The position numbers and the translations under genes were made by a program. Below, one piece after another: positions 1 to 64,000 of a stretch of DNA of 64,000 nucleotides. The notes beneath the pieces were generated by a model. It did not search any database and was not told the DNA's origin. It saw only the letters and a program-made list of their open reading frames with translations. Origin of the DNA: Candidatus Bathyarchaeota archaeon (lineage in GTDB: Archaea > Thermoproteota > Bathyarchaeia > Bathyarchaeales > Bathycorpusculaceae); the NCBI GenBank assembly GCA_026014585.1, contig JAOZIA010000002.1, positions 169,677-233,676 of the forward strand, in the 5' to 3' direction. The number at the start of each line of letters is the position of its first letter. The first letter of the stretch is position 1.

Positions 1-1737
1 TCGTGCTAATGCGTCATCGTCCATTTGGGATATTTCACTACCTAACGCGACACCTTTAACCTCAAAGCCCAGAGCTTCGCAGGTTTTTCTTGCAACAAGT
101 TCATTGTCACCTGTAAGAACCTTGAGTTCTATCCCAGCCTTGCCCAGCAGTTCTATGGATTCTTTGGCTGTTTCTTTGGGTGGGTCCAAAAACGCCACGA
201 ACCCCATAAAAACCATGTCGCACTCGTCGTTAACGGTGTATACGGGTTTTTCTTCTCGAAGTTTCTTGTAGCCAACACCAAGAACACGGAAGCCTTCCGA
301 ACTTAAATCGAAGTATTTCTGCTCAGCTTTTTTGCGGATTTCATCAGTAAAATCAAGGAGCAAGCCGTCTAATTCGCAGAAAGAACTGACTTTAATGATT
401 TCTTCTGGTGCACCCTTGGCGATAAAGAAGCGTTGGCGGTCTTTTTCCACCACTACACTGACTCGGCGTCGAACAAAATCGAAGGGCACTTCATCAATTT
501 TCATGTAACCTGCGGTGTCGATTTTTTCGTGCTCAAGAATTGCCTCATCCATCGGGCTCTTTAAGCCTGTCTGGTAGTAACTGTTTAGGTAACCGTGAAG
601 AAGCACGCGGTCGTCATCTTTTCCCTCAGCATCCACATGCAACACAAGCCTGATTTTATTCTCTGTCAATGTGCCAGTCTTGTCAGTGCAAAGCACGTTC
701 ATGCTGCCAAAGTTCTCAATAGACGCGAGTCGCTTGACGATAACGCCTTTTTTGGACATGCTTATGGCGCCTCTGGAGAGGTTAACGGTGATAATCATAG
801 GCAACAGTTCAGGGGTCAAACCCACAGCTAATGCTACTGCAAAAAGCAACGCATTTAGGATGCCATTTGTGTCGGGGTGAAGCAGAGCGTTTACCATGAA
901 TACGAAAAGCACCAGTAAAATCGTGACCTGCATGATAAGAAAACCAAAGCCTCGGATGCCTTTCTCAAATTCTGTGTCTGGTGGTTTTTGAACCAGTTTT
1001 TTGGCGATTTTACCATACTCAGTTAAGCCGCCTGTACGGACAACAAGGGCGGTTGCGCTGCCGCTGACAACTGAGGTTCCCATGAAAAGGTAATTAGTCC
1101 ACTCCGTTACTGCGGCATCTTTAGTTTTTACTGGCGTGGAGGTTTTTTCAACTGGAAAAGATTCGCCTGTGAGGGCTGACTGGTTGATGAATAGGTCTTT
1201 GGCGTTAATAACTCGGGAGTCTGCGGGAGTGATGTCTCCTGCGGATAGAAACACGATGTCACCTGGAACAATGTCGTGGAGTTTTACTTCTTGTTTTGCG
1301 CCGTCTCGAAGCGCGGTTGCGGTGGTGGTTACGGCTTCTTTGAGGGTTTCTGCGGCTTTCTCAGCTTTAGATTCCTGATAGTAATCTAAAATGACGCTGA
1401 GGAAAACTATGGAGAAAATAATCACCATGTTAGGCAACTCGCCAAGAATGCCCGAGATTAAGCCCGCAACCATCAAGATAATTACAAGAGGACTTTTGAA
1501 GTTGGAGAGAAAATCCACGACTGCAGAGTGCTTCTTTTTCTTTGCCAGCTCGTTTGCGCCATAAACTTCAAGACGCTGCTCAGCTTCTTCAGAGCTAAGT
1601 CCAGAAGTGGATGTTTCTAAACGGGTGATTAATTCGTTAACTGGCTTGCCGAGTAACTCATCAATAGTTAGTAGAGGCTGCGCTGTGGTTTGAGTTTCCT
1701 CGGGTGCACTCCCGTTTGAAAAGTCTGGTTTGCTCAC
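1..1737 (-). CDS. mgtA: Magnesium-translocating P-type ATPase, C-terminus off the window
   Basis: Ion pump that imports Mg2+ using ATP; about 579 codons are visible and the C-terminal membrane segments lie beyond position 1. Read on the minus strand, an N-terminal cation-ATPase domain is followed by a membrane pair (around LPNMVIIFSIVFLSV), the actuator motif TGES near residue 190, and the phosphorylation motif DKTGT near residue 352. The stretch LNSYYQTGLKSPMDEA after the DKTG is typical of the MgtA/MgtB subgroup rather than of Ca2+ or heavy-metal pumps. The GTG start at 1737 has GGAGG nine bases upstream; a nearby ATG at 1753 is out of frame. Subgroup assignment is by motif recognition, so another divalent cation is possible. 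Confidence 0.88.
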   Translation of the reverse strand, partial: MSKPDFSNGSAPEETQTTAQPLLTIDELLGKPVNELITRLETSTSGLSSEEAEQRLEVYGANELAKKKKHSAVVDFLSNFKSPLVIILMVAGLISGILGELPNMVIIFSIVFLSVILDYYQESKAEKAAETLKEAVTTTATALRDGAKQEVKLHDIVPGDIVFLSAGDITPADSRVINAKDLFINQSALTGESFPVEKTSTPVKTKDAAVTEWTNYLFMGTSVVSGSATALVVRTGGLTEYGKIAKKLVQKPPDTEFEKGIRGFGFLIMQVTILLVLFVFMVNALLHPDTNGILNALLFAVALAVGLTPELLPMIITVNLSRGAISMSKKGVIVKRLASIENFGSMNVLCTDKTGTLTENKIRLVLHVDAEGKDDDRVLLHGYLNSYYQTGLKSPMDEAILEHEKIDTAGYMKIDEVPFDFVRRRVSVVVEKDRQRFFIAKGAPEEIIKVSSFCELDGLLLDFTDEIRKKAEQKYFDLSSEGFRVLGVGYKKLREEKPVYTVNDECDMVFMGFVAFLDPPKETAKESIELLGKAGIELKVLTGDNELVARKTCEALGFEVKGVALGSEISQMDDDALAR

Positions 1738-1915
1738 AGCAAGTTTCCTCCATGTTTGTATCGCGCCAGTGCAATGCAGATTAAACCTACAGCATACGTC
1801 ATCATCAATCTTAAAACAGTTTCTAAAAGCACACAGAAAAAAGCCCTAAACCAACATATTTTCCACACGTGCAAGCTATCATATTCATGAAAAGACAAAT
1901 GTTAAATTTCGTAAA

Positions 1916-1933
1916 CCTAACCTAATTGTTAGG
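1916..1933. promoter_or_regulatory. Short inverted repeat just before the SnoaL-like gene
   Basis: CCTAAC (1916-1921) and GTTAGG (1928-1933) are perfect inverted arms separated by six bases, ending only 4-13 bases before the two candidate ATG starts of the next gene. It could be a repressor site or a start-occluding hairpin. No regulator is adjacent, so the role is a guess. Confidence 0.3.
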
Positions 1934-1946
1934 AATAATGGTTTTT

Positions 1947-2408
1947 ATGTCAGCTCAAGAAAATAAGAGAATTATTCGCAGGTTCATTGAAGCCTATAAC
2001 GCGCGTCAGCTGGATGTTTTTGATGAGTTAGTTGCACCTGATTATGTAGACCATACACATCAGCAGAAGGGTCGAGAAAATTTTAAGCAGTTGTTCACTT
2101 TGGCTTTCAATGGGTTTCCCGATTGGCATGAAGCAATTCAGGACATGATAGCTGAAGAGGATAAAGTCTGGGTTCACGTTATAGCAACAGGCACACATAC
2201 AGGCCACTGGAACCTTTTCGGAGTACCGTTGCCACCGACAGGCAAGAAAGTAACTTTGCCCATGGTTTTCTTTTTCCGCGTGGTAAACGGGAAACTTGTT
2301 GAAGGCGGAGAAGTGGATGACCAAGTCGACTTCTTTAAACAATTAGGATTCATAGAATACACCCAAAAAGGACTAAAACTCTTTCCCGAAGAAGCAAACA
2401 CACCATAG
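1947..2408 (+). CDS. SnoaL-like polyketide cyclase / ester cyclase family protein
   Basis: Small alpha+beta-barrel protein of the SnoaL/NTF2-like superfamily, about 154 residues. The pattern is characteristic: an N-terminal helix (NKRIIRRFIEAYNARQLDVFDEL), then DYVDHT, a central FPDWHEAIQDMIAEEDKVWV strand pair, TGTHTG, and the LFGVPPTGK-type loop. Family members act as cyclases, hydrolases or simple ligand binders, so the substrate cannot be read from sequence. Starts are possible at TTG 1926, ATG 1938 and ATG 1947. I chose 1947 because it gives the usual short MSAQEN N-terminus; AGGA at 1931-1934 is a weak ribosome site for it. It stands alone between the ATPase and a tRNA. Confidence 0.82.
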   Translation: MSAQENKRIIRRFIEAYNARQLDVFDELVAPDYVDHTHQQKGRENFKQLFTLAFNGFPDWHEAIQDMIAEEDKVWVHVIATGTHTGHWNLFGVPLPPTGKKVTLPMVFFFRVVNGKLVEGGEVDDQVDFFKQLGFIEYTQKGLKLFPEEANTP

Positions 2409-2425
2409 CACAAAAAGAGATTTAG

Positions 2426-2500
2426 TGCTCTGGCCGGGATTCGAACCCGGGTCCGCGACTCGAGAGGCCGCTATACTTGACCGGACTATACTACCAGAGC
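2426..2500 (-). tRNA. tRNA-Glu (anticodon CTC)
   Basis: On the minus strand the acceptor arms GCTCTGG and CCAGAGC pair perfectly (2494-2500 with 2427-2433). The anticodon stem GCGGC/GTCGC encloses the loop CTCTCGA, giving anticodon CTC (codon GAG). The T arm is CCGGG-TTCGAAT-CCCGG. The discriminator is A at 2426 and no CCA follows, so CCA must be added after transcription. No intron is seen. Confidence 0.96.
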
Positions 2501-2714
2501 ATAACTTCCGTACATAAATTTAGACTCTATTAATTTACTTTCCCCTCAACAAAGCAGGTAATTGCAGCAAAAAGGTGTCCATTACATAGATGAACCATGT
2601 GGTTTTGTGGTAACACGATTTTGATATCGCGTGGCAGACCAAAAATATGCGAAAAGATAAGTGAGAAATACTTGAACAAAGAAAAATAAAAAAAATAAAA
2701 GTTAAGGGGGAGTT

Positions 2715-4355
2715 TTATTCCATGCCGGGCATTCCGCCGGGGCCACCTGGACCGCCTTTGGGTGCTTTGGCAGTGATGACATCGTCAATGCGAAGTATCA
2801 TAGCTGCTGATTCAGCTGCGGATTTGATTGCTTGCTCTTTGACGACTGATGGCTCGATGACGCCGTTGTCGATGCTGTTTTGGATTTTGCCTGTGAAGAT
2901 GTTTATGCCTTGGTTTTTGCCGTCTTCTTTGTCGTGTGAGCTGCGTAATTCAACAAGGATGTCAATTGGTTCTAAGCCTGCATTTTCTGCTAAGGTTCTT
3001 GGGATGACTTCGACTGCGTCTGCGAATGCTTCAACTGCAAGTTGTTCGCGTCCGCCGACTTTGGTTGCGTACTTACGAAGTTCTTTAGCTACTTCGATTT
3101 CAACTGCGCCTCCGCCTGCAACGATTTTGCCGTTCTCGATAACGTCAGAAACGACTGAGAGTGAATCGGTCATTGCGCGTTCTGCTTCGTCAACCATGCG
3201 TTCTAAGCCCGCACGGATAAGGATGGCTACGCTGTGGGGGTCTTTGCATTTTTCGACGAAAATCATTTTGTCATCGCCGATTTTGCGTTCCTCAACTAAG
3301 CCTGCCATGCCAAGGTCTGTTGCTTTGAGGTCGTCAATGTTTGAGACGATTCTTGCGCCTGTTGCACGTGAGAGTTTTTCCATGTCGGATTCTTTTACAC
3401 GGCGTGCTGCAATGATGCCTTCTTTTGCAAGAAAGTGCTGGACCATGTCGTCGATGCCTTTTTGGCAGAATATAACTTGGGCGCCTGAGGCTTTGACTTT
3501 TTTGACCATGTCTTCCATCATGGTGTTTTCTTGGTCAAGGAAAGCTTTCATTTGGGTTGGGTCGCGTATGCGGATTTCTGCGCTGATTTCGGTTTTCTCG
3601 ATTTCAAGTGCTGAGTCTAAAAGTGCGATTTTTGCGTTTTCTTTTTGTTTGGGCATGCCTGGGTTAACGATTTCTTTGTCAACAACTATGCCTTTGATAA
3701 GCTGTGTTTCCATCAGGCTTTTGCCTGTTTTCTTGACCATTTGGATGTTGTCGATGTCTGCAAGGATTTTGTCGCCGCGTTTTTCAGCAATCTGACTTAC
3801 TGCGTCAATGCTGATTTGAGCCAGATGTTCTTTTGCTGCACCGACTGCTTTGCTGCTGGTTGAGGTCAATGCTACTTTGAGTAGTGTTTTTTTGTCGTTT
3901 GTGTCAATTGGGGTTGCGATTTGACCAACGATTTCGATGGCTTTGGCTGCTGCTTTTCGGTAGCCGCTAACCATTACGGTTGGGTGAATGTTTTGTTCGA
4001 GGAGTTCTTCGGATTTTTTGAGAAGTTCGCTTGCAAGCACTACGGCGGTGGTTGTTCCGTCGCCGACCATGTCGTCTTGTGTTTTGGCGATTTCAACCAT
4101 CATCTTGGCTGCTGGATGTTCTACGTCGATTTCTTTGAGGATTGTTGCTCCGTCGTTGGTGATGGTTATGTCACCGAGACTGTCAATGAGCATTTTGTCC
4201 ATTCCTCGTGGTCCAAGTGTGGTTTTTAGGACTTCACCGATTACTTGTGCTGCCATAATGTTGTTTTTTTGGGCTTCTTTTCCGCGGCTGCGGGTTGTTC
4301 CTTCTTTAAGGATTAGTACGGGTTGTCCTGAACCGGTTGTTGTTAAATATGCCAT
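2715..4355 (-). CDS. thsA: Thermosome subunit (group II chaperonin)
   Basis: ATP-driven cytosolic protein-folding chamber, 546 residues, the normal family length. The N-terminal equatorial domain carries LGPRGMDKM (47-55) and the nucleotide motif GDGTTT (98-103); the apical middle follows, then GGGAVEIEV in the second equatorial half. The C-terminus is the Gly/Met-rich chamber tail [13 protein letters not shown]. The ATG start at 4355 lies about 60 bases downstream of a good TATA element at 4417-4426. It is monocistronic as far as can be seen, with the next minus-strand gene ending 120 bases upstream. Archaea often have two or three paralogues; only this one lies in the window. Confidence 0.98.
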
Positions 4356-4416
4356 GTTATTATCCCTACTTTTCCAGAATTTTGTTTAATTCGGAAATAA
4401 GCAAAAACCAAACCCC

Positions 4417-4426
4417 AATATAAACC
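4417..4426 (-). promoter_or_regulatory. Putative TATA box of the thermosome gene
   Basis: GGTTTATATT on the minus strand matches an archaeal TATA box. With transcription expected about 25 bases downstream, it would give a leader of roughly 35-40 bases before the ATG at 4355. The S8e gene has a near-identical TTTATATTG at the same distance. Confidence 0.6.
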
Positions 4427-4476
4427 TTAACCCGCGTCAGAATAAGGATTAATGATTTTTAGAAAAACCTCAATCG

Positions 4477-5025
4477 TTAACTGGGCATCATTTTTTCTTT
4501 AACCACGCCCAAAACATCGCTGGGCGCAATCAAGGACAAACCCGTAAAGTTACCCAAAACCTCAACGAGCAAGATTAAGTCGGGATTGTGTAGGTCCACT
4601 GTGGCTTTAATATCACCAGCAGCGGCGTTGATGATGTCAGTTGAGTGCAGACTGGTGTAGCGTTTTTCCACGGTTACGCGAAATGTCTGTGACTCACCGA
4701 TTTTTTGTGCCATCTCGTTTGCAGCTTTTTTGATTTCTTCTAAATCAGTTGGGACAACTTGCTGGATGGGGATTATGCGCAGAGCATATCGAAACTCGAA
4801 AGGTCGCTCAGCTAAAATGGTGCGGAATTTTTCTATGGCATCAAGCGGGTCGAGGCTGGTTTTGGCACAGACTAAGCCGCGTATGCCTGTTTTGCTGGCT
4901 TTGGCTTCTTGGTCACCTATATCATCTTTGAGGACGTATAGGAGTTCGTTGCACATTGCGCGTTCGTTGCCACGTGCACAGGAAGCAAGTAAGTTGAATT
5001 CTTTGAGGATTCTGTTCACCACCAT
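4477..5025 (-). CDS. THUMP-domain protein, Tan1-like
   Basis: Predicted tRNA-binding protein of about 182 residues. The N-terminal FNLLASCARGNERAMCNELLYVL resembles the start of Tan1-type proteins, which serve tRNA N4-acetylcytidine formation with a Kre33/TmcA-type acetyltransferase. A THUMP-like region follows from about residue 85 to the end (RIIPIQQVVPTD, FRVTVEKRYTSLHSTDII, VDLHNPDLILLVEVL). No catalytic domain is present, which fits an RNA-targeting adaptor. The ATG start at 5025 has no strong ribosome site. The Tan1 assignment is by family resemblance; a partner acetyltransferase is not in the window. Confidence 0.82.
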   Translation of the reverse strand: MVVNRILKEFNLLASCARGNERAMCNELLYVLKDDIGDQEAKASKTGIRGLVCAKTSLDPLDAIEKFRTILAERPFEFRYALRIIPIQQVVPTDLEEIKKAANEMAQKIGESQTFRVTVEKRYTSLHSTDIINAAAGDIKATVDLHNPDLILLVEVLGNFTGLSLIAPSDVLGVVKEKMMPS

Positions 5026-5227
5026 GAAGGGATGAGTCTGTGGCTATTGTATCTTTTCACTAGAAGTCTGGTGGTCAGTGAATATTGACGTGCTATCACA
5101 GCGTAAGCTCAAAGCCGTCGCCTCACATCATCCCAAAACAAAAACCAGCCCCCAACAATTTAATCCTTACCCACACACAAACCTGCAGAGCACCTGATTT
5201 TTGGCTTGAAAACGCACCAATAATGAC

Positions 5228-5340
5228 CTCCCTCTATAGGTTTTCTGCATAGGTTGGCTATTAGGAGCCTAATAGAAACACAATCCACGCCTACCCCTCT
5301 ATGGTTTCTGCATGGAGTTTCTAATAGGAACCAAATAGGT
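5228..5340. repeat. Tandem pair of a ~46 bp intergenic repeat (locus 1)
   Basis: Two related units sit head to tail at about 5228-5275 and 5294-5340. Shared blocks in order are CTCTAT, (G)GTTTTCTGCAT or GGTTTCTGCAT, CTATTAGG or CTAATAGG, then CCTAATAG or CCAAATAG. Within each unit the first and last blocks are imperfectly complementary (CTAT-GG against CC-ATAG), so each could fold back on itself. The same two unit types recur at 39630-39736 in reversed order. The surrounding 5026-5502 gap holds no convincing gene. Confidence 0.75.
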
Positions 5341-5502
5341 TGGTGGATTATTTAGAGCTTTAATCTTTTAAGTTTAAAAATAAAACAAATAAAAAAGGGT
5401 TGGAATTTTTTCTCTTAAAAATTTTGTGATAACCGTACTACAGATACATTTAATCCTCTTTCAAAGCTTTTGATTGTGTTTCTTCGTTGAACTTTTCTGC
5501 CT

Positions 5503-6567
5503 CTATTTGCTTTTAGAAATTCTGTTTTTATTCTTGATTGGTTCATGTTTATCTTCATTTTCTGTTTTATTACTTTCTTTATTGACTTCCTGCGGGGTCA
5601 TTGATTGATTGTTTTCAGCACCGTTATTCTCCTGACTATTTCTGATTTTAAAAAGTATACTTTCTCTAAAGGGTTGAAGTGCAAATGTTACAGACAAGGT
5701 AACAAGAACACCTGATAAAAATACTAGAAATTGTCTGCTTGACTGGGGTGATTCAAAATTACAGACAAGTGTTTGTGCATATGAACCGTTTAAGAAATCC
5801 ATTGAAAACATAAGCCATCTGCTATCGCTATTTACAAAATATTCAATTGGCGCGGGTTGACTATTGGATAAATAATAAGATGACGGTAGCCCAATTTGGA
5901 CTATGAACGGTTGATTAATTACATATTGACCAAGGGAACCTGTAAATGAAATCATTTCATCTGTCCATTCTGTATTGCCGCCAAAAAATGTATAAATTGC
6001 TGTTTTTCGACCATCCATTGAATCGTCGATAGCTAAAAGTGAAGAATCAGTTTTCACATAAGCACCTATTTCAAGCTCATGCACCCATTTGATTTCGTTG
6101 CCAGGTTGTAAAGATGCGTTAATTATTGAAAACCCTTGGGGCATAACTGAAAAGTGGCTATCAAAAGTACCTATTTCTTTCCACTCATCATCATGATTTG
6201 GATAGTATGTTGACAAAGGGTACTGAAAATTATTGTAAACTGCATATGCATTAACACTTAATACCTTAAAGGGTAAAAGAGCATATAAAAAACAGGTATC
6301 CCATTGTGTGACGTTTAAAGTAACTCTAATATCGATTGAATGCTCAGGGATATTGAAGGTTACCCTTGTTTTATCAATTGTATAATTCCACGCGTGTCCA
6401 GCGCCTATAACTATTGGCTGATTAGGGGGTATTTCTAATGGTGGACTGTTGGCAAAATATATTGTTAAAAATGAAGCAATAACCAACATTACTGTAATTA
6501 TAGTATACATGCGTGTCCATTTGTTTCTTATGCAAGATTTAATTCTTGATATAGCCATAGACCGCAT
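5503..6567 (-). CDS. Uncharacterised membrane-anchored protein, two-TM topology
   Basis: I do not recognise this 354-residue protein. It has an N-terminal membrane helix (about 20-40), a long predicted extracellular beta-rich region (about 45-280) containing sequons NYT, NVT, NAS and NGS, a second helix (about 283-303), and a charged Asn/Glu/Lys cytosolic tail ending in lysines. The sequons fit modification by an AglB-type oligosaccharyltransferase such as the one at 48607-50898. The start may be ATG 6567 or the in-frame ATG at 6558. It stands alone, separated from its neighbours by AT-rich gaps. Confidence 0.7.
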   Translation of the reverse strand: MRSMAISRIKSCIRNKWTRMYTIITVMLVIASFLTIYFANSPPLEIPPNQPIVIGAGHAWNYTIDKTRVTFNIPEHSIDIRVTLNVTQWDTCFLYALLPFKVLSVNAYAVYNNFQYPLSTYYPNHDDEWKEIGTFDSHFSVMPQGFSIINASLQPGNEIKWVHELEIGAYVKTDSSLLAIDDSMDGRKTAIYTFFGGNTEWTDEMISFTGSLGQYVINQPFIVQIGLPSSYYLSNSQPAPIEYFVNSDSRWLMFSMDFLNGSYAQTLVCNFESPQSSRQFLVFLSGVLVTLSVTFALQPFRESILFKIRNSQENNGAENNQSMTPQEVNKESNKTENEDKHEPIKNKNRISKSK

Positions 6568-6728
6568 AGTTTAGGGTTGGTTATGTAGTTAATAAGCTTG
6601 CGGTCACCTAAGAAGCGGGCTATCTCAAAATCTAAAAACAAATTGACTCTATGCTTTAGAAAACCATTAGTGGGTTTGCCAAAAAGATAACTGGAAAAAT
6701 AATTGCCCACTCAAAAAGCAAATTGTTT

Positions 6729-7322
6729 TTAGGTTTTTTTCCAGTTGTTAAACACGTACAGCCACAACATCAACCCAAGAGCGTTTGCCGCAATCATGGG
6801 AATTGTTATCCATTCTACAATCATTAACGCCGTATCAAACGGGGATACCAACACCAAAATCAAGCCCATCGCAGCAGCTTCACAAGCAATACCCAAAACT
6901 GCACCTTTGAGCAGGTATAGTTTTCCAAACATTTTCAAGGAAACCAATCCTGAAACCAGCCCGATGCCAATTGTGCTGATTGTGCAGGGTAGCGCGGTTG
7001 CTCCTCCGACGGTGTAGCGGTGTATGCCTCCGATTAGTCCTGCGATGACGCCGCCTATTGGTCCGCCTGTTACACCTGCAATCATTGCGGCAAGTTCACG
7101 CACGTTGATGATGGTTCCGTTTTCCAGTTTAATGCCTGTTAAGGTGCCATAAATGGCAAGCAAACCAAGGGTTAAGCCAAGCACTACAGGTGTTAGGTGC
7201 TTGTATTTGGCGATTTTTGGTCTATGTAGAAAGTTTGAGGCCATATACGCTATGACTATCATGAATGAGGCTGTTCCAAGTAGGGTTAAAACGTTTAACG
7301 CTATAGTTAGGGAGTCAGCCAT
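6729..7322 (-). CDS. Membrane protein consisting of a LytS-type 5TM receptor domain
   Basis: About 197 residues made of five or six hydrophobic helices. The segment GGPIGGVIAGLIGGIHRYTVGGATALPCTISTIGIGLVSG carries the Gly-rich loops and the HRY...GG.TA signature of the 5TM receptor domain of LytS-type histidine kinases. In bacteria this domain is usually followed by GAF, kinase or cyclase modules; here the ORF stops after the membrane part. It may be a stand-alone sensor or transporter-like protein. The gene lies 65 bases downstream of abce1 on the same strand and may be co-transcribed. Confidence 0.75.
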   Translation of the reverse strand: MADSLTIALNVLTLLGTASFMIVIAYMASNFLHRPKIAKYKHLTPVVLGLTLGLLAIYGTLTGIKLENGTIINVRELAAMIAGVTGGPIGGVIAGLIGGIHRYTVGGATALPCTISTIGIGLVSGLVSLKMFGKLYLLKGAVLGIACEAAAMGLILVLVSPFDTALMIVEWITIPMIAANALGLMLWLYVFNNWKKT

Positions 7323-7387
7323 TTCTTGTCAGCACCCATTTATTGATAACGTTCTCAATAAAAAATTTGTGATACCAAAATAGGGAA

Positions 7388-9223
7388 TTATTTTTTGGGT
7401 TTAGCTGCGGTTTTGGTTTTGTCTTCTTTTTCGTCCTTGTCTTTTTCAATTTTGGTGTAGTAGTACTCCCCGATGCCTTTTTGGAACACGTCCATTTGGC
7501 TGCCTTCCTTGTTCACGCGGGGTCGGAACGTTGTTGAGTCACGGCGGAAGGTGATGTCCATTTCTTTGAGGAAACTGTTCATGCCCTCTCTGAGGCTCAT
7601 GGGTGGATGAGCAGTACCGCTGATGCCGGGTTCCCCGTTGAAAACCATGAGTCTGTCTGCGATAAAGTCCTGAGTGACCACATCGTGTTCAACCACAAAC
7701 GCGGGAGTACCATGCGCTTCCACAACACGCCGCAGAGTTTTTGCCATGTTCAAACGCTCATCCACATCAAGATAAGCGCTGGGCTCGTCAAGCAAGAACA
7801 GGTCACATTTGCGGCTCAGGCACGCGGCTATGGCGACTTTTTGGAGTTCTCCACCGCTGAGTTCCATGATGTTGCGGTCCATCAAAGCCTGCAACCGTAG
7901 GGGCTGGGCAATTTCGGTTTTGTACCAGCTTGAAACAAAGTTTTCCTTAGCCACACTCATCAAAAGGTCCTGCACAGTACCGGGGTAATCAGGGGCGATG
8001 TACTGTGGCTTGTAGCTAACGGTTAATTCGCCAAATTTGGTTTTGTCATCGGTTTCCTCAACGCCCGCGAGGATTTTGACAAAGGTGGTTTTGCCGATGC
8101 CGTTTGGTCCAAGGATTCCAACGATTTCGCCTTGTTTGATTTCTCCGGGTTCAATGTTGAGTTTGAAGCCTTGGAAGGTTTTCTCCATGCTTCCCCAATT
8201 TAGAAGGGTTTGCCCAATGTTTTGACCAGCACTTGGGGGTTTTTCGTGGAAAACGATGCTTTCTTTTCGGAACATGATGTTCTCGTCGGGGATGTAGCCT
8301 TGTAGGTAAATGTTGATGCCTGTTCGGACACCATGCACATGAGATACGACACCATAAACTCCGGGCTCCCCGTAAAACACGCAAATCTGGTCGCTGAGGT
8401 AATCGATGATTGCGAGGTCGTGCTCGGCGACGATTATGGTTTTGTTTAGTTCCTTGAGACTGCGGATTGCCTTTGCGACTTGTAATCGCTGATTCACGTC
8501 CAAGTAGCTTGAGGGTTCGTCGAAGAGGTAAACGTCGGCATCTCGGCTAAGCGCCGCCGCCACTGCCACCCGTTGCAATTCGCCGCCGCTAAGAATGTCT
8601 AGGTTGCGGTCCCAAACTTTCTCAAGTTCAAGAGCTTTAACAATTGCCTTTAACTGGCCACGTTCGTCAACTCGCCCTAGCAAATCGCTGACTTTGCCTG
8701 TGATTGCTTTGGGGATTTTGTCGACGTATTGTGGTTTGTGGCTGACTTTGAGGTTTTTTTGGCTGATTTTTTGGAAGTATTCTTGTAGGCTGCTGCCTCG
8801 GTAAAATGTGGTGATTTCTGGCCAGTCTGGTGGCTCATCGAATTTGCCAAGGTTGGGTTTGATTTCTCCGCTGAAAACTTTTAGTGTGGTGCTTTTTCCG
8901 ATGCCGTTTTGTCCCAGAAGACCCAGCACAAGCCCCGCGGTTGGCGTAGGTAAGCGGTACAGTTTGAAGCTGTTTTCTCCAAAACGGTGGCTACAGTCTT
9001 TTTCCAGTTCATCGGGCAAATTCACGATGTTGATGGCTTTGAAGGGGCATTTTTTGACGCAGATGCCGCAACCGCTGCAGAGGGTTTCGCTGATAATGGC
9101 TTTGTTGCCTTCGATTCGTATGGCTTCTACGCGGCTTCTTACCATTGGGCAAAAGTTTACGCAGAGCTGGTTGCATTTTTTTACTTTGCATTTGTTTTCG
9201 TTTAATACGGCAATTCGGGTCAT
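7388..9223 (-). CDS. abce1: ABCE1 / RNase L inhibitor homologue, ribosome-recycling ATPase
   Basis: Splits post-termination ribosomes. The 611-residue layout is classic: two [4Fe-4S] clusters at the N-terminus (Cys 12, 17, 21, 25 and 49, 52, 55, 59), ATPase domain 1 with GQNGIGKST at 104-112 and LSGGELQRV, then ATPase domain 2 with GPNGIGKTT and LSGGELQKV. All Walker and signature motifs are intact. A Lys/Asp/Glu-rich C-terminal tail (about 590-611) is an extension of low complexity. The ATG at 9223 begins the conserved MTRIAVLNENKC N-terminus. Confidence 0.97.
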   Translation of the reverse strand: MTRIAVLNENKCKVKKCNQLCVNFCPMVRSRVEAIRIEGNKAIISETLCSGCGICVKKCPFKAINIVNLPDELEKDCSHRFGENSFKLYRLPTPTAGLVLGLLGQNGIGKSTTLKVFSGEIKPNLGKFDEPPDWPEITTFYRGSSLQEYFQKISQKNLKVSHKPQYVDKIPKAITGKVSDLLGRVDERGQLKAIVKALELEKVWDRNLDILSGGELQRVAVAAALSRDADVYLFDEPSSYLDVNQRLQVAKAIRSLKELNKTIIVAEHDLAIIDYLSDQICVFYGEPGVYGVVSHVHGVRTGINIYLQGYIPDENIMFRKESIVFHEKPPSAGQNIGQTLLNWGSMEKTFQGFKLNIEPGEIKQGEIVGILGPNGIGKTTFVKILAGVEETDDKTKFGELTVSYKPQYIAPDYPGTVQDLLMSVAKENFVSSWYKTEIAQPLRLQALMDRNIMELSGGELQKVAIAACLSRKCDLFLLDEPSAYLDVDERLNMAKTLRRVVEAHGTPAFVVEHDVVTQDFIADRLMVFNGEPGISGTAHPPMSLREGMNSFLKEMDITFRRDSTTFRPRVNKEGSQMDVFQKGIGEYYYTKIEKDKDEKEDKTKTAAKPKK

Positions 9224-9335
9224 GGATGCGTCGTGTTATGAAATCAGAGTGGATGGTTATTAAATTTGGGGTTTAAAAGTGCGTTATTCGAAAGTTCTAA
9301 AATAAAGAATAAAAATTTTGTTGTTACGGCTTAGG

Positions 9336-9404
9336 TTACCATTCTTCTTCTTCCCATTCTTCGTCGTCGCCTTCTTCCCATTCATCTTCTTCTTCAAATA
9401 TCAT
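9336..9404 (-). CDS. Acidic tryptophan-containing microprotein, 22 residues
   Basis: A tiny ORF with a very strong ribosome site: TGGAGGTGA at 9411-9419 lies eight bases before the ATG at 9404. An in-frame ATG at 9410 touches the ribosome site and is less likely. The product is almost entirely Glu and Asp with Trp at residues 9, 17 and 22 (the last residue), one Gly, and a start of MIF. A TATA-like TTTAAAC lies about 50 bases further upstream. I know no family for it. It could be an acidic partner or chaperone-like peptide, or a leader peptide. The ribosome site and clean stop favour real translation. Confidence 0.55.
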   Translation of the reverse strand: MIFEEEDEWEEGDDEEWEEEEW

Positions 9405-9683
9405 TCTCATTCACCTCCAGTCATAAACCAGCATTTATCTTACCTATCTGAGGAATTGTTTAAACGTTGAGGTTCGACAAATGTCGTTAATTCAAAACCA
9501 TAAACTCATAAAATTAGGGTTTTTTCACAACTTTCTAGCACAACAACCAAAGACACTAAATCGAAAATAGAACAAGAGCATGTTAGGTTTCTTTAGAACA
9601 ATTGTTTAACGCTCCATTTCCTTGATTACTGATACGCGACACCCATTTATGCCACAAACCACAAAAACATCCAGGGAACCCCT

Positions 9684-10448
9684 ATGAAACTTAGCCTGTC
9701 AAACGGAATCTTTAGCCGCCTCAGCTTAGAAGAAAATTTTGCTGCCGTGAAGCAGTTGGGTTTTGAAAACATCGAGTTCAACATGAAAAGCGTCAAAAAA
9801 GAAAACGACACCGACGTGTACCGAGAACAAAAACTCCTCGCACAAACCCACCTCAACTGTTTAACGCTACATTCAGCCACACTTCATGTAAAAGACCCCG
9901 TTGAGGTGCATCGTGCGGTTTATTATGGAAAAATCTCGCTGGAATGCGCCCACGCCCTAAATGCTCCAATCATGACGGTACATTCAAACATTGATAAGCA
10001 CTTGCCCAAACAGGTCAGACAGAAGTGCTTAGAGGGAATTTTTGGGGAAATCAAACCCTTCGCCAAGCAGTTCGGCATCAAGTTGGCGCTGGAAAACCTC
10101 TCTTACGTGTCCACGGGTTTTGGTAAAAACGTGGAGCAGCTTGAAGAGGTACTGGGCATAATTGATGATGGGGACATGGGAATAACTTTTGATGTTTGTC
10201 ACGCATTGGAAACTAAAGAGCTAAAAAATCTGGTTGAAAAGTATGGAAAACGCATCTGCAACGTGCACATGGCAAACAAAGCCCACAAACCCTTCACAGC
10301 AGAAAACCCTGACCTCACATGGTTCCTGACGCGGTTACATGATTTTGGTTACACTGGACCAATAACGCTGGAACTTGACCACAAAACCAGCATGGCAGAA
10401 ATCGCCAAAACTAAAGCGTTTTTTGAGGGACTGCTTGCCCATTTTTAG
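9684..10448 (+). CDS. Xylose isomerase-like TIM-barrel protein
   Basis: Sugar-phosphate isomerase/endonuclease IV superfamily, 254 residues, cytosolic. It shows the alternating strands and helices of the AP-endonuclease 2 barrel (LSLSNGIFSRLSLEENFAAVKQLGFENIEFNM) and likely metal ligands at ENL, FDVCHALE, NVHMANK and LELDHK. Members isomerise or epimerise sugars or act on abasic DNA; the lack of the extended endonuclease IV loops favours a sugar enzyme. The ATG follows ACCCCT with no clear ribosome site, so it may be leaderless. Its stop overlaps by four bases with the convergent MoaD-like gene. Confidence 0.82.
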   Translation: MKLSLSNGIFSRLSLEENFAAVKQLGFENIEFNMKSVKKENDTDVYREQKLLAQTHLNCLTLHSATLHVKDPVEVHRAVYYGKISLECAHALNAPIMTVHSNIDKHLPKQVRQKCLEGIFGEIKPFAKQFGIKLALENLSYVSTGFGKNVEQLEEVLGIIDDGDMGITFDVCHALETKELKNLVEKYGKRICNVHMANKAHKPFTAENPDLTWFLTRLHDFGYTGPITLELDHKTSMAEIAKTKAFFEGLLAHF

Positions 10449-10732
10449 CCACCGCCAACCGGAGGCAAAATCGCCAACACATCACAATCATGGAGCAGGG
10501 TTTCTAAGCCATCCTTTGTGGCTGTGTTATTTCCGTTAATTAAGAACTGCAAAAATCTCCGTGGCTTACCTGTTTTGTCAAAAACGTAATCTCTAAAGTT
10601 TGCCCCGTATTTTTCGGAGAGAACCCCCAAAACATTGGCAACTGTGACTGTATCGCCTGTGAATTGCAGGGTGTCCTCTTTTTTGTTAACGATTTCTCGC
10701 AGGGTTGTAAAAAACAGGACTTGAATATTCAT
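10445..10732 (-). CDS. moaD: MoaD/ThiS-type ubiquitin-like sulfur carrier
   Basis: Small beta-grasp protein of 95 residues ending in PPVGGG. The C-terminal Gly-Gly is adenylated and thiocarboxylated (or conjugated) by an E1-like enzyme, supplying sulfur for molybdopterin or tRNA thiolation, or acting as a SAMP modifier. Visible features are the N-terminal QVLFFTTLREI strand, VANVLGVLSEKYG helix, FLINGN and LHDCDVLAILPP. The extra Gly after GG is slightly unusual but seen in archaeal carriers. No molybdenum-cofactor gene is adjacent, so the exact pathway is open. Confidence 0.85.
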   Translation of the reverse strand: MNIQVLFFTTLREIVNKKEDTLQFTGDTVTVANVLGVLSEKYGANFRDYVFDKTGKPRRFLQFLINGNNTATKDGLETLLHDCDVLAILPPVGGG

Positions 10733-10823
10733 TACATTTGACCGTGGTATGTTTATTGTTGTGTGAAAATTAATGTTTCGTTAGTTTTTGGTTTTTAGAA
10801 AAAAGGTGCAGAAAGAAAGGTGT

Positions 10824-11192
10824 TTAGGGTGCATTACTTTTTTGTTGATTCTGGCACTGGTTTTGGTTGCCATGTTGATACGTGTTTGTGTTGCATGCTT
10901 GAGTGCTTTGTTGTAGGCAGGTCTGCGCTTGAGTTTGTGTTCCATTGCAGTTTCCGCTGCAAGCACAGGTGTTTGTGCAGTTTCTTGTTTGCTGACATTG
11001 CTGGGTCTGGTTTTGCTGGCAGGTTCCAGTTTGTGCTCCTGTCCCGTCGCAGTCGAGGGTTTGCAATTGGTCTTGGGTTTGAAGTGTATCGCCAGTTTGG
11101 TTTTGCATTAATGAAGGTGCAGCAGCGGCTAAAGGTACAAGAAGAACTATTCCTAACACCACACTAACCAACAGTATTGCGTTTTTGTTCAT
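10824..11192 (-). CDS. Secreted Cys/Gln/Asn-rich low-complexity protein
   Basis: The 122-residue product has a clear signal peptide (MNKNAILLVSVVLGIVLLV, likely cleaved after the AAAA run near residue 25). The mature part is dominated by Gln, Asn and Thr and contains ten Cys with no aromatic core, plus four N-X-T sequons (NQT twice, NCT, NGT). This suggests an exported, disulfide-rich, glycosylated surface or matrix peptide. The ribosome site GGGAGGTGA is strong and well spaced from the ATG. It is transcribed away from a membrane-bound winged-helix gene across the TGAAAC array, which probably controls both. I recognise no family. Confidence 0.7.
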   Translation of the reverse strand: MNKNAILLVSVVLGIVLLVPLAAAAPSLMQNQTGDTLQTQDQLQTLDCDGTGAQTGTCQQNQTQQCQQTRNCTNTCACSGNCNGTQTQAQTCLQQSTQACNTNTYQHGNQNQCQNQQKSNAP

Positions 11193-11251
11193 TCCTTTTC
11201 ACCTCCCAACTTTCAAGTTTCTTATTGGGAAGGGCTGGTTTAGATGTTGGC

Positions 11252-11322
11252 TGAAACAGGTTGTTTCAAAAAGTGAAACAACTTATAAGCGCCAATGAAA
11301 CAATATTTTTCAGCGTTGAAAC
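11252..11322. promoter_or_regulatory. Helically phased TGAAAC operator array
   Basis: TGAAAC occurs at 11252-11257, 11274-11279, 11296-11301 and 11317-11322, i.e. at spacings of 22, 22 and 21 bases, about two DNA turns. An inverted copy (GTTTCA, 11263-11268) lies one turn from its neighbours and forms the palindrome TGAAAC-n5-GTTTCA. A TATA-like CTTATAAG (11282-11289) sits inside the array, and the last copy touches the ATG at 11323. This is the layout expected for cooperative binding of a regulator to one face of the helix. Confidence 0.7.
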
Positions 11323-11823
11323 ATGCAAAAAAACCTCTTAGTTATTGTTCTCTTGTTAATTGCTGTAAGCGTTACTGGCTTGTTTTTGTTTTCAACCAAC
11401 GAATTTAGCAATAACCATGGACACATGGGTCAAAATGCACAAACCGTGCGCACTTTAGAGTTACTGCTTTTCGCGGTTCCTTTGGCAATATCGGTAGCAA
11501 TCGCCATTTACGCAGTTGCTTTCCCAGAAATCAAAAAATCAACCACAACACAGCCAGCCCAGCCTCAAGTTGAAAATAAACAAACTTTGGAGGCTATCCT
11601 AAAAGTGCTAAATGAGGACGAACGTAAAGTGGTTCAAGCTCTTGTCGACTCAGATAGGGGTAGTTTGTTGCAAAAAGAAATCGGTTGGAAAACTAAACTG
11701 TCAAGAGTTAAAACTCACCGTGTGGTTGCTCGGTTGGCAAACAGGGACATTGTGATGGTTGAAAAACAAGATAACACCAATAGGGTAACGTTGGCTGAAT
11801 GGGTAAGTAAGAACAAGGAATAG
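11323..11823 (+). CDS. Membrane-anchored winged-helix regulator
   Basis: 166 residues. Two membrane helices (about 4-24 and 45-68) flank a short outside loop with a His/Gly/Asn patch. A Pro/Gln/Thr linker is followed by a cytosolic winged-helix domain (about 90-166): LKVLNEDERKVVQALV, LLQKEIGWKTKLSRVKTHRVVARL, then the wing IVMVEKQDNTNRVTLAEW. This architecture matches archaeal membrane-bound HTH proteins thought to sense envelope state. It follows the TGAAAC array directly and is divergent from the secreted Cys/Gln-rich gene, its likely target. The ATG has no ribosome site, consistent with a leaderless or very short-leader transcript. Confidence 0.8.
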   Translation: MQKNLLVIVLLLIAVSVTGLFLFSTNEFSNNHGHMGQNAQTVRTLELLLFAVPLAISVAIAIYAVAFPEIKKSTTTQPAQPQVENKQTLEAILKVLNEDERKVVQALVDSDRGSLLQKEIGWKTKLSRVKTHRVVARLANRDIVMVEKQDNTNRVTLAEWVSKNKE

Positions 11824-11865
11824 GGCTAGCGAATTTCTTAATGAATGTCTTTCATAAATTCGGGG

Positions 11866-12162
11866 TTATTGGGGGTTTTTGCCTTTTTTTATTTCTTTTA
11901 GCACTCTTAATATTTGAGTTGTTATGCTTGAAAGTATTGCAACAGCAAAAACCAGTGCTGTAACGCCGATTCTATATTCCATGCTCATGTCTAAGTAGAA
12001 CAAGGCAAAGATTGAAGAAACCAGCAGTGCCAGCGTCAAGACTTCAGGGATTGTCCCAAGGTTTTTCATTGCAGTTCCGAAACTCATCAAATTCACCTTG
12101 ATATTCTCAAAACTTGTTGTTAGATTAATCTTGGTTTTGGGGGCTTTTAAGTATTCGCTCAA
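11866..12162 (-). CDS. Small two-helix membrane protein, unknown
   Basis: 98 residues. A polar N-terminal 40 residues is followed by two hydrophobic helices (about 41-58 and 66-85) and a Lys-rich cytosolic end (EIKKGKNPQ). Nothing identifies a function. It is convergent with the winged-helix gene at 11323 and divergent from smc. Codon use and the clean ORF suggest it is real, but there is no strong ribosome site. Confidence 0.55.
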   Translation of the reverse strand: MSEYLKAPKTKINLTTSFENIKVNLMSFGTAMKNLGTIPEVLTLALLVSSIFALFYLDMSMEYRIGVTALVFAVAILSSITTQILRVLKEIKKGKNPQ

Positions 12163-12352
12163 AAAAACCGTTTTTAGAGGAGATTTTTAAAGATTTTTCG
12201 CCATAAATAAATCAGTTATCACCCCTAAACAGTCACCTTAACAAACAGCAAACACTATACAAGCCAGACCCAACCGAAAATATTTCCCATCAAAACAGAG
12301 GGATTCAGCAAAATATCTCATATTCGTGCAAACCTTGAAGGTATGGTATAAG

Positions 12353-12362
12353 CTTTTATATG
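12353..12362 (+). promoter_or_regulatory. Putative TATA box of the smc operon
   Basis: CTTTTATATG lies 59-68 bases upstream of the smc GTG codon, in an otherwise non-coding gap. GAGAGG at 12405-12410 is the likely ribosome site. Confidence 0.5.
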
Positions 12363-12420
12363 GTTGCATACGTGATGATTAAAACAAAGTTCATGCTTTC
12401 GGATGAGAGGTTAAGACTAA

Positions 12421-15400
12421 GTGCCCTATATAAAAAAAATCGAAGTGAAAGGCTTTAAGTCTTTTGGGCCACAAACAGTAAAGGTAAATCTCGACAAAGG
12501 CTTCACCGCAATTACTGGCCCGAACGGAAGCGGCAAAACCAACATCATGGACGCTGTACTTTTTTCGCTGGGCGAACTTAGCACCAGACGCATGCGAGCT
12601 GAAAACGCCTCCAAACTGATTTTTCACGGGTCCTCAACCGCAGGGCAAGATAAAGCCAAAATGGCAAAAGTCGTACTCCAATTTGACAATTCCGACGGCG
12701 TAATGCCCATCGACACAACCACCGTGACAGTGTCCCGTGAAGTCTTTCGTAACGGACAAAGCGTTTATCGTCTCAACGGCAGAAGAATGAGCCGCACCCA
12801 AATCATTGAAACCCTCTCAATGGCAGCCATCAGCAGCATGAGCCAAAACATCATCCCACAGGGCACAATCACACGATTAACAGACATTAACCCCGCGGAA
12901 AGAAGAAAAATCATCGAAGACCTCGTCGGCATCGGACAATATGATGCAGAAAAAGCTGAGGCAGAAGAAAAACTGCGCACAGCAGATATCTCAATTCGCA
13001 CTGCCATGGGCAGAATTGACGAGGTACAAAAACGCCTCGACGACTTGGAACGCGAACGCAACCAACTCCTGCGGTACAGCTTTATCCAGAACGAAACAAA
13101 AAAGTTCCAAGCAATCAAAATTTCAAATGACATAAACCAGCTCAACAGTAAAATCAAGGATAACACTGAGCAAACAGAAAAAGTCAAAGCCCGCGTTGAA
13201 AAACTGCGCGAACAAAGAGAACTACGCCGTACAAAACGCCACGAAATTGAGGGCGAATGGAGAAAACTCAGCGGCGAAAACCTTGAAGCAGGCGGCTCAG
13301 AAATCCTAAAGGTCCAAATAAAAATCGGCGAATTAAAATCCAGATTAACCGAGTTAACCACAAAAATCAATTCAGGACAAGCCAGTTTTGAAAGCCTAAA
13401 ACGCGTCAAAGAAAACAACATAAGCCAGCATGAAATGTTAAGACAGGAAATCCAAGATAACCGCCTCAAAATCCGCACTTATAGAAGTGAATATGAAAAA
13501 ATCAAAAAACAAATATCTGAGAAAAGTGAGGAGCACGAAGCGTTAGCAAAGGAAACCGCGGCGCTTTGGGAAGGCTTGGGGGATAACAACCAGCAAATCC
13601 GCAGTTTAGAAACAGACATGGACAGCGGACTAAAAAGAATAGTTTATTTGCGTTCTGAATACAGCAAAGACAAAGCAGCGCTACGTATTAGCAATGGTAG
13701 ACTCAAAAACCTAAACGTACGCAAAGAAAAATTCGTAGCCAGCCTTGCTGAAATCGAAAAAGCCCTCTCCGAACTGGAACAGGTACAAAAAGACCAAAAA
13801 CAACAATACAAAAACCTTGAAGCCACCATTGAACGCAAAATAGCTCAAAAAGAAGCCGTAGAAAAAGAAATCACCGAAGCAAACCGCATCGCTGGCTCAG
13901 CAAAAGAAGCCGTAATTGAGTTTGCCACCCAAAAAGATTTAGCGTCAACAATTGCAGCGGAAGAAAAAGCACTGCGGCAGATTGAGGAAATGGGCGATGT
14001 AGGCGCAATTAACGGCGTTTATGGTAGACTGCGCAGCCTGATAAAGATTGACAAAAACTACAAAAAGGCAATTAACGCTGCGGCTGTGGGTTGGCTTGAC
14101 GCTTTAATTGTGAAGGATATTGATGTCGCGTTTACTTGTGCGGAAACTCTTAAGCGTATGAAGCTGGGCAGAGTAAAAATCATTCCTCTACAAGGCGCAA
14201 TAAACCCCAAAACCAAAGAAACACCCAAACGTGAAGGCGCAGTCGGCGCACTTAGCCAATTTGTGAAGTACGAGAAAGACTACGAGTTAGCAGTCAACTA
14301 CGTTTTAGGCGACACAATTGTTGCAGCAACTGATAAGGCAGCGTTTGCATTATCAAACCAAGGTTACCGAGCAGTAACCGTAAACGGTGACCTCTACGAG
14401 CCAGGTGCTTTTGAAAGCGGCTATTACCGTGCACCCATCGACTTCTCAAATATTATCCCAAGCGAAAACGCCATAAAAAGCCTCGATGAAGCAGTCAAAG
14501 CACTCCAAACACACCTAACCCAGCGCGGAACAGACATCAAAACCATCGAGGAAGAAATCGAGCACACCAAAATCGAAATCACCCGCTTATCAGAAAACAT
14601 AGCCACACTAGATAGAGAAATAATCCGAATCAAACGCGGCGTAAAAAGAACCCAACTTAACGTCAGACACACCGAAAAACTGGGCGGCAAACTGGAGCGT
14701 GAAGGTGCAGCGCTTAAAGGCCGCATGCACATGTACCTCAACGAACGCAACAAAATAAAAAACAGCCTCAAAAAAATCCAAGCCGAAATAGCCGCTCTTA
14801 AACTAAAAACTGACGTAGGACACATTCAGGAACTTGAGGTTCAACGCGAAAAAATCGGCGAAGAAATAAACAATCTACGCCAGCAACTTGGAACAAACCA
14901 AACCGAAATCAACACGCGACAATCCCAGTTTGACCGCGTGCTACGACCAGGATATAAGAACACAAAAATCCAGCTTACCAAGATTGAGCAGCAACAAAAG
15001 AAAACTGAAAAAGACATCGCAGACGCCACAGTGGAACATGACCAAGTGAAGCAGGAACTGGAAGAACTAGAAAAGACCCGCGTGGAGCTATCACAAGCTG
15101 TTTTGTCGGCAAGGGAAGAATCTAAAAAGTTCACCAGCCAAATTGATGTTATAGACGCGGAACTGCGGGTTTTTGATGCGGAATATGAGCAGGCGGACAG
15201 GCTTCTTAATCAGCTTCAGATTAGCTTGCAAACCAGTGAGTTGCGCATGCAACAGTTCCAAAATCAGCTCTCTGCGTTGGGTTATGAGCAGCCTGTGCAT
15301 GTGGATCAGCGATTAGTTGAAGAAGCCGAAACTACAATTCGCATGATGCAGTATGAGCTTGAAAGAATAGGAGCGATTAATCAACTTGCAGCAGCGCATT

Positions 15401-15975
15401 ATGATGAACAGATTGCAAGATATCGCGAATTATCCGTGCGTCTAAACGAGTTGGAACGTGAGAAACAGGCTATTGTGCAGTTCATGGACCAAATTGAAGC
15501 AAAGAAACGCAATGTGTTCATGACAGCCTTTGAAAAAATTAACACAGAACTCAACTATTACTTTGAAAAGATATCCGGCGGCGGCAATGCAACACTAAAA
15601 CTGGAAAACCCCGATGACCCATTTGAAGGCGGCATCGACATGATAGTGCAGTTCCCCAACAAACCCCAAATCACCGTAAGCGGGGCTAGCGGTGGCGAAC
15701 GCAGTGTTTCAGCAGTCAGCTTCATTTTTGCGCTCAAAGGTTTCACGCCAGCATCATTTTACATTTTTGACGAGGTTGACGCGCACTTAGACGCTTTTCA
15801 CACAACCAAACTCGCTGAGGTGTTGCGTGAGGAAGCAGGAAAAATCCAGTTTGTAGTCATATCACTGCGCCCTGAAATGGTTAACAAGGCACAGAAGGTT
15901 TACGGCGTCTATGAACGCAATGGAGTCTCAAATGTGGTAACAGCCAAGTTTCCATCGGAGGAGGCTAAACATTGA
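12421..15975 (+). CDS. smc: Chromosome segregation protein SMC
   Basis: 1184-residue condensin ATPase that organises and separates chromosomes. The N-terminal head has Walker A GPNGSGKTN (33-41) and the Q-loop region; a long coiled coil runs to about 520; the hinge spans about 520-690 (GDVGAINGVYGRL onward); the second coiled coil returns to a C-terminal head with signature SGASGGERS near 1088 and Walker B FYIFDEVDAHLD near 1114. The length is normal. The GTG start is supported by GAGAGG upstream. The gene overlaps scpA by four bases (ATTGA), indicating coupled translation of the whole SMC-ScpA-ScpB complex. Confidence 0.98.
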   Translation: MPYIKKIEVKGFKSFGPQTVKVNLDKGFTAITGPNGSGKTNIMDAVLFSLGELSTRRMRAENASKLIFHGSSTAGQDKAKMAKVVLQFDNSDGVMPIDTTTVTVSREVFRNGQSVYRLNGRRMSRTQIIETLSMAAISSMSQNIIPQGTITRLTDINPAERRKIIEDLVGIGQYDAEKAEAEEKLRTADISIRTAMGRIDEVQKRLDDLERERNQLLRYSFIQNETKKFQAIKISNDINQLNSKIKDNTEQTEKVKARVEKLREQRELRRTKRHEIEGEWRKLSGENLEAGGSEILKVQIKIGELKSRLTELTTKINSGQASFESLKRVKENNISQHEMLRQEIQDNRLKIRTYRSEYEKIKKQISEKSEEHEALAKETAALWEGLGDNNQQIRSLETDMDSGLKRIVYLRSEYSKDKAALRISNGRLKNLNVRKEKFVASLAEIEKALSELEQVQKDQKQQYKNLEATIERKIAQKEAVEKEITEANRIAGSAKEAVIEFATQKDLASTIAAEEKALRQIEEMGDVGAINGVYGRLRSLIKIDKNYKKAINAAAVGWLDALIVKDIDVAFTCAETLKRMKLGRVKIIPLQGAINPKTKETPKREGAVGALSQFVKYEKDYELAVNYVLGDTIVAATDKAAFALSNQGYRAVTVNGDLYEPGAFESGYYRAPIDFSNIIPSENAIKSLDEAVKALQTHLTQRGTDIKTIEEEIEHTKIEITRLSENIATLDREIIRIKRGVKRTQLNVRHTEKLGGKLEREGAALKGRMHMYLNERNKIKNSLKKIQAEIAALKLKTDVGHIQELEVQREKIGEEINNLRQQLGTNQTEINTRQSQFDRVLRPGYKNTKIQLTKIEQQQKKTEKDIADATVEHDQVKQELEELEKTRVELSQAVLSAREESKKFTSQIDVIDAELRVFDAEYEQADRLLNQLQISLQTSELRMQQFQNQLSALGYEQPVHVDQRLVEEAETTIRMMQYELERIGAINQLAAAHYDEQIARYRELSVRLNELEREKQAIVQFMDQIEAKKRNVFMTAFEKINTELNYYFEKISGGGNATLKLENPDDPFEGGIDMIVQFPNKPQITVSGASGGERSVSAVSFIFALKGFTPASFYIFDEVDAHLDAFHTTKLAEVLREEAGKIQFVVISLRPEMVNKAQKVYGVYERNGVSNVVTAKFPSEEAKH

Positions 15976-16688
15976 CCGAACACCACCAAGCACCCGTCAG
16001 GCGACCGTTCTATCTTAGACCCCCGCTAAACATTCTTTTTGAACTTAGCAGAATCGATAAACTCACTCCATGGAACGTAAACATTGCGTATCTGTTGCGG
16101 TCGTTTCTCAGCCAGATGGAACAACAGGGCAATGTTGACTTTCGCGCTTCAGGAGTAGCACTGGACAGTTCAGCTTTAATTTACTTGATGAAATCAAAAC
16201 TGCTACTCACACTCCAAGAGCCTCCAGCGCCACCGCCAAAGATACCACACGACTTCGTTCCGCCACCTCTATTTCTGCCCCTGCGTCATGAATTAACCTC
16301 AACCACAATTCAGCACCTACTTGAGGTACTTGATGACGTGTTAAAAGGCGAGAAAGGACTAAACATGGACCGTGTGGTTGTTCAGCAACCGGTTTTGCCT
16401 GCAGTGACGGATTTGTTGCCGCAGTTTGACCGCTTCATAGCTGAGTTGGAGCTGCAAGTTGACCAGCTCTATGAATTGCTTAAAGAGAAGGTGCATGGTC
16501 AAGGCATTATTGATTTCACAACTTTAACTAAGGGCATGACAAGAATTGAAGCTTTAAGAACATTCATTTACCTCTTGTTCCTTGCGCAGGACGGTTTAGT
16601 TAGCCTATGGCAAAATGAGGAAACAGAAGAACTCTACATTGCAGTGGGGAAAGTAAGCGTTGGAAAAGCCCAAAAATCAAACAGTTGA
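15972..16688 (+). CDS. scpA: Segregation and condensation protein A (kleisin)
   Basis: 238-residue kleisin that bridges the SMC heads. The N-terminal part (FELSRIDKLTPWNVNIAYLLRSFLSQM, then DSSALIYLMKSKLLL) is the conserved SMC-neck binding segment. A Pro-rich linker follows, then a C-terminal winged helix (GMTRIEALRTFIYLLFLAQDGLVSLWQ). It starts with TTG at 15972 inside the smc stop codon and ends 29 bases inside scpB, so the three genes are tightly coupled. Confidence 0.95.
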   Translation: MTEHHQAPVRRPFYLRPPLNILFELSRIDKLTPWNVNIAYLLRSFLSQMEQQGNVDFRASGVALDSSALIYLMKSKLLLTLQEPPAPPPKIPHDFVPPPLFLPLRHELTSTTIQHLLEVLDDVLKGEKGLNMDRVVVQQPVLPAVTDLLPQFDRFIAELELQVDQLYELLKEKVHGQGIIDFTTLTKGMTRIEALRTFIYLLFLAQDGLVSLWQNEETEELYIAVGKVSVGKAQKSNS

Positions 16689-17262
16689 AACCAAAAAAGA
16701 AGACGAAGCGGTAGTTGAAGAAGAAAAACGCAAACATCAACTTGCACTAATAGAGGCAGCTCTCTACGTTGCAGGGCGCCCCCTTGACCTAAACGAGATA
16801 GCACAAGTAATGGGCAGCCGCTCAAAAAAGAAAGCCAAAAAATACTGCGACACCCTCAAAGCAGAGTACACCTCAAGAAGTACAGCGCTGGAGATTTTGG
16901 AGCTACGCGATGAGCGCTACGTCTTACAGGTTAAAGCCGAATTCACCCCACTAATCAAAAAACTGGTAAACCGTCCACTACTCTCTTCTGGACCCCTAAA
17001 AACACTCTCATACATTGCGTTTCGTCAACCTATTGCCCAAAAACGCGTCATAGACGTACGAGGACAACACACATACGGACACGTAAAAATGCTCAAAGAC
17101 ATGGGATTAATTGCGTCTGAGCGAAACGGCAGAAACTTAGCGCTGAAAACCACCAGTTACTTCTCAGACTACTTTGGCTTAACACAGGATCCATCGTTGA
17201 TGAAAAGAGAGTTGAAGAAGATTTTTGGCGATACAATAAAAGAAGAGGGACAAAATCAATAA
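16660..17262 (+). CDS. scpB: Segregation and condensation protein B
   Basis: 200-residue tandem winged-helix protein that dimerises and binds ScpA. After a charged 24-residue leader, the first winged helix begins at LALIEAALYVAGRPLDLNEIAQVMG and the second at PLKTLSYIAFRQPIAQKRVIDVRGQHTYGHVKMLKDMGLI. It starts with TTG at 16660, overlapping scpA by 29 bases; an alternative start further in would lose part of the leader only. Third gene of the smc operon. Confidence 0.94.
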   Translation: MEKPKNQTVETKKEDEAVVEEEKRKHQLALIEAALYVAGRPLDLNEIAQVMGSRSKKKAKKYCDTLKAEYTSRSTALEILELRDERYVLQVKAEFTPLIKKLVNRPLLSSGPLKTLSYIAFRQPIAQKRVIDVRGQHTYGHVKMLKDMGLIASERNGRNLALKTTSYFSDYFGLTQDPSLMKRELKKIFGDTIKEEGQNQ

Positions 17263-17710
17263 GCTTAATCTTTGTTTCCCAATTTTAAAGATGCGTCTTT
17301 TTGACAGCAAATAATCATCTTTATGTCTAAAATGTAACTGATTTTTGCCTTCTTTACGGTAAAGGAAAAATAGGCATAAAATTACCGTATTTTTGCAAGT
17401 TTTGAGACATTTTGAGATTTTTTTCTCAACCGAGATGGAAATAAGCATGTTTTTGTATTTAGTAATCACCGGTAAAAATGCTGGGCCATAACGTAGCAGA
17501 GTGTTGCAGGCCATGTCGGTGGTATCCTGCTTGCAATTCTGTGATATTATGTCTCAGCATGCCGACTTATTCTAACTGAATGAGGTGCCTATTAAAAAAA
17601 CCAATAAAATACAGAACAGCAAACAAAACAACAATGTATTAATGGATACCTTTATATTGAAATTGTCGGTTTTACTGATTCGCAATTTAACATAATAAGG
17701 GAAATGTAAA
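17263..17710. other. 448-base intergenic region with several inverted repeats
   Basis: There is no convincing ORF between scpB and S8e. The region holds the palindrome CTTTACGGTAAAG (17352-17364), whose TACGGTAA core is matched by TTACCGTA at 17382-17389, and a second structured patch where GCAGG (17506-17510) can pair with CCTGC (17526-17530) and GTCGG (17515-17519) with CCGAC (17562-17566). These could be parts of a small RNA, but no box C/D pair, H/ACA end or tRNA shape is clear. Confidence 0.35.
17651..17658 (+). promoter_or_regulatory. Putative TATA box of the S8e gene
   Basis: TTTATATT, preceded by ACC, lies 53-60 bases before the S8e ATG. It has the same form and spacing as the thermosome promoter in this window. 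AAGGGAAA at about 17698-17705 is the likely ribosome site. Confidence 0.6.
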
Positions 17711-18103
17711 ATGTCAGTTTGGCACGGTTCAATGCGTAAAAGAAAAAGCACAGGCGGAAAAAAACGCGCTTACCGCGAAAAGAAAAAGTATGAAGCAGGC
17801 GGATTCCCTGCTGAAACAGTTCTTGGCGAACCAAAACGTAAGTTCAGCAGAGGATGCGGCGGCAGTACAAAAGTTAAAGTTTTAACAGAAAAGTTTGCCT
17901 CAGTCACAGACCCCAAAACGGGCACAACTGAGAAAACTGAAATCGTCCGCGTTGTCCGAAACATCGCCAACGTCGATTACAACCGAAGAGGCGTAATCAC
18001 CAAGGGCGCAGAAATCGAGACAAGCCTCGGTTTAGCTAAGGTCACATCAAGACCAGGCAATGACGGCGTAATCAACGCTGTTCTAATCAAAGAAAAAGCA
18101 TAA
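17711..18103 (+). CDS. rps8e: 30S ribosomal protein S8e
   Basis: 130-residue small-subunit protein present in archaea and eukaryotes. The N-terminus SVWHGSMRKRKSTGGKKRAYREKKKYE is the basic rRNA-binding signature. The family's central strands follow (FSRGCGGSTKVKVLTEKFASV, NIANVDYNRRGVITKGAEIETSLGLAKVTSRPGNDGVINAVLI). ATG start with its own TATA-like promoter. It is convergent with srp19 across a 14-base T-rich gap that probably ends both transcripts. Confidence 0.97.
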   Translation: MSVWHGSMRKRKSTGGKKRAYREKKKYEAGGFPAETVLGEPKRKFSRGCGGSTKVKVLTEKFASVTDPKTGTTEKTEIVRVVRNIANVDYNRRGVITKGAEIETSLGLAKVTSRPGNDGVINAVLIKEKA

Positions 18104-18117
18104 TTTTTTTGCTTTTC

Positions 18118-18408
18118 CTAATTTTCATTTTTAATTTTTATTAATTGTTTTGCTAGTTTTTGGATTATGACTTCTTTGGGCTCTTTCTTATCCACCCGTA
18201 TAGAACCAGATTTAATCCATGGTTGCTGTGGAAAATGATCCTCCAAATCCACCTCGTAGCCTAAGCCCAAACGGTTTGCGGCTTCTTGAAGCTCTAAAAT
18301 TTTTGGGAGAGAGACTGCCATGTTTTTGGGTACGCGGCGTCCTTCTTTTCGGGTTTTGTTGACGTCAAAGTATACGGGCCAAATGATGGCTTGGTCAAGT
18401 TTGCGCAT
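18118..18408 (-). CDS. srp19: Signal recognition particle 19 kDa protein
   Basis: 96-residue RNA-binding protein that orders SRP RNA so that Srp54 can bind. The family pattern is complete: AIIWPVYFDVNKTRKEGRRVPKNMAV, then LGLGYEVDLEDHFPQQPW with a basic stretch, ending IIQKLAKQLIKIKNEN. ATG start at 18408. It is 12 bases downstream of gltX and is the last gene of the ipk-fni-prenyl synthase-gltX-srp19 run. Confidence 0.95.
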   Translation of the reverse strand: MRKLDQAIIWPVYFDVNKTRKEGRRVPKNMAVSLPKILELQEAANRLGLGYEVDLEDHFPQQPWIKSGSIRVDKKEPKEVIIQKLAKQLIKIKNEN

Positions 18409-18420
18409 GATGTTTTTCTC

Positions 18421-20172
18421 CTATTTTTGGGCGTAGTAAACGACTAATTTTTGGGCGACCTCGTTTACTCTTACGAAGCCGAACCGTTCAAACTGTATGA
18501 TATCGTCTGGCTTTAACTTTTTGCAAGCAGACTCCGCGTAGCCCTCAATTGCTGTGGCATCTTGCTGAATTACTTCGGCGGGGTACTCACTGCCTTTGGG
18601 TATCCACTGGATAAGTTGAACCTTGAGTTTGCGCACTTCCTCGTAAGATTCGCTGGCGTAGACAGCGGTAACATCCTTGTCGGTTACTGTTTGGATTTGA
18701 ATGTTAAACAGCTCCATCAAGCGCATGGTCTGGTTTGGTTGCATTGTTTGTGCGTCTTTTTGGCTAATCCAAAACTCCACCGCCGCCTCAGTGCCTTCAG
18801 GCTTAACAAGATACTCACGGAAGCCCCGTTCTGTATGCTCAGGATGCAATGGCAACTTAGCGTGGAACACTTTTGGCAATCCTGTAACTTGGAGTGTGAC
18901 GGGTTGGGCTACGAAGAAGTAGCGGTTGCTTGACGCGTCAAGGATTTTACGGTTATAAGCGTACAAGTTCTCCCAGCTCAACGTAACATCATTGGGTTTA
19001 ATGCCCACATCAATTATCATTTTCTTAATAGCGTCAGGTGTTATGCCACGTTTTTTAAGAGCAGCAAACGTGCCCAAACGTGGGTCATCAAAGTCCTCAA
19101 AGTCACCTTCTTTTATGCCCGCAACAATTTTGGATTTTGACAGCGCGGCACCGGTGATTTTTAGTCTACCGTAATGTATGGCTTCTGGGTATTCCCAGCC
19201 AAAATGTTGGTACATGTATTTTTGGCGTACCATGTTGGTGTAGTGTTCTTTTCCGCGGATTATGTGGGTCATGCCCATTAGGTGGTCATCTACGCCCGCG
19301 GCTAAGTTATAGAGGGGCCAGAGAATGTATTTGCTGCCTACGCGTGGATGCGGATACTTCACGGTGTCAATGATTCGCAGGGCAGGCCAGTCACGCACGG
19401 CAGGGTTTGGATGCGCAATGTCAGTTTTAACCCGAACCACCGCTTCGCCTTCCTTGTAGCCGCCGCCAAGCATTTTATGCCAACGCTCCAACTGCTCATT
19501 GGGAGCTATGTTGCGGCAGGGGCAAGGCTGTTTTTCAAGGGTTTTGTTGTGGAAATCTTCAGGGGCACACTCACACACGTAAGCGTTGCCATCCCCAATC
19601 ATCTGTTCCACGTATTTGTAGTAGATTTCAAGGCGGTCGCTTTGGATATATTCCTCATCAACTTTGCAGCCGAGCCCTTTTAGGTCTTTGCGGATGTTGT
19701 CGTAGTATTCGAGTCTGGGTTTTTTGGTTTTAGGGTCAGTGTCCTCAAAACGTAGAATGAATTTGCCATTGTACATGCGGGCATATTCGTGGCTGAGCAC
19801 AATAGCGCGGGCTGAGCCTAAGTGTAATACGCAGTCAGGGTTTGGCGAAAAACGCGTGGTTATGGTCTTGTATTTTTCCGCATTGGGCAGAGGCGGCAGT
19901 TTCTTTTCTTCAGTTTCAGGTTTCTTTTGGGTTTCAGGCCAGTTCTGCTCCACAATTGCCTTCTGCTCAGAAAGAGGCAACCCATTAACCTCAGCAACAA
20001 CCTCAACGATAACCGCGGAAAGTTCCTTAACGCGGCTACGCAACTCTGATTTTTCACCTAAAATCTTGCCCACCAGCGCGCCTGCTTGGGCTTTGCCACC
20101 ATGAGAAACCGCGTTTAGCAGGGCAGCTTTTCGAATTAACTCTTTAAGTTCAAGGTCCTGATTAAGTGTCAA
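18421..20172 (-). CDS. gltX: Glutamyl-tRNA synthetase, archaeal type
   Basis: 583-residue class I enzyme charging tRNA-Glu (and possibly tRNA-Gln, as archaeal GluRS is usually non-discriminating). About 100 N-terminal helical residues precede the catalytic core; the HIGH-like motif is VLHLGSA (115-121) and the KMSKS-like motif is ALSKSKI near 340. The C-terminal half is the beta-barrel type shared with GlnRS, as expected in archaea. TTG start at 20172; 16 bases separate it from the prenyl synthase gene. A tRNA-Glu gene is at 2426-2500. Confidence 0.96.
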   Translation of the reverse strand: MTLNQDLELKELIRKAALLNAVSHGGKAQAGALVGKILGEKSELRSRVKELSAVIVEVVAEVNGLPLSEQKAIVEQNWPETQKKPETEEKKLPPLPNAEKYKTITTRFSPNPDCVLHLGSARAIVLSHEYARMYNGKFILRFEDTDPKTKKPRLEYYDNIRKDLKGLGCKVDEEYIQSDRLEIYYKYVEQMIGDGNAYVCECAPEDFHNKTLEKQPCPCRNIAPNEQLERWHKMLGGGYKEGEAVVRVKTDIAHPNPAVRDWPALRIIDTVKYPHPRVGSKYILWPLYNLAAGVDDHLMGMTHIIRGKEHYTNMVRQKYMYQHFGWEYPEAIHYGRLKITGAALSKSKIVAGIKEGDFEDFDDPRLGTFAALKKRGITPDAIKKMIIDVGIKPNDVTLSWENLYAYNRKILDASSNRYFFVAQPVTLQVTGLPKVFHAKLPLHPEHTERGFREYLVKPEGTEAAVEFWISQKDAQTMQPNQTMRLMELFNIQIQTVTDKDVTAVYASESYEEVRKLKVQLIQWIPKGSEYPAEVIQQDATAIEGYAESACKKLKPDDIIQFERFGFVRVNEVAQKLVVYYAQK

Positions 20173-20188
20173 TGGAATTGTCCTGAAA

Positions 20189-21259
20189 CTACATGTTTCG
20201 CGTAATCAAGAATTCAGCGAACGCTTTTAATTTTTCCTTAGCCTGCGGCGTAGGCAGAAGCTTATCCACCTCAGTCCAACTATCCAAAACCATCCGCTCC
20301 GCAACCCCTTTGACATACTCAAACGCGCCACACTTCTTAATTATCGAAATGGCTTCGTCACGTAGGGCTTGGTCAAAAGTGTGCATACCCAAAATCTCCA
20401 GCAACCTCTCCTTATCATCAGTTGAGGCTTGCTGCAACGTGTAAATAACAAGCAAGGAACGTTTACCTTCGCTGATGTCGCCACCGACACCGCCTTTTTT
20501 CTTGGCAAACTCTGTGCCGGATAAGTCTAAAATGTCATCTTGCATCTGAAACGCCACACCAATGCTCTCGGCGAACCTGCCCAGTTTTTCAACTAACGCT
20601 GGTTCAGCACCTGACAGAACAGCTGCGAGTTTGGCGGCCATCCGCGCCAGCGTGCCTGTTTTGTAGGCACACATTTGCAAATAATCCTTCTCTGTTAGGT
20701 TATCAGCGTTTGCGGCTCCTTTGTGCCATGCAATATCCATGGCTTGTCCCATGCTCAGGTTCAGCATTTCCTGAACATAAACTTCGTAGGAGTCCCGCTG
20801 GATTTCAGCTGAGAGCTTGTCGCGGTTTGCCATGATGGGCAGCAGTGGCAGGTAGTACATTGCGTTTCCTGCATTAATGGCGACATCTACGTCGAAGATT
20901 TTGTGGGTACAGGGTTTACCGCGGCGCATCTCTGAGGAATCCTCAATATCATCAACAACTAAAGTTCCATTGTGGATGACCTCTGGGATGATGGCGAAGT
21001 CAACACAGTAATCATCTTTTTTGCCCAGCGCGTCACAAATCAGCAAAAACAGTGCAGGTCGCCAGCGTTTTCCGCCACGATTAAGCATGTCCCAGATTGG
21101 ATCCGCAATTGCCTTGTTTAGGGGTTCAAGGTTGTAGCTGTACATTGGCGGAGTAACCTTGAACAAAACTGCGTCTTTAGAAAATTTTCTGGGAATGTAT
21201 TTTTCGATTGCTTTGTCAATTTGCGGCGCTACTTCCAGAAGAAAACGTTCAATATCCAT
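20189..21259 (-). CDS. idsA: Polyprenyl (geranylgeranyl-type) diphosphate synthase
   Basis: 356-residue trans-prenyltransferase that condenses IPP with allylic diphosphates, giving C20-C25 chains for archaeal lipids. The first Asp-rich motif is DDIEDSSEMRRGKP and the second is DDILD (in FQMQDDILDLSG); both are intact. The N-terminal YSYNLEPLNKAIADPIWDMLNRGGKRWRPAL is typical. It directly follows fni (the fni stop and this ATG are one base apart), so isomerase and synthase are made together. Exact chain length cannot be read with certainty. Confidence 0.93.
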   Translation of the reverse strand: MDIERFLLEVAPQIDKAIEKYIPRKFSKDAVLFKVTPPMYSYNLEPLNKAIADPIWDMLNRGGKRWRPALFLLICDALGKKDDYCVDFAIIPEVIHNGTLVVDDIEDSSEMRRGKPCTHKIFDVDVAINAGNAMYYLPLLPIMANRDKLSAEIQRDSYEVYVQEMLNLSMGQAMDIAWHKGAANADNLTEKDYLQMCAYKTGTLARMAAKLAAVLSGAEPALVEKLGRFAESIGVAFQMQDDILDLSGTEFAKKKGGVGGDISEGKRSLLVIYTLQQASTDDKERLLEILGMHTFDQALRDEAISIIKKCGAFEYVKGVAERMVLDSWTEVDKLLPTPQAKEKLKAFAEFLITRNM

Positions 21260-21260
21260 T

Positions 21261-22361
21261 TTAGTGTACTCCTCGGTTTGCGTATTTTTGCAGATTAAAC
21301 CCTCTGGCGGAAAGCCACTGTCCCGTCTTGCCCGTGATAACCAGCGGAGTTTCTGCTAAATCATCCAGCTTTTCTGCACCCACCAAAAACAGGGCATTAC
21401 GCAACTCCTCAATCAGGCAGGAAAGTTTGACTTCGGTTTCTTTTGCACCCAACACTGCTGCTTTAAGGATTGGCTGGGAGATGCTTGCTAAGTTAGCATT
21501 GAGCGCGAGGGCTTTGGCTATGTCGGTGCCGCTTCGTATGCCGCCTGATGCGATTATTGGGATTTTTACTGTTTGGGCGATTTCGATGAGGCTTATTGCT
21601 GTGGGGATGCCCCAGTCCCAGAATGCTTCACCAAGATAACGTTGAACCCGCTCTTTTTCTTCGGAACGGTAATACTCCACCGCCGCAAAACTGGTTCCGC
21701 CTACACCATTAACATCAATGGCAGCTACACCCGCAACTTCTAAAGCTTTGGCGTCTTCAGCTGAAATGCCCGCACCTGTCTCCTTAACAATAACAGGCAA
21801 ATCAAGCTCACCCGCAACCTCACCGATTTTGGCTAAAACACCCTTAAAGCTGGTTTGCCCTTCAGGTTGAATTGCCTCCTGCAAAGCGTTTAGGTGAATC
21901 GCCACGGCGTCTGCATCTATCATTTCAACGACTCTTCGAACTTCTTTTACGCCATATCCATGCACGAGTTGGACGCCGCCGATGTTGGCGATGAGAAAGG
22001 CGTTGGGTGCTTTTTTTCGTGCAACAGAAAAAGTGTCTATTAATTTTTCGTCTTCGATGGCGGCACGTTGGCTTCCCAAACCCATGCCTAACCCCAGATG
22101 CTCAACTGCCTGAGCGATTGAAGCATTAATTTCTGTTGCCTGAGCTGTTCCGCCTGTCATTGCACCCACGATTATTGGGGCTGAAAATTTTTTTCCAAGA
22201 AACGCAGTTTGGAGGTTAACCTGTTTTTTGTCTATTTCAGGAAGCGCCCGATGCACAAACTGGATGTCTTCAAAGCCTGAAGTAGCTTTTTTAGCTTGGG
22301 CTTTTTCATCCAAGCAGATTTTTATGTGGTCCGCTTTGCGTTTCTCAGTTGATTCAACCAT
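21261..22361 (-). CDS. fni: Isopentenyl-diphosphate delta-isomerase, type 2 (FMN)
   Basis: 366-residue FMN- and NADPH-dependent isomerase converting IPP to DMAPP. Family motifs: RKADHIKICLDEKAQAK at the N-terminus, APIIVGAMTGGTAQATEIN, LGMGLGSQRAA, VKETGAGISAEDAKAL, the Gly-rich phosphate site GVAAIDVNGVGGTSFAAVE, and IIASGGIRSGTDIAKALAL. All are present. It lies between ipk and the prenyl synthase, consistent with the archaeal mevalonate pathway ending in isopentenyl phosphate. Confidence 0.97.
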   Translation of the reverse strand: MVESTEKRKADHIKICLDEKAQAKKATSGFEDIQFVHRALPEIDKKQVNLQTAFLGKKFSAPIIVGAMTGGTAQATEINASIAQAVEHLGLGMGLGSQRAAIEDEKLIDTFSVARKKAPNAFLIANIGGVQLVHGYGVKEVRRVVEMIDADAVAIHLNALQEAIQPEGQTSFKGVLAKIGEVAGELDLPVIVKETGAGISAEDAKALEVAGVAAIDVNGVGGTSFAAVEYYRSEEKERVQRYLGEAFWDWGIPTAISLIEIAQTVKIPIIASGGIRSGTDIAKALALNANLASISQPILKAAVLGAKETEVKLSCLIEELRNALFLVGAEKLDDLAETPLVITGKTGQWLSARGFNLQKYANRGVH

Positions 22362-22365
22362 TTTA

Positions 22366-23166
22366 CTACTTCTCTATTTCAGTACCCAAAACACTTTGGT
22401 CCGTTAAGGCTCGGAAAATCGACAAGCCCTTAGTTGCACCCGTAACAGTAACATGCACACCTGCCTCAATCGCGGGGATTAACTCAGCGATTTTTCCTGC
22501 CATGCCACCTGTAACGTCTTGACCTTGAGCTTTGCCCAGTTTAGGCTGAATCGCCTTGAGCTCTGCCAAAGAAAGTTTCTTGTAGGGTTTAGCGTCGGGG
22601 TTAACTTTGGGGTCTTCATCAAAGAGACCATCAGTGTCAACGCCTACAACGATTTTTTCGGCTTTATACTTCAAAGCAAGATACGCAACAAGCGCATCTC
22701 CGGAGAGAACTGTGAAACCCAGTTTTTCATCCATCACGGCATCACCGTAGAAAACGGGTGTGAGAACCATTTTGGACATGGCTTTAAGCACAGTTTCATC
22801 GAAACATTTGATTTTGCCCGCTTCTGTAACTATGCAAGATGAAGGCGCGATGCTTACGGCAGGACTTTCATGCCAAATCAACGCATCCATAACCAACCCG
22901 TTTAAAACTGTCATCATGTGGTGGGTTTCAGCAAAACCGAATTTTTGTGTTGGGTCATCTTTGTAGCCTTCTTTTATGTTGTATTTTGCTGCTGTTGGGT
23001 GACCAAAACTTCCGCCGCCGTGAACAATAATTAGGTTGTCTAGGTCTGCCCGTTTGATTTCTTCAGCTAGGCGGTTTATGATTTGTGTTTTTGGGCTTGC
23101 TTCAGCAGTTTTGTCAGTAATGGCTGAGCCGCCGAGTTTAAGAATTATTGGTTTTGCCTCGTTCAA
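22366..23166 (-). CDS. ipk: Isopentenyl phosphate kinase
   Basis: 266-residue amino-acid-kinase-fold enzyme making IPP from isopentenyl phosphate in the archaeal mevalonate pathway. Diagnostic pieces are ILKLGGSAITDK, VHGGGSFGHPTAAKY (His of GGGSFGH contacts the substrate phosphate), VLSGDALVAYLAL, VVGVDTDGLFDEDP and QDVTGGMAGKI. TTG start at 23166, with AAGGAG about ten bases upstream. First gene of the isoprenoid-gltX-srp19 run; a divergent MGMT-like gene starts 228 bases away. Confidence 0.96.
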   Translation of the reverse strand: MNEAKPIILKLGGSAITDKTAEASPKTQIINRLAEEIKRADLDNLIIVHGGGSFGHPTAAKYNIKEGYKDDPTQKFGFAETHHMMTVLNGLVMDALIWHESPAVSIAPSSCIVTEAGKIKCFDETVLKAMSKMVLTPVFYGDAVMDEKLGFTVLSGDALVAYLALKYKAEKIVVGVDTDGLFDEDPKVNPDAKPYKKLSLAELKAIQPKLGKAQGQDVTGGMAGKIAELIPAIEAGVHVTVTGATKGLSIFRALTDQSVLGTEIEK

Positions 23167-23394
23167 CTTTTAGTGCTCCTTCACCTGAAATAATTTAACA
23201 CTCATTGAAAAGCATTACCGAAAATTACAGAAAAAGCATAGTCCCCTAAACGCTTAAAACTGCCTCAAAAAAGACCACAAAATTTCTCAAACAAGCAAAG
23301 AAACAGCTATTCTGGAAATGAGTTTCAACTCAAAAAAAGCAGACGCCCCAAACAGTACAAGAAAAGTTTCTAAGCTACAGAAAACAATAGTTTA

Positions 23395-23886
23395 TTGGTG
23401 AATTTTTTGCCCAAGAAAAAGAAGAAGACTTGGCAAGAAAAACTCAATGACGCAAATGGCTTGCCTAAAGTGGAGCAAATTCCTGACCGTTTAGCATCTA
23501 AATGGGGAACAGGAACAATCGTTATTCCTGCGCCAACCGAAGTAAACCAACTCATGAAAAAAGTACCTAAAGGCAAACTAACAACCATAAACGAAATCCG
23601 CCTAGCCCTCGCCCAAAAGCACAGCGCCACCATTGCCTGCCCGATAACTACAGGAATTTTCAGTTGGGTCTCCGCGCATGCTGCAGAAGAACAGCGTCAA
23701 TTGGGGCAAGAGGATATTACGCCGTATTGGAGAACCCTCAAAACAGGCGGAGTCGTGAACGAGAAGTATCCGGGCGGCGTAGAGAAGCAAAAGGTGTTGC
23801 TGGAGCAGGAAGGGCACAACGTGATGGCTAAAGGCAAAAACTTTAAGGTTAAAAATTATGAAAAAGCCCTTGCCAAGTTAGAGTAG
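23395..23886 (+). CDS. MGMT-like (alkyltransferase-like) protein
   Basis: 163-residue protein with a methylguanine-methyltransferase-like DNA-binding domain: VPKGKLTTINEIRLALAQKHSATIACPITTGIFSWVSAHAAEE followed by PYWRTLKTGGVVNEKYPGG. The classic PCHR active site is replaced by ACPITTGIF, a variant seen in a widespread small family annotated as MGMT family. It probably recognises alkylated bases, but transfer activity is unproven. The N-terminus is a Lys-rich stretch. Starts TTG 23395, GTG 23398 and TTG 23407 are all possible. Its end overlaps the convergent HAD-kinase gene by nine bases. Confidence 0.72.
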   Translation: MVNFLPKKKKKTWQEKLNDANGLPKVEQIPDRLASKWGTGTIVIPAPTEVNQLMKKVPKGKLTTINEIRLALAQKHSATIACPITTGIFSWVSAHAAEEQRQLGQEDITPYWRTLKTGGVVNEKYPGGVEKQKVLLEQEGHNVMAKGKNFKVKNYEKALAKLE

Positions 23887-25122
23887 TAAGGTCAAAAAGA
23901 GCCCTGTTGAAACGGGAATCACAATATTATCGTTAAGGGGCAGCGGTAAAGATTCAATTGCCATGGCAAACGCTGCACCAGCCAATGCGAAAAGCGGCGG
24001 TACAAAAAAGGTTCCTGCTAAGAAAGCAAAAAAGAACCCTGATAAGGTGCCAGCTAAAGTTTTACCCTTGTTATACGGTATACGTTTTCCAAAGATGCCC
24101 CCAAAAATTGATGCGGTGCTATCGCCAAGTGCAAATATTGCAATCGCAGCTCCGCTTGCGTATGAGGGGAACAAGAGCAGGGTAAGCAAGATTCCCGTTG
24201 CAAAGTAGAGTGGAGCAGCAACAAAACCGTAAAGTTCAATCTGTGAAGCCGCATGACGAGTTATACTGGAAATCAGAGGCAGATTCCGTTTGCCTAAACG
24301 TGAAAGCTCCGAAATTAAATACACCAAAGAAACCGCAAGAATCATACCCACAGTTGCATATAACCCGATTAAATCAACGATGACGGGAATAAAAAATCCT
24401 GCCGCGTGAATGTTTTCGCGTATCATTTCGTTTGCGGATGGAAAACGCCAACGAACACGTTGCCCATCGATAACTGGCAAAAGTGAGGCAAGCTTGCCCG
24501 TTACAACATTGTCGGCTTTTATTCTTAAGAGAGAGTCAGGGTGGAAAGCGATTTTTTGGACGTTTGGCAGAAAAAGACATGAGTTATTTCGGTCATCTGT
24601 AATTACAACTGCAGTATTTTGTGGCAGTGATTGGATGTTTAGAAGTTTTTGGCAGATTTCCAGTTTTCCATTTGATTTAATTACGTCACCGCTGATTTGG
24701 CCAGTTATGGCGTCACCGTTAACTTCTAAGTCAATTCCGAAAGCGTCATCAGCGCCGATGTTATCCGCTAATTTTCTAACTAGAAAAGTAGGCACCCCCG
24801 AGCTAATCAAAACAATCCGGAATTTACGCAGTTTCAGCTCTTCCATGAAACTTCGCAGTAACGGCGTTGCAGGAATATCTTGAAAAATTTGTTCCATGGT
24901 AGCGATTTTTGCGCCTTTTAAATTTTTGAAAATTTGCCTTAAAGAAAATTCCAGTCTAAGCAGGCTTACGCCGTATAGAAAACCGATAATGCAGACTTTT
25001 AGTAGTGTCCAGACGCTTTTGCTTTTTGCTACTTCAAAAAAGAAGCGGTTTTTGGGAATCAGCACTCCTTCAACGTCGAAAATTGCAACTCTACCCGCGT
25101 CCGCTCTACTCATTGACTTCAC
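23878..25122 (-). CDS. Fusion of HAD phosphatase and dolichol/phytol-kinase-like membrane enzyme
   Basis: 414 residues with two halves. Residues about 10-215 are a serine-phosphatase-type HAD domain: motif I FDVEGVL (Glu in place of the usual second Asp), motif II LISSG, a Lys in the SNGKLEICQ region, motif IV ITDDRNNS. Residues about 235-414 are membrane-embedded and resemble the CTP-dependent dolichol/phytol/diacylglycerol kinase family: ELSRLGKRNLP, then GDSTASIFGGIFGKRIPYNKGKTLAG and the closing ESLPLPLNDNIVIP. The pair could interconvert a polyprenol and its phosphate for lipid or glycan carriers. The combination is uncommon. Divided function is inference. Confidence 0.78.
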   Translation of the reverse strand: MKSMSRADAGRVAIFDVEGVLIPKNRFFFEVAKSKSVWTLLKVCIIGFLYGVSLLRLEFSLRQIFKNLKGAKIATMEQIFQDIPATPLLRSFMEELKLRKFRIVLISSGVPTFLVRKLADNIGADDAFGIDLEVNGDAITGQISGDVIKSNGKLEICQKLLNIQSLPQNTAVVITDDRNNSCLFLPNVQKIAFHPDSLLRIKADNVVTGKLASLLPVIDGQRVRWRFPSANEMIRENIHAAGFFIPVIVDLIGLYATVGMILAVSLVYLISELSRLGKRNLPLISSITRHAASQIELYGFVAAPLYFATGILLTLLLFPSYASGAAIAIFALGDSTASIFGGIFGKRIPYNKGKTLAGTLSGFFFAFLAGTFFVPPLFALAGAAFAMAIESLPLPLNDNIVIPVSTGLFLTLLL

Positions 25123-25187
25123 AGCATAAACTTGGAAGCCTAACGTTAAACGTTACGTTACTATAACTGGTCTTCATTAGAAATAAA

Positions 25188-26522
25188 TCAACTGTTCGGG
25201 CTACACTGATGCTTCTTATTCTGTAACTCTAAGGGGCAACCGCCACCACAAACCTGCAATTGTCCACAATCCTCACATTTAGGCGGCGCAAACCCTCTGC
25301 TACGAAGCTTCCGCGCCAAAGGATTGTTCCAGATTTTCTCCCACGACTCAGATAATATGTTACCTAAGCTTTCAAAGTAGCTTTGACAGGGGTAAACATC
25401 CCCGTTTGGACCTACACACGCCGTAATCATCGCAGCAGTGCAAGATTTCACGCCCAAACCAAACTGCAACGGGTCAAACTGACAGTACTGCGTGGGCGTG
25501 TACCACAAAAACTTCAACCCCAACAGGTTTGCTTTGTCACGAATTTGAGGCAAAAGTATCTTCAAATCGTCCACAGTTAAGGCGAATTGTTCACTGGCAT
25601 CGTTAGCCCTACCCGAATAGATTAGGCTGTTGCAACCAAAAGCGTCCACTCCAAGGCTCTTGATAAAGTCAATGGTTACCAAAAAATCGGCACTATTTTG
25701 TTTGCTTAGCGTGGTATTGGTTGAAACGTAAATTTGTGATTGCGCCGCGTTTCTTATGCCCGCAACGGTTTCAGCCCAGCTTCCCACTGCACCCGTCATT
25801 TTATCATGAACATCAGCTTTATGCGATTCAAGGGTAATTTGGACAAAATCCAGCCCTGACCGCTCAAGCAACCCCACGTAATCTTTGTCTTTGAGGCGTC
25901 GCCCATTTGAGATAAGCCCAGTCACTAAGCCCTTATCCTGAGCATACAGTAGCAACTCGGGTAAATCCTCGCGTAGGGTGGGTTCTCCACCTGTAAAAGT
26001 TAAAATGAACACACCGACCGCGCTGAGTTTATCGATAACCTGCTTCCACTGCACCGTTGATAATTCTTCAGTTTTGTGTGGTCCTCCCGCGTAGCAGTGT
26101 ACGCAGTTGTTTTGGCACTGGAAAGTTAAAGCCAAATCCATCCTAAGCGGGGCGGCATACTGGTATGTGAAAGGTTCTTCCTTTTCAATTTCCAAAAACG
26201 TGACGGGGTCAATTTTTTCGGTTTGCGCCAGCGTGCTGATGTTGTAGACCAGTTTTTGGTAGTCATCTTCCGCAGTTTTGGCGTTTACACGGTACATTTT
26301 ACCAATTTTTTTAACCACTTCATTTTGTGTTAATCCTTGCATGAAGTAGTATGCATAAGCGGTTGCGGTCTGGTTTAGGTGCAGAACAGTGTTGGCATTA
26401 ATCACCATAACGCCCCGACCACCAGCTTCAACTCTAAGTTGCAGTGACATGCCCGCGAATTTGTCTTTTCCTCGGTACATGAAGCGTCCAGTGGGAATTT
26501 TTTCTTTTTTAAACAGACTCAT
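25188..26522 (-). CDS. Radical SAM/SPASM enzyme with PqqD-like N-terminal domain
   Basis: 444-residue predicted peptide-modifying enzyme. Residues about 25-105 form a PqqD-like recognition domain (INANTVLHLNQTATAYAYYFM, then QNEVVKKIGKMYRVNAKTAEDDY). The radical SAM cluster motif CxxxCxxC is C136-C140-C143 (TFQCQNNCVHC), followed by TGGEPTLR. A SPASM-type C-terminus holds further Cys in ACVGPNGDVYPCQSY and CEDCGQLQVCGGGCPLE. The ATG at 26522 overlaps the upstream stop codon (TAATG). A longer in-frame ORF reaching 26600 is not credible because its extra residues are the Cys-Ala tail read out of frame. The neighbour's Cys-rich tail is its probable substrate (inference). Confidence 0.9.
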   Translation of the reverse strand: MSLFKKEKIPTGRFMYRGKDKFAGMSLQLRVEAGGRGVMVINANTVLHLNQTATAYAYYFMQGLTQNEVVKKIGKMYRVNAKTAEDDYQKLVYNISTLAQTEKIDPVTFLEIEKEEPFTYQYAAPLRMDLALTFQCQNNCVHCYAGGPHKTEELSTVQWKQVIDKLSAVGVFILTFTGGEPTLREDLPELLLYAQDKGLVTGLISNGRRLKDKDYVGLLERSGLDFVQITLESHKADVHDKMTGAVGSWAETVAGIRNAAQSQIYVSTNTTLSKQNSADFLVTIDFIKSLGVDAFGCNSLIYSGRANDASEQFALTVDDLKILLPQIRDKANLLGLKFLWYTPTQYCQFDPLQFGLGVKSCTAAMITACVGPNGDVYPCQSYFESLGNILSESWEKIWNNPLARKLRSRGFAPPKCEDCGQLQVCGGGCPLELQNKKHQCSPNS

Positions 26523-28144
26523 TAGTGCACACCTCCACCCGCACAGGCACAAGCACAAGACACACACGCACACGCGCAAGCACACGCTGCACAGGCGCAA
26601 ACGCAGTCGGCTTTGTGATGGGCTGGTTCATGGCTGGTTTTTGGCGGAGGCGAAACGATGGCGTTGGCGAATTTTTCAAGGTTTACCACGATGCCGTTTG
26701 CGGTTCCTTCCAGGGCGGTTGCGACGTTGTTAGCGAATTCTGCCCCGGGAATTGCGGCTGGTTGTGGGGTTTGTGTGGGTGATTGGATGTTTGGGTGAAT
26801 TGTTGGGTGAGGGTGATAGATGGTGTAGTTGTACCACCACCAGAACCACAGCGGGTTTGGCATGAAAACTCGGTTTTGAAAAGCGGTCTCAGTTTTGGTT
26901 TTCTGCTCGGGGTCAAGCATAAGCCACAGTAGCTGCTCATCGTAAGCGTTGGATGCCAACTCAACGGTTCCAGCCTGCGTCACCTGAGTCCATGCCTCCG
27001 CTACAATTCTGCGGTAATAGTCCACTGTGTCTTTTCGACTAAACCCCTGCATTTTCTGCTCAACCGTTTCCTCCAAAAACGTGACGGCAGCCGCAAGCTT
27101 TTCCTCATCCAATGTGCCATCAGATTTTAGCGCGCCTAAGAAGTCAATTTCGTAGTAGCGCAGTGGCGTGTCTTTGGGCCCAATTTTGTCTTCGTATGGC
27201 GGGAGAACTTGGAGCTTTAAGGGTTTTGCTTGTTGTGCCCAGACTGCTTTTTTCTTAAGCAGGCTGTAGAGAATTTCGGTGACGATTTGGGTAGGTTTTA
27301 GCCCAAGCAGATATGATGCTTCAGGAGCGGTTAAGCCACGTTTTATGCCAAGGGTTTCCATGCTGATTTTCGGAGACGAATACTTAGCTTTACGGGCAGC
27401 ACCTATCGCAATAATTACTGCGATAACTGCAAAAAATACAGCCCCAATAATAATGAAAAGGGTAAATGCGTCAAATCCAAAACCATCAGACGACGGATTA
27501 TAATCTGGCAGATACCTGCTGGGAAAAGAAACGCCTAAAAGCCACTGCTCATTTGCCTGCAAAACAGGTTTTTCCCAGTAAACCGCCAATCTACCCTCAA
27601 CCGTAGAGGTGCCATTGTAGAAAGCGTCAGCAGGAGTTTTAACCTCATCCACGGGGACATCTGGCGGCAGAACGATTTGAACACGAACATCACTAATTGG
27701 CACAGACATCCATTCTGGCGCGAATTGCATGCCAAAATTGCCCGGGTTTGTAGTGTCATTGTAAATCATTCCTGCGACGTTGGTGGTTAGGGTGAACCAG
27801 ATGCTTTCCCCAGCGGTCAGAGGCTCATTTAATTTTACGTTTACTGCATAGTTTGAGCCGCTACTTGCATCGCTTGTTTGCAGTGTGTTTCCGTACTGGT
27901 CAAGAGCGGTGCCTCGTGTGAAGTCGGCTTTGGGCTGTCCAATATCGATGGAGCTGATTTGGTTTCCTGAATGCAATGTTAATGTTAGATTGTATATTAG
28001 GTCAATTGTGCCGTCTTGGTTAATGAAAATCTGTGCCCATTGATGGTCAAAACTGTACACTCTATCCTGCGCATCAGCAAACCCAACCATGCACAAGGCA
28101 GCTAAAACAAGAATAACTACCAAAACAAACGCTCGTTTTACCAT
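26522..28144 (-). CDS. DUF2207-like membrane protein with C-terminal Cys-Ala repeat tail
   Basis: 540 residues. Signal peptide (1-25), predicted outside beta domain (about 27-215, with sequons such as NLT and NGT), one membrane helix (227-250), then a cytosolic region including a helical LTAPEASYLLGLKPTQIVTEILYSLLKKK segment, an aromatic/His/Pro linker (FWWWYNYTIYHPHPTIHP) and a tail. The last 27 residues hold ten Cys, mostly alternating with Ala, ending GGGVH. Topology puts the tail in the cytosol, in reach of the coupled radical SAM enzyme. The DUF2207-like call rests on the N-terminal domain and single TM helix. The start overlaps the upstream gene by seven bases. Confidence 0.82.
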   Translation of the reverse strand: MVKRAFVLVVILVLAALCMVGFADAQDRVYSFDHQWAQIFINQDGTIDLIYNLTLTLHSGNQISSIDIGQPKADFTRGTALDQYGNTLQTSDASSGSNYAVNVKLNEPLTAGESIWFTLTTNVAGMIYNDTTNPGNFGMQFAPEWMSVPISDVRVQIVLPPDVPVDEVKTPADAFYNGTSTVEGRLAVYWEKPVLQANEQWLLGVSFPSRYLPDYNPSSDGFGFDAFTLFIIIGAVFFAVIAVIIAIGAARKAKYSSPKISMETLGIKRGLTAPEASYLLGLKPTQIVTEILYSLLKKKAVWAQQAKPLKLQVLPPYEDKIGPKDTPLRYYEIDFLGALKSDGTLDEEKLAAAVTFLEETVEQKMQGFSRKDTVDYYRRIVAEAWTQVTQAGTVELASNAYDEQLLWLMLDPEQKTKTETAFQNRVFMPNPLWFWWWYNYTIYHPHPTIHPNIQSPTQTPQPAAIPGAEFANNVATALEGTANGIVVNLEKFANAIVSPPPKTSHEPAHHKADCVCACAACACACACVSCACACAGGGVH

Positions 28145-28491
28145 TTTGGTTCCTCAGTAACTTCAAATGTTGTGCCGCAGTAAGGACAAGTCGCGTAGGG
28201 AACACCTGAGACAATTTTGATTTTGTTGGCGTCAACCGAGGCGGAGCAGTTGGGGCACTTAATTGCGGCACCTGCCATTTTCCCTGAAAGCTCAAGATGC
28301 TGAATAACTGTTTTTGGTTTGCGTTCTATGTAATAGACCGCTAAAATCAACACTAACCCCACCGCGAAAAGTATGCCGCTGGTTGCCAGCCTTGACGTTG
28401 TTGCCACCACGGAGGCGGCGAGCGCAAAAATTACTGCAAAAAACAATGCGATACATGCTGCAATGGCTCCCAGCACTGAGAAGATTTTCAT
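28138..28491 (-). CDS. Two-helix membrane protein with C-terminal zinc ribbon
   Basis: 117 residues: two hydrophobic helices (about 3-27 and 36-54), a basic turn (YIERKPKTV), and a cytosolic zinc ribbon with CPNC and CPYC knuckles 20-odd residues apart. Its stop overlaps the ATG of the Cys-tail protein (ATGGTAA), so it is the first gene of the three-gene operon reaching 25188. It might scaffold the tail or the enzyme at the membrane; there is no direct evidence for a function. Confidence 0.78.
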   Translation of the reverse strand: MKIFSVLGAIAACIALFFAVIFALAASVVATTSRLATSGILFAVGLVLILAVYYIERKPKTVIQHLELSGKMAGAAIKCPNCSASVDANKIKIVSGVPYATCPYCGTTFEVTEEPKW

Positions 28492-28558
28492 TAAAAAACT
28501 GTAACTGACTTGCAGATTTAAATGTTAACCCCAAATAACGCTGCAACCCATTTGCGGG

Positions 28559-29479
28559 TTAGTTTAGAATCCACGGGTACCTTCGCCTAACAACCTCAAC
28601 CACGCTCTGCACAGGAACTATACCTTCTTCACAGATTAAACCATGGATATACTTATGCGGGGTCACATCAAAAGCGGGGTTTCGCACGCAAAGCCCAACT
28701 GGCGCATCTTTCCAGACTTCCTCGGGGCTGCGTTGCTCAATTTTTTCAGTTGCACCCTGTATAGTTTCGGGGTTAAACTTGAGCAGTTCCGAAACCACAT
28801 AAAACGGCTTACGCGCCTCATTAGCCAACACGGCGATGCTGCCTGTGCCGATTTTGTTAACCACATTACCCTCAGAAGTGATGCCATCGGCGCCAACGAT
28901 AACCATGTCCACCTGTTTCATGAAGGTGCGCGCTGCTGAATCCACAATAAATGTTGTGTCCACGCCGAGTTCCACCATTTCGCGGGCGGTTATTCTGCCT
29001 TGGAAGGCGGGGCGGGTTTCGGTGCAGATTACCTTGAAAGTTTTGCCGTCGCGTTTGGCTTTTGCAAGCAGCCTTGTTGCGGTTGTTGAGTGGCAATGGG
29101 TGAAAATTGTCATGCCGTCTTTGATGCGTTTGGCTCCTGTTTCAGCGATTGATTCGCGGGCAGCATTCAAATCTACAAGGAATTGCTGGACGTTAGCATC
29201 GACTGTTTGGGTTAAATCCGCAATTTTTTCGTGGCGGCTGGCTTGGACTTGGCTGATTACCCACCTTACCGCGTTACGCATTAGTGGTTCGGTATCGCGG
29301 GTGGCAAACAGCACTTTTTGCGCCTCTGAAAGCTCAGCAAGAAATTCGGTTTTGTTTTTGGCGTTGGATTGCGTGGCGCCTTCTTGGAGAGCTTGTACTG
29401 CGGCGATTGCCACGTTTCTTGCTCCTTGAACTTGGAGCTTGCGGATTTTGTCTGCGACGGCATCTACAATTTCTTTCAT
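28559..29479 (-). CDS. e2b2: Ribose-1,5-bisphosphate isomerase (eIF2B-alpha family)
   Basis: Converts ribose-1,5-bisphosphate to ribulose-1,5-bisphosphate in the archaeal nucleoside/AMP pathway that feeds type III RuBisCO. About 307 residues from the ATG at 29479 (MKEIVDAVADKIRKLQVQGA). Key features: TIFTHCHSTTA with the conserved Cys, TETRPAFQGRIT, and VDMVIVGADGITSEGNVVNKIGT with the conserved Asp. The TRP.xQGRIT stretch favours the isomerase over a true initiation factor subunit or methylthioribose-phosphate isomerase. No RuBisCO gene lies in the window. An upstream in-frame start at 29527 would overlap the divergent transcript. Confidence 0.88.
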   Translation of the reverse strand: MKEIVDAVADKIRKLQVQGARNVAIAAVQALQEGATQSNAKNKTEFLAELSEAQKVLFATRDTEPLMRNAVRWVISQVQASRHEKIADLTQTVDANVQQFLVDLNAARESIAETGAKRIKDGMTIFTHCHSTTATRLLAKAKRDGKTFKVICTETRPAFQGRITAREMVELGVDTTFIVDSAARTFMKQVDMVIVGADGITSEGNVVNKIGTGSIAVLANEARKPFYVVSELLKFNPETIQGATEKIEQRSPEEVWKDAPVGLCVRNPAFDVTPHKYIHGLICEEGIVPVQSVVEVVRRRYPWILN

Positions 29480-29548
29480 GGCTGGTTCACTTAGGAGTTG
29501 GGCAGTGAAACATATAAGCAAATTCATAACAAGAAGATATCGAGGCTT

Positions 29549-30688
29549 ATGCTAACCCAAAATGAAGCCGTAAACAGCATCCTGCAACCCATCATTGGAC
29601 CATGGTACACTTCGCTTGAAAACCCACAGAAGGCACAAGAACAAGTTTTAGCTGAACTCTTAACGAAATACGCACAAACCGATTACGGCAAAACCCACAA
29701 TGCAGCAAACACAAAAACCATCAGCGAGTACCAGAAAAACTTTCCAATCATAAACTACGCAGACATGCAGCCCTATCTTGCAAAGGTGAAAAAGGGCAAT
29801 TTTAGGGCTTTTTTGCCTGAAGCACCTGACTGCTGGGTTATGACGCGGGGTTCAACAGGAAAAGCCAAGGTTTTGCCAGCGACGCCCACGCATCTGAAGC
29901 AGATTTTTACCTGCGGCGCAAGAGGCTTAATCAATTACGCGCTGAAAAAGGAGAATTTTGAGGTGTTCTCAGGGGTTATTTTGAATTTGAATTTTCCCTC
30001 CAGCGTGCACGTGATGGATCAGAACGGCAAAGAAGTCACTTACGGGTACAGTTCAGGAACGTACGCACGGCTAAACCCAATGTTTGACCGTGTGAGCCTA
30101 TTGCCAAGGCAAGAGGAAATTGATGCTGTGGGCTCAGGGATTGGAAGGGCTGATTGGGAGAAACGTTTTGAGTTGGTTTATCAGAAGGCAAAAAACCAAG
30201 ATGTTACGGCAACCATGGGAGTTACACCCGTAATTTTATCGTTTGCCCGTTACATGCAGCACAAACACGGCAAAAAACCCGCTGACCTCTGGAAGTTGCA
30301 GGCGATGTTTTGCACCAGCGTTCGCAAAATCCATTTCAAGTATGGTCCTGTTTTGAGGAAGTATTTTGGTGATGTGCCTATTGTAGAGATGTATTCGGCT
30401 ACTGAGGGCGTTTTTGGGCAGCAACTGGATGATTTGCCTTATATTTCGCCTAATTATGACGCGTACCTTTTTGAAGTGACAACCGGCAGGGGCGTTAAGA
30501 TGTTGTATGAGTTGAAACGTGGTGAATGGGGTAGGCTGGTTATTTCAAGCTGCATGTTCCCACGCTACGAAATCGGCGACATGATTGAGTCGGCAGGTAA
30601 AAATTATTTCCGTGTTTTCGGAAGAAACAAGCCCCTTGTATTGCTGGAGCACCGTCTGTACCGAGCCGTGGTGGGCTGGCTTATTTAA
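29549..30688 (+). CDS. GH3-like acyl-adenylate ligase family protein
   Basis: 379 residues resembling the GH3 auxin-responsive family of adenylating acid-amido synthetases. Matches include the N-terminal PWYTSLENPQKAQEQVLAELL, TDYGKTHNA, the phosphate loop MTRGSTGKAK (29841-29870), the adenylate motif EMYSATEGVFGQQ, and a late YEIGDMIE. The protein stops soon after FRVFGRNKPLVLL, so the C-terminal swinging domain of plant and bacterial GH3 enzymes appears to be missing. The acid substrate is unknown. ATG 29549 gives MLTQNEAV; an in-frame TTG at 29498 would add 17 residues within the divergent e2b2 promoter. Confidence 0.78.
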   Translation: MLTQNEAVNSILQPIIGPWYTSLENPQKAQEQVLAELLTKYAQTDYGKTHNAANTKTISEYQKNFPIINYADMQPYLAKVKKGNFRAFLPEAPDCWVMTRGSTGKAKVLPATPTHLKQIFTCGARGLINYALKKENFEVFSGVILNLNFPSSVHVMDQNGKEVTYGYSSGTYARLNPMFDRVSLLPRQEEIDAVGSGIGRADWEKRFELVYQKAKNQDVTATMGVTPVILSFARYMQHKHGKKPADLWKLQAMFCTSVRKIHFKYGPVLRKYFGDVPIVEMYSATEGVFGQQLDDLPYISPNYDAYLFEVTTGRGVKMLYELKRGEWGRLVISSCMFPRYEIGDMIESAGKNYFRVFGRNKPLVLLEHRLYRAVVGWLI

Positions 30689-31074
30689 GATATGAGCGGG
30701 CGAGGGTTTCGTTTTCTAGCGGTCCGCGAGACAATCAAGGCTACAATAAGGATAACTATTCCAACGGTTAGCAAAGTTATGGCGCCAATCACGTTTGCAG
30801 GTATAAAGTTTAGAAAACTCAGGATAGCAAATCCGCCGATAATAATCATCACTAACCCCCCGATTAACCAGCCGACATAACTGTACTCGCCTTTTTCATG
30901 TTTTTCGCCTTTTTCGTTATGCTCATTTTTCTCGTTTTTTTCTGCTTTCTCATTTCGGTAAGGCTGTGGCGGAGCAGGCGGAATTGGCGCTTGCCCTTTC
31001 AGTGACGCCCCGCATTTGGGGCAGAACATCATGTTTTCGTCGACCTTGTTGCCACATTTAGGACAGAATGACAT
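30685..31074 (-). CDS. Zinc-ribbon membrane protein
   Basis: 129 residues. The N-terminal zinc ribbon has CPKC twice (SFCPKCGNKVDENMMFCPKCGASLKG). A Pro-rich piece and a highly charged Glu/Lys/His/Asn repeat (about 45-65) link it to two membrane helices (about 72-92 and 99-120) and a basic end. This is a common archaeal layout without an assigned function. I chose the ATG at 31074 (MSFCPKCG) over 31089. It overlaps the convergent GH3-like gene by four bases. Confidence 0.75.
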   Translation of the reverse strand: MSFCPKCGNKVDENMMFCPKCGASLKGQAPIPPAPPQPYRNEKAEKNEKNEHNEKGEKHEKGEYSYVGWLIGGLVMIIIGGFAILSFLNFIPANVIGAITLLTVGIVILIVALIVSRTARKRNPRPLIS

Positions 31075-31195
31075 AATTTTTGACCCCATTTATTTTTAGC
31101 AAGTTTAAGTATTTAAAATATTCATTGAACGCTTGTAATGAAAAAATTTATTTTCAAGAAGAATAACTAGCAAATGACTACGTCAGGAAGAAAAA

Positions 31196-31717
31196 TTGTC
31201 AGTCAACCAGCATTTAAAAAAATTGCAGTTCCAGCATGAATGGATATTTTCTTCTGTGTCTTTTGGTTCAGTGTTGATTCTGATTGGAGCAATCTATCTT
31301 GCGTACCCAGGAAACCTTTTTGATGACATAATAAACTTCTTCAAAAACTTCACAATCACTCAGGTTCCATCAACATCAATTTCTCTGCCAGCACCCGCAA
31401 ACCCAGCCACCCACATTAACCTGTATCGTGCATGGTTTGAGTTCTGTTTAGGCGTAGGCGTTATTGAAGTCATAATTTTATTGCTTAGATTAATGTTTCA
31501 TTCGTTGCACAGAAAAATTGCTGAAAATGTTGGAAACCTTGTTTCATGGTTTGGCTCTGCATATCTTGTCTCGGTTTATCTTGTAACATCTCCGTCGGTT
31601 ACTAACTGGTTTGTGTTTTGGGCAGGAATAATTATGGTTATGGGGCTTTCGCTTACTACGCGAGCATTTGTTGCGTTAGGTTACAGGTGGAAACGACAAA
31701 GAGACAAAACCCGGTAA
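31196..31717 (+). CDS. Four-helix membrane protein, unknown
   Basis: 173 residues with four clear hydrophobic segments (about 19-38, 78-103, 112-133, 138-160), a polar outside loop rich in Ser, Pro and Asn between helices 1 and 2, and a basic C-terminus (RWKRQRDKTR). TTG start at 31196 preceded by CAGGAAG. An out-of-frame ATG at 31174 yields only a 21-residue peptide. No family recognised. Confidence 0.62.
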   Translation: MSVNQHLKKLQFQHEWIFSSVSFGSVLILIGAIYLAYPGNLFDDIINFFKNFTITQVPSTSISLPAPANPATHINLYRAWFEFCLGVGVIEVIILLLRLMFHSLHRKIAENVGNLVSWFGSAYLVSVYLVTSPSVTNWFVFWAGIIMVMGLSLTTRAFVALGYRWKRQRDKTR

Positions 31718-31729
31718 ATATTTGAGGGG

Positions 31730-32482
31730 TTACTTCTTTTTAAAATGGATAGTCCACCAAAGAGAAATAACTTGCCTAAACATGCTCCATGAATCATGGA
31801 ACAGTTTAACTTTGGTGTCACTGCCGCTTATCCAGTCCACAGCAATCTCTTTAACCTTGTAACCACTACGTTGGGCACGCACAAGGATTTCTGTATCCCA
31901 AAACCAGTGTGGAGCTTGCACTTCATCGATGAGTTTTAGGGTTGGTTCTCGTTTGAAAGCTTTAAAGCCGCATTGATGGTCTTTGATTTTTGAACCTAAA
32001 AATAGGCGAACCAAAAAATTGTAGCTTTTAGAAGCTAAGCTTCTTGTGCCGCTTCGTTCAACCTTGCTTTGCTGCAACATTCTTGAGCCAGTTGAGAAAT
32101 CGTAGCCTTCAATCTTTATACTGTCAACCAGCTCTTTTAGATAATTAAGATCAGTTGCCAAGTCAACATCCATGTAAACAAATATTTTTCCTTGAGATTT
32201 TTTGAAGGTAGCATTAAGCGCTCTGCCTCGTCCAAGACGTTGCTCACCGTGGATATGTTTGACTTGAGGCATTTTTTTAGATAACGCATCTGCCAGCGTG
32301 TCTGTGCCATCGGTGCTACCGTCTTCAGCTACAATAATTTCGTAAGTGTAACCTGTTTCTTTGAGCGCTTGGTCAACTTGCAATACAGCAGTCTCCAACT
32401 GTTTTGCTTCGTTGTGGGCTGGAAAAACCACGGAAACATCCACTAATTCATCAAATTGTGAAGTCATTGTTATATTACCCAT
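31730..32482 (-). CDS. GT2 glycosyltransferase, dolichol-phosphate sugar synthase-like
   Basis: 250-residue GT-A fold enzyme predicted to load mannose or glucose onto polyprenyl phosphate for surface glycosylation. Features: VVFPAHNEAKQLE, IIVAEDGSTDGT, RLGRGRALNATFKKS, the metal site YMDVDLATD, FSTGSRM and the late CGFKAFKR. There is no C-terminal membrane domain, as in soluble DPM1. Starts ATG 32482 and ATG 32467 are both possible. Together with the two GT-C genes upstream (32601-35682) it forms a glycosylation group on one strand. Confidence 0.9.
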   Translation of the reverse strand: MGNITMTSQFDELVDVSVVFPAHNEAKQLETAVLQVDQALKETGYTYEIIVAEDGSTDGTDTLADALSKKMPQVKHIHGEQRLGRGRALNATFKKSQGKIFVYMDVDLATDLNYLKELVDSIKIEGYDFSTGSRMLQQSKVERSGTRSLASKSYNFLVRLFLGSKIKDHQCGFKAFKREPTLKLIDEVQAPHWFWDTEILVRAQRSGYKVKEIAVDWISGSDTKVKLFHDSWSMFRQVISLWWTIHFKKK

Positions 32483-32600
32483 ACCGGGTTTGTGTTGCTT
32501 GTAAATTTGTCACCGCAAATATTCTTCCATATAATCAATGGCTTATAAAAAACATTTCCGAGATTAAGATAAAAAAGGTAATTTTACTTCACGGATAGTT

Positions 32601-34355
32601 TTAGAAAAGCCATCCGCTAAACCATTTCAAGCTGTCAATTGTAGAGGTTGTTGTGGGTTCACCTGAGATTACAGGGTAAAACAGTACAAACATCGTGACC
32701 ACCAGTGCAAAATAGAGTAAGGTCGCTAGTTTTCCTATGGGGTGGCGCCATATCTTGTTTATGAAGTATGTTGTTGCCAGCATCATAAATGGTATACATA
32801 AGTAGAAATGATAAATGAAGACCACTCTGGAAATCAAAATGTAGGGTACCCACTGGATAAAAAAGAAAGTCAATATGAAAATCGTGGGTAAATTGATTTT
32901 TAAAGGAACCTTGGGGGCATCATTTTTGTTTGCGCGCCAGTTTTTAATCAAATAATATCCTCCTCTGCCCAAAAACAGTCCTGTAAGAGCGAGCACCGCG
33001 GCGAATCCAACCCACCAAACCGCAGGGTTACCCAGCAGCACAATGGTTGATTTGAAATTGTAGGGTAAACTTGCAGACTCAAGCCATAAAGGAACATGAG
33101 TTGCACTACTGAAGGGGTCAAACATTAAAGGCCAAGTGTACCATGGAGACGAAAATGAGTGAGTTGCAGTTAGCTGTGAGTGGTAACTGTACATTCCAAC
33201 TTGCGTGTTAAGCACATCAAGAAATGAGCGACCGGCAAGCATATCAGGAATGTATAGTGCAAAGTATATGGCAGCGGCGATGAAGAGAAACCCTATAAGA
33301 TATGAGTAGGGATGGTTTGTGAAAGCGTAAAATCGGTCGTACAGTTTTACGTTTAAGGCTTTTACCTCTTTAAATCTCAACGCTGCCAAAATCAGCAACT
33401 CCGCGATTAAGCCGTATAGCGCAATCCATTTTGTTGCAAAACTAAGCGTGAAAAAGAGCACCGCCAAAAACAGTGGCACAGTGCTTGTTTGCCAGCCCTC
33501 TTTGAGAACATTTCTAAAGTAAATCAGAAAAAGCAGTTGTGAAGCCACTGAAAAGAACACAAGATACGTGTCAGCCGTGCCCATACGTGCCATAGTAAAG
33601 TGCATGAAGTCAAAGGTTAACAGAAACGCCGCTGAAAACCCGCCAATCCAAGTTCCAAACAATTTCTTACCCATCAGGTAAATCAACGGAATCATAAGCA
33701 TAGCAAATATTACGCCCATGATTCGCCAACCAAACGGGCTGAAACCAAACGTAACTATTCCTAAGGCTTGAATGAGTTTGCCCAGCGGGGGATGCGTCCA
33801 TTCGTAGGGTATTTGCAGGTTCAGGTACTGTTCGGCGGTTCGTACAAAGTAGATTTCATCAAAATACGTGTTTGACATGTAATCACTGGGGTACTGAATC
33901 ATGGTTTGCTCGTCAAAGAAGGCTTGAAAGTTTGGGTTGCCAGCGCCTAAATTAACCAGCGATTCTATGGGAACTGTTTGATTGTTTTCGTCGATCACTG
34001 CGATTTCAGCGATTGTTGTGTTATAGGTGCCTACCGTGCCAAAGTCGAATCGTAGGTATTGGGTAACTTGGGGGATGCCTTGTTCATGCCATTTATAGTA
34101 GTCCTCTTTCCATTGGCTACTTTCATAACGCCAAGTTACATAGTAGGTTGCGCCATTCCAATTATCAGGTGTCCCAACTTGTGTTGAAGCGTTTATGGCA
34201 CCGCCTTTAAGCAGAAAAACCACCGATTTAACCTCAACTGGATGCCCAAAATCTACATAGAAACTTTGTCCATCTGATGCCGTGAGGGTTGTTGTCGGAG
34301 TCTGTGTGTAACCCAAATTGTAGGTGGCAATTGAGAGGAAAACTATGCAGAGCAA
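32601..34355 (-). CDS. PMT-like GT-C glycosyltransferase
   Basis: At least 584 residues of a polytopic membrane enzyme resembling protein O-mannosyltransferases, which use a polyprenyl-phosphate sugar made by a DPM1-like enzyme. An outside discoidin-like beta domain occupies about 20-130 (ASDGQSFYVDFGHPVEVKSVVFLL), then EIYFVRTAEQYLN, the catalytic-region WTHPPLGKLIQALGI, and about ten helices. The TTG at 34355 begins abruptly in a membrane helix. An in-frame extension to CTG at 34439 adds 28 residues (KIHFDLNVTKRDI) and has GGAGG five bases upstream, so the true start is probably there; coordinates given are the conservative ones. Confidence 0.87.
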   Translation of the reverse strand: MLCIVFLSIATYNLGYTQTPTTTLTASDGQSFYVDFGHPVEVKSVVFLLKGGAINASTQVGTPDNWNGATYYVTWRYESSQWKEDYYKWHEQGIPQVTQYLRFDFGTVGTYNTTIAEIAVIDENNQTVPIESLVNLGAGNPNFQAFFDEQTMIQYPSDYMSNTYFDEIYFVRTAEQYLNLQIPYEWTHPPLGKLIQALGIVTFGFSPFGWRIMGVIFAMLMIPLIYLMGKKLFGTWIGGFSAAFLLTFDFMHFTMARMGTADTYLVFFSVASQLLFLIYFRNVLKEGWQTSTVPLFLAVLFFTLSFATKWIALYGLIAELLILAALRFKEVKALNVKLYDRFYAFTNHPYSYLIGFLFIAAAIYFALYIPDMLAGRSFLDVLNTQVGMYSYHSQLTATHSFSSPWYTWPLMFDPFSSATHVPLWLESASLPYNFKSTIVLLGNPAVWWVGFAAVLALTGLFLGRGGYYLIKNWRANKNDAPKVPLKINLPTIFILTFFFIQWVPYILISRVVFIYHFYLCIPFMMLATTYFINKIWRHPIGKLATLLYFALVVTMFVLFYPVISGEPTTTSTIDSLKWFSGWLF

Positions 34356-34425
34356 AACAATAGCGGTTATGTCCCGCTTGGTTACGTTTAAGTCAAAATG
34401 TATTTTTGCCCTGTTATGGATGAAG

Positions 34426-35643
34426 TTAAGAATTGACAGGTTTTCCTCCTGACGGTTTGATTGAGTCGTTGGATTGATTCTTCCTGTTCATTATTAACTC
34501 ATCCAGAGCAAGCACTATACCGTATAAGAACAGTATTAAGTTAATAACACCTACCACTAGAACCACTGGGTCACCTGTAAGGTTAGGTCCAACATTAGGG
34601 TATGATGTTCTAAGCCAGTAGAGAACGTACGCCTGATTTACAAATAATGTAGCAGTTATTCCAATGTATAGTGGTCGCGTCTTTTTGAGAAGCGGAAACA
34701 TCAATGCAAGCATACTTATTGCTGGAAACAGGTAACGCTCGTGGATTCTGGTTGGAAACATAAAGAAGGCAAACAGCAACATGAAGGCCGCAAAAAACGC
34801 TAAAACTTCAGTGGAAACGTTAAAGCGCTTATGGACAAAGTACAAAATAAACGCTGCAACGGAACCAAACATTACCCAGCCTATGACAAAAAAGTTGGCG
34901 TCAGAAGCCCACATGCCAACGAGTCCCCACAAGTTGAAGGCGTTAATCGAAGTGTAAGTGTAGCCTTGATAGGCGCCAAAGTAAATGTTGCTTAGAAAAC
35001 TTACAGGATTCCCACTGGTTCCCCAGTCAAAAGGCAAAACAGTAATGAAAACTGTTGCTACAAATATTGCAGTGGAATAAAGTAGTTTTTTGATTCCGCT
35101 TTTTTTATAAATTAAAAGAGCTACAAGCGGCAGTAAAGCCACAGCTTGAGGTTTAGTTAAGATTGCAACTGCCATAGCTACAGCTGAAAGTTTAGGATTA
35201 GACTTCAACGCTAAAATAAGGGACAACATAAGGAAAAACGTGTAGATTGCATCAAACTGTCCCCAAACGGCGGCGTTGTAGATTACGGTGGGGTTGAAAG
35301 CGTACAGTGCAGTGGCTAATACTGAAAGCTTGAAGCTAACGTGTTTTCGTGTGTAGAAAAAAATTAGTGCTGCGGTTGCTAAATCAAAAAGGTTGGGTAA
35401 CAGCTTAACCCAGTTATCAATGTGAATTATTGGAAACGTTTTTGCGAATGCGCCAATTATCCAAAAGAAGTAGATATTAAGTGGTGGATAGTCAATAAAG
35501 GCTGAGTTAACATAAAAAGGTCGTATGCCCATCGCGAATGCGTTTTGAGACCAAATTCTAAAGTCAGTAGTGTCAATTTGGTAACCTTGCTGTGAAAACA
35601 ATAAAAGTCTAATAATAAAGGAGCAGGCAAGTAAACTAACCAA
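34426..35643 (-). CDS. Gpi18/PIG-V-like GT-C mannosyltransferase
   Basis: About 405 residues, polytopic, resembling COG5542-type GT-C sugar transferases: QIDTTDFRIWSQN near the first loop (acidic catalytic candidate), IDYPPLNIYFFW, YAFNPTVIYNAAVWGQFDAIYTFF and ILTKPQAVALLPL. The TTG at 35643 would start inside the first helix; an in-frame CTG at 35682 adds FNFELNRREIAV, a plausible cytosolic positive leader, with GGGGA upstream. It ends 14 bases inside the extended form of the PMT-like gene. Likely role: adding sugars to a lipid-linked or protein-bound glycan. Confidence 0.82.
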   Translation of the reverse strand: MVSLLACSFIIRLLLFSQQGYQIDTTDFRIWSQNAFAMGIRPFYVNSAFIDYPPLNIYFFWIIGAFAKTFPIIHIDNWVKLLPNLFDLATAALIFFYTRKHVSFKLSVLATALYAFNPTVIYNAAVWGQFDAIYTFFLMLSLILALKSNPKLSAVAMAVAILTKPQAVALLPLVALLIYKKSGIKKLLYSTAIFVATVFITVLPFDWGTSGNPVSFLSNIYFGAYQGYTYTSINAFNLWGLVGMWASDANFFVIGWVMFGSVAAFILYFVHKRFNVSTEVLAFFAAFMLLFAFFMFPTRIHERYLFPAISMLALMFPLLKKTRPLYIGITATLFVNQAYVLYWLRTSYPNVGPNLTGDPVVLVVGVINLILFLYGIVLALDELIMNRKNQSNDSIKPSGGKPVNS

Positions 35644-35889
35644 AACGGCTATTTCGCGTCTATTTAACTCAAAGTTGAACAGCCTATTTCCCCTTTGTGC
35701 TCAAGAGTTATGTTTAAGCGCAGATAAGAAGTTTTTGAACCCAAATTTTTGTTCTTATGAATTTTATCAGCAGAACATGAAGCAATTATACGCTTTAGGT
35801 TTTCGCATTTATTATAAAATCAGAAGAGTGCCTTAAAGTAATCAACCGTTAATAAAAATGCTTATAACATAAAACAATATTTTTAATGC

Positions 35890-35913
35890 TTCAAGAACTA
35901 GCGGGTTCTCGAA
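35890..35913 (+). promoter_or_regulatory. Inverted repeat abutting the start codon of the 35915 gene
   Basis: TTCAAGAAC (35890-35898) and GTTCTCGAA (35905-35913) pair in eight of nine positions with a six-base loop TAGCGG. The right arm ends one base before the ATG at 35915, and a TATA-like CTTATAAC is at 35861-35868, so transcription would begin at or near the left arm. It is either an operator over the start site or a hairpin in the leader. Confidence 0.45.
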
Positions 35914-35914
35914 A

Positions 35915-36568
35915 ATGGCACAAGACATAGATACATTAATCGAAAACAAAGAAAACCAAATCTACCCCTTCAATGCAACCATGGAAAAACTAAAACTGGA
36001 CTTCCTCGCCCAAACAACCTGCTTTGCCAGAGAATGGTACCGCAAAACCATCAAAGAATACATCACCAAATACCCCGAAGTAACCCTGAAAATGAAAGAA
36101 GAAAAAATAGCCAACATGAAGACAAACCTAAACGAGTTGGTCTTTAACGCTGAAAAAACAATCCAACAAGCCATCGATAAACCCGAAGTTTGGTGGCACA
36201 AAAAACCCAACCCAACAACATCAATAAATCAGTACGTCCAAGTAGCTGATAAGTACCCTGAATCTGTCGACTGCGCGGTAAGATGTGCTCTTGGACAGTT
36301 AGGCATGATTTTGCAGGATTTCGGCTTTCAAGTAACCGCTGATGGAAACGCAGGAGAGTTTGGTGAGTTCTGGTTTATGCAAGTAAAAGACACCGAACAA
36401 ATCACACCATATTATCCTCACTTGCTGGATTGGACACCTGAAATGCAACAAACAATCCAAAAATACAATATACAATATGCATCTGCACTGGAAATCTTTA
36501 AGGAGCTACATGAGCTTAAAGAAGAAAAGAAACGCCAGCAAGCCTTAGAACGTTGGGACTCAATGTAA
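35915..36568 (+). CDS. Uncharacterised soluble protein
   Basis: 217 residues, no signal peptide or membrane helix. The N-terminal half is helical and Lys/Glu-rich (KENQIYPFNATMEKLKLDFLAQTTCFAREWYRKTIKEYI), a middle segment has PEVWWHKKP, and the C-terminal half contains DCAVRCALGQLGMILQDFGFQV and GEFGEFWFMQ, ending in a charged helix. Two Cys in DCAVRC and one in TTC could bind metal but form no known motif. I do not recognise the family. The ATG is preceded immediately by an inverted repeat. It is convergent with memo, one base apart. Confidence 0.72.
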   Translation: MAQDIDTLIENKENQIYPFNATMEKLKLDFLAQTTCFAREWYRKTIKEYITKYPEVTLKMKEEKIANMKTNLNELVFNAEKTIQQAIDKPEVWWHKKPNPTTSINQYVQVADKYPESVDCAVRCALGQLGMILQDFGFQVTADGNAGEFGEFWFMQVKDTEQITPYYPHLLDWTPEMQQTIQKYNIQYASALEIFKELHELKEEKKRQQALERWDSM

Positions 36569-36569
36569 A

Positions 36570-37415
36570 TTATTTTCCAAAACTAACCGCTGCATACCCA
36601 ACCACGCTTGAATAGTCACCTGAAACATCACCGCTATTGTGGTAATTGAGCATTTTAGCTTTAGCACCCACACCAGTGGCATAAGTTATCAGCGATGTTA
36701 TTGGTGCAAAACCGCAGGCAGTTATGTTTTGGTTTTCCACAGTTTCATAAAAGCCTTTAGAATCTCCTTCAAGTACAAACTTTAAGGCAGCTTGGTCTTT
36801 TGCAAAAGCCACTTTGGCAGGTTCATAATGCGTCATGTCAGATGAAGCGATAACCACCGCGTTTTTTGTATCCAAAGTTTCCACCAGCGCCCTGCCGACC
36901 TCCACTGCACTCTGATAATCCTGCATCTGAAAACAGATAGGCACAAACTTGAAGGAGTTTCCGTAGAGGAACTGTAGAAAAGGCAACTGTACCTCTATTG
37001 AGTGCTCAAATCTGTGAGATAACTCGTCAACTTCAACCACGCGGGTTTCTTTTAAAATCTCATCGGCAACTGCAGTGTCAACTTGAACATTACCAAGTGG
37101 GGTTTGCCATTCACCTTCACGCATCAACCCAAGCGCACTACCATACCCTGTGTGGTTTGGACCTAAAATAATCACGGTATTAGGCAAGCCATCCACAGCT
37201 AACTCGTAATAAGCGGATGCTGCAACAGCACCAGAATACATGTAGCCCGCATGGGGACAAATTAAACCGACTAAGCGTCGGGGATGAATATGCAAGTTAG
37301 GGGTGGGAAGTTTTCCTGGACCTAAACTGCTTAGAAAACAAGATTTAAGTTGGGATTTGAGGGGTTCGGCGTCGCCTTCGTAAAATTGACCGGCAACAAC
37401 TGGACGCCGAATCAT
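36570..37415 (-). CDS. memo: MEMO family protein (AmmeMemoRadiSam protein B)
   Basis: 281-residue protein of the MEMO1 family, structurally related to non-haem iron dioxygenases. The conserved N-terminus IRRPVVAGQFYEGD, the His motifs LICPHAGYMYSG and ILGPNHTGYG, and the late SGDVSGDYSSVVGYAAVSF are all present. Its molecular role in archaea is unproven; it often lies near AMMECR1 and a radical SAM gene, neither of which is adjacent here. It follows rps2 by six bases, in the conserved archaeal order eno-rps2-memo. Confidence 0.95.
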   Translation of the reverse strand: MIRRPVVAGQFYEGDAEPLKSQLKSCFLSSLGPGKLPTPNLHIHPRRLVGLICPHAGYMYSGAVAASAYYELAVDGLPNTVIILGPNHTGYGSALGLMREGEWQTPLGNVQVDTAVADEILKETRVVEVDELSHRFEHSIEVQLPFLQFLYGNSFKFVPICFQMQDYQSAVEVGRALVETLDTKNAVVIASSDMTHYEPAKVAFAKDQAALKFVLEGDSKGFYETVENQNITACGFAPITSLITYATGVGAKAKMLNYHNSGDVSGDYSSVVGYAAVSFGK

Positions 37416-37421
37416 AGATAG

Positions 37422-38231
37422 CTAACCTTCCTCATCATCTTCTTTGGTTATTTTGGCTTCAAAGTCTTCGATGGATGCTACTGGGTCTTTGTCTGGTGCG
37501 ATTTCACCGCGTTCGCGTAGGATTTGGCGTGCGAGGAGCCAGAATATGACTGCTAATGCGCGTCTGCCTTTGTTATTGGTTGGGATAACAAAGTCTACGC
37601 CTGAAAATTCGTTGTCTGTGCTACATAATGCAACGATTGGTATACCGACTTTGCTAGCTTCTTTGACTGCTTGCGCGTCTGCGCGTGGGTCAGAGACAAC
37701 AATGATTTCTGGGTCAACTCTGTTTGGGTATTGTGGGTTTGAGAGTGAACCTGGGATGAATCTGCCGATGATTGGGGTTGCGCCTGTTAGTTGGCAGAAC
37801 TTTTTGATTGGTTCATGCGCGTAGAGTCTTGTTGCTGTAACCGCGACCTTTGCGGGTTCATAGCGGGACAGGAACTTGGCTGCAACTCTGATGCGGTCAT
37901 CTGTCTTTTTTACGTCCAGTACAAATAATCCGTCTGGGCGGATTCTGTAGATGAAGGGTTCCATATCAAGGGTTTTCATCCTTGTGCCGATGTGAATACC
38001 TGCAGAGAGCATTGTGTCACGTGGAAGCAAAAGTTCTTCAGTTGGTGGCTGAACCTCAATTTGCTCTTCTTCTTGTGTTTCTTCCTCAGCTTCAGCTATT
38101 TCTTCTTCAACTTCAACTGGGACTTCTTCTTGAACTTCTTCTACCTGCTCAACTTGTTCTTCTTCGGCTTGGGCTTCTTCTGGTTGTTCTTCCTCTACCG
38201 GAATATTTTCTTTTGATTGATCTTCTGCCAT
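37422..38231 (-). CDS. rps2: 30S ribosomal protein S2 with long acidic N-terminal extension
   Basis: 269 residues. The S2 core begins near residue 70 (LPRDTMLSAGIHIGTRMKTLDMEPFIYRIRPDGLFVLDVKKTDDRI) and includes GRFIPGSLSNPQYP, EIIVVSDPRADAQAVKEAS and GIPIVALCSTDN. Before it lies a roughly 65-residue stretch that is more than half Glu with interspersed Val, Gln and Pro. The C-terminus is also acidic (KEDDEEG). An internal ATG at DTMLS would give a normal-length S2, but the extension is open from the operon junction and its codons look normal. Lies 15 bases after enolase. Confidence 0.95.
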   Translation of the reverse strand: MAEDQSKENIPVEEEQPEEAQAEEEQVEQVEEVQEEVPVEVEEEIAEAEEETQEEEQIEVQPPTEELLLPRDTMLSAGIHIGTRMKTLDMEPFIYRIRPDGLFVLDVKKTDDRIRVAAKFLSRYEPAKVAVTATRLYAHEPIKKFCQLTGATPIIGRFIPGSLSNPQYPNRVDPEIIVVSDPRADAQAVKEASKVGIPIVALCSTDNEFSGVDFVIPTNNKGRRALAVIFWLLARQILRERGEIAPDKDPVASIEDFEAKITKEDDEEG

Positions 38232-38246
38232 ACATTATCTCTTCTT

Positions 38247-39500
38247 TTATCGTACTTTTAAATCTGCCATTTTGGCACGTGTATCAAGGAACTGCTCGAT
38301 GCGGATTAACTCGTTGAGTTTCGCGATTCTTGCGCCTTCCACAACGCCTGTTTTGATTATTGGGCATTTATAGGCAACCGCAAGGTGAGCTATATGCCAA
38401 TCGGTTGTATCACCGCTTCGATGGGACACAACTGGCTGGTAACCGTGACGCTGAGCCATTTCGATTGTTTCAGCTGCATCGGTTAAGGTTCCTATCTGGT
38501 TGACTTTTATTATGATTGCGTTTCCAGCGTTAATCTTTATTCCATTATTTAACCTTTCAGTGTTAGTTGTGAATAAATCATCGCCACAAATTAAGCAGTT
38601 CTTTGCCTTTCTGGTCAATTCAGCAAAGCTTTCAAAGTCTTCCTCATGAAATGGGTCTTCAACATAAGCCAAGTGATACTTCTCGATAAGTTCCAGCATG
38701 AACTCAAGCTGCTCGGCAGTATCACGTTTTTTGCCTTCATTACTGTAAATGTACTTTTCCTCTCGCGCCTTCCAAAATGATGAAGCCGCAACATCTAAAC
38801 CAAAGCCACATTCAAAATCCATCTCATTGCCAGCTTCCTCACAGGCTTTTGCAATGACCTCAAAGGCATCCACGGTGTCAATGTTGGCTATCCAGGCACC
38901 TTCGTCGCTTTTGCCGCCGTTGAAGGTGGTGCTTTTCTTTTTTAGTGAATCCCCAATTTTCTTGTGAATCAGGGCGTTTGCGGTTACAGCTTCTAGGAAG
39001 GTTTCAGCACCATAGGGCAGTGCTAGATATTCTTGGATGTCGGGGGCTTTGCCTCTTGCGTGTGCGCCGCCGCTTATGCAGTTGCCAAGTGGATATGGCA
39101 TGGTTGTTGCTGCGTTTCCGCCCAGAAACTGGAATAGTAATTGTCCATGTGAGTTTGCGGCTGCTTCGGCGTTTGCAAGCGAAATTGCAAATGCAGTGTT
39201 TCCGCCGATGTTTTTGAAGTCGTTTGTGCCATCAAGCTCATGCAGTGTGCTGTCGATTTCTTCTTGAAAATCAGCATTTAACCCTGCAAGTTCAGCCGAG
39301 ATTATTTCATCGACTTTTTTTATGGCTGCGTCAACGCCGCCTGTAGGATAGTACACTACTTCGGCTTTTCCACGGCTTTTTCCTGCGGGCGCTGCGGCTC
39401 TTCCGAATCCGCCTGTGGTTATTACGTCAACTTCTATGGTTTCTTCTCCGCGGTTGTTGAAAACTTTTCGTGGGATAAGGTCTTCAATGACTGATGACAC
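38247..39500 (-). CDS. eno: Enolase (phosphopyruvate hydratase)
   Basis: Glycolytic/gluconeogenic enzyme interconverting 2-phosphoglycerate and phosphoenolpyruvate; about 417 residues. Visible are the N-terminal capping domain, GGNAAHG-like HARGKAPDIQEYLALP, the Mg2+ ligands in FGLDVAA, VEDPFHEED and ICGDDLF, the catalytic region KVNQIGTLTDAAE and the signature SHRSGDTTDWHIAHLAVA. I chose GTG 39500 because GAGGAA lies nine bases upstream; TTG at 39515 would overlap that site. First gene of eno-rps2-memo; the usual rpoN-rpoK genes do not precede it here. Confidence 0.97.
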   Translation of the reverse strand: MSSVIEDLIPRKVFNNRGEETIEVDVITTGGFGRAAAPAGKSRGKAEVVYYPTGGVDAAIKKVDEIISAELAGLNADFQEEIDSTLHELDGTNDFKNIGGNTAFAISLANAEAAANSHGQLLFQFLGGNAATTMPYPLGNCISGGAHARGKAPDIQEYLALPYGAETFLEAVTANALIHKKIGDSLKKKSTTFNGGKSDEGAWIANIDTVDAFEVIAKACEEAGNEMDFECGFGLDVAASSFWKAREEKYIYSNEGKKRDTAEQLEFMLELIEKYHLAYVEDPFHEEDFESFAELTRKAKNCLICGDDLFTTNTERLNNGIKINAGNAIIIKVNQIGTLTDAAETIEMAQRHGYQPVVSHRSGDTTDWHIAHLAVAYKCPIIKTGVVEGARIAKLNELIRIEQFLDTRAKMADLKVR

Positions 39501-39629
39501 GTTATCGTTCCTCAAGAGGCTATAACTTTTATCAACAGCTTATTTTATGTTTCGGAACCTCAAAACCATCAGAGACCCCTAACCCGCATACTACACCGCC
39601 CTAACAAAGAAAACTTGCCGTTGAAGAGA

Positions 39630-39736
39630 CCCCTCTATGGTTTCTGCAATGAATTTCTAATAGGAACCAAATAGACCTGTTAGCTCCCCTCTCTATGTTT
39701 CTGCATACTTTGGCTATTAGGCTCCAAATAGGTTGG
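39630..39736. repeat. Tandem pair of the ~46 bp intergenic repeat (locus 2)
   Basis: Units at about 39630-39675 and 39686-39736 match those at 5228-5340. The first unit (CTATGGTTTCTGCA, then CTAATAGGAACCAAATAG) matches the second unit of locus 1; the second (CTATGTTTCTGCATAC, TTGGCTATTAGG) matches the first unit of locus 1. The tail AAATAGGTTGGT is also shared with locus 1. The pair sits in the enolase-kelch gap, which has no gene. Confidence 0.75.
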
Positions 39737-39755
39737 TAAATAGAACTGTTGGTTG

Positions 39756-40931
39756 CTAAGTCTGCGAGGCTTTGTGGGTGTGCTTAAAATGATACACCGT
39801 AACGCCAGTAACTGCAATAACTGCGCCTGCAACAGCAACTATAGCGGTCGTTGGAAAAGAGGATTGCTCATCACCAGAAGAACCACCAGTTGGAGTACTT
39901 GTTGACACGGCAGACGGATTATCATTGGCGGAGGCAGTTGGAGGGAGAATGGTGGTCACCAAAGGAGTATTGCTATAGCCGAAAGGAATGTATCGTTCAA
40001 CTGTGGCAAGAGGCGGTGTTGGGTTTATGTCTTCTCCTTTGCCACCAATTGCATAAATAACATCATCTACAACTGCAACACCCAACCATCCTCTAGCAGT
40101 AGGCATAGCAGCACCCTCACTCCACGAATCATTTGACGGATCATAAACCTTGTTCCAACTCTTAAAAAAAATGCCATCAGTACCACCTAATTGATAAAAC
40201 CTCTGCGGAGCAAAAACACCCGACGTAAGAACACCACTTGAGGACGGATTCCAAGCACCAGACTTTATAGCCCAGGAGTCATTAACAGGATCATAAATTT
40301 GCATGTCACCAGCTATTTTATGCTCGTTGTGTATACCTATTACCCAGATTTTTCCGTTAATCACAGTTGAAACATAAGACTGAGTGGCTTTAGGTAGAGG
40401 GGTTGCTGTTGTCCACGAATCAGTGGCAATGTTATAAACTTGATTGGCGTTAGTAGAATAACCCGTCGAGGCATTATTTAGTTGTCCGCCCATCACGTAG
40501 AGTTTTCCGTCAACAATATTTGCGCAGATATACCATACGGGAATAGGCAAATCTGCGATTGATGCCCAGCTGTCGGTTTTTGTATTGTAAACAAAGTTTG
40601 CCTGTACCTCTCCCATGCCGCCAACGCAGTATATTTTATTCTCATAGGCTGCAATTCCAAAATAGGCTTTGTTTTTCGGCATTGGCGTTTTTGTTGTCCA
40701 AGTATCCGAAGATGGATCATACATTTCATTAACTCCGTCTCTACCGCCGATGGCATATATTTTGCCATCCACTACAGCAACGCCTAAACCTTGCCTAGCT
40801 GTAGGCATAGATGTCATGGTTTGCCAAGTGTTTTCTAAAGTGGGTGTCTTGGCATTTACGTGTAAAAATGGACATAAAAGCACAATAGTTAGAAGTGTAA
40901 CTGCGAACGCTAATTTTCGAAATTGCCTCAC
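39756..40931 (-). CDS. Secreted kelch-repeat protein with C-terminal membrane anchor
   Basis: 391 residues: signal peptide (about 1-27), then six or so kelch blades with recurring GKIYAIGG, VYNxxTDSW and MPTAR elements (about 35-320), a Ser/Thr/Pro linker (about 325-360), a membrane helix (FPTTAIVAVAGAVIAVTGVTVYHF) and a short basic end. Kelch propellers mediate binding or, rarely, sugar oxidation; a surface adhesin or binding protein is most likely. Several sequons (NNAS, NDS) suggest glycosylation. GTG start at 40931 with GTAGGTGAG overlapping. Transcribed alone. Confidence 0.88.
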   Translation of the reverse strand: MRQFRKLAFAVTLLTIVLLCPFLHVNAKTPTLENTWQTMTSMPTARQGLGVAVVDGKIYAIGGRDGVNEMYDPSSDTWTTKTPMPKNKAYFGIAAYENKIYCVGGMGEVQANFVYNTKTDSWASIADLPIPVWYICANIVDGKLYVMGGQLNNASTGYSTNANQVYNIATDSWTTATPLPKATQSYVSTVINGKIWVIGIHNEHKIAGDMQIYDPVNDSWAIKSGAWNPSSSGVLTSGVFAPQRFYQLGGTDGIFFKSWNKVYDPSNDSWSEGAAMPTARGWLGVAVVDDVIYAIGGKGEDINPTPPLATVERYIPFGYSNTPLVTTILPPTASANDNPSAVSTSTPTGGSSGDEQSSFPTTAIVAVAGAVIAVTGVTVYHFKHTHKASQT

Positions 40932-41204
40932 CTACAAACCATCAAATGATGCAATAAATACGCTTTTAAATTTTATCACAAAACCCCCAATCACCCATAA
41001 CCCTGAATTACAAAACTTTTTCAGCTCAATTCACCTTTTTTATACAAACTTAATAATACCCAAGCCAAACGGCCTGACTAACTCAGGCTCCACCAAAAAA
41101 ATAGCAAAATCATTTCTTTGTGATAGCTCCGATTTGTTGTTATCGCCATGTAACTGCAAACACTTTTACCCCCAAAAACGCCCAGATTACCCAGAGGTTT
41201 AATT

Positions 41205-41555
41205 TTGGTTTTGATTGAAGGGCTCAACCTTAAAGCTGAATGTATCCCCAAAACCCAACTAATCCAGCAATGGAAAACGCTTAGCCAAGAGCCAATGCCT
41301 AAGATTGCAGCGTTTAGGGTGGAAGATGAGGATTTTGAGCACGTACTTTTGCGTCTTAATTGCCCGGAAGATTTGGAGAGGGAAATTCTGGAGTGGGGAC
41401 GCACGCTGACACGGGAAGGTACAGATGCGTGTGTGTTTAACGGGGAAGAAAATCTAAACGCGGACTATATCATTCTGGTCAGGCAGAACCCGTATCACTC
41501 GTTCAATGAAATCATCCGCCATGAACTCGCGCATATAGCAAAAGGCGACCTATAA
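41205..41555 (+). CDS. Small HExxH protein, possible minimal zinc protease
   Basis: 116 residues with the zincin-type motif HELAH at about residues 106-110 (IIRHELAHIAKGDL), the last residues of the protein. The preceding half shows a conserved-looking EREILEWGRTLTREGTDACVFNG and YIILVRQNPYHSFNE. The helix-HExxH layout recalls M48/M78-like folds, but no third zinc ligand can follow because the chain ends four residues after the His; it would have to lie upstream or come from a partner. TTG start with AGAGGT nine bases upstream. Abuts the convergent LLM gene. Confidence 0.65.
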   Translation: MVLIEGLNLKAECIPKTQLIQQWKTLSQEPMPKIAAFRVEDEDFEHVLLRLNCPEDLEREILEWGRTLTREGTDACVFNGEENLNADYIILVRQNPYHSFNEIIRHELAHIAKGDL

Positions 41556-42506
41556 CTACGCTTTAATCACGGTTTTTGCGAACAGCTCCAAGTTAGCAAA
41601 ATCGGGTAGGTCACTGAAAAACAGCATAAAATACGAAACACCCAAATCTTCAAAAACAGCAAGCTTCTCCCTGCACTCCTCAGGTGTACCCGCCAGATTT
41701 GTTTTCTTAAAGTCCTCAAGGCTTGTTCCTTTCTGCATTAGTTTTTCTGCGTGGGCTTTGAAGCTTTTTTGGTCTTCTCCTATAACGACTTGGTAGCCGG
41801 GCCAGCAGGACTTCTCGATTTCTTCAAAGTTTCTGCCAACTTCTTTGCAGTGACGCTCCAAAACGAAGAGTTTATGCTGGTACTCTTCAAGTGTGGGTAT
41901 GAAGCCCCAGTCGAAGCGGTCGGCGTATTTGGCGGTGACTTTTAGGGTTAGTTTTTCGCCGCTTCCTCCAACCACAAGGGGCGGGTGTGGTTTCTGGAGG
42001 GGTTTGGGTTCACAAACGGCATTTTTGAGCTTGTAATATTTGCCTGAGAAATTGGCGGTTTGCTCTGTCCAGAGCTTTTTCATAATTTCTAAAGTTTCGC
42101 CTAAACGTTCAATACGAGATGCAGTTTGTGGAAAGGTTATGCCGTAGGCGTTGTGTTCCTTTTTTTGTACGCCAGCCCCGATGCCCACGTCAAGCCTTCC
42201 ATTTGAGAGGATATCTACGGTTGCCGCCATTTTTGCCAGCAACGCAGGATTGCGATAAGGGTTGCAGGTCACCATGGTGCCTAAGCGGATTTTGCGGGTT
42301 TGTGTTGCAAGTGCGGAGAGGGTGGTCCATGCTTCAAGAATGGGCATGTTTTTGTACATTAGGTGGTCGTCTATCCAGACGGAATCATACCCCAGTTTTT
42401 CACATTTCAGCACGATTTGTTTTAGGGTGCTGATTTGCTCTGCTGGGTTGGATGGCATTTTGTAGCCGTAGAAGGGGAGAAAAACCCCAAAGTTTAGTTT
42501 GCCCAA
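41556..42506 (-). CDS. LLM-class F420-dependent oxidoreductase
   Basis: Luciferase-like TIM barrel of about 316 residues, probably coenzyme F420-dependent. Motifs: GVFLPFYGYK, LGYDSVWIDDHLMY, RIRLGTMVTCNPYRNPALLAKMAATVDILSNGRLDVGIGAG, and PLVVGGSGEKLTLKVTAKYAD. Substrate unknown. I start it at TTG 42506 because GAGGTC lies seven bases upstream and homologues begin near KLNFGVFLP; the open frame further upstream to 42584 has no ribosome site and overlaps a separate small ORF. Confidence 0.9.
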   Translation of the reverse strand: MGKLNFGVFLPFYGYKMPSNPAEQISTLKQIVLKCEKLGYDSVWIDDHLMYKNMPILEAWTTLSALATQTRKIRLGTMVTCNPYRNPALLAKMAATVDILSNGRLDVGIGAGVQKKEHNAYGITFPQTASRIERLGETLEIMKKLWTEQTANFSGKYYKLKNAVCEPKPLQKPHPPLVVGGSGEKLTLKVTAKYADRFDWGFIPTLEEYQHKLFVLERHCKEVGRNFEEIEKSCWPGYQVVIGEDQKSFKAHAEKLMQKGTSLEDFKKTNLAGTPEECREKLAVFEDLGVSYFMLFFSDLPDFANLELFAKTVIKA

Positions 42507-42693
42507 TGAGTTTGACCTCGGTTTTTTTGAGTTTAGCTTGGCAGAGCCTCTTTTTGTATTCGCCGCAGTAACTGTTGCCCCCATCCCAACATTGGGGTGT
42601 TACTTTGTTGCATTCTTTGATATATTCACATTTGTATAATATGCTATCAACTTTTTGTTGAAGGTCCCTTAATAATATTTTAATTGCCCCCAA
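42400..42693 (-). CDS. Small Cys-rich protein overlapping the LLM gene start
   Basis: 97-residue ORF from TTG 42693. Its N-terminal half looks genuine: IKILLRDLQQKVDSILYKCEYIKECNKV followed by CWDGGNSYCGEYKKR, a CxxxxxC...C...YCG spacing like that of small archaeal metal-binding peptides. AAGGT lies just before, and an ACTATATTG TATA-like element is about 30 bases further up. The last 35 residues overlap the LLM gene out of frame and look less protein-like, so the real product may be shorter by frameshift or the overlap may be genuine. Confidence 0.45.
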   Translation of the reverse strand: MGAIKILLRDLQQKVDSILYKCEYIKECNKVTPQCWDGGNSYCGEYKKRLCQAKLKKTEVKLIGQTKLWGFSPLLRLQNAIQPSRANQHPKTNRAEM

Positions 42694-42887
42694 TAGCCAT
42701 ACCTTCTAACACGAGACACAATATAGTAAGAATCAAGATATAATAAACTATTGTGTCAAACACCCAACCAAACAAACCAAAAAACAACACATAACTATTT
42801 TCCAGTTAAAATCTACTTTTTGCTTAGATAAGTAATTATAATTCCCAAACCAAATATTATCTTTAAACACGCCGTTGATGATGAAAA

Positions 42888-43379
42888 ATGCCAGACAAGT
42901 CCTCTTCACCCATCGACATATTCGGCTTAATTTCAGACAGTGCTGAGAAAGAGGAAAAAACCGAAGAAAAAGAACGGCAAGAACGACGCAAAGAAATGCT
43001 CGAGCCAACAGGAGTTAAAGAAGTTTTCAGTGAAGGCAAAATTTCAATTAACCCCTACACTTGCGTCGGTGTACAATGTAAATATTGCATAGATGCTTGC
43101 CCAACAAACGCGCTTTACTGGAGCAATGATGGTGTAAAAATTATTGAGGACCTATGCGTTTACTGCGGTGCCTGCGTGATGAGTTGCATGGTTGATGACT
43201 GCATACAAGTTGAGCGAAAACGTGAAGATGGCACGGTGGAGAAGTTTGGCAAGATACCGCGGGTTGTCTCTGTTAATGACAAGCGTAACAGTCAAAAAAG
43301 CCACAAGCTTGTAACCTCGTTTTTCCAGGAGATGCGGGCTAAAGAAAGACGTAAACATCAACTTCAGGCTAAGCCTTGA
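42888..43379 (+). CDS. Di-[4Fe-4S] ferredoxin-like protein
   Basis: 163 residues. A charged Glu/Lys helix (about 15-42) leads into a ferredoxin fold with two cluster motifs: C-x4-C-x2-C-x3-CP (TCVGVQCKYCIDACP) and C-x2-C-x2-C-x3-C (CVYCGACVMSC). The C-terminal 60 residues are basic and may bind a partner. It is an electron carrier or cluster-bearing subunit; partner unknown. ATG start in a divergent promoter gap with the Cys-rich ORF. Confidence 0.85.
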   Translation: MPDKSSSPIDIFGLISDSAEKEEKTEEKERQERRKEMLEPTGVKEVFSEGKISINPYTCVGVQCKYCIDACPTNALYWSNDGVKIIEDLCVYCGACVMSCMVDDCIQVERKREDGTVEKFGKIPRVVSVNDKRNSQKSHKLVTSFFQEMRAKERRKHQLQAKP

Positions 43380-43455
43380 TGTTTTTGTGGGTCTAGCGTT
43401 AACTCTTATATTTACCGGCATGTTTAATGCATATTATAGTTTGAGAGGGAAAAAA

Positions 43456-43611
43456 ATGAAACTAGTCACAGTCCTACTACCAGAAGCCTACCTTGAAGGC
43501 TTAGATGAACTTGTAAGGTCAAACATGTACCCAAGCCGCAGCAGCGTCATACGCTCAGCCGTACGCGATCTGCTAAAGAAAGAACTCTGGGAAAACAAAC
43601 GCGGAAGATAA
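43456..43611 (+). CDS. Ribbon-helix-helix DNA-binding protein
   Basis: 51 residues covering one RHH fold: strand KLVTVLLPEAYLE, helix GLDELVRSNMYPS, then the turn RSSVIRSAVRDLLKKE. This is the MetJ/CopG dimer type that inserts a beta ribbon into the major groove. ATG 43456 is chosen because GAGAGGG precedes it and the strand begins directly; the longer frame from 43387 reads through a TATA-like CTTATATTTA (43403-43412). Target unknown; possible self-regulation. Ends five bases before the convergent pyrF stop. Confidence 0.85.
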   Translation: MKLVTVLLPEAYLEGLDELVRSNMYPSRSSVIRSAVRDLLKKELWENKRGR

Positions 43612-43616
43612 AACAC

Positions 43617-44417
43617 TTAAAACCGCGTACAACTACACAACCGCGACGCCACAACTGCTGGGTCAGATGCAGAAACAATTTCTCTGCCAACAATAAGATA
43701 ACTTGCACCAGCCTTAACTGCTTCTTCAGCACCGCCGCCCTGCGCGCCAACCCCCGGAGAGTAAATCGGCACTTGGCTGCCAAGGATGGCTTTGACTTCA
43801 GCGATTTTCTGCGGAACCGTCGCGCCAACAACCACTCCGTCGGCACCCCATTTAAGGGCTTTTTTGGCAAATAAGAGGTACTGGCTGGTTTTTTGGCAGG
43901 TTTCTGGGTCGATGATTGTTTGCCCGTAGCCTTCAGATGCGCCTTTATGGCTCATATAAGTAAGGAGGATAACTCCAGGGTTTGAGCGACGTGCAACTTC
44001 AAAAAGCGGCTTTAACCCCTCATCCCAACCAACAAACGGATTAGCGATAATCGCATCAAACCCCGCAGAGAAGTAGTAATCCGCAATCACCTGATTCGTG
44101 TTGCCAATATCGTTAACTTTTGCGTCCATAATTGCCAGCATTCCTGCGCCGCGAATCTGCTCAACCAGCTCGGCCACGCCATCAAACAAGCCCAGCGGCA
44201 AAGTGAGGTGATGGTTGAATTTAACTGCGCAAACGTAGGGGTGGACGGCTTTGAGGATTTGTTGGGCTTTTGAGAGCATTTTGTCACGGTTAACGTTGGC
44301 TTCGAATGGAAAATCCAGTGCTAGGACGATTTTGGAGTTTTTGCTTTTTGCGGCTTCCTGCATTTTAACCTTAAAGGACACGGGTATCACTGTTGTAACT
44401 TTGGTGTTTGTGGTCAT
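43617..44417 (-). CDS. pyrF: Orotidine 5'-phosphate decarboxylase
   Basis: Last step of UMP synthesis. 266 residues with the TIM-barrel signature: LALDFPFE, the catalytic network MDAKVNDIGNTN (Asp-x-Lys-x-x-Asp), FDAIIANPFVGWDEGL, LLTYMSHKGASEG, VGATVPQKIAEV and IYSPGVGAQGGG. The motif pattern is the longer archaeal/bacterial group with GxGAQGG. ATG 44417 and the in-frame ATG 44363 both have AAGGTT upstream; the first 18 residues are dispensable to the fold. Confidence 0.95.
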   Translation of the reverse strand: MTTNTKVTTVIPVSFKVKMQEAAKSKNSKIVLALDFPFEANVNRDKMLSKAQQILKAVHPYVCAVKFNHHLTLPLGLFDGVAELVEQIRGAGMLAIMDAKVNDIGNTNQVIADYYFSAGFDAIIANPFVGWDEGLKPLFEVARRSNPGVILLTYMSHKGASEGYGQTIIDPETCQKTSQYLLFAKKALKWGADGVVVGATVPQKIAEVKAILGSQVPIYSPGVGAQGGGAEEAVKAGASYLIVGREIVSASDPAVVASRLCSCTRF

Positions 44418-44557
44418 AACCTTTACGGTGCCACAGGTCCCTGTTGGAGATTTTTAAGTCAAGGGGACTGTAGGTGAATTTTCACAGTCACATACATTTA
44501 AGAAGATTTTACCACATAATTAAAAGTTAAGATTCCCTTTGAATAGAGGTGAGTGAT

Positions 44558-44692
44558 TTGGCGCGAAGACAAAACAGGGAAGACATGGAGAAGGAAAAAA
44601 CGAGTGTGTCTGAGACTGGTCGTCTGGGAAGCGCAAGAAGCAGTCCACGTGTTCGAAAACTGCTTGAGGAAGAAAACGAGCACGAACAATAA
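44558..44692 (+). CDS. Small charged protein, 44 residues
   Basis: TTG start with AGAGGTGA five bases upstream. The product is hydrophilic (MARRQNREDMEKEK, then a Ser/Gly/Arg middle and the acidic end LLEEENEHEQ). A second frame from GTG 44553 is also open but touches the ribosome site, so the TTG frame is preferred. It lies just before a one-finger zinc protein and polB and shares the AGGTGA-plus-TTG start style with the zinc-finger gene. Confidence 0.5.
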   Translation: MARRQNREDMEKEKTSVSETGRLGSARSSPRVRKLLEEENEHEQ

Positions 44693-44726
44693 CTGCTAAT
44701 TTAGGGGATTTTTTGGAGGTGAATTT

Positions 44727-44894
44727 TTGAGCCAAGCAGTCAAACGCAAAAGCACACCAGAAACAAAAGCGGGGCAATACATGTGCCCGGAATGCGGAAA
44801 AATTTTTGATGATAAAAAATCCGTTGATAAGCATCGTCGCGAGATGCATGAAGAAGATTTACTGTCTACGCATGGTCAATATTATAGTGAATAA
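44727..44894 (+). CDS. Single C2H2 zinc-finger protein, 55 residues
   Basis: TTG start with GGAGGTGA four bases upstream, an excellent ribosome site. One classical finger, YMCPECGKIFDDKKSVDKHRREMHEE, is flanked by a basic N-terminus and an acidic/Tyr-rich tail (GQYYSE). Single C2H2 fingers are common in small archaeal proteins, usually without known role. Follows the 44-residue gene by 34 bases and precedes polB by 87. Confidence 0.75.
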   Translation: MSQAVKRKSTPETKAGQYMCPECGKIFDDKKSVDKHRREMHEEDLLSTHGQYYSE

Positions 44895-44981
44895 AGTGCA
44901 TTTTTTCCTTGTAGTCTTGCTGTTTTTGGTAACTAAAGATTTTAGTAGCAACAACCAATAGTTTGGCTAGGTTACAATTGG

Positions 44982-47705
44982 ATGGCGCGCACACTCCTAG
45001 ACTATTTTGGCACACCAGAGCCTAAACAGGTTAAAGAAGAACCTAAAGCGCAAGCGCCAAAAACCCAAACACCAACCATTGAAGGCACAAAACACGTAAC
45101 CCGAGAAAAACAGCCCTACCCGCCACTTGCCCCTGATTACTTGCCAGCGTCATATTTTGTTTCAGCGTTTTATGATGGACGCAAAAAGAAGGCAGTTATC
45201 AAATTATATGAGCCAGTGTCAGGGCAGATTTATTTCTGGTACGATAACACCGAGCATAAACCGTACTGTTTAACGAACCTGCCTGAATGTGACCTACAAA
45301 AGGTTAAACGCATAGTTGAGCATGAAGGCTTTGACCATTTTGAAACACAACAAAAAATGGATCCCTTAGACAACAAAATGGTTTCGGTTACAAAAATCGT
45401 TACAGGCGACCCCTTAGCCATCGGCGGCAAACCGTCTGGCACCATCCGCGATATTATCCCAGAGGACTGCCCCAAAGCCACCAACACACCAGCCGAACAA
45501 ATCCAAGTTTGGGAGTCCAAAATCAAGTATTACCAATCATACATTTACGACCGCAACCTGATTCCAGGCATGATTTACCAAGTCCAAAACTGCAATCTGG
45601 AACCCGTATTTTTGGAAGAAACCAACGAGACATTAAACACTATAAAAAACCTCTTTGCAGACGCCACAACCGAGGAGCAGGAGTATGCGGAAAACTGGGC
45701 AAAACTGCTCGAGTACCCCGCGCCCAAATTCCGCAGAGCCGCCATTGACATTGAAGTTTACTCGCCCTTGTCTAATCGTGTACCTGACGCAAGAGAGGGA
45801 GCGTGCCCAGTTATTGCTTGCTCAGTTTATAGCAGCGATGGCGAGCAACGGGTTTTGGTGCTCAAACGTGAAGGTATGGAATTGGGCGACCCCTCATTGA
45901 CGGCGGGCATGGAAGTGGAGTACTGCGAAACCGAGGAGGAGCTCATCCGAAAAGTCTTTGATGTCTTGTGGGAGTACCCCTTCGTTTTAACGTTTAACGG
46001 TGACGATTTTGACCTACGCTACCTTGTGCACCGCGCCCACAATTTGGGTTTTTACAAAAAAGACATACCAATCGAAGTTGGCAAACGCGTCTGCCTCCTC
46101 AAATATGGCATTCACATTGACCTATACAAGTTCTTCTTCAACCGTTCCGTGCAGATTTACGCGTACGGCGGCAAATACAAAGACGTTAGCCTCGACGATG
46201 TTGGTAGCGCTTTAATTGGCACCCCAAAGATCCACATTGACAAAGCCTTTGGCGACCTCAACTACAGCGAACTCGCAGCTTACTGTATGCGGGACTCAGA
46301 AATCACCTACAAATTAACCAGCGTCGAAGAAGACTCCGCCATGAAACTCATGCTGGTTCTCGCGCGCATCAGCAGCATGCCCATGGAAGACGTGAGTCGC
46401 CAAGGCGTCAGCCGCTGGATCCGCAACTTCATGCACCGCGAGCACCGAAAACGCAACATGCTCATCCCCAACGCACAAGAAATCCTAACCAAAAAAGGCA
46501 AAACAACCACCACCGCCATCATCAAAGGCAAAAAATACAAAGGCGCAATCGTGGTCGAACCAGTCCCAGGCGTGCACTTCAACGTGGCAGTTATGGACTT
46601 TCCCAGCCTGTACCCCTCCATCATTAAAGTCTGGAACCTCGGCTACCAATCCATCGATTGCGACCACCCCGAATGCAAAAGCCACATGATACCTGATACG
46701 CCACACTGGGTATGCAAAAAACAGCGCGCCATGGAAAGCCTACTGATTGGGGCACTACGTGATTTACGTGTACGCTGGTACAAAAGCCGCGCCAAAGACA
46801 AAACCTTACCGCCTGAACTGCGAAGCTGGTATAGTATCGCGCAGGGCGCGCTTAAAGTCATTTTGAATGCTAGTTATGGCGTGTTTGGCGCGGACAGCTT
46901 TGACCTTTACTGTCCCCCCGTCGCAGAAGCCACCGCCGCTATTGGACGCTACAGCATCACCCAAATCCTCAACCACTGCCGAAGCGTAGGCATTCAGGTA
47001 CTCTACGGTGACACCGACAGCCTTTTCCTCAAAAACCCATCCAAAGAACAAATCGAGGATGTGGTTCACTACACCGAGCACGAATTAGGAATGGGTATCG
47101 ACATGGAAAAGACGTATCGTTACGCGGTTTTTAGCAGTCGTAAAAAGAATTATTTAGGCGTTCTTGAGGATGGCAGCGTAGATGTGAAGGGACTAACGGG
47201 TAAGAAGAAGCATATTCCAATCTTTATCAAAGACGCCTTCAACAACATGAAAGAACGCCTTGCCCAAGTGAAGAACCCAGCGGATTTCGAGCAAGCCAAA
47301 AAAGACATCGCAGGCATCGTGCGACAACGCTACATGACACTTAAACGTAGAGAATGGGCAGACATTAACGAGTTGGCGTTCCATGTTGTGCTGGGGGATG
47401 ATTTGGCAAAGTACACTAAAACTACGCCTCAGCATGTTAAGGCGGCTAGGATTTTGCAGAAAAACGGTAAGGAGCCACGGGCAGGGGATTTGATTAGTTT
47501 TGTTAAAGTCTTGAAGCCTTCATCCCATAGCAGTGATGACCCTAACTCTGGCGTGAAACCTGTTGAGTTAGCCTCCAGAAACGAGGTTGATGTGGAGAAG
47601 TATATTGAATATTTGAATTCTACTTTTGACCAAGTGCTGGATGCGTTGGGTTTGAGTTTTGATGAGATTATCGGGTTAACTAAACTTGAACGTTTCCTAA
47701 TGTAG
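44982..47705 (+). CDS. polB: Family B DNA polymerase
   Basis: 907-residue replicative-type polymerase with proofreading. Exonuclease motifs: DIEVY (Exo I), FNGDDFDLRYL (Exo II), YCMRDSEITY (Exo III). Polymerase motifs: MDFPSLYPSII (A), LKVILNASYGVFG (B) and YGDTDSLFL (C, DTD at about 677-679). The N-terminus ARTLLDYFGTP resembles a short PCNA-interaction peptide. Pro for the usual Asp/Asn in motif A and Ala for Ser in motif B are small departures. ATG start; the gene stands alone. Confidence 0.95.
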   Translation: MARTLLDYFGTPEPKQVKEEPKAQAPKTQTPTIEGTKHVTREKQPYPPLAPDYLPASYFVSAFYDGRKKKAVIKLYEPVSGQIYFWYDNTEHKPYCLTNLPECDLQKVKRIVEHEGFDHFETQQKMDPLDNKMVSVTKIVTGDPLAIGGKPSGTIRDIIPEDCPKATNTPAEQIQVWESKIKYYQSYIYDRNLIPGMIYQVQNCNLEPVFLEETNETLNTIKNLFADATTEEQEYAENWAKLLEYPAPKFRRAAIDIEVYSPLSNRVPDAREGACPVIACSVYSSDGEQRVLVLKREGMELGDPSLTAGMEVEYCETEEELIRKVFDVLWEYPFVLTFNGDDFDLRYLVHRAHNLGFYKKDIPIEVGKRVCLLKYGIHIDLYKFFFNRSVQIYAYGGKYKDVSLDDVGSALIGTPKIHIDKAFGDLNYSELAAYCMRDSEITYKLTSVEEDSAMKLMLVLARISSMPMEDVSRQGVSRWIRNFMHREHRKRNMLIPNAQEILTKKGKTTTTAIIKGKKYKGAIVVEPVPGVHFNVAVMDFPSLYPSIIKVWNLGYQSIDCDHPECKSHMIPDTPHWVCKKQRAMESLLIGALRDLRVRWYKSRAKDKTLPPELRSWYSIAQGALKVILNASYGVFGADSFDLYCPPVAEATAAIGRYSITQILNHCRSVGIQVLYGDTDSLFLKNPSKEQIEDVVHYTEHELGMGIDMEKTYRYAVFSSRKKNYLGVLEDGSVDVKGLTGKKKHIPIFIKDAFNNMKERLAQVKNPADFEQAKKDIAGIVRQRYMTLKRREWADINELAFHVVLGDDLAKYTKTTPQHVKAARILQKNGKEPRAGDLISFVKVLKPSSHSSDDPNSGVKPVELASRNEVDVEKYIEYLNSTFDQVLDALGLSFDEIIGLTKLERFLM

Positions 47706-47710
47706 CTTTT

Positions 47711-48577
47711 TTAGCTTAATAGTTGAATTACTGCAGCTATCAAAGTAGATACAGCAACTGTTGTGGCTACTATTGCTACGACTTGCCGTTCGGTTAAAGG
47801 TCGTTTATAAGTGATTAGAGTGACAAGGCTGCGTTTGTTGTCAGAGCAAAGTTTGCCGTCTTTGATGGTCATGTGTGCTTTGTGGTGAGTGAAGAAAACC
47901 ATCAACAAAATCAAGGATGAGTTGAAGATGTAGGGAATCATGGAGATGGCTAAGCTTAGTTTTAAATCAGCTATCACGGCAAAGGAGGCAATGGTTAGAC
48001 CAATGGCAAATGAACCAGAGTTGCCTACGAAAAGTTTTCCCTGCAGATTCAAGACCGCAAGAATCAGCCAAAACAGTAAAGGTCCAAGCATCAAAAGATA
48101 AGATGTGGGGGAAATGATCATTAACCCTGTCAGTACAACCGCGGGGCACAAGGTTTCCAGCCCATTTAAACCACCCAGCATGTTTACTGTGTTAGTAATT
48201 ATCATCACGATTAATGGAATTATTATGTAGAAGTAGGTTATGCCAAAATCAAATGTGCCAACAAAGGGTAAAGAAATTGTTGTTCGTGCATCCATGGCCT
48301 GTGCAAAGTAAATCAGCGGCAGCGCAGCAATGAGGGGCATGAAGGCTTTGTAGCGCCATTTGAGGTCCATCCAATCATCCAGCAGCCCCATAAAGCCGCC
48401 AAATAAAATACAAACTGCTAAAGTTAAGGGTGCAGAAACAGCGTTTACACCTTTCTCATAGCTTGTAAAGTACAAAAGAAAAAGGTACACAGTTGTGAAT
48501 AGGACGTAGAGTACGCCTATTCCATTGGGAATTAAGGGCTTGCTGGGTTTGTGTTGGTCTGGAACCTTAGGAAACAT
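47711..48577 (-). CDS. GPT/MraY-type GlcNAc-1-phosphate transferase, short N-terminus
   Basis: Polytopic enzyme expected to transfer a sugar-1-phosphate from a UDP-sugar to polyprenyl phosphate, starting the N-glycan. 288 residues with GLLDDWMDLKWRYK (Asp pair), NTVNMLGGLNGLE and LFVGNSGSFAIG, then the basic cytosolic loop HHKAHMTIKDGK. The chain begins at PKVPDQHKPSKPLIPNGIG, the loop that normally follows the first membrane helix, and a stop lies eight codons upstream, so that helix is missing. ATG 48577 has GAGG only two bases upstream. Sits 30 bases after aglB, same strand. Confidence 0.85.
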   Translation of the reverse strand: MFPKVPDQHKPSKPLIPNGIGVLYVLFTTVYLFLLYFTSYEKGVNAVSAPLTLAVCILFGGFMGLLDDWMDLKWRYKAFMPLIAALPLIYFAQAMDARTTISLPFVGTFDFGITYFYIIIPLIVMIITNTVNMLGGLNGLETLCPAVVLTGLMIISPTSYLLMLGPLLFWLILAVLNLQGKLFVGNSGSFAIGLTIASFAVIADLKLSLAISMIPYIFNSSLILLMVFFTHHKAHMTIKDGKLCSDNKRSLVTLITYKRPLTERQVVAIVATTVAVSTLIAAVIQLLS

Positions 48578-48606
48578 TACCTCGCTTCCTTGCGCTCATC
48601 CCGCTG

Positions 48607-50898
48607 TTAGGGTTTAACTGTTCCATTAGCGATGGCTTGTTGATATCCTTGCCAGTCAATCTCATATATACCAACGAGCGGTACGAGTCCATTGTACTGA
48701 TAGGGGCTTGTGTCTAAGCCTGAGATGAAAGCTGGCTTAAAGAACATTGGCGTCTCTGCGGCTACGTCAGGTGACAACACGATACCATATTGGTTAAGGT
48801 TCTCTGAAACCTCGTTACAGTATAGTTGTTTGGTGTAGCTTAGCAGTTTGTATATTGTTGAGTTTAAACCCTGGTCAGTCCACTCGTATGTACCTGATGA
48901 GGTTATGTTCTGGAAGGATGTTTCGTCTTCCCAACCCAGAGATGCGGGTATGTAACCAGTGTCTATGAATCTTTGCATTGCTGAGCCTGAAATTCTGGCC
49001 ATCCATGCCCACTTTTGCTCGTCGCCGTATTGTGAGAAGCTGGCGGTGTACTGGTAACTAGTTGTAGAACTGCTGGATTGGCTGATCTGTATGGTAGTAA
49101 AAACCAGTACGTACTGTGTTCTGTCAGGGTTGTAATGAGACAGCATCTTTAATGATTGAGTTTCATTAGCCATGTAGATGAAACCAACGTTCTCTATTTG
49201 TGTACTGTTTGCCGTAGTGTTATCACACAGCGTTGTAACATTGCCAAGATAGCTTAACCAGTTGCCATAGTCCCACCAAGCAACAACCACATCTGACTGT
49301 TGAAGGTTGTTTTGGCACCAGCTAAGAGCATTGATCCATTCTGGTGCTGTTTCAGAGGGTATAATGGGTAAGCTTGCTGAACTGATTGACGTTGGCGCGT
49401 ATGCTCCATGTATAGCTCTTGGTTGAGCATAGGTAGCTTGGGGCGTAAGAGCAAAGCATGACACCAAGATTATGAAAATAAACAAGATTGCAATTGCACT
49501 ATATTCCTTGTTTACTCGGACAAATTTACGTTTTGCTTTCACTGAAAGATTTGATGATTCTTTGATTATAGTAAAGAATGGCTTAAGCATGTTAATGATT
49601 CCCAGTCCTACAAGGAGAGCAAAGGCTGGAGCAAATAGGACAAGTAAACGCACCATCGAAGCGGAGAAGTAAAGCGCGGAAAAACTGAAGAGAAGCAGGA
49701 AAATGTTTCTGTTCGTTGGGTTTCGTAGCACAAAGAATAAGCCAAACAGGAAAAACAGAATCATAATGCCAGTTTCATAGTAAAGGCCACCCCAGCTTGG
49801 AATTGTTTGCTCAGCTACTGATGCAATTAGGGGTGCTGCTGAACGAACTAATGGGTTTACGACTGAGATGAATTTGCCTGCAATGTCACTTAATACACCC
49901 ATTGCACCCAAAACGACAAAGACACCAGCTATAACTGCAATTGAGCCGCCTGTAAGTATGGTTTTGGTTCTGGCGCTTAGGTTGTTGCGTAGAACTTCTG
50001 CGATTAGCAATAAGATGAAACCTGCTGCAACTGGAAGGATTGGTCCTCCAACAAGATAATCCAGTGAAATATATGGAACCTTAGTAGCTATAAGCAGGGA
50101 TAAACCAAAGACAATGCTGTAACTAAGCAGCAGTCTAGGCGTATAGCGTCTTAGGGCAATTAGTACAATAACAAACAGGACAGTGAGGTCTAACAGGTAA
50201 AAGGCTGCACCCCAACCGCTCATGAAATAGGCTAAAGCAAGTGCAGAGCAAACGGAGTAAATTAGGGAGGAACGCAAAGTTTTGTTACCGTCAATTGCTC
50301 TTAGGAAAAAGAAAACGAACAACAATAAGCCCAAAAGTCCAGGAATTTCAGTGTCAAAGAATCCCAGAGAGCTTCGTTGAAGCCATGATGGAGCCATTGC
50401 CAAGATAAACGCTGAGAATAAGCCAAGGGTTCTTCCACCCATGTCTTTTCCGATGAAGTACATTATTAAGCATGATAATGTGCCGATTATTACGGGTATC
50501 ATTGCGCAGAAGCTCATTAGGTCAACTTGGATTCCAAGTGTAGATATTATACTGTAGAGAGCTGCTGCAGTCATTGGCAGAGCAGGTAGAGATGTTTGAG
50601 TGTTTAATCCGAAGGGGAACCAAACTTGCATGTTAGTCCAGCCGTTTCCTAGGTATGGAGAAAGCAGACCGTCTTGAACCATGTGCTGTGTTAGCATGAA
50701 CTGGTAGTAGGGATCAAACTCGTTTAGGTGAATGAATCCTGAAGGGATTTCCCAGCGTACTGGGAGTAAGCGAAGCGTGAAAGCGATAAAGAGTATAAGA
50801 ATTAATGCTGAATATGCTAGTGCTGTGCTGTGATTTATTGGAATACGAAGTTTTCCTAATGCGGCTAAGCCACTTGAACTTTGTTTATTTATACCCAC
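48607..50898 (-). CDS. aglB: Oligosaccharyltransferase AglB/Stt3
   Basis: 763-residue catalytic enzyme of N-glycosylation, moving a lipid-linked glycan to Asn of N-X-S/T. About twelve membrane helices are followed by an outside domain. Motifs: HLNEFDPYYQFML (first loop Asp), SLGFFDTEIPG (second acidic motif) and the signature WWDYGNW at residues 541-547. GTG start at 50898. The small GPT-like gene follows it. Many predicted exoproteins here carry sequons that this enzyme would use. Confidence 0.97.
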   Translation of the reverse strand: MGINKQSSSGLAALGKLRIPINHSTALAYSALILILFIAFTLRLLPVRWEIPSGFIHLNEFDPYYQFMLTQHMVQDGLLSPYLGNGWTNMQVWFPFGLNTQTSLPALPMTAAALYSIISTLGIQVDLMSFCAMIPVIIGTLSCLIMYFIGKDMGGRTLGLFSAFILAMAPSWLQRSSLGFFDTEIPGLLGLLLFVFFFLRAIDGNKTLRSSLIYSVCSALALAYFMSGWGAAFYLLDLTVLFVIVLIALRRYTPRLLLSYSIVFGLSLLIATKVPYISLDYLVGGPILPVAAGFILLLIAEVLRNNLSARTKTILTGGSIAVIAGVFVVLGAMGVLSDIAGKFISVVNPLVRSAAPLIASVAEQTIPSWGGLYYETGIMILFFLFGLFFVLRNPTNRNIFLLLFSFSALYFSASMVRLLVLFAPAFALLVGLGIINMLKPFFTIIKESSNLSVKAKRKFVRVNKEYSAIAILFIFIILVSCFALTPQATYAQPRAIHGAYAPTSISSASLPIIPSETAPEWINALSWCQNNLQQSDVVVAWWDYGNWLSYLGNVTTLCDNTTANSTQIENVGFIYMANETQSLKMLSHYNPDRTQYVLVFTTIQISQSSSSTTSYQYTASFSQYGDEQKWAWMARISGSAMQRFIDTGYIPASLGWEDETSFQNITSSGTYEWTDQGLNSTIYKLLSYTKQLYCNEVSENLNQYGIVLSPDVAAETPMFFKPAFISGLDTSPYQYNGLVPLVGIYEIDWQGYQQAIANGTVKP

Positions 50899-51298
50899 AT
50901 TGAGCCATCTCTATGATGTAACTGTAATTTTCTGGTAATTATCACATTGGACGTTTATTTATGGCTTTCCAAAAACAACTGTACTATCCTAACAACACAA
51001 ATCAACCATTAAACGCTAAAATAAGCCTTTTTAGGGGTTTTTTGTTTGCTCACCTTTGCCAGACAGGCTTGGCTTAGCATAAGCTTTCAAGACCTATAAG
51101 CGGTCGAGAGGATAAACAATAAGTTGCGAACACTATCTGCCATGTAAGGCTAAATTTTGCTCCACCAACTAACGCTGACCAGAAACTTAGGTTACATATT
51201 TTAGGCAGTTTGTTAAGCTTGCCCACTTCACTACTCTAATTAGTAACATCAATGCTAACATTAGACACATTGGGCAATTGTAAAATCAGACTCAAACG
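50899..51298. other. 400-base gap upstream of aglB
   Basis: AT-rich and without an ORF that looks coding on either strand. It must hold the aglB promoter near 50930-50960. A weak pair CTAAAA/TTTTTAG around 51015-51033 followed by T and A runs could end transcription. I see no tRNA, repeat or named RNA element. Confidence 0.4.
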
Positions 51299-51475
51299 TT
51301 ATTTTAAAGGTTTAACTTCAACGTTAAGAGGCAACAGAGACAGTTTACGACCACATTTTGGACAGTTTCCATTGTGTTTTTGGATTATTTCATCCGGAGG
51401 CTTAAGCTCAGCACCTTCATATAAAATATGGTTGCAACCATGGCAAACAATTCTCTGCGGCAATGTATGTTTCAC
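51299..51475 (-). CDS. Zinc-ribbon microprotein, 58 residues
   Basis: Minus-strand ORF from GTG 51475: KHTLPQRIVCHGCNHILYEG, then LKPPDEII, then GNCPKCGRKLSLLPL. CHGC and CPKC are 27 residues apart, forming a zinc ribbon of a type common as tiny archaeal proteins, possibly in transcription or translation. No clear ribosome site; an upstream AATAAATAA could be a TATA box with a short leader. The plus-strand ORF over the same bases (51252-51515) has no such motif and is not credible. Confidence 0.7.
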   Translation of the reverse strand: MKHTLPQRIVCHGCNHILYEGAELKPPDEIIQKHNGNCPKCGRKLSLLPLNVEVKPLK

Positions 51476-51593
51476 TGCCGTAATAATGAAACAAGGATTA
51501 TTTATTGGTTGCTAAACAAGGGTTTACTTGACTCCACCAAAAAATACTTAAAAATAGTTTAATTAAGCCTGAGTTAAATGCTATCTTGGTTTA

Positions 51594-53669
51594 ATGGTGT
51601 TGGAAAAATACACGTTAGTTGTAGCTGAAAAACCAGATGCTGCCCGACGAATAGCAGCGGCGCTGGATACCGCTGGAAAGCCTAAAGAAAACAGGGAAAA
51701 CGGCACCCCATTTTTTAGTGCCTACAGAAGCAGCAACATCATTGTTGTTCCAGCCTTAGGACACCTCTACACAGTTACGAGCACAAAAAAAGAAAAACAA
51801 ACCTTCCCAATTTTTGATTATCAGTGGGTTCCGCTTTACCAAGCAGACCGCAAAGCCTCAAAAACCAAAACATGGCTCAAAGTCATCTCAAAACTTGCAG
51901 AAAACGCCAAGGACTTTGTGGACGCCTGCGACTTTGACATTGAAGGAAGCATCATCGGCTACTGTATACTCAAATATGCATGCCAAGGCAAAGAGAAAAC
52001 CGCTAAACGCATGAAATATTCCACCCTAACAAACGAAGAACTAGTTGAATCATACACAAATCTACTGCCCAGATTAGATTTTGCTCAAATAGAAGCGGGA
52101 TTAGCTAGGCATGAAGCAGACTGGCTTTATGGCATTAACCTGTCTAGAGCATTAACGGGCGCAGTTAAAAGATGCAGTGGACAATACGCAACTTTGAGCA
52201 CGGGAAGAGTGCAGGGTCCAACCCTGAATTTTCTTAAAGACAAAGAGGACAGCATCCAAGCTTTTGTAGCCACACCATACTGGACACTAACTGCAAAAAT
52301 CCTCATAGACGAATTTACGTTTGATTTTGATTACCTAAAAAACCCTATTCAAACCAAAGAAGAAGCCAAAACCACATTAGATTCATGTAAAACAAAAGAG
52401 GGCAAAATCGAAAAAGTAGCAGTAAACGAGTTTTTACAAAAACCGCCAGTTCCTTTTGATTTAGGCACACTGCAAAGTGAAGCCTATAGTCATCTTCGCT
52501 ACAGCCCCATGACTACCTCAAAAATTGCGCAGAAACTCTACGTTAACGCCCTGATTTCGTACCCCCGAACAAGCAGCCAAAAACTCCCAGCAAACATCAA
52601 CTACAAAAACATCCTTAAAAAACTAGCAAAAACCAACACCTACAAAACCCAAGCCAACAAACTCCTCGCCAAACCCAGCCTAAAACCACACGAAGGCAAC
52701 AAAACTGACCCCGCGCACCCCGCGATTTACCCCACAGGAAACCTGCCCGAAAAAGCGCTAAACACACAAGAACGCAACATTTTTGATTTGATTGTGAAGC
52801 GGTTTTTGTCGGTTTTTGCAGATGCTGCTGTGAAACAGAGCATTCAAGTTGAAGTCAGTATCAGCGGGAACATGTTTGGTTTAAGATTAACCCGTACACT
52901 CAGCGAGGGCTGGATTGAGTATTATAAGCCGTATGTGAAAGCAGAAAACGTGTTTTTGCCACCACTGGTTGAGGGACAAATCGTCAAGGTTAAAAAAGTC
53001 ACTATGAAAGAAAACTACACCAAACCCCCTGCCAGATACAACCCAAAAAGCTTGCTCAAAAAGATGGAGCAGGAAGAGTTAGGCACAAAAGCTACCCGTG
53101 CAGCCACCATACAGACGCTTTATGACCGAAAGTATGTGCAGGGCTCCGATAGTATGACAATCACAGATTTAGGCTCAGAAGTGATTGAGGTTTTGAGAAA
53201 ATACTGCCCCAACGTAATCTCGCCACAGCTAACCCGAAGCATAGAAGAAAAAATGGATAAAATCCAAAAAGGCGAAAACAACAAAGAAAGCGTGCTTTCT
53301 GCAGCGCTTGAAATCCTCAAGCCAGTTACAAAAGAGCTGAAAGAAAACGAGGTAGCTATTGGTACACAGCTAAATCAGGCTTTAAAAAAGGCATATTTGA
53401 ACCAGAAAATTTTAGGAACCTGCCCCCGATGCAAAACTGGAAAGCTAGTTATTCTGAACTCCAAAAAAACGGGAAAACGCTTTGTGGGATGCACGAACTA
53501 TTTTGAAGGCAAATGCGGCGCGGCTTTTCCATTGCCACAAACAGGCATAATAAAACCGTTGAGCACACCGTGTAAAAACTGTGGTTATCCAGTTGTTCAG
53601 GTTCTGCTAAAACCCAAGCATCCTTGGCGGCTATGCATTAATACGCAGTGTCCAGCTAAAACTGGGTAG
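51594..53669 (+). CDS. topA: DNA topoisomerase I (type IA)
   Basis: 691-residue enzyme relaxing negative supercoils by passing DNA through a single-strand break. Toprim: LVVAEKPDAARRIAAAL and ACDFDIEGSIIGYCIL; TGRVQGPTL; catalytic Tyr at about 323 in ALISYPRTSSQ; PTHEG-like KPHEGNKTDPAHPAIYPTG; LGTKATRAATIQTLYDRKYV. C-terminal zinc ribbons follow: CPRCKTGKLVILNSKKTGKRFVGC and CKNCGYP. DFDIEGS has Ile-Glu where bacterial enzymes have Xaa-Asp-Arg-Glu-Gly, as in many archaea. ATG start. Confidence 0.95.
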   Translation: MVLEKYTLVVAEKPDAARRIAAALDTAGKPKENRENGTPFFSAYRSSNIIVVPALGHLYTVTSTKKEKQTFPIFDYQWVPLYQADRKASKTKTWLKVISKLAENAKDFVDACDFDIEGSIIGYCILKYACQGKEKTAKRMKYSTLTNEELVESYTNLLPRLDFAQIEAGLARHEADWLYGINLSRALTGAVKRCSGQYATLSTGRVQGPTLNFLKDKEDSIQAFVATPYWTLTAKILIDEFTFDFDYLKNPIQTKEEAKTTLDSCKTKEGKIEKVAVNEFLQKPPVPFDLGTLQSEAYSHLRYSPMTTSKIAQKLYVNALISYPRTSSQKLPANINYKNILKKLAKTNTYKTQANKLLAKPSLKPHEGNKTDPAHPAIYPTGNLPEKALNTQERNIFDLIVKRFLSVFADAAVKQSIQVEVSISGNMFGLRLTRTLSEGWIEYYKPYVKAENVFLPPLVEGQIVKVKKVTMKENYTKPPARYNPKSLLKKMEQEELGTKATRAATIQTLYDRKYVQGSDSMTITDLGSEVIEVLRKYCPNVISPQLTRSIEEKMDKIQKGENNKESVLSAALEILKPVTKELKENEVAIGTQLNQALKKAYLNQKILGTCPRCKTGKLVILNSKKTGKRFVGCTNYFEGKCGAAFPLPQTGIIKPLSTPCKNCGYPVVQVLLKPKHPWRLCINTQCPAKTG

Positions 53670-53767
53670 AAGGCTTTCAAGCAACAATAACCTGTGCTGT
53701 GTGCAGAAAAATTCATAAACTTGATAAGGAACCAGTATGTAGAAATTGCAGGGAAGAGAACCACACT

Positions 53768-54199
53768 ATGTCCAAAAAAGTTAAGAAAGGTACTTCTGAC
53801 GCGTCCTACTCAGTAGGCAACCTGTATGAAAAACTGTCATCTTTTAAGCCATCAACAGTAGCAATTGTTTTAGGCGGCATAATTGTTGCAATACTGCTGA
53901 TAGGCGGCACAATATTCTCATTAACTTCCAACAGTGCAGGAACAATTGGGTACTACAATAGCAAGTTCATTTGGTTCTATCCTGACCTATCAGGTCAATA
54001 CATTTCAGAAAACATAATCTCAGCGTTTATGTACGCAATAGGCTTCACTGGTTTATTTGCAGTTTATCAAAGCACAAAAAACGCATACAAACCACGTCAG
54101 GCATACATGTTGCTGATGGTAGGCATAACGCTTATGTTCTTATCATACATAGTTCTGGAATACGGACTATACGTGAAAATTAACCATATCTACAACTAA
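53768..54199 (+). CDS. Three-helix membrane protein, unknown
   Basis: 143 residues from ATG 53768 (MSKKVKKGTSDASYS). Three hydrophobic segments (about 33-55, 88-106, 117-137) surround an outside loop rich in Ser, Asn and Tyr. Upstream the frame stays open to a stop at 53657 and encodes a CAVC...CRNC knuckle pair, but no ATG, GTG or TTG precedes the first knuckle, so I start at the ATG with CAGGGAAG upstream. Family unknown. It lies just downstream of topA on the same strand. Confidence 0.62.
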   Translation: MSKKVKKGTSDASYSVGNLYEKLSSFKPSTVAIVLGGIIVAILLIGGTIFSLTSNSAGTIGYYNSKFIWFYPDLSGQYISENIISAFMYAIGFTGLFAVYQSTKNAYKPRQAYMLLMVGITLMFLSYIVLEYGLYVKINHIYN

Positions 54200-54381
54200 G
54201 AAAAACCTCTTTCCTTTTTGTTTGATACCAAAATTATTCATTACAAAATTTTAGTTAGCCACTCAGCATTGTTTGAGTCGATAGCAAAACTTGTAACCCA
54301 TTTTGATGACGTAAACATTTGCAGCGGCACAGAAAAATTATCACTAACTAAACTTTGACTGGCTTGGCTACTAAAATATAG

Positions 54382-54897
54382 TCACCAAGGGTGACGTTTT
54401 AGTTTCAGCTTGTAAGCACCGAAATTGGTTAACAGATGAATCGGCGGAGTAATAAGCAGCACAATCAAAGCAACCTGCCAGTTAACCCAGTACCCCCCAT
54501 CCATAAAGAACAAGTAAGGCAACGAAAACACAATTGCACCCACCACAAAATCAATCTGATCCACCACAGGAAGCAAACCGCCCGGAGCAATATCTAATCG
54601 TCGTTTAATGAATGCGCCAGTTAAATCACCTAGTAGCGCCCCAAGAGGAGTCAAAATTGCCAAGACAATGGGAAAACCAAAAACGACCCAATCTACCAAG
54701 CCAACACCCACACCTACAGCCCAACCAAAGAAGAAGCCACGGAAAGTTTTATTGTTGCCAAAAATTCTTTTGCCGTCAATGAAGTTTTTGCCAAAATCCA
54801 TTTTTTGTCCACCGCCTGCAAGCACGGGCACTGCGTTTGCGCAATATGCTGGAAAGATGAATTGTAATGCGGTGATGATTAGTAGGGCAATTTCCAT
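54382..54897 (-). CDS. carS: CDP-archaeol synthase
   Basis: 171-residue membrane enzyme activating unsaturated archaetidic acid with CTP, a step in archaeal phospholipid synthesis. Family features: FPAYCANAVPVL, the cytosolic DFGKNFIDGKRIFGNNKTFRGF loop, LGALLGDLTGAFIKRR and LLPVVDQIDFVVGA. Five helices. ATG start at 54897. It is 16 bases downstream of radB. Completes the lipid genes seen at 20189-23166. Confidence 0.95.
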   Translation of the reverse strand: MEIALLIITALQFIFPAYCANAVPVLAGGGQKMDFGKNFIDGKRIFGNNKTFRGFFFGWAVGVGVGLVDWVVFGFPIVLAILTPLGALLGDLTGAFIKRRLDIAPGGLLPVVDQIDFVVGAIVFSLPYLFFMDGGYWVNWQVALIVLLITPPIHLLTNFGAYKLKLKRHPW

Positions 54898-54913
54898 GAA
54901 TTTTCAACCATGT

Positions 54914-55609
54914 TTACTGGTTTGATGCATCACTTATTCCGTTTTCACCTATTTGTATATAACAGGTGGATTGAACGGGTTTTAATGATTTTTCAATTAC
55001 CGCCTTGATTAAGCGGGTGTTTTCAGTTGGTTTTAGGTCAATTATTGTGTCAGCCCAAAACTTCAACACTCGATTAGCCACAGGTGCAATACTAACAGTT
55101 TCCCCAGCAAACACATTGCGGACTTGACTGGTTATGATTACAGGGATTTTTCGGACCTTAACTGATTGCGCCAAAATCGCCAGTTGACGGTTTAATTCAC
55201 GATTTATGCTAAAAGTTTTCTTGTCATACTCAGCTACTTTAGCGCCATAAAGCGAAGTAAAAGTGTCAATAACTATTAACCCAAAATTTTTCTCTGTGTA
55301 ATCACTTATGTGGTCAACCACGGCGGTTTGCTCCTTAAAATCCAGCGGCTTCACCAAAAGAATCAAAGGCGCTATCTCTTCAAACTTGTCCCCTGAGATT
55401 TGCATAAGTCTCTGAGCAGCAAAAGTGTTATCACAGTCAACGTAGAGAACCTTACGGTTCTGCAACGCACAGTAGAAAGCAACCTGCATTGCTAAAGTGG
55501 ACTTACCAGTTTCGGGTTCACCATAAATCAGCGTTATGCTTTGAGGTGAAATACCCCCTTCTAAGGTGTTGTCAACACATTTTATGCCAGTTTGGAGTTT
55601 CTCAGACAC
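54914..55609 (-). CDS. radB: RadB, RecA-family recombinase paralogue
   Basis: 231 residues, RecA core only, which separates it from RadA (which has an N-terminal HhH domain). Walker A GEPETGKST, Walker B LIVIDTFTSLYG, and the closing PVIITSQVRNVF. RadB is thought to modulate homologous recombination. GTG start at 55609. Operon with carS. Confidence 0.93.
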   Translation of the reverse strand: MSEKLQTGIKCVDNTLEGGISPQSITLIYGEPETGKSTLAMQVAFYCALQNRKVLYVDCDNTFAAQRLMQISGDKFEEIAPLILLVKPLDFKEQTAVVDHISDYTEKNFGLIVIDTFTSLYGAKVAEYDKKTFSINRELNRQLAILAQSVKVRKIPVIITSQVRNVFAGETVSIAPVANRVLKFWADTIIDLKPTENTRLIKAVIEKSLKPVQSTCYIQIGENGISDASNQ

Positions 55610-55687
55610 GAGTATGCACTTTAGATATTTTATTGTGCAAAAATAATAATGTGATTTACGCTTAAACTTATCCTATAAGGAACTCCT

Positions 55688-56326
55688 ATGAGAGCAAAAG
55701 TTGCAGTTGCCACAGTTCAGGGAAAAGCATATTTTCTGATAGTTAATGCGTTAAAAGAACAAAACATCCCCTTTTTCAGCTTAATCCCGGGGCAAGCCCT
55801 ACCAGCCCAAGTTAAAGCAGTAATCACAACCCAAACCGAACAAGACAAGGTAAATTTTGAAAAAATCCTAATTTTCGGATGTACAGAAGAAGAACTGCCA
55901 AGACTACTTACTGAGGCAAACCGTATTTTACAAGGAAAAGACTCGTATGAAAAAATCGTGGTCGGCATTGATCCAGGTGAAGTTATCGGGTTTGCTGTTG
56001 TTGCTGACGGAAAGGTTATTTATAGAGAAAACTGTTTTAGCGTACAAGATGCAGTGTATAAGGCAAGAGAAGTCTTAAACACGAATTTGGGGGTCAAGGG
56101 GGTTCTCATAAAAATAGGCAACGGTGTTCCCGTATACAAAAAAGTAGTTGAAGCTCTAGATGAATCTCTGCCCCAAAACGTAAAATTAGAAATTGTTGAT
56201 GAAGCAGGAACCAACCTGCCCTTAAACCACAATATACGCAGCAGACGGTTAAGGCACATTGCCTCAGCCATCAGAATAGCAAGCAGAAATGGAAAGGTCT
56301 ACTCAAGGGGCACGAAATGTGATTAA
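55688..56326 (+). CDS. RNase H-fold (RuvC/YqgF-like) protein
   Basis: 212 residues. The N-terminal 90 residues form a small alpha/beta domain (VAVATVQGKAYFLIVNALKEQ, LIFGCTEEELPRLL). The second half starts with VVGIDPGEVIGFAVVADGKV, a typical RuvC-like first strand with catalytic Asp, and continues to VDEAGTNLP and RRLRHIASAIRIA, where further acidic residues (Glu and Asp of VDEAG) are possible ligands. It could be a nuclease on junctions or pre-rRNA. Ribosome site AAGGA upstream of ATG 55688. Its end overlaps the Clp1 gene by eight bases. Confidence 0.75.
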   Translation: MRAKVAVATVQGKAYFLIVNALKEQNIPFFSLIPGQALPAQVKAVITTQTEQDKVNFEKILIFGCTEEELPRLLTEANRILQGKDSYEKIVVGIDPGEVIGFAVVADGKVIYRENCFSVQDAVYKAREVLNTNLGVKGVLIKIGNGVPVYKKVVEALDESLPQNVKLEIVDEAGTNLPLNHNIRSRRLRHIASAIRIASRNGKVYSRGTKCD

Positions 56327-57392
56327 AAATTTCGAACAAGGAAAAACCCTGTTAATAGATGGGCCTGCATGCGTTAATGTCACCAGTGGAGTTGTGGAAG
56401 TTTTTGGTTACCATATAAAAAACCGTCAAGCTCTAGTTAGAGAAGGCAAGCGGTTACCCTTTTATTTGCTTGATAAAGCAGAACTGACTATTTCGTTGGG
56501 CACAAACGCTGGCGTACAAGAAGTCCCAGGAAACACCATTCCGTCTTCATGGAGTGAGACCGCCCAGATGCTGCTAAACATGGAAAAAAAACCTACGATT
56601 ATTCTTGTTGTAGGCAAGATTGATTCTGGAAAAAGCAGCCTGTGCACTTACTTGGTAAACCAGTTAGTAGTGTCGAAACGTTGTGTCGCAGTGTTGGATG
56701 GAGACATAGGACAGTCAGATATTGGCCCACCTGGAACATTAGGGTATGCTTTAACAGCTAAACCTACAACGGAACTATACGCGCTTAAACCTGAAGGCGC
56801 ATTTTTTGTAGGAGTAACCTCTCCAATAAAAGCAGTTAATGAAACATTAAACGGATACCGTAAACTACAAGAAGAAATTTTAAAGAAAAATCCAGAGTTC
56901 ATAGTTATAAACACGGACGGCTGGGTTTGCGGTGAAGAAGCCATAAAGTACAAGCTTAGTCTAATCGAGCAAATTAATCCTGACTTGATTGTAGGCGTAA
57001 AAATCGAAAGTGAACTTGAGTCTCTATTCTCAAAAATCAACGACAAACCAATAAAAATCATTGAAACACCAATCAACGTTAAAGAACGCAACCCAGAAAA
57101 ACGCAAAAAACTACGCGAAAAAAGCTACAGCAAATACCTCAAAAACGACAAAGTCCGTCTCCTCTACATGAACCAGTACAAAATAGAAAACGGCATCACA
57201 CTATCAAAAAAAGAAGCACACAAAGGCTTGCTTTTAGGCTTCAAAAGTAAACTGGGCAAATTTTTAGGCATCGGCATTTTAATGGAGATAAACAAGCGCA
57301 AAAAAGCACTCAAAGTGTTCACACCCGTGGAAACAGTCATCGGCACAATCACCGTTGGCAAAGTCCACTTTGATAAACAACTTGAATGCTAA
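56319..57392 (+). CDS. Clp1/Grc3-type polynucleotide 5'-kinase
   Basis: About 357 residues. An N-terminal beta domain (KTLLIDGPACVNVTSGVVEVFG) is followed by the P-loop VVGKIDSGKSSL, the Walker B/metal site VLDGDIGQSDIGPPGTL, and the lid region. Archaeal members phosphorylate RNA 5'-hydroxyl ends. GTG 56319 is preferred, with AGGGG nine bases upstream; ATG 56289 is also in frame and would overlap the RuvC-like gene by 38 bases. Co-transcription with the RuvC-like gene suggests joint nucleic-acid processing. Confidence 0.88.
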   Translation: MIKNFEQGKTLLIDGPACVNVTSGVVEVFGYHIKNRQALVREGKRLPFYLLDKAELTISLGTNAGVQEVPGNTIPSSWSETAQMLLNMEKKPTIILVVGKIDSGKSSLCTYLVNQLVVSKRCVAVLDGDIGQSDIGPPGTLGYALTAKPTTELYALKPEGAFFVGVTSPIKAVNETLNGYRKLQEEILKKNPEFIVINTDGWVCGEEAIKYKLSLIEQINPDLIVGVKIESELESLFSKINDKPIKIIETPINVKERNPEKRKKLREKSYSKYLKNDKVRLLYMNQYKIENGITLSKKEAHKGLLLGFKSKLGKFLGIGILMEINKRKKALKVFTPVETVIGTITVGKVHFDKQLEC

Positions 57393-57395
57393 AGA

Positions 57396-59327
57396 CTATT
57401 TTTTAGCAAAAAACCCACCGATTTCGCTGCCTAAAACTCCATCAACATCATGCAGAACCTTCATGCTACTGGTTACCCATGAAGGCAGAAAACGTTGACA
57501 GTAATATTGAGAGAAACGTGAATCTAAAAAGATTATAGCGCCCTTATCGTCTAATGTGCGCACAGGTCTTCCTGCAGCTTGAGAGGACTTTTTCATGGCA
57601 GGTAACAAATAACCGTATTCTCTACCATACCCAGAGAAACATTTTTCGTAATAATCAATCTGCGCTTTAACCCGCGGGGTCGGTTCAGCATAAGGCACAC
57701 CCACAACAACAACCGAGTGCATCTGGTTTCCAGGAAAATCCACACCTTCCGAAGTCCTGCCACCCTGCACGCCAAGATACACGGCGCCACCTCGGTCACC
57801 CAACGCCTTAAAATCTGACACAATCTTCTCGTTAGCCTTAGACGGCATGCCCCTGCGCTCATAAAACAGAGGTTTGGAAACCGCAGCCTCTAAGCCCTCA
57901 GCCAAAAGCTGCTTTAACACCTCATAAGAAGCCGCAAAAATTCCTGTGTTAGTAGGTGTATTCTCCACAACTTCTTTTATGCGTTTAACCATGGTTTTGT
58001 ACATGTAGGGTGTACGCTTCTCCATGGAGGTTGTGACACCGAGGCAGACGGCAGAGAAAATGTGCTCTTTAGGAAAAGGGGATGGCGCTATGAATTGGGC
58101 TGAGTTTTTGGGCATTTTGGTAATTTTCAAGTATGCCTCCAAAGGCTGCAGGGTTCCTGACATGACTACGTTAGCGTATGTTGAGCTGAAAACGGGCTCG
58201 GTGATTTTTGAGGGGTCAAGCGCTACGATTTCGAGTTTAGCGGTTTTGTTGTTTTCCTTGTTGTAGTAGCGGCTTGCAACGTTAATGAATGATGAGTCAC
58301 CCACTGTTTCCAGCCACCGCAACAGAAACTCGCCCATTGAGTGAATGTAACTACGGGGGTTTTTGCCTTCTGCAAGCAAGATTTTCTTAATAGAGCTGCC
58401 TGCTTCGTGCATGTGTTCAAAGAAGTCGCGGGGGTTAGAGACGTTTCCCTGTTTTTGGATTATGTCAATTATGCTGTCGGGTGAGATAACTTCTTCACGG
58501 CTAATATGTGCGGTTAATTTCTCAACTTCTTCACGGAAAAAAGCGGCAAACGCTTCAATGTCTTTGTTTCCGAAACGTTGCGCTTCCATTTCAGCCTGCT
58601 TGAGCACAAAAAGTGAAAGGGTACTGCTGGAAATGTCAATGGCGGTTTCGGGTAGGTTGTGGGCTTCGTCCACAACAAGGATGATTTTGCCCAGTTCCGT
58701 TTCCAGATTCTTCAAAAAAGCGTTGCGAATTACAGGGTCAAAAACATACAGGTAACTAAGCGCGATTACTTGGGCATCAGACAGCGAGGATTTGACGAGT
58801 TCGTAGGGGCAAACTTCTTTTTTCTTGCAAATCTTCAAAATCTCTGAAGCCATATAGGGACGCATGCAAACCTGCTGCTGAAGCTGCAAATAATCATAGG
58901 TTCGCTCATCCACATTTACATAGTAAGGACAGCGCCCCTTTGCTTTTAGCAGTTCACAGACCTCCATTAAGGATTTTGAGTCAAAAGCGCCCTTTGCAGC
59001 AAACACATTGAGGCACATTTCGCCTCTTCCTCGAATTGAGATGCCAGTGACTTTTTGCTTTCGGTAAATTGATCTTAACTCATCAATAACGCGGTCATGC
59101 TGACTGTGAGTTCGGGCTACGTAGAGGATTTTTAGGTTCTTTTCTTGGGCTATGGGTAAGCATGCGGAAAGTGCTGAGATGGTTTTTCCCAGTCCATTGC
59201 TGCCTTCGATGAGGACGGATTGACGGTTTTTCACTGCAGTATGGATTGTGTTTATGAATTGGTCTTGGTGAATGCGTACGCTACTGTAAGGAAAATAATC
59301 AGAAACTTTCGCAGGCAGATTCAACAT
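57396..59327 (-). CDS. xpd: XPD/Rad3-type DNA helicase
   Basis: 643-residue superfamily 2 5'-3' helicase with an iron-sulfur cluster. Motif I IEGSNGLGKTISAL, motif Ia YVARTHSQHDRVIDEL, four cluster Cys candidates in GRGEMCLNVFAA, LMEVCELLKAKGRC and EVCPYEL, motif II VVDEAHNL, motif V/VI QGGRTSEGVDFPGN and QAAGRPVR. All core motifs are intact. ATG start at 59327, seven bases inside the nth gene, so the two repair genes are coupled. Confidence 0.95.
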   Translation of the reverse strand: MLNLPAKVSDYFPYSSVRIHQDQFINTIHTAVKNRQSVLIEGSNGLGKTISALSACLPIAQEKNLKILYVARTHSQHDRVIDELRSIYRKQKVTGISIRGRGEMCLNVFAAKGAFDSKSLMEVCELLKAKGRCPYYVNVDERTYDYLQLQQQVCMRPYMASEILKICKKKEVCPYELVKSSLSDAQVIALSYLYVFDPVIRNAFLKNLETELGKIILVVDEAHNLPETAIDISSSTLSLFVLKQAEMEAQRFGNKDIEAFAAFFREEVEKLTAHISREEVISPDSIIDIIQKQGNVSNPRDFFEHMHEAGSSIKKILLAEGKNPRSYIHSMGEFLLRWLETVGDSSFINVASRYYNKENNKTAKLEIVALDPSKITEPVFSSTYANVVMSGTLQPLEAYLKITKMPKNSAQFIAPSPFPKEHIFSAVCLGVTTSMEKRTPYMYKTMVKRIKEVVENTPTNTGIFAASYEVLKQLLAEGLEAAVSKPLFYERRGMPSKANEKIVSDFKALGDRGGAVYLGVQGGRTSEGVDFPGNQMHSVVVVGVPYAEPTPRVKAQIDYYEKCFSGYGREYGYLLPAMKKSSQAAGRPVRTLDDKGAIIFLDSRFSQYYCQRFLPSWVTSSMKVLHDVDGVLGSEIGGFFAKK

Positions 59328-59992
59328 GGCGCATCTCCCGTGCTTTTGGATGGGCAGTAAGCGTTAACGGTGCATTCTACGCAGCGTTGGTTGTGGGCTT
59401 TGCAGTATTTTCTGCCCAAAGCAATCAAGAGCAAATGTACAGCCAAAAAATTTTTAGGCTCAAACTGTTTCTGCAAGCTCAGCCGAACATTTTCATAATC
59501 CCCGTCTTTAGGCGTTAACCCAAGCCGTTTGGACACTCTATTAACATGGGTATCCACGGGAATAGTGGGCTGGTTAGCGGAGAAAAGCAACACGACATCG
59601 GCGGTTTTTGGTCCAACACCAGGCATTTCCATAAGCGTCCTTCTTGCCTCGTTAAGCGGCAACGACAAGACAGGTTTGAGGTTACCGCGATATTTTTCTT
59701 GGATAATTTTTGAGACAGCCTGGATTGTTTGGGCTTTGTTTTTGTATAATCCGCCAACGCGTATGCACTGTTCTATCTCGGCAAGAGAAGCCTCAGACAG
59801 AACCTTGGGGGTTATTTCGAAGTGCTGGGAGAGATTTTTGAAGGCGCGTTCAGTGTTGATGTCAGCGGTGTTTTGAGAAATAATCGTGACAACCAGCATC
59901 TGGAAAGGGTCTTCTCCGACTTTTACGAGTCTGGGCAAGCCTAGTGTATCTTTTAATGTGTTTAGGATTGATGCTGCGCATGTCTGTGTCAA
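59321..59992 (-). CDS. nth: Endonuclease III
   Basis: 223-residue base-excision glycosylase/lyase. HhH segment LMEMPGVGPKTADVVLLF with the catalytic Lys, catalytic Asp in PVDTHVNRVS, and the [4Fe-4S] loop C-x6-C-x2-C-x5-C (CKAHNQRCVECTVNAYC). TTG start at 59992. Operon with xpd (overlap of seven bases). Confidence 0.96.
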   Translation of the reverse strand: MTQTCAASILNTLKDTLGLPRLVKVGEDPFQMLVVTIISQNTADINTERAFKNLSQHFEITPKVLSEASLAEIEQCIRVGGLYKNKAQTIQAVSKIIQEKYRGNLKPVLSLPLNEARRTLMEMPGVGPKTADVVLLFSANQPTIPVDTHVNRVSKRLGLTPKDGDYENVRLSLQKQFEPKNFLAVHLLLIALGRKYCKAHNQRCVECTVNAYCPSKSTGDAPC

Positions 59993-60098
59993 CTTGTGCC
60001 CTCATTTTACCGTTAGAATATTGGCAGAGTAAGGTTTGTTTGGCTATAAATACCATCTTAACAGGAAAATGAAAAAACATGAAAAAATAGAAACCAGT

Positions 60099-60506
60099 TT
60101 ACGTTGTTGCTCTGCGTGAGTTAAAATAGCTGAACACAAACAGCCCCGCGAGAACACACTGAAGCGCCAATGTTGGTAGAGTAGACTGCACCGTTCTTAA
60201 CCCTGAACATGCAGCTAAAGCATTGTTCAGCGCTAACCCGAAAACTACGGGAAACGCAGTCAACAAAAGTATGCCCCTGCGCTCTATCGGTTTTCTGTCC
60301 GCCCATATCAGTAGCGCTGTCCAACCCCACATTAAAACGCTGGCAGTAAACAAGGCAAAGTTCAAGACGCCACTTGAAGCTGCTGTTAATCCGTTAAAGT
60401 TTACCCAAAAGTCTGGCAGGAGCATTTGAACCGCGACTACACCGTCGATGACTGCACCAACCCAGAAGCTTAACCGCAGAATCAGAATCTGGCGGCTTCT
60501 ATTCAT
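60099..60506 (-). CDS. Four-helix membrane protein, unknown
   Basis: 135 residues from ATG 60506, which lies in the upstream gene's stop (ATGAATAG). Four hydrophobic segments (about 9-31, 44-66, 76-96, 108-126) with short loops and a basic C-terminus (NSRRATT). Resembles small archaeal/bacterial integral proteins of unknown role. Last gene of a run with 60499-60771 and 60807-61178. Confidence 0.68.
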   Translation of the reverse strand: MNRSRQILILRLSFWVGAVIDGVVAVQMLLPDFWVNFNGLTAASSGVLNFALFTASVLMWGWTALLIWADRKPIERRGILLLTAFPVVFGLALNNALAACSGLRTVQSTLPTLALQCVLAGLFVFSYFNSRRATT

Positions 60507-60771
60507 GGTTCCACCTGTTGGAGCTGAACCCTCCAACTAAGGCTTCCCTAACGGTTGCTGTTAGGTTGTCTTTGAGGTCTTGAAAACAGCTGCTTAAACG
60601 CTTTGCATCTTCCCGCGACATGCCCTCACCTATGAGTTGCTTCTCAAACGCCCGACGTGTCTGCCGAACCCGTAAGCCCAACGTGAGGTATACCCACAGC
60701 AAGCTCAGAATCAGCAGAGAAATATGCGGCGTCAACTTAACCATAGACTTCATCATGGTAACTGCGCTCAT
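60499..60771 (-). CDS. Single-helix membrane protein, unknown
   Basis: 90 residues: one membrane helix (about 14-34), then a cytosolic amphipathic region (LRVRQTRRAFEKQLIGEGMSREDAKRLSSCFQDLKDNLTATVREAL). The GMSREDAKRL pattern is often seen in small proteins with a short helical hairpin. It overlaps the next gene by eight bases and follows the 123-residue gene by 35. Confidence 0.6.
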   Translation of the reverse strand: MSAVTMMKSMVKLTPHISLLILSLLWVYLTLGLRVRQTRRAFEKQLIGEGMSREDAKRLSSCFQDLKDNLTATVREALVGGFSSNRWNHE

Positions 60772-60806
60772 GCTTTACCGCTCCAAAATGAGGAGAGAGG
60801 GGATGA

Positions 60807-61178
60807 TTACTCCTCTGCCTCTTGGTTTTTCTCTCGGACTTTCTGGTGGATGCGTTGTTTTATGTGTTCGCCAAACTCGTCGTCATGTCCGTGTCCAAAG
60901 CCGCTCTTACCCATATTCCGTAGCATATCACCTAGACTGGTGAAGGTTCGCATGTACTCTTCGGTGAGTTTCACCGCGACCGTTTCAGGCAGTCCACCAT
61001 TCTTGAGTTCACTGTAGTAGGCTGCGGCTGCTTTGCCCATGTTTCGTCCCGCTTCCTCGCTGAAAACTGAGGAGAGGATGCTTTTTATCATGGAGGGGAT
61101 TTCGGTTGAGACGACACCGAGGATTTCTTTTATGGTTTGTGCATCCATTTCTTTGTCCATTTTTCCATTGTTTGCCAT
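60807..61178 (-). CDS. Small helical protein with His/Gly/Asp patch
   Basis: 123 residues, mainly helical, no membrane segment. Notable pieces: GVVSTEIPSMIKSILSSVFSEEAGRNMGKAAAAYYSELK, LPETVAVKLTEEYMRTF and SGFGHGHDDEFGEHIKQR, the last a possible metal or partner patch. Strong ribosome site GAGGTGA before ATG 61178. First gene of the three-gene operon; palindromic TGACC sites lie just upstream. Confidence 0.7.
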   Translation of the reverse strand: MANNGKMDKEMDAQTIKEILGVVSTEIPSMIKSILSSVFSEEAGRNMGKAAAAYYSELKNGGLPETVAVKLTEEYMRTFTSLGDMLRNMGKSGFGHGHDDEFGEHIKQRIHQKVREKNQEAEE

Positions 61179-61210
61179 TTTCTAATTCACCTCTATTACC
61201 ATTATGGGAT

Positions 61211-61258
61211 GGTCACTTTAGTTAGGTGTTCTGAGCAGAAGTGACCAGTTACTGGTCA
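61211..61258. promoter_or_regulatory. Nested TGACC palindromes before the small-protein operon
   Basis: A 17-base near-perfect palindrome TGACCAGT-T-ACTGGTCA spans 61242-61258. The arm AAGTGACC (61239-61246) also has an exact inverted partner GGTCACTT at 61211-61218. The sites lie 33-80 bases upstream of the ATG at 61178 and include the stop codon of the winged-helix gene, an arrangement expected for an operator of that regulator. Confidence 0.6.
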
Positions 61259-61749
61259 GCATCAGAGGTTAAGTCATAAGTTGGAGGGCTCCCGTCGTCT
61301 TTGGTTACGATGCTTTGGCTAAGCAATCTTTGAATTCGTTCCCTTATAATGCGCCTGCTTGCTTTCCCCCTCATCGCAGTGACCTGGCGGGTTATCGCTG
61401 AAATATTAAGAGGCCCTCTTACAGCTAAAGCTTGAATTATGTACCTTGCGATTTCGTCTTGGGCAATTTGTTTTTGTTCTAGAAATTTTTGGGCTTTCCT
61501 GAGTCGAGTGGCAATTTTGAGGGGTTCACCGTACATGCCTATGCCTGCCCTTGTCAGTTTCAACGCAGCAGCTATGCCGTCGTATTCTGGTTTTTCAACA
61601 ATTAAGGCTTCAAGCATGTCGAGGCGATGCAGGATTTTGTCTAGTTTTTTGCTTAGTTGCTCTGCGTTATCGGGGGTTTCTGCGTCGCTCAAAGGGTTCC
61701 CTGCTTGGTTAGGGGTTGATTTGTTTTGGTATTTAAGTTTGAACTTCAT
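61249..61749 (-). CDS. Coiled-coil winged-helix protein
   Basis: 166 residues. A polar leader is followed by a helical segment ([32 protein letters not shown]), then a region [48 protein letters not shown] and a winged helix ([40 protein letters not shown]). It probably binds DNA as a dimer through the coiled coil. It is upstream of, and on the same strand as, the small-protein operon, with TGACC palindromes at its 3' end. Target inferred, not shown. Confidence 0.78.
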
Positions 61750-61801
61750 AAAATATGATACACAAAAACAGCAGACACTCGGGGAAACTTCCAGATTGGG
61801 C

Positions 61802-62443
61802 TTATGGGTTTTTGTTTAGTCCAGCCTGAAAATATTCTAAATATTTGCTCACATGGTATGCATCCACTAACCCATGATTTGCACTGATTGAAACAGGCAT
61901 CAGTTTTCTGCCATTCTGCTCAAAAAATTTACCAAACGCCACCTTAGGAATACTCTGACCACGGTTAATGTTTCTTTCATGAACAAACCCTGTAAAGCTA
62001 AACCATGGCAACGTAGTGTAATGTATCACGTCGACACGAGCGTTTTCAGCCGCGTTGAGTCCCGAAATTTTCTGGATTTTGCTGATTTCCGCTTTGGCAC
62101 ATTTTACAAAATCATCGAAGTCACCGTTGTACTCAAAGAGGGCAAACCCAAATGTAGAATCTGCTCTGGCAACTGTTGTGCTTGCGTGTATTCGGTCAAA
62201 CACCCAGACTTCGCCATCGATGATTCGGTAGCGGAAATTCTCCACCATGTTCATAGCCTTAATCGACTCATACATGTAGTAAAGAAAGAAAGAGGCTCCA
62301 AGTTTTTTGCTGTTAGCAAAAGCAGCGGTGCAGTCAACATTTACAACCACGCCAAAGTATGGGTCATCACAACTGCCAAAATACTTGTAATGGTCTCTTC
62401 TTGACCAGTTTTCGATATCCAGTTTAGTTTTCATAAAGCTCAT
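61802..62443 (-). CDS. Chloramphenicol acetyltransferase-like O-acetyltransferase
   Basis: 213 residues of the CAT trimer family. N-terminal [47 protein letters not shown], and PWFSFTGF are typical. The catalytic motif is [10 protein letters not shown]: the catalytic His and the Asp four residues later are kept, while the preceding His of the usual HHxxxDG is Asn and Gly is Ala. The natural substrate of such chromosomal members is generally unknown and resistance should not be assumed. Starts ATG 62443 or 62434. Confidence 0.9.
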
Positions 62444-62493
62444 TTGTCAATTTCGGCTGTGGGCTTAAAAATTTTTAGGTATAATTTTTTGTG

Positions 62494-62570
62494 TGGAGCC
62501 TTCGGCGGGATTTGGACCCGCGACCATTACCTTACCAAGGTAACGCCCCACCGGGCTAGGCTACGAAGGC
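62494..62570 (-). tRNA. tRNA-Thr (anticodon GGT)
   Basis: Acceptor GCCTTCG pairs with CGAAGGC; anticodon stem TTACC/GGTAA with loop TTGGTAA gives GGT (codon ACC). T arm GCGGG-TCCAAAT-CCCGC has C where position 55 is normally T. Discriminator T is followed by an encoded CCA (62494-62496), unlike the tRNA-Glu in this window. T-rich sequence follows as a likely terminator. Confidence 0.95.
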
Positions 62571-62723
62571 GCAAATACACTGTGCTCATGAATCAACGCG
62601 TCTTCTCAATAAAATGCTTACGGTTTAACAAACACAAAAAGTAGCGCCGAACCATTTTTTGCTGTGGAAAACTTCATATTAACTAACTGATACACTGAAT
62701 AATTCACCTGCAAAAATGGGTGT

Positions 62724-62811
62724 GCAGGGGTCTCCAAGCCAGGTCAACGGAGTAGGGCTTAGGACCCTATCGCGCAGGCGTTCGTGGGTTCGAATCCCAC
62801 CCCCTGCACCA
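62724..62811 (+). tRNA. tRNA-Leu (anticodon TAG)
   Basis: Acceptor GCAGGGG pairs with CCCCTGC; anticodon stem TAGGG/CCCTA with loop CTTAGGA gives TAG (codon CTA). A long variable arm (TCGCGCAGGCGTTC region) marks a class II tRNA. T arm GTGGG-TTCGAAT-CCCAC. Discriminator A, then encoded CCA at 62809-62811. Confidence 0.96.
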
Positions 62812-62915
62812 AAAATAATCTGGGCGCATTGTAGCTTCCTGTACTTGAATGGGTAAATAGCTGATTTGGGCAATAGCGTTTTAATAATAATATTAATGAT
62901 TTAGTTTGAAAAAAG

Positions 62916-64000
62916 TTGCCGACTTATTACTACTGCAAAAAATGTGGCAAACCCCACACGCACCAAGAATACAGCCAGAGCTTATTCTGCAAAGAATGCG
63001 GCACATTTCTAACACGAGGCAGCAAACCAAAAAATTTCAGACCACCTCCAATCAATAATTCATCACAGACTAAACCAGTAAACATCCCAAAGACAGAAAC
63101 CAGCCCCCAAGAAGTTCAACCCCAACAAACCCCTATTGCGCACACTCAAGAAATTCCTGCACAAGACGCATGTTATGGGGAACTGGATGAATCCCTTCCA
63201 GAAAACATAAGCGCCTATTTGCAAAGTAAGAATATTAAATTTTATTCTCATCAGGCAGAAGCCATAAACAAAGCACGGCAAGGCAAAAACGTAATTATTA
63301 ATACCCATACGGCGTCAGGAAAAACTTTGGCGTTTAATATTCCCGTTTTTGATGCCCTCATAAACGATAAAAAAGCAACAGCACTCTACATTTATCCCTC
63401 AAAAGCTCTAACAAATGATCAGCTCAAAGTTTTACAGGAAATCGAGAAAGACACGGGCATCAAAGCAGATTCTAACGTTTATGATGGTGACACACCAAAA
63501 GAGCAGCGCGCGTTTATACGGGAAAATTCCAGGATAATTTTGACTAACCCTTATGGTTTGCATCTGTACCTTCCTTGGCATAAGCTCTGGCGAGGTTTTT
63601 TTCAAAACTTAAAGTACATCATACTTGATGAAGCGCATGTTTACCGAGGCGTTTTTGGCTCAAACGTGGCCATGCTTCTACGAAGACTGCTAAGAATCTG
63701 CAATTTTTACCATGCAGACCCTCAAATCATACTCTCATCAGCAACCATAGCTAACCCGCAGGAACACGCAAAGAAACTAACTGGAAAAGATTTCGAAATA
63801 ATATCAAACGATGGCTCCCCAAGGGGTAAAAAATCGTTCATATTTTGGAATCCACCTTTCATTAATCCAGCAAAAACAATTCGCCGATCTACTCATCAAG
63901 AAACCAAAGACCTTCTAACCGTAAGCGTCATGAAGAATCTGCAGACCCTCTGCTTTACAACCTCACGACAAATGGCTGAGCTTATAACAAGATGGACTAA
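62916..64000 (+). CDS. Zinc-ribbon DEAH helicase, Hrq1/YprA-like, C-terminus off the window
   Basis: About 361 codons visible from TTG 62916. Starts with a zinc ribbon (YYYCKKCGKP, then LFCKECGTF), a Pro/Gln/Thr linker, then a superfamily 2 helicase core: FYSHQAEAIN (Q-like), NTHTASGKTLAF (motif I), YPSKALTNDQ (Ia), DEAHVYRG (II) and LSSATIANPQEH (III), followed by FIFWNPP, a stretch typical of Hrq1/YprA (MrfA) helicases. These usually end in a DUF1998 zinc domain, which would lie beyond 64000. Likely DNA repair. No strong ribosome site. Confidence 0.88.
   Translation, partial: MPTYYYCKKCGKPHTHQEYSQSLFCKECGTFLTRGSKPKNFRPPPINNSSQTKPVNIPKTETSPQEVQPQQTPIAHTQEIPAQDACYGELDESLPENISAYLQSKNIKFYSHQAEAINKARQGKNVIINTHTASGKTLAFNIPVFDALINDKKATALYIYPSKALTNDQLKVLQEIEKDTGIKADSNVYDGDTPKEQRAFIRENSRIILTNPYGLHLYLPWHKLWRGFFQNLKYIILDEAHVYRGVFGSNVAMLLRRLLRICNFYHADPQIILSSATIANPQEHAKKLTGKDFEIISNDGSPRGKKSFIFWNPPFINPAKTIRRSTHQETKDLLTVSVMKNLQTLCFTTSRQMAELITRWT

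Follow-up and report, generated by a model that had tools for sequence, protein, structure and literature searches.

In this Bathyarchaeial genome, a membrane protein that ends in a Cys-Ala repeat is encoded beside a radical SAM/SPASM enzyme with a PqqD-like recognition domain (RRE), and the same pair is found in other Bathyarchaeia and in several bacterial phyla. The enzyme almost always accompanies the near-unchanging tail, and hence very probably modifies it inside the cell. We have high confidence in the pairing of enzyme and tail, and low confidence as to what the pair is for.

Gene layout and domain architecture

The window, i.e. the whole 64,000-nucleotide stretch of DNA analysed, carries the pair within a set of three genes on the minus strand (Table 1). 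The junctions consist of exact overlaps of seven bases (ATGGTAA) and one base (TAATG), and the three-gene operon described in the initial annotation is correct to the base. A 470-aa ORF with a TTG start, listed for the enzyme, is spurious, because enzyme homologues begin near the ATG at 26522.

Table 1. Genes, domains and motifs of the operon (positions within the window)
Feature	Coordinates	Strand	Remarks
Small membrane protein, operon gene 1, 117 aa	28138..28491	-	two hydrophobic helices, then C-terminal zinc ribbon
DUF2207-type membrane protein with C-terminal Cys-Ala tail, 540 aa, proposed substrate	26522..28144	-	
Signal sequence, residues 1-26	28067..28144	-	AF2 helix 2-20; hydropathy
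Extracytosolic beta-sandwich, residues 27-208, DUF2207 N-terminal domain	27521..28066	-	AF2 (29-208); PF09972 in orthologues
Single transmembrane helix, residues 224-250	27395..27475	-	AF2; hydropathy
Cytosolic winged-helix and helical domain, residues 271-445	26810..27334	-	AF2; conservation
Conserved helical segment, residues 463-496	26657..26758	-	AF2; conservation; candidate leader-like recognition element
Cys tail, residues 514-540, CVCACAACACACACVSCACACAGGGVH, 10 Cys	26525..26605	-	
Tail core, residues 521-538, CACACxxCACACAGGG type, common to archaea and bacteria	26531..26584	-	conservation; pattern searches
PqqD-like (RRE) radical SAM/SPASM enzyme, 444 aa	25188..26522	-	
PqqD-like recognition domain, residues 12-100	26223..26489	-	AF2 strands then three helices; PF05402 in family
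Radical SAM motif CX3CX2C, residues 136-143	26094..26117	-	invariant
SPASM domain, residues 361-441	25200..25442	-	Pfam; Cys pattern

The zinc ribbon of the 117-aa protein, which had been recognized from the sequence along with its two hydrophobic segments, has the form CPxC...CPYC (CPNC...CPYC here), and the protein ends in TEEPKW. Clustering of ORFs of at least 90 aa placed this gene in 37 of 81 loci. The members printed, from Bathyarchaeia, Chloroflexota, Coatesbacteria and Thermoplasmata, all end in E(E/D)P(K/T)W. Zinc ribbon, tail protein and enzyme form an operon kept across domains.

In the AF2 model of the 540-aa protein, a signal helix is followed by an outer beta-sandwich and one transmembrane helix; the cytosolic portion consists of a winged-helix/helical region and then a disordered tail (512-540). 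A Pfam search with the window protein gave no match. The label "DUF2207-like" is nonetheless right, since an orthologue (G084) passes the PF09972 gathering cut-off that the window protein does not (27.7 bits versus 24.4, E = 3.8e-6); PF09972 matched 5 of 40 family members (E up to 0.1; best 1.6e-5). In Foldseek, the best matches to the beta-sandwich, partial only, were ribophorin I of OST and the N-terminal domain of M1 peptidases. The protein shares with DUF2207 (PF09972) membrane proteins an outer beta domain followed by a membrane helix, while the C-terminal Cys tail and the maturase are additions. Ordinary DUF2207 proteins have Gly-rich tails.

In 33 of 40 homologues, basic residues are more numerous after the transmembrane helix than before it. 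This asymmetry supports placing the tail in the cytosol, a location that we consider highly likely. Conservation is 0.52-0.65 across residues 271-432 and, further on, reaches 0.60 in segment 463-496, compared to 0.42 and 0.44 on its flanks. F470, A471 and F492 are invariant in this segment, which lies 21-30 residues ahead of the tail and may serve as a leader-like recognition element.

In the enzyme, the CX3CX2C cysteines (C136, C140, C143) are invariant across 44 homologues, and Pfam identifies Radical_SAM (PF04055, 2e-22) and SPASM (PF13186, 8e-12), the latter in 44/44 family members. The SPASM Cys pattern (361, 369, 379, 416, 419, 425, 429, 441) is complete, although Cys 441 is absent from many bacterial homologues. 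Both assignments agree with the initial annotation. Its PqqD-like domain also stands: PF05402 is weak in the window enzyme (E = 0.14, below cut-off) but matches 36/44 relatives (E up to 1; best 8e-8), and the order of elements in the AF2 fold agrees. The enzyme is closest to SkfB, both by Foldseek (2e-18, followed by SuiB at 3e-16 and CteB at 4e-14) and by HMM search (1.6e-29). Among NCBIfam equivalogs, none came close to its cut-off, the best scoring 141 bits against 500.

Conservation of the tail and its co-occurrence with the enzyme

The last 27 residues of the membrane protein (CVCACAACACACACVSCACACAGGGVH) do carry ten Cys, as originally described. Mean conservation of the tail core is 0.94, versus 0.49-0.58 for the body of the protein, and Cys is the residue most strictly kept. 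All 32 bacterial tails recovered encode CACACAGCACACAG; pairwise comparison of their codons gave 3900 synonymous differences and 0 nonsynonymous. The reversed tail pattern, used as a control, had 0 matches in all genomes searched, and hence the pattern is not due to chance.

We then related the exact tail pattern to the presence of the enzyme. In the Bathyarchaeia (257 genomes, 72 with the enzyme), 46 of the 47 exact-tail genomes also have the enzyme (p = 6e-31), and in the 47th (G184) an N-terminal fragment of the enzyme gene directly follows the tail. In the Chloroflexota (251 genomes), tail and enzyme occur in the identical 18 genomes (Fisher p = 8e-28; reversed-pattern control, 0). Two further genomes (G257 and G258) have both genes, even though these are unlinked, on different contigs. 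When loci were found by the enzyme alone (n = 80), the tail gene was present in 73 (41/43 archaeal, 32/37 others), usually directly upstream of the enzyme; for 5 of the 7 loci lacking a local tail, one is found elsewhere in the genome. Two loci that had seemed tail-less (L058 and L061) were rejected as such, the tail being on another contig.

Enzyme genomes without the exact pattern, among those fetched and excepting broken or shortened assemblies, have tails with substitutions (A to V, G to S or H) adjoining the enzyme. In one genome, G259 (locus L070), the enzyme is present without an exact tail match. Three genomes with the body of the membrane protein and no enzyme (G069, G074 and G167) were discounted as true exceptions, as all three run into contig ends. 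G112 is the apparent exception remaining after follow-up.

The initial annotation had named, as the outcome that would refute it, a tail occurring as often without the enzyme as with it. The reverse was seen: the tail is accompanied by the enzyme almost without fail, also in the two genomes where the genes are unlinked. These data strongly support the earlier proposal that the enzyme works on a membrane protein, at its tail in the cytosol, and on this sequence evidence we think it very likely indeed that the Cys tail is what the enzyme acts on.

Proposed modification of the tail and alternatives

The best explanation, to which we incline with somewhat better than even confidence, is a dedicated maturation cassette in which the enzyme modifies the Cys-Ala tail, most likely as thioethers. 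In the cytosol, the enzyme would bind the membrane protein at its C-terminal part, with contacts probably running through the PqqD-like domain of the enzyme and the conserved helix that lies shortly before the tail, and would act repeatedly along the alternating Cys-Ala residues. The likeliest chemistry would be a bond between the sulfur of Cys and a carbon atom of a neighbouring residue, for the most part Ala. The product would stay on the membrane protein, facing the cytosol, since no conserved protease, peptidase or exporter was found among the neighbour clusters of the loci. The zinc-ribbon protein would be a recurrent membrane partner.

These elements differ in strength. That several tail Cys are changed seems quite likely, whereas for the bonds being thioethers we put the chances at about even. 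Tail Cys counts among homologues (7, 8 and 10) are both odd and even, and thus no single simple pairing is indicated. SkfB and CteB make thioethers and SuiB forms a C-C bond; SPASM enzymes also catalyze epimerisation, C-C bond formation and oxidations. The enzyme might, then, modify the tail in some way other than thioethers, e.g. by epimerisation, Ala/Val C-C cross-links, Cys oxidation or heterocycles, with methylation next in bacteria. The many reactions carried out within the SPASM family (PMC11002830), the oddity of Ala as an acceptor and a methyltransferase gene in 27 of 37 bacterial/Thermoplasmata loci are all consistent with such chemistry. We nevertheless regard it as rather unlikely, given that the best structural and profile relatives include two thioether-forming enzymes and that Cys is the tail residue most strictly kept.

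The methyltransferase is found in bacteria and in one Thermoplasmata genome; among the 37 loci, most of those that lack it are short of flank. Many Chloroflexota loci also carry a cysteine-poor pseudo-radical-SAM paralogue. Both proteins probably join the same modification. Neither was found near any of the Bathyarchaeial loci, and hence the final product may differ between groups. A search of ten Bathyarchaeia genomes for the methyltransferase gave only weak matches, read as generic methyltransferases; we therefore treat it as a bacterial addition.

A second class of the system bears on whether the tail is modified at all. Here, an enzyme 34% identical to the first lies beside a related membrane protein whose C-terminus is a Cys-His-Ser/Asp-Ala repeat. 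In G277 and G395, enzyme matches at 36-37% identity adjoin such proteins, with CHSA/CHDA repeat ends. Two other Cys-His pattern matches were set aside, one reading as a simple DNA repeat (G292) and one as a lone match (G319). CXC runs bind soft metals, and the tail could be an unmodified, metallothionein-like metal site that needs no processing, with the co-inherited enzyme acting on something else; the zinc-ribbon partner would suit such a role. This is improbable, as co-occurrence is near-obligate even when the genes are unlinked, enzyme class and tail type change together, and the enzyme has a peptide-recognition domain, with no other conserved candidate substrate among the neighbour clusters. 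The same lack of a second substrate argues against the tail being a partner that recruits the enzyme to another target, by membrane docking or iron-sulfur delivery. Membrane tethering and the many Cys, which could hold a cluster, fit that role, but substrate and maturase are usually arranged in just this way, with a Cys repeat next to an RRE enzyme, and we consider recruitment very improbable. Least credible is a classical RiPP, with the membrane protein acting as an oversized leader from which the tail is cleaved and set free: the order of precursor then maturase is that of RiPP clusters, but no conserved peptidase or transporter was found among the neighbour clusters, and large conserved domains outside the cell and in the cytosol would be a wasteful form of leader.

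If the tail is modified within such a cassette, its purpose could be a metal site, a redox switch or a rigid protease-proof cap, and a metal-binding or redox role may be suggested. A bolder reading, possible though doubtful, is that these are tethered multi-thioether ladders spanning domains of life, with Cys-Ala and Cys-His-Ser-Ala tail types, forming a new protein-bound metal/redox element at the membrane, perhaps with a radical mechanism producing lanthionine-like Cys-Ala bonds.

Relation to known systems

The enzyme resembles the thioether maturases SkfB, CteB, AlbA and ThnB in its RRE, radical SAM barrel and auxiliary-cluster domain, and in adjoining a gene for a Cys-containing substrate. 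Their substrates, however, are short free peptides, cleaved and exported, whereas the Cys repeat described here forms the C-terminal end of a membrane protein of 540 aa. The 40 aligned partner proteins are ~540-580 aa long with a signal sequence, and thus are not the short free precursors, released from a leader, that typify sactipeptides and ranthipeptides. In ranthipeptides such as freyrasin (PapB), SPASM enzymes do form repeated thioethers from Cys (PMC11002830). The likeness lies in the SPASM enzyme and the repeated Cys, thioethers being only proposed here; those products are free peptides with Cys-to-Asp bonds, compared to Cys-Ala alternation in a membrane protein.

The closest precedents are QhpD and the TIGR04222 proteins encoded beside MNIO enzymes. 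QhpD is a SPASM enzyme whose substrate is a ribosomally synthesized protein rather than a free peptide (PMC8172795). It introduces thioether bridges into a protein subunit, QhpC, and the likeness, judged from sequence, is a large-protein substrate; QhpC is an enzyme subunit with Asp/Glu acceptors, whereas the repeat tail would use Ala. TIGR04222 membrane proteins have a Cys-rich, low-complexity C-terminal tail, and their gene adjoins that of a RiPP-type MNIO (DUF692) enzyme (PMC12452194), likewise a pairing of tailed membrane protein and modifying enzyme. That enzyme belongs to another superfamily, its tail is predicted to be periplasmic and is Gly/Ser-rich, and a third of TIGR04222 genomes lack the enzyme, versus nearly none here. 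DUF692 was not found beside the tail gene, the adjacent enzyme being radical SAM and the identified conserved neighbour clusters not MNIO. Descent of the membrane protein from TIGR04222 was not supported, with only 1 of 40 members matching (E = 0.16). A literature search for the tail, for DUF2207 with radical SAM and for related combinations, its scope excluding preprints and subscription papers, returned nothing relevant, which is weak evidence that neither the tail nor its pairing with the enzyme has been described.

Free peptides are the products for which SPASM enzymes are mainly known. In uncultured archaea and bacteria, namely Bathyarchaeia and several bacterial phyla, one such enzyme is tied to the cytosolic end of a membrane protein whose tail hardly varies in sequence. 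The proposed enzyme and substrate, both read from sequence, come with two tail classes and two enzyme classes as a natural control set, which makes direct testing possible. If the tail is modified, it would be a cofactor or structural element bound to a protein, as opposed to a natural product, and would give a handle on DUF2207 proteins.

Operon and domain assignments

Three closely packed genes occupy 25188-28491 on the minus strand of the window, and the 7-base and 1-base overlaps described for their junctions in the initial annotation were confirmed in the sequence. The middle protein has the Cys-rich end claimed for it, with ten Cys in the final 27 residues (CVCACAACACACACVSCACACAGGGVH), and domain searches recovered both the radical SAM and the SPASM domains of the enzyme. 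A PqqD-like domain had also been proposed. The window enzyme itself scores below threshold, but the domain was matched in 36 of 44 family members, and an AF2 model (pLDDT 84, pTM 0.87) shows PqqD-like strands followed by three helices, as expected. Likewise, the 'DUF2207-like' label is right: the window membrane protein has no Pfam match of its own, but one orthologue passes the DUF2207 cut-off and 5/40 family members match.

Features of the tail–enzyme systems (L numbers denote fetched loci, with coordinates within each locus)
Feature	Position	Strand	Description
Zinc-ribbon protein	within 25188-28491	-	117 aa; 2 membrane helices and zinc ribbon
Membrane protein (middle gene)	within 25188-28491	-	540 aa
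Radical SAM enzyme	within 25188-28491	-	444 aa
Class I SAM methyltransferase	L073:8582-9352; L062:7221-8042; L048:7332-8111	+	bacterial/Thermoplasmata cassette
Pseudo-radical-SAM paralogue (from sequence)	L073:7415-8581; L068:7329-8483; others	+	PqqD domain; CX3CX2C absent
Sister-system membrane proteins	L135:4049-5794; L133:5590-7308	-	Chloroflexota; terminal 40-50 residues are Cys-His-Ser/Asp-Ala repeats

Downstream of the enzyme, 23878..25122 (-) encodes a HAD hydrolase domain fused to a membrane domain that by eye resembles dolichol/phytol kinase; this gene is kept in 16 Bathyarchaeial loci. The window also encodes an archaeal GH3-family protein (29498..30688, +; PF03321, E = 3e-24) and, near the operon, a further zinc-ribbon protein with membrane helices (30685..31089, -), with a weak, sub-cut-off match to DUF2207_C (PF20990, 1.6e-4).

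Association of tail and enzyme across genomes

To test the pairing without bias, ~85,000 species genomes were searched with the enzyme as sole query; this yielded 378 relatives, and the loci of the best 80 were fetched. Bathyarchaeia-type archaea contribute 43 of these loci. Most of the other 37 come from Chloroflexota (Anaerolineae); Coatesbacteria, Zymogenus, Edwardsbacteria, UBP2 and one Thermoplasmata are also represented. Among these best 80 of 378, the tail gene lies in the enzyme locus in 41/43 archaeal and 32/37 other cases, commonly immediately upstream. Five of the seven remaining loci (L036, L044, L047, L058, L061) have a tail elsewhere in the genome. A sixth, L034, is in a partly masked assembly, and G058, probably the same genome, has a variant tail adjoining an enzyme fragment; only the L070 genome showed neither an exact match nor any other trace of the tail. 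Enzyme and methyltransferase adjoin without a tail gene in L058, L061 and L070. In the L058 and L061 genomes the tail gene is located on a separate contig, which argues against mere hitch-hiking of neighbours.

The exact tail pattern was found in 47 of 257 Bathyarchaeia genomes and the enzyme in 72; the reversed pattern, used as a control, had no matches in any of the genomes searched. The one tail-bearing genome lacking the enzyme, G184, has an enzyme-gene fragment directly behind the tail. Where fetched enzyme genomes lack the exact pattern, variant tails (V in place of A, S or H in place of G) adjoin the enzyme, the exceptions being broken or truncated assemblies. The membrane-protein body, searched without its tail, was found in 76 Bathyarchaeia genomes, five without a full enzyme (G184, three stopping at contig ends and one further). 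In Chloroflexota, the tail occurs in 18/251 genomes, and the identical 18 carry the enzyme at >50% identity; the other 233 have neither. The initial annotation had proposed asking whether tail and neighbouring enzyme co-occur across genomes, a tail equally frequent without the enzyme counting against the pairing. The opposite was seen, with co-occurrence in 46/47 Bathyarchaeia and 18/18 Chloroflexota. The single occurrence of the tail among 194 Thermoplasmatota genomes looks like transfer.

The two other Chloroflexota relatives of the enzyme that keep the catalytic Cys, in G277 and G395, share 36-37% identity with the query and 34% with the L073 enzyme. They adjoin DUF2207-type membrane proteins with CHSACHSACHSAC... 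and CHDA repeats at the C-terminus, and G277 contains both enzyme/tail classes. Thus, enzyme class and tail type switch together, as expected for enzyme and substrate. In this sister system the related RRE-radical SAM-SPASM enzyme adjoins the membrane protein, and a coiled-coil gene follows.

Accessory genes of the cassette

The zinc-ribbon protein is kept in archaea and bacteria, with a C-terminal E(E/D)P(K/T)W among the members listed. A class I methyltransferase is present in 27/37 bacterial/Thermoplasmata loci, and most of those without it have too short a flank. In many Chloroflexota the active enzyme has beside it a paralogue with 0-3 Cys in total. These Cys-poor paralogues form one clade in a quick tree (support 100); judged by sequence they are pseudo-radical-SAM proteins, perhaps acting as recognition subunits. 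One such paralogue stands alone (L134, in G355). Neither methyltransferase nor paralogue turned up near a Bathyarchaeial locus.

Besides a full system, G496 has a paralogous pair without a Cys tail (L177:3794-4923, -): a zinc-ribbon protein ending in EQPKW, then a 236-aa protein with only a membrane helix and cytosolic domain. G125 has an additional tail protein, a CVGC variant (C19, L104), and G217 a second enzyme with no tail within range (C69, L102); these extra copies could reflect contamination or second systems that have diverged.

Tail topology and proposed modification

Across 40 aligned proteins, conservation is 0.94 in the tail core, compared to 0.49 in the outer domain and 0.58 in the cytosolic domain. 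Over 14 codons, all pairs of 32 bacterial tails show 3900 synonymous differences and 0 amino-acid differences. The tail is preceded by a variable linker of 21-30 residues and, before that, by a conserved helical stretch (463-496) in which F470, A471 and F492 are invariant. This arrangement appears to resemble the leader-linker-core of a RiPP precursor, fused to the end of a membrane protein.

The AF2 model runs from a signal helix through an outer beta-sandwich and a single membrane helix to 290 residues finishing in the tail, and basic residues are more numerous after the membrane helix than before it in 33/40 homologues. These features predict a cytosolic tail, which the enzyme could reach without export. 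Partial structural matches to the outer domain include ribophorin I of oligosaccharyltransferase and the M1 peptidase N-terminal domain. In a single 851-aa protein (L176:3442-5997, -), an outer-beta-domain relative is flanked by a protein kinase on one side and an FGE-sulfatase domain on the other.

No NCBIfam equivalog comes near cut-off for the enzyme (best 141 versus 500 bits) or matches the membrane protein, and no paper in the literature searched connects DUF2207 with radical SAM. The closest published idea is the pairing of TIGR04222 membrane proteins, which have periplasmic Cys-rich tails, with adjoining MNIO enzymes (PMC12452194). However, by profile search the window membrane protein is not a TIGR04222 member, its enzyme belongs to a different superfamily (radical SAM, not MNIO), and the enzyme–tail association is far tighter.

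RRE domains are known to bind precursor peptides. Two of the nearest folds to the enzyme in structure comparison, SkfB and CteB, make Cys thioethers. QhpD forms such thioethers in a protein (PMC8172795). By this reading, the enzyme would introduce repeated Cys-to-carbon thioethers within the tail, with Ala as chief acceptor. The cassette neighbours include no conserved peptidase or exporter, so the modified tail would stay tethered to the membrane protein.
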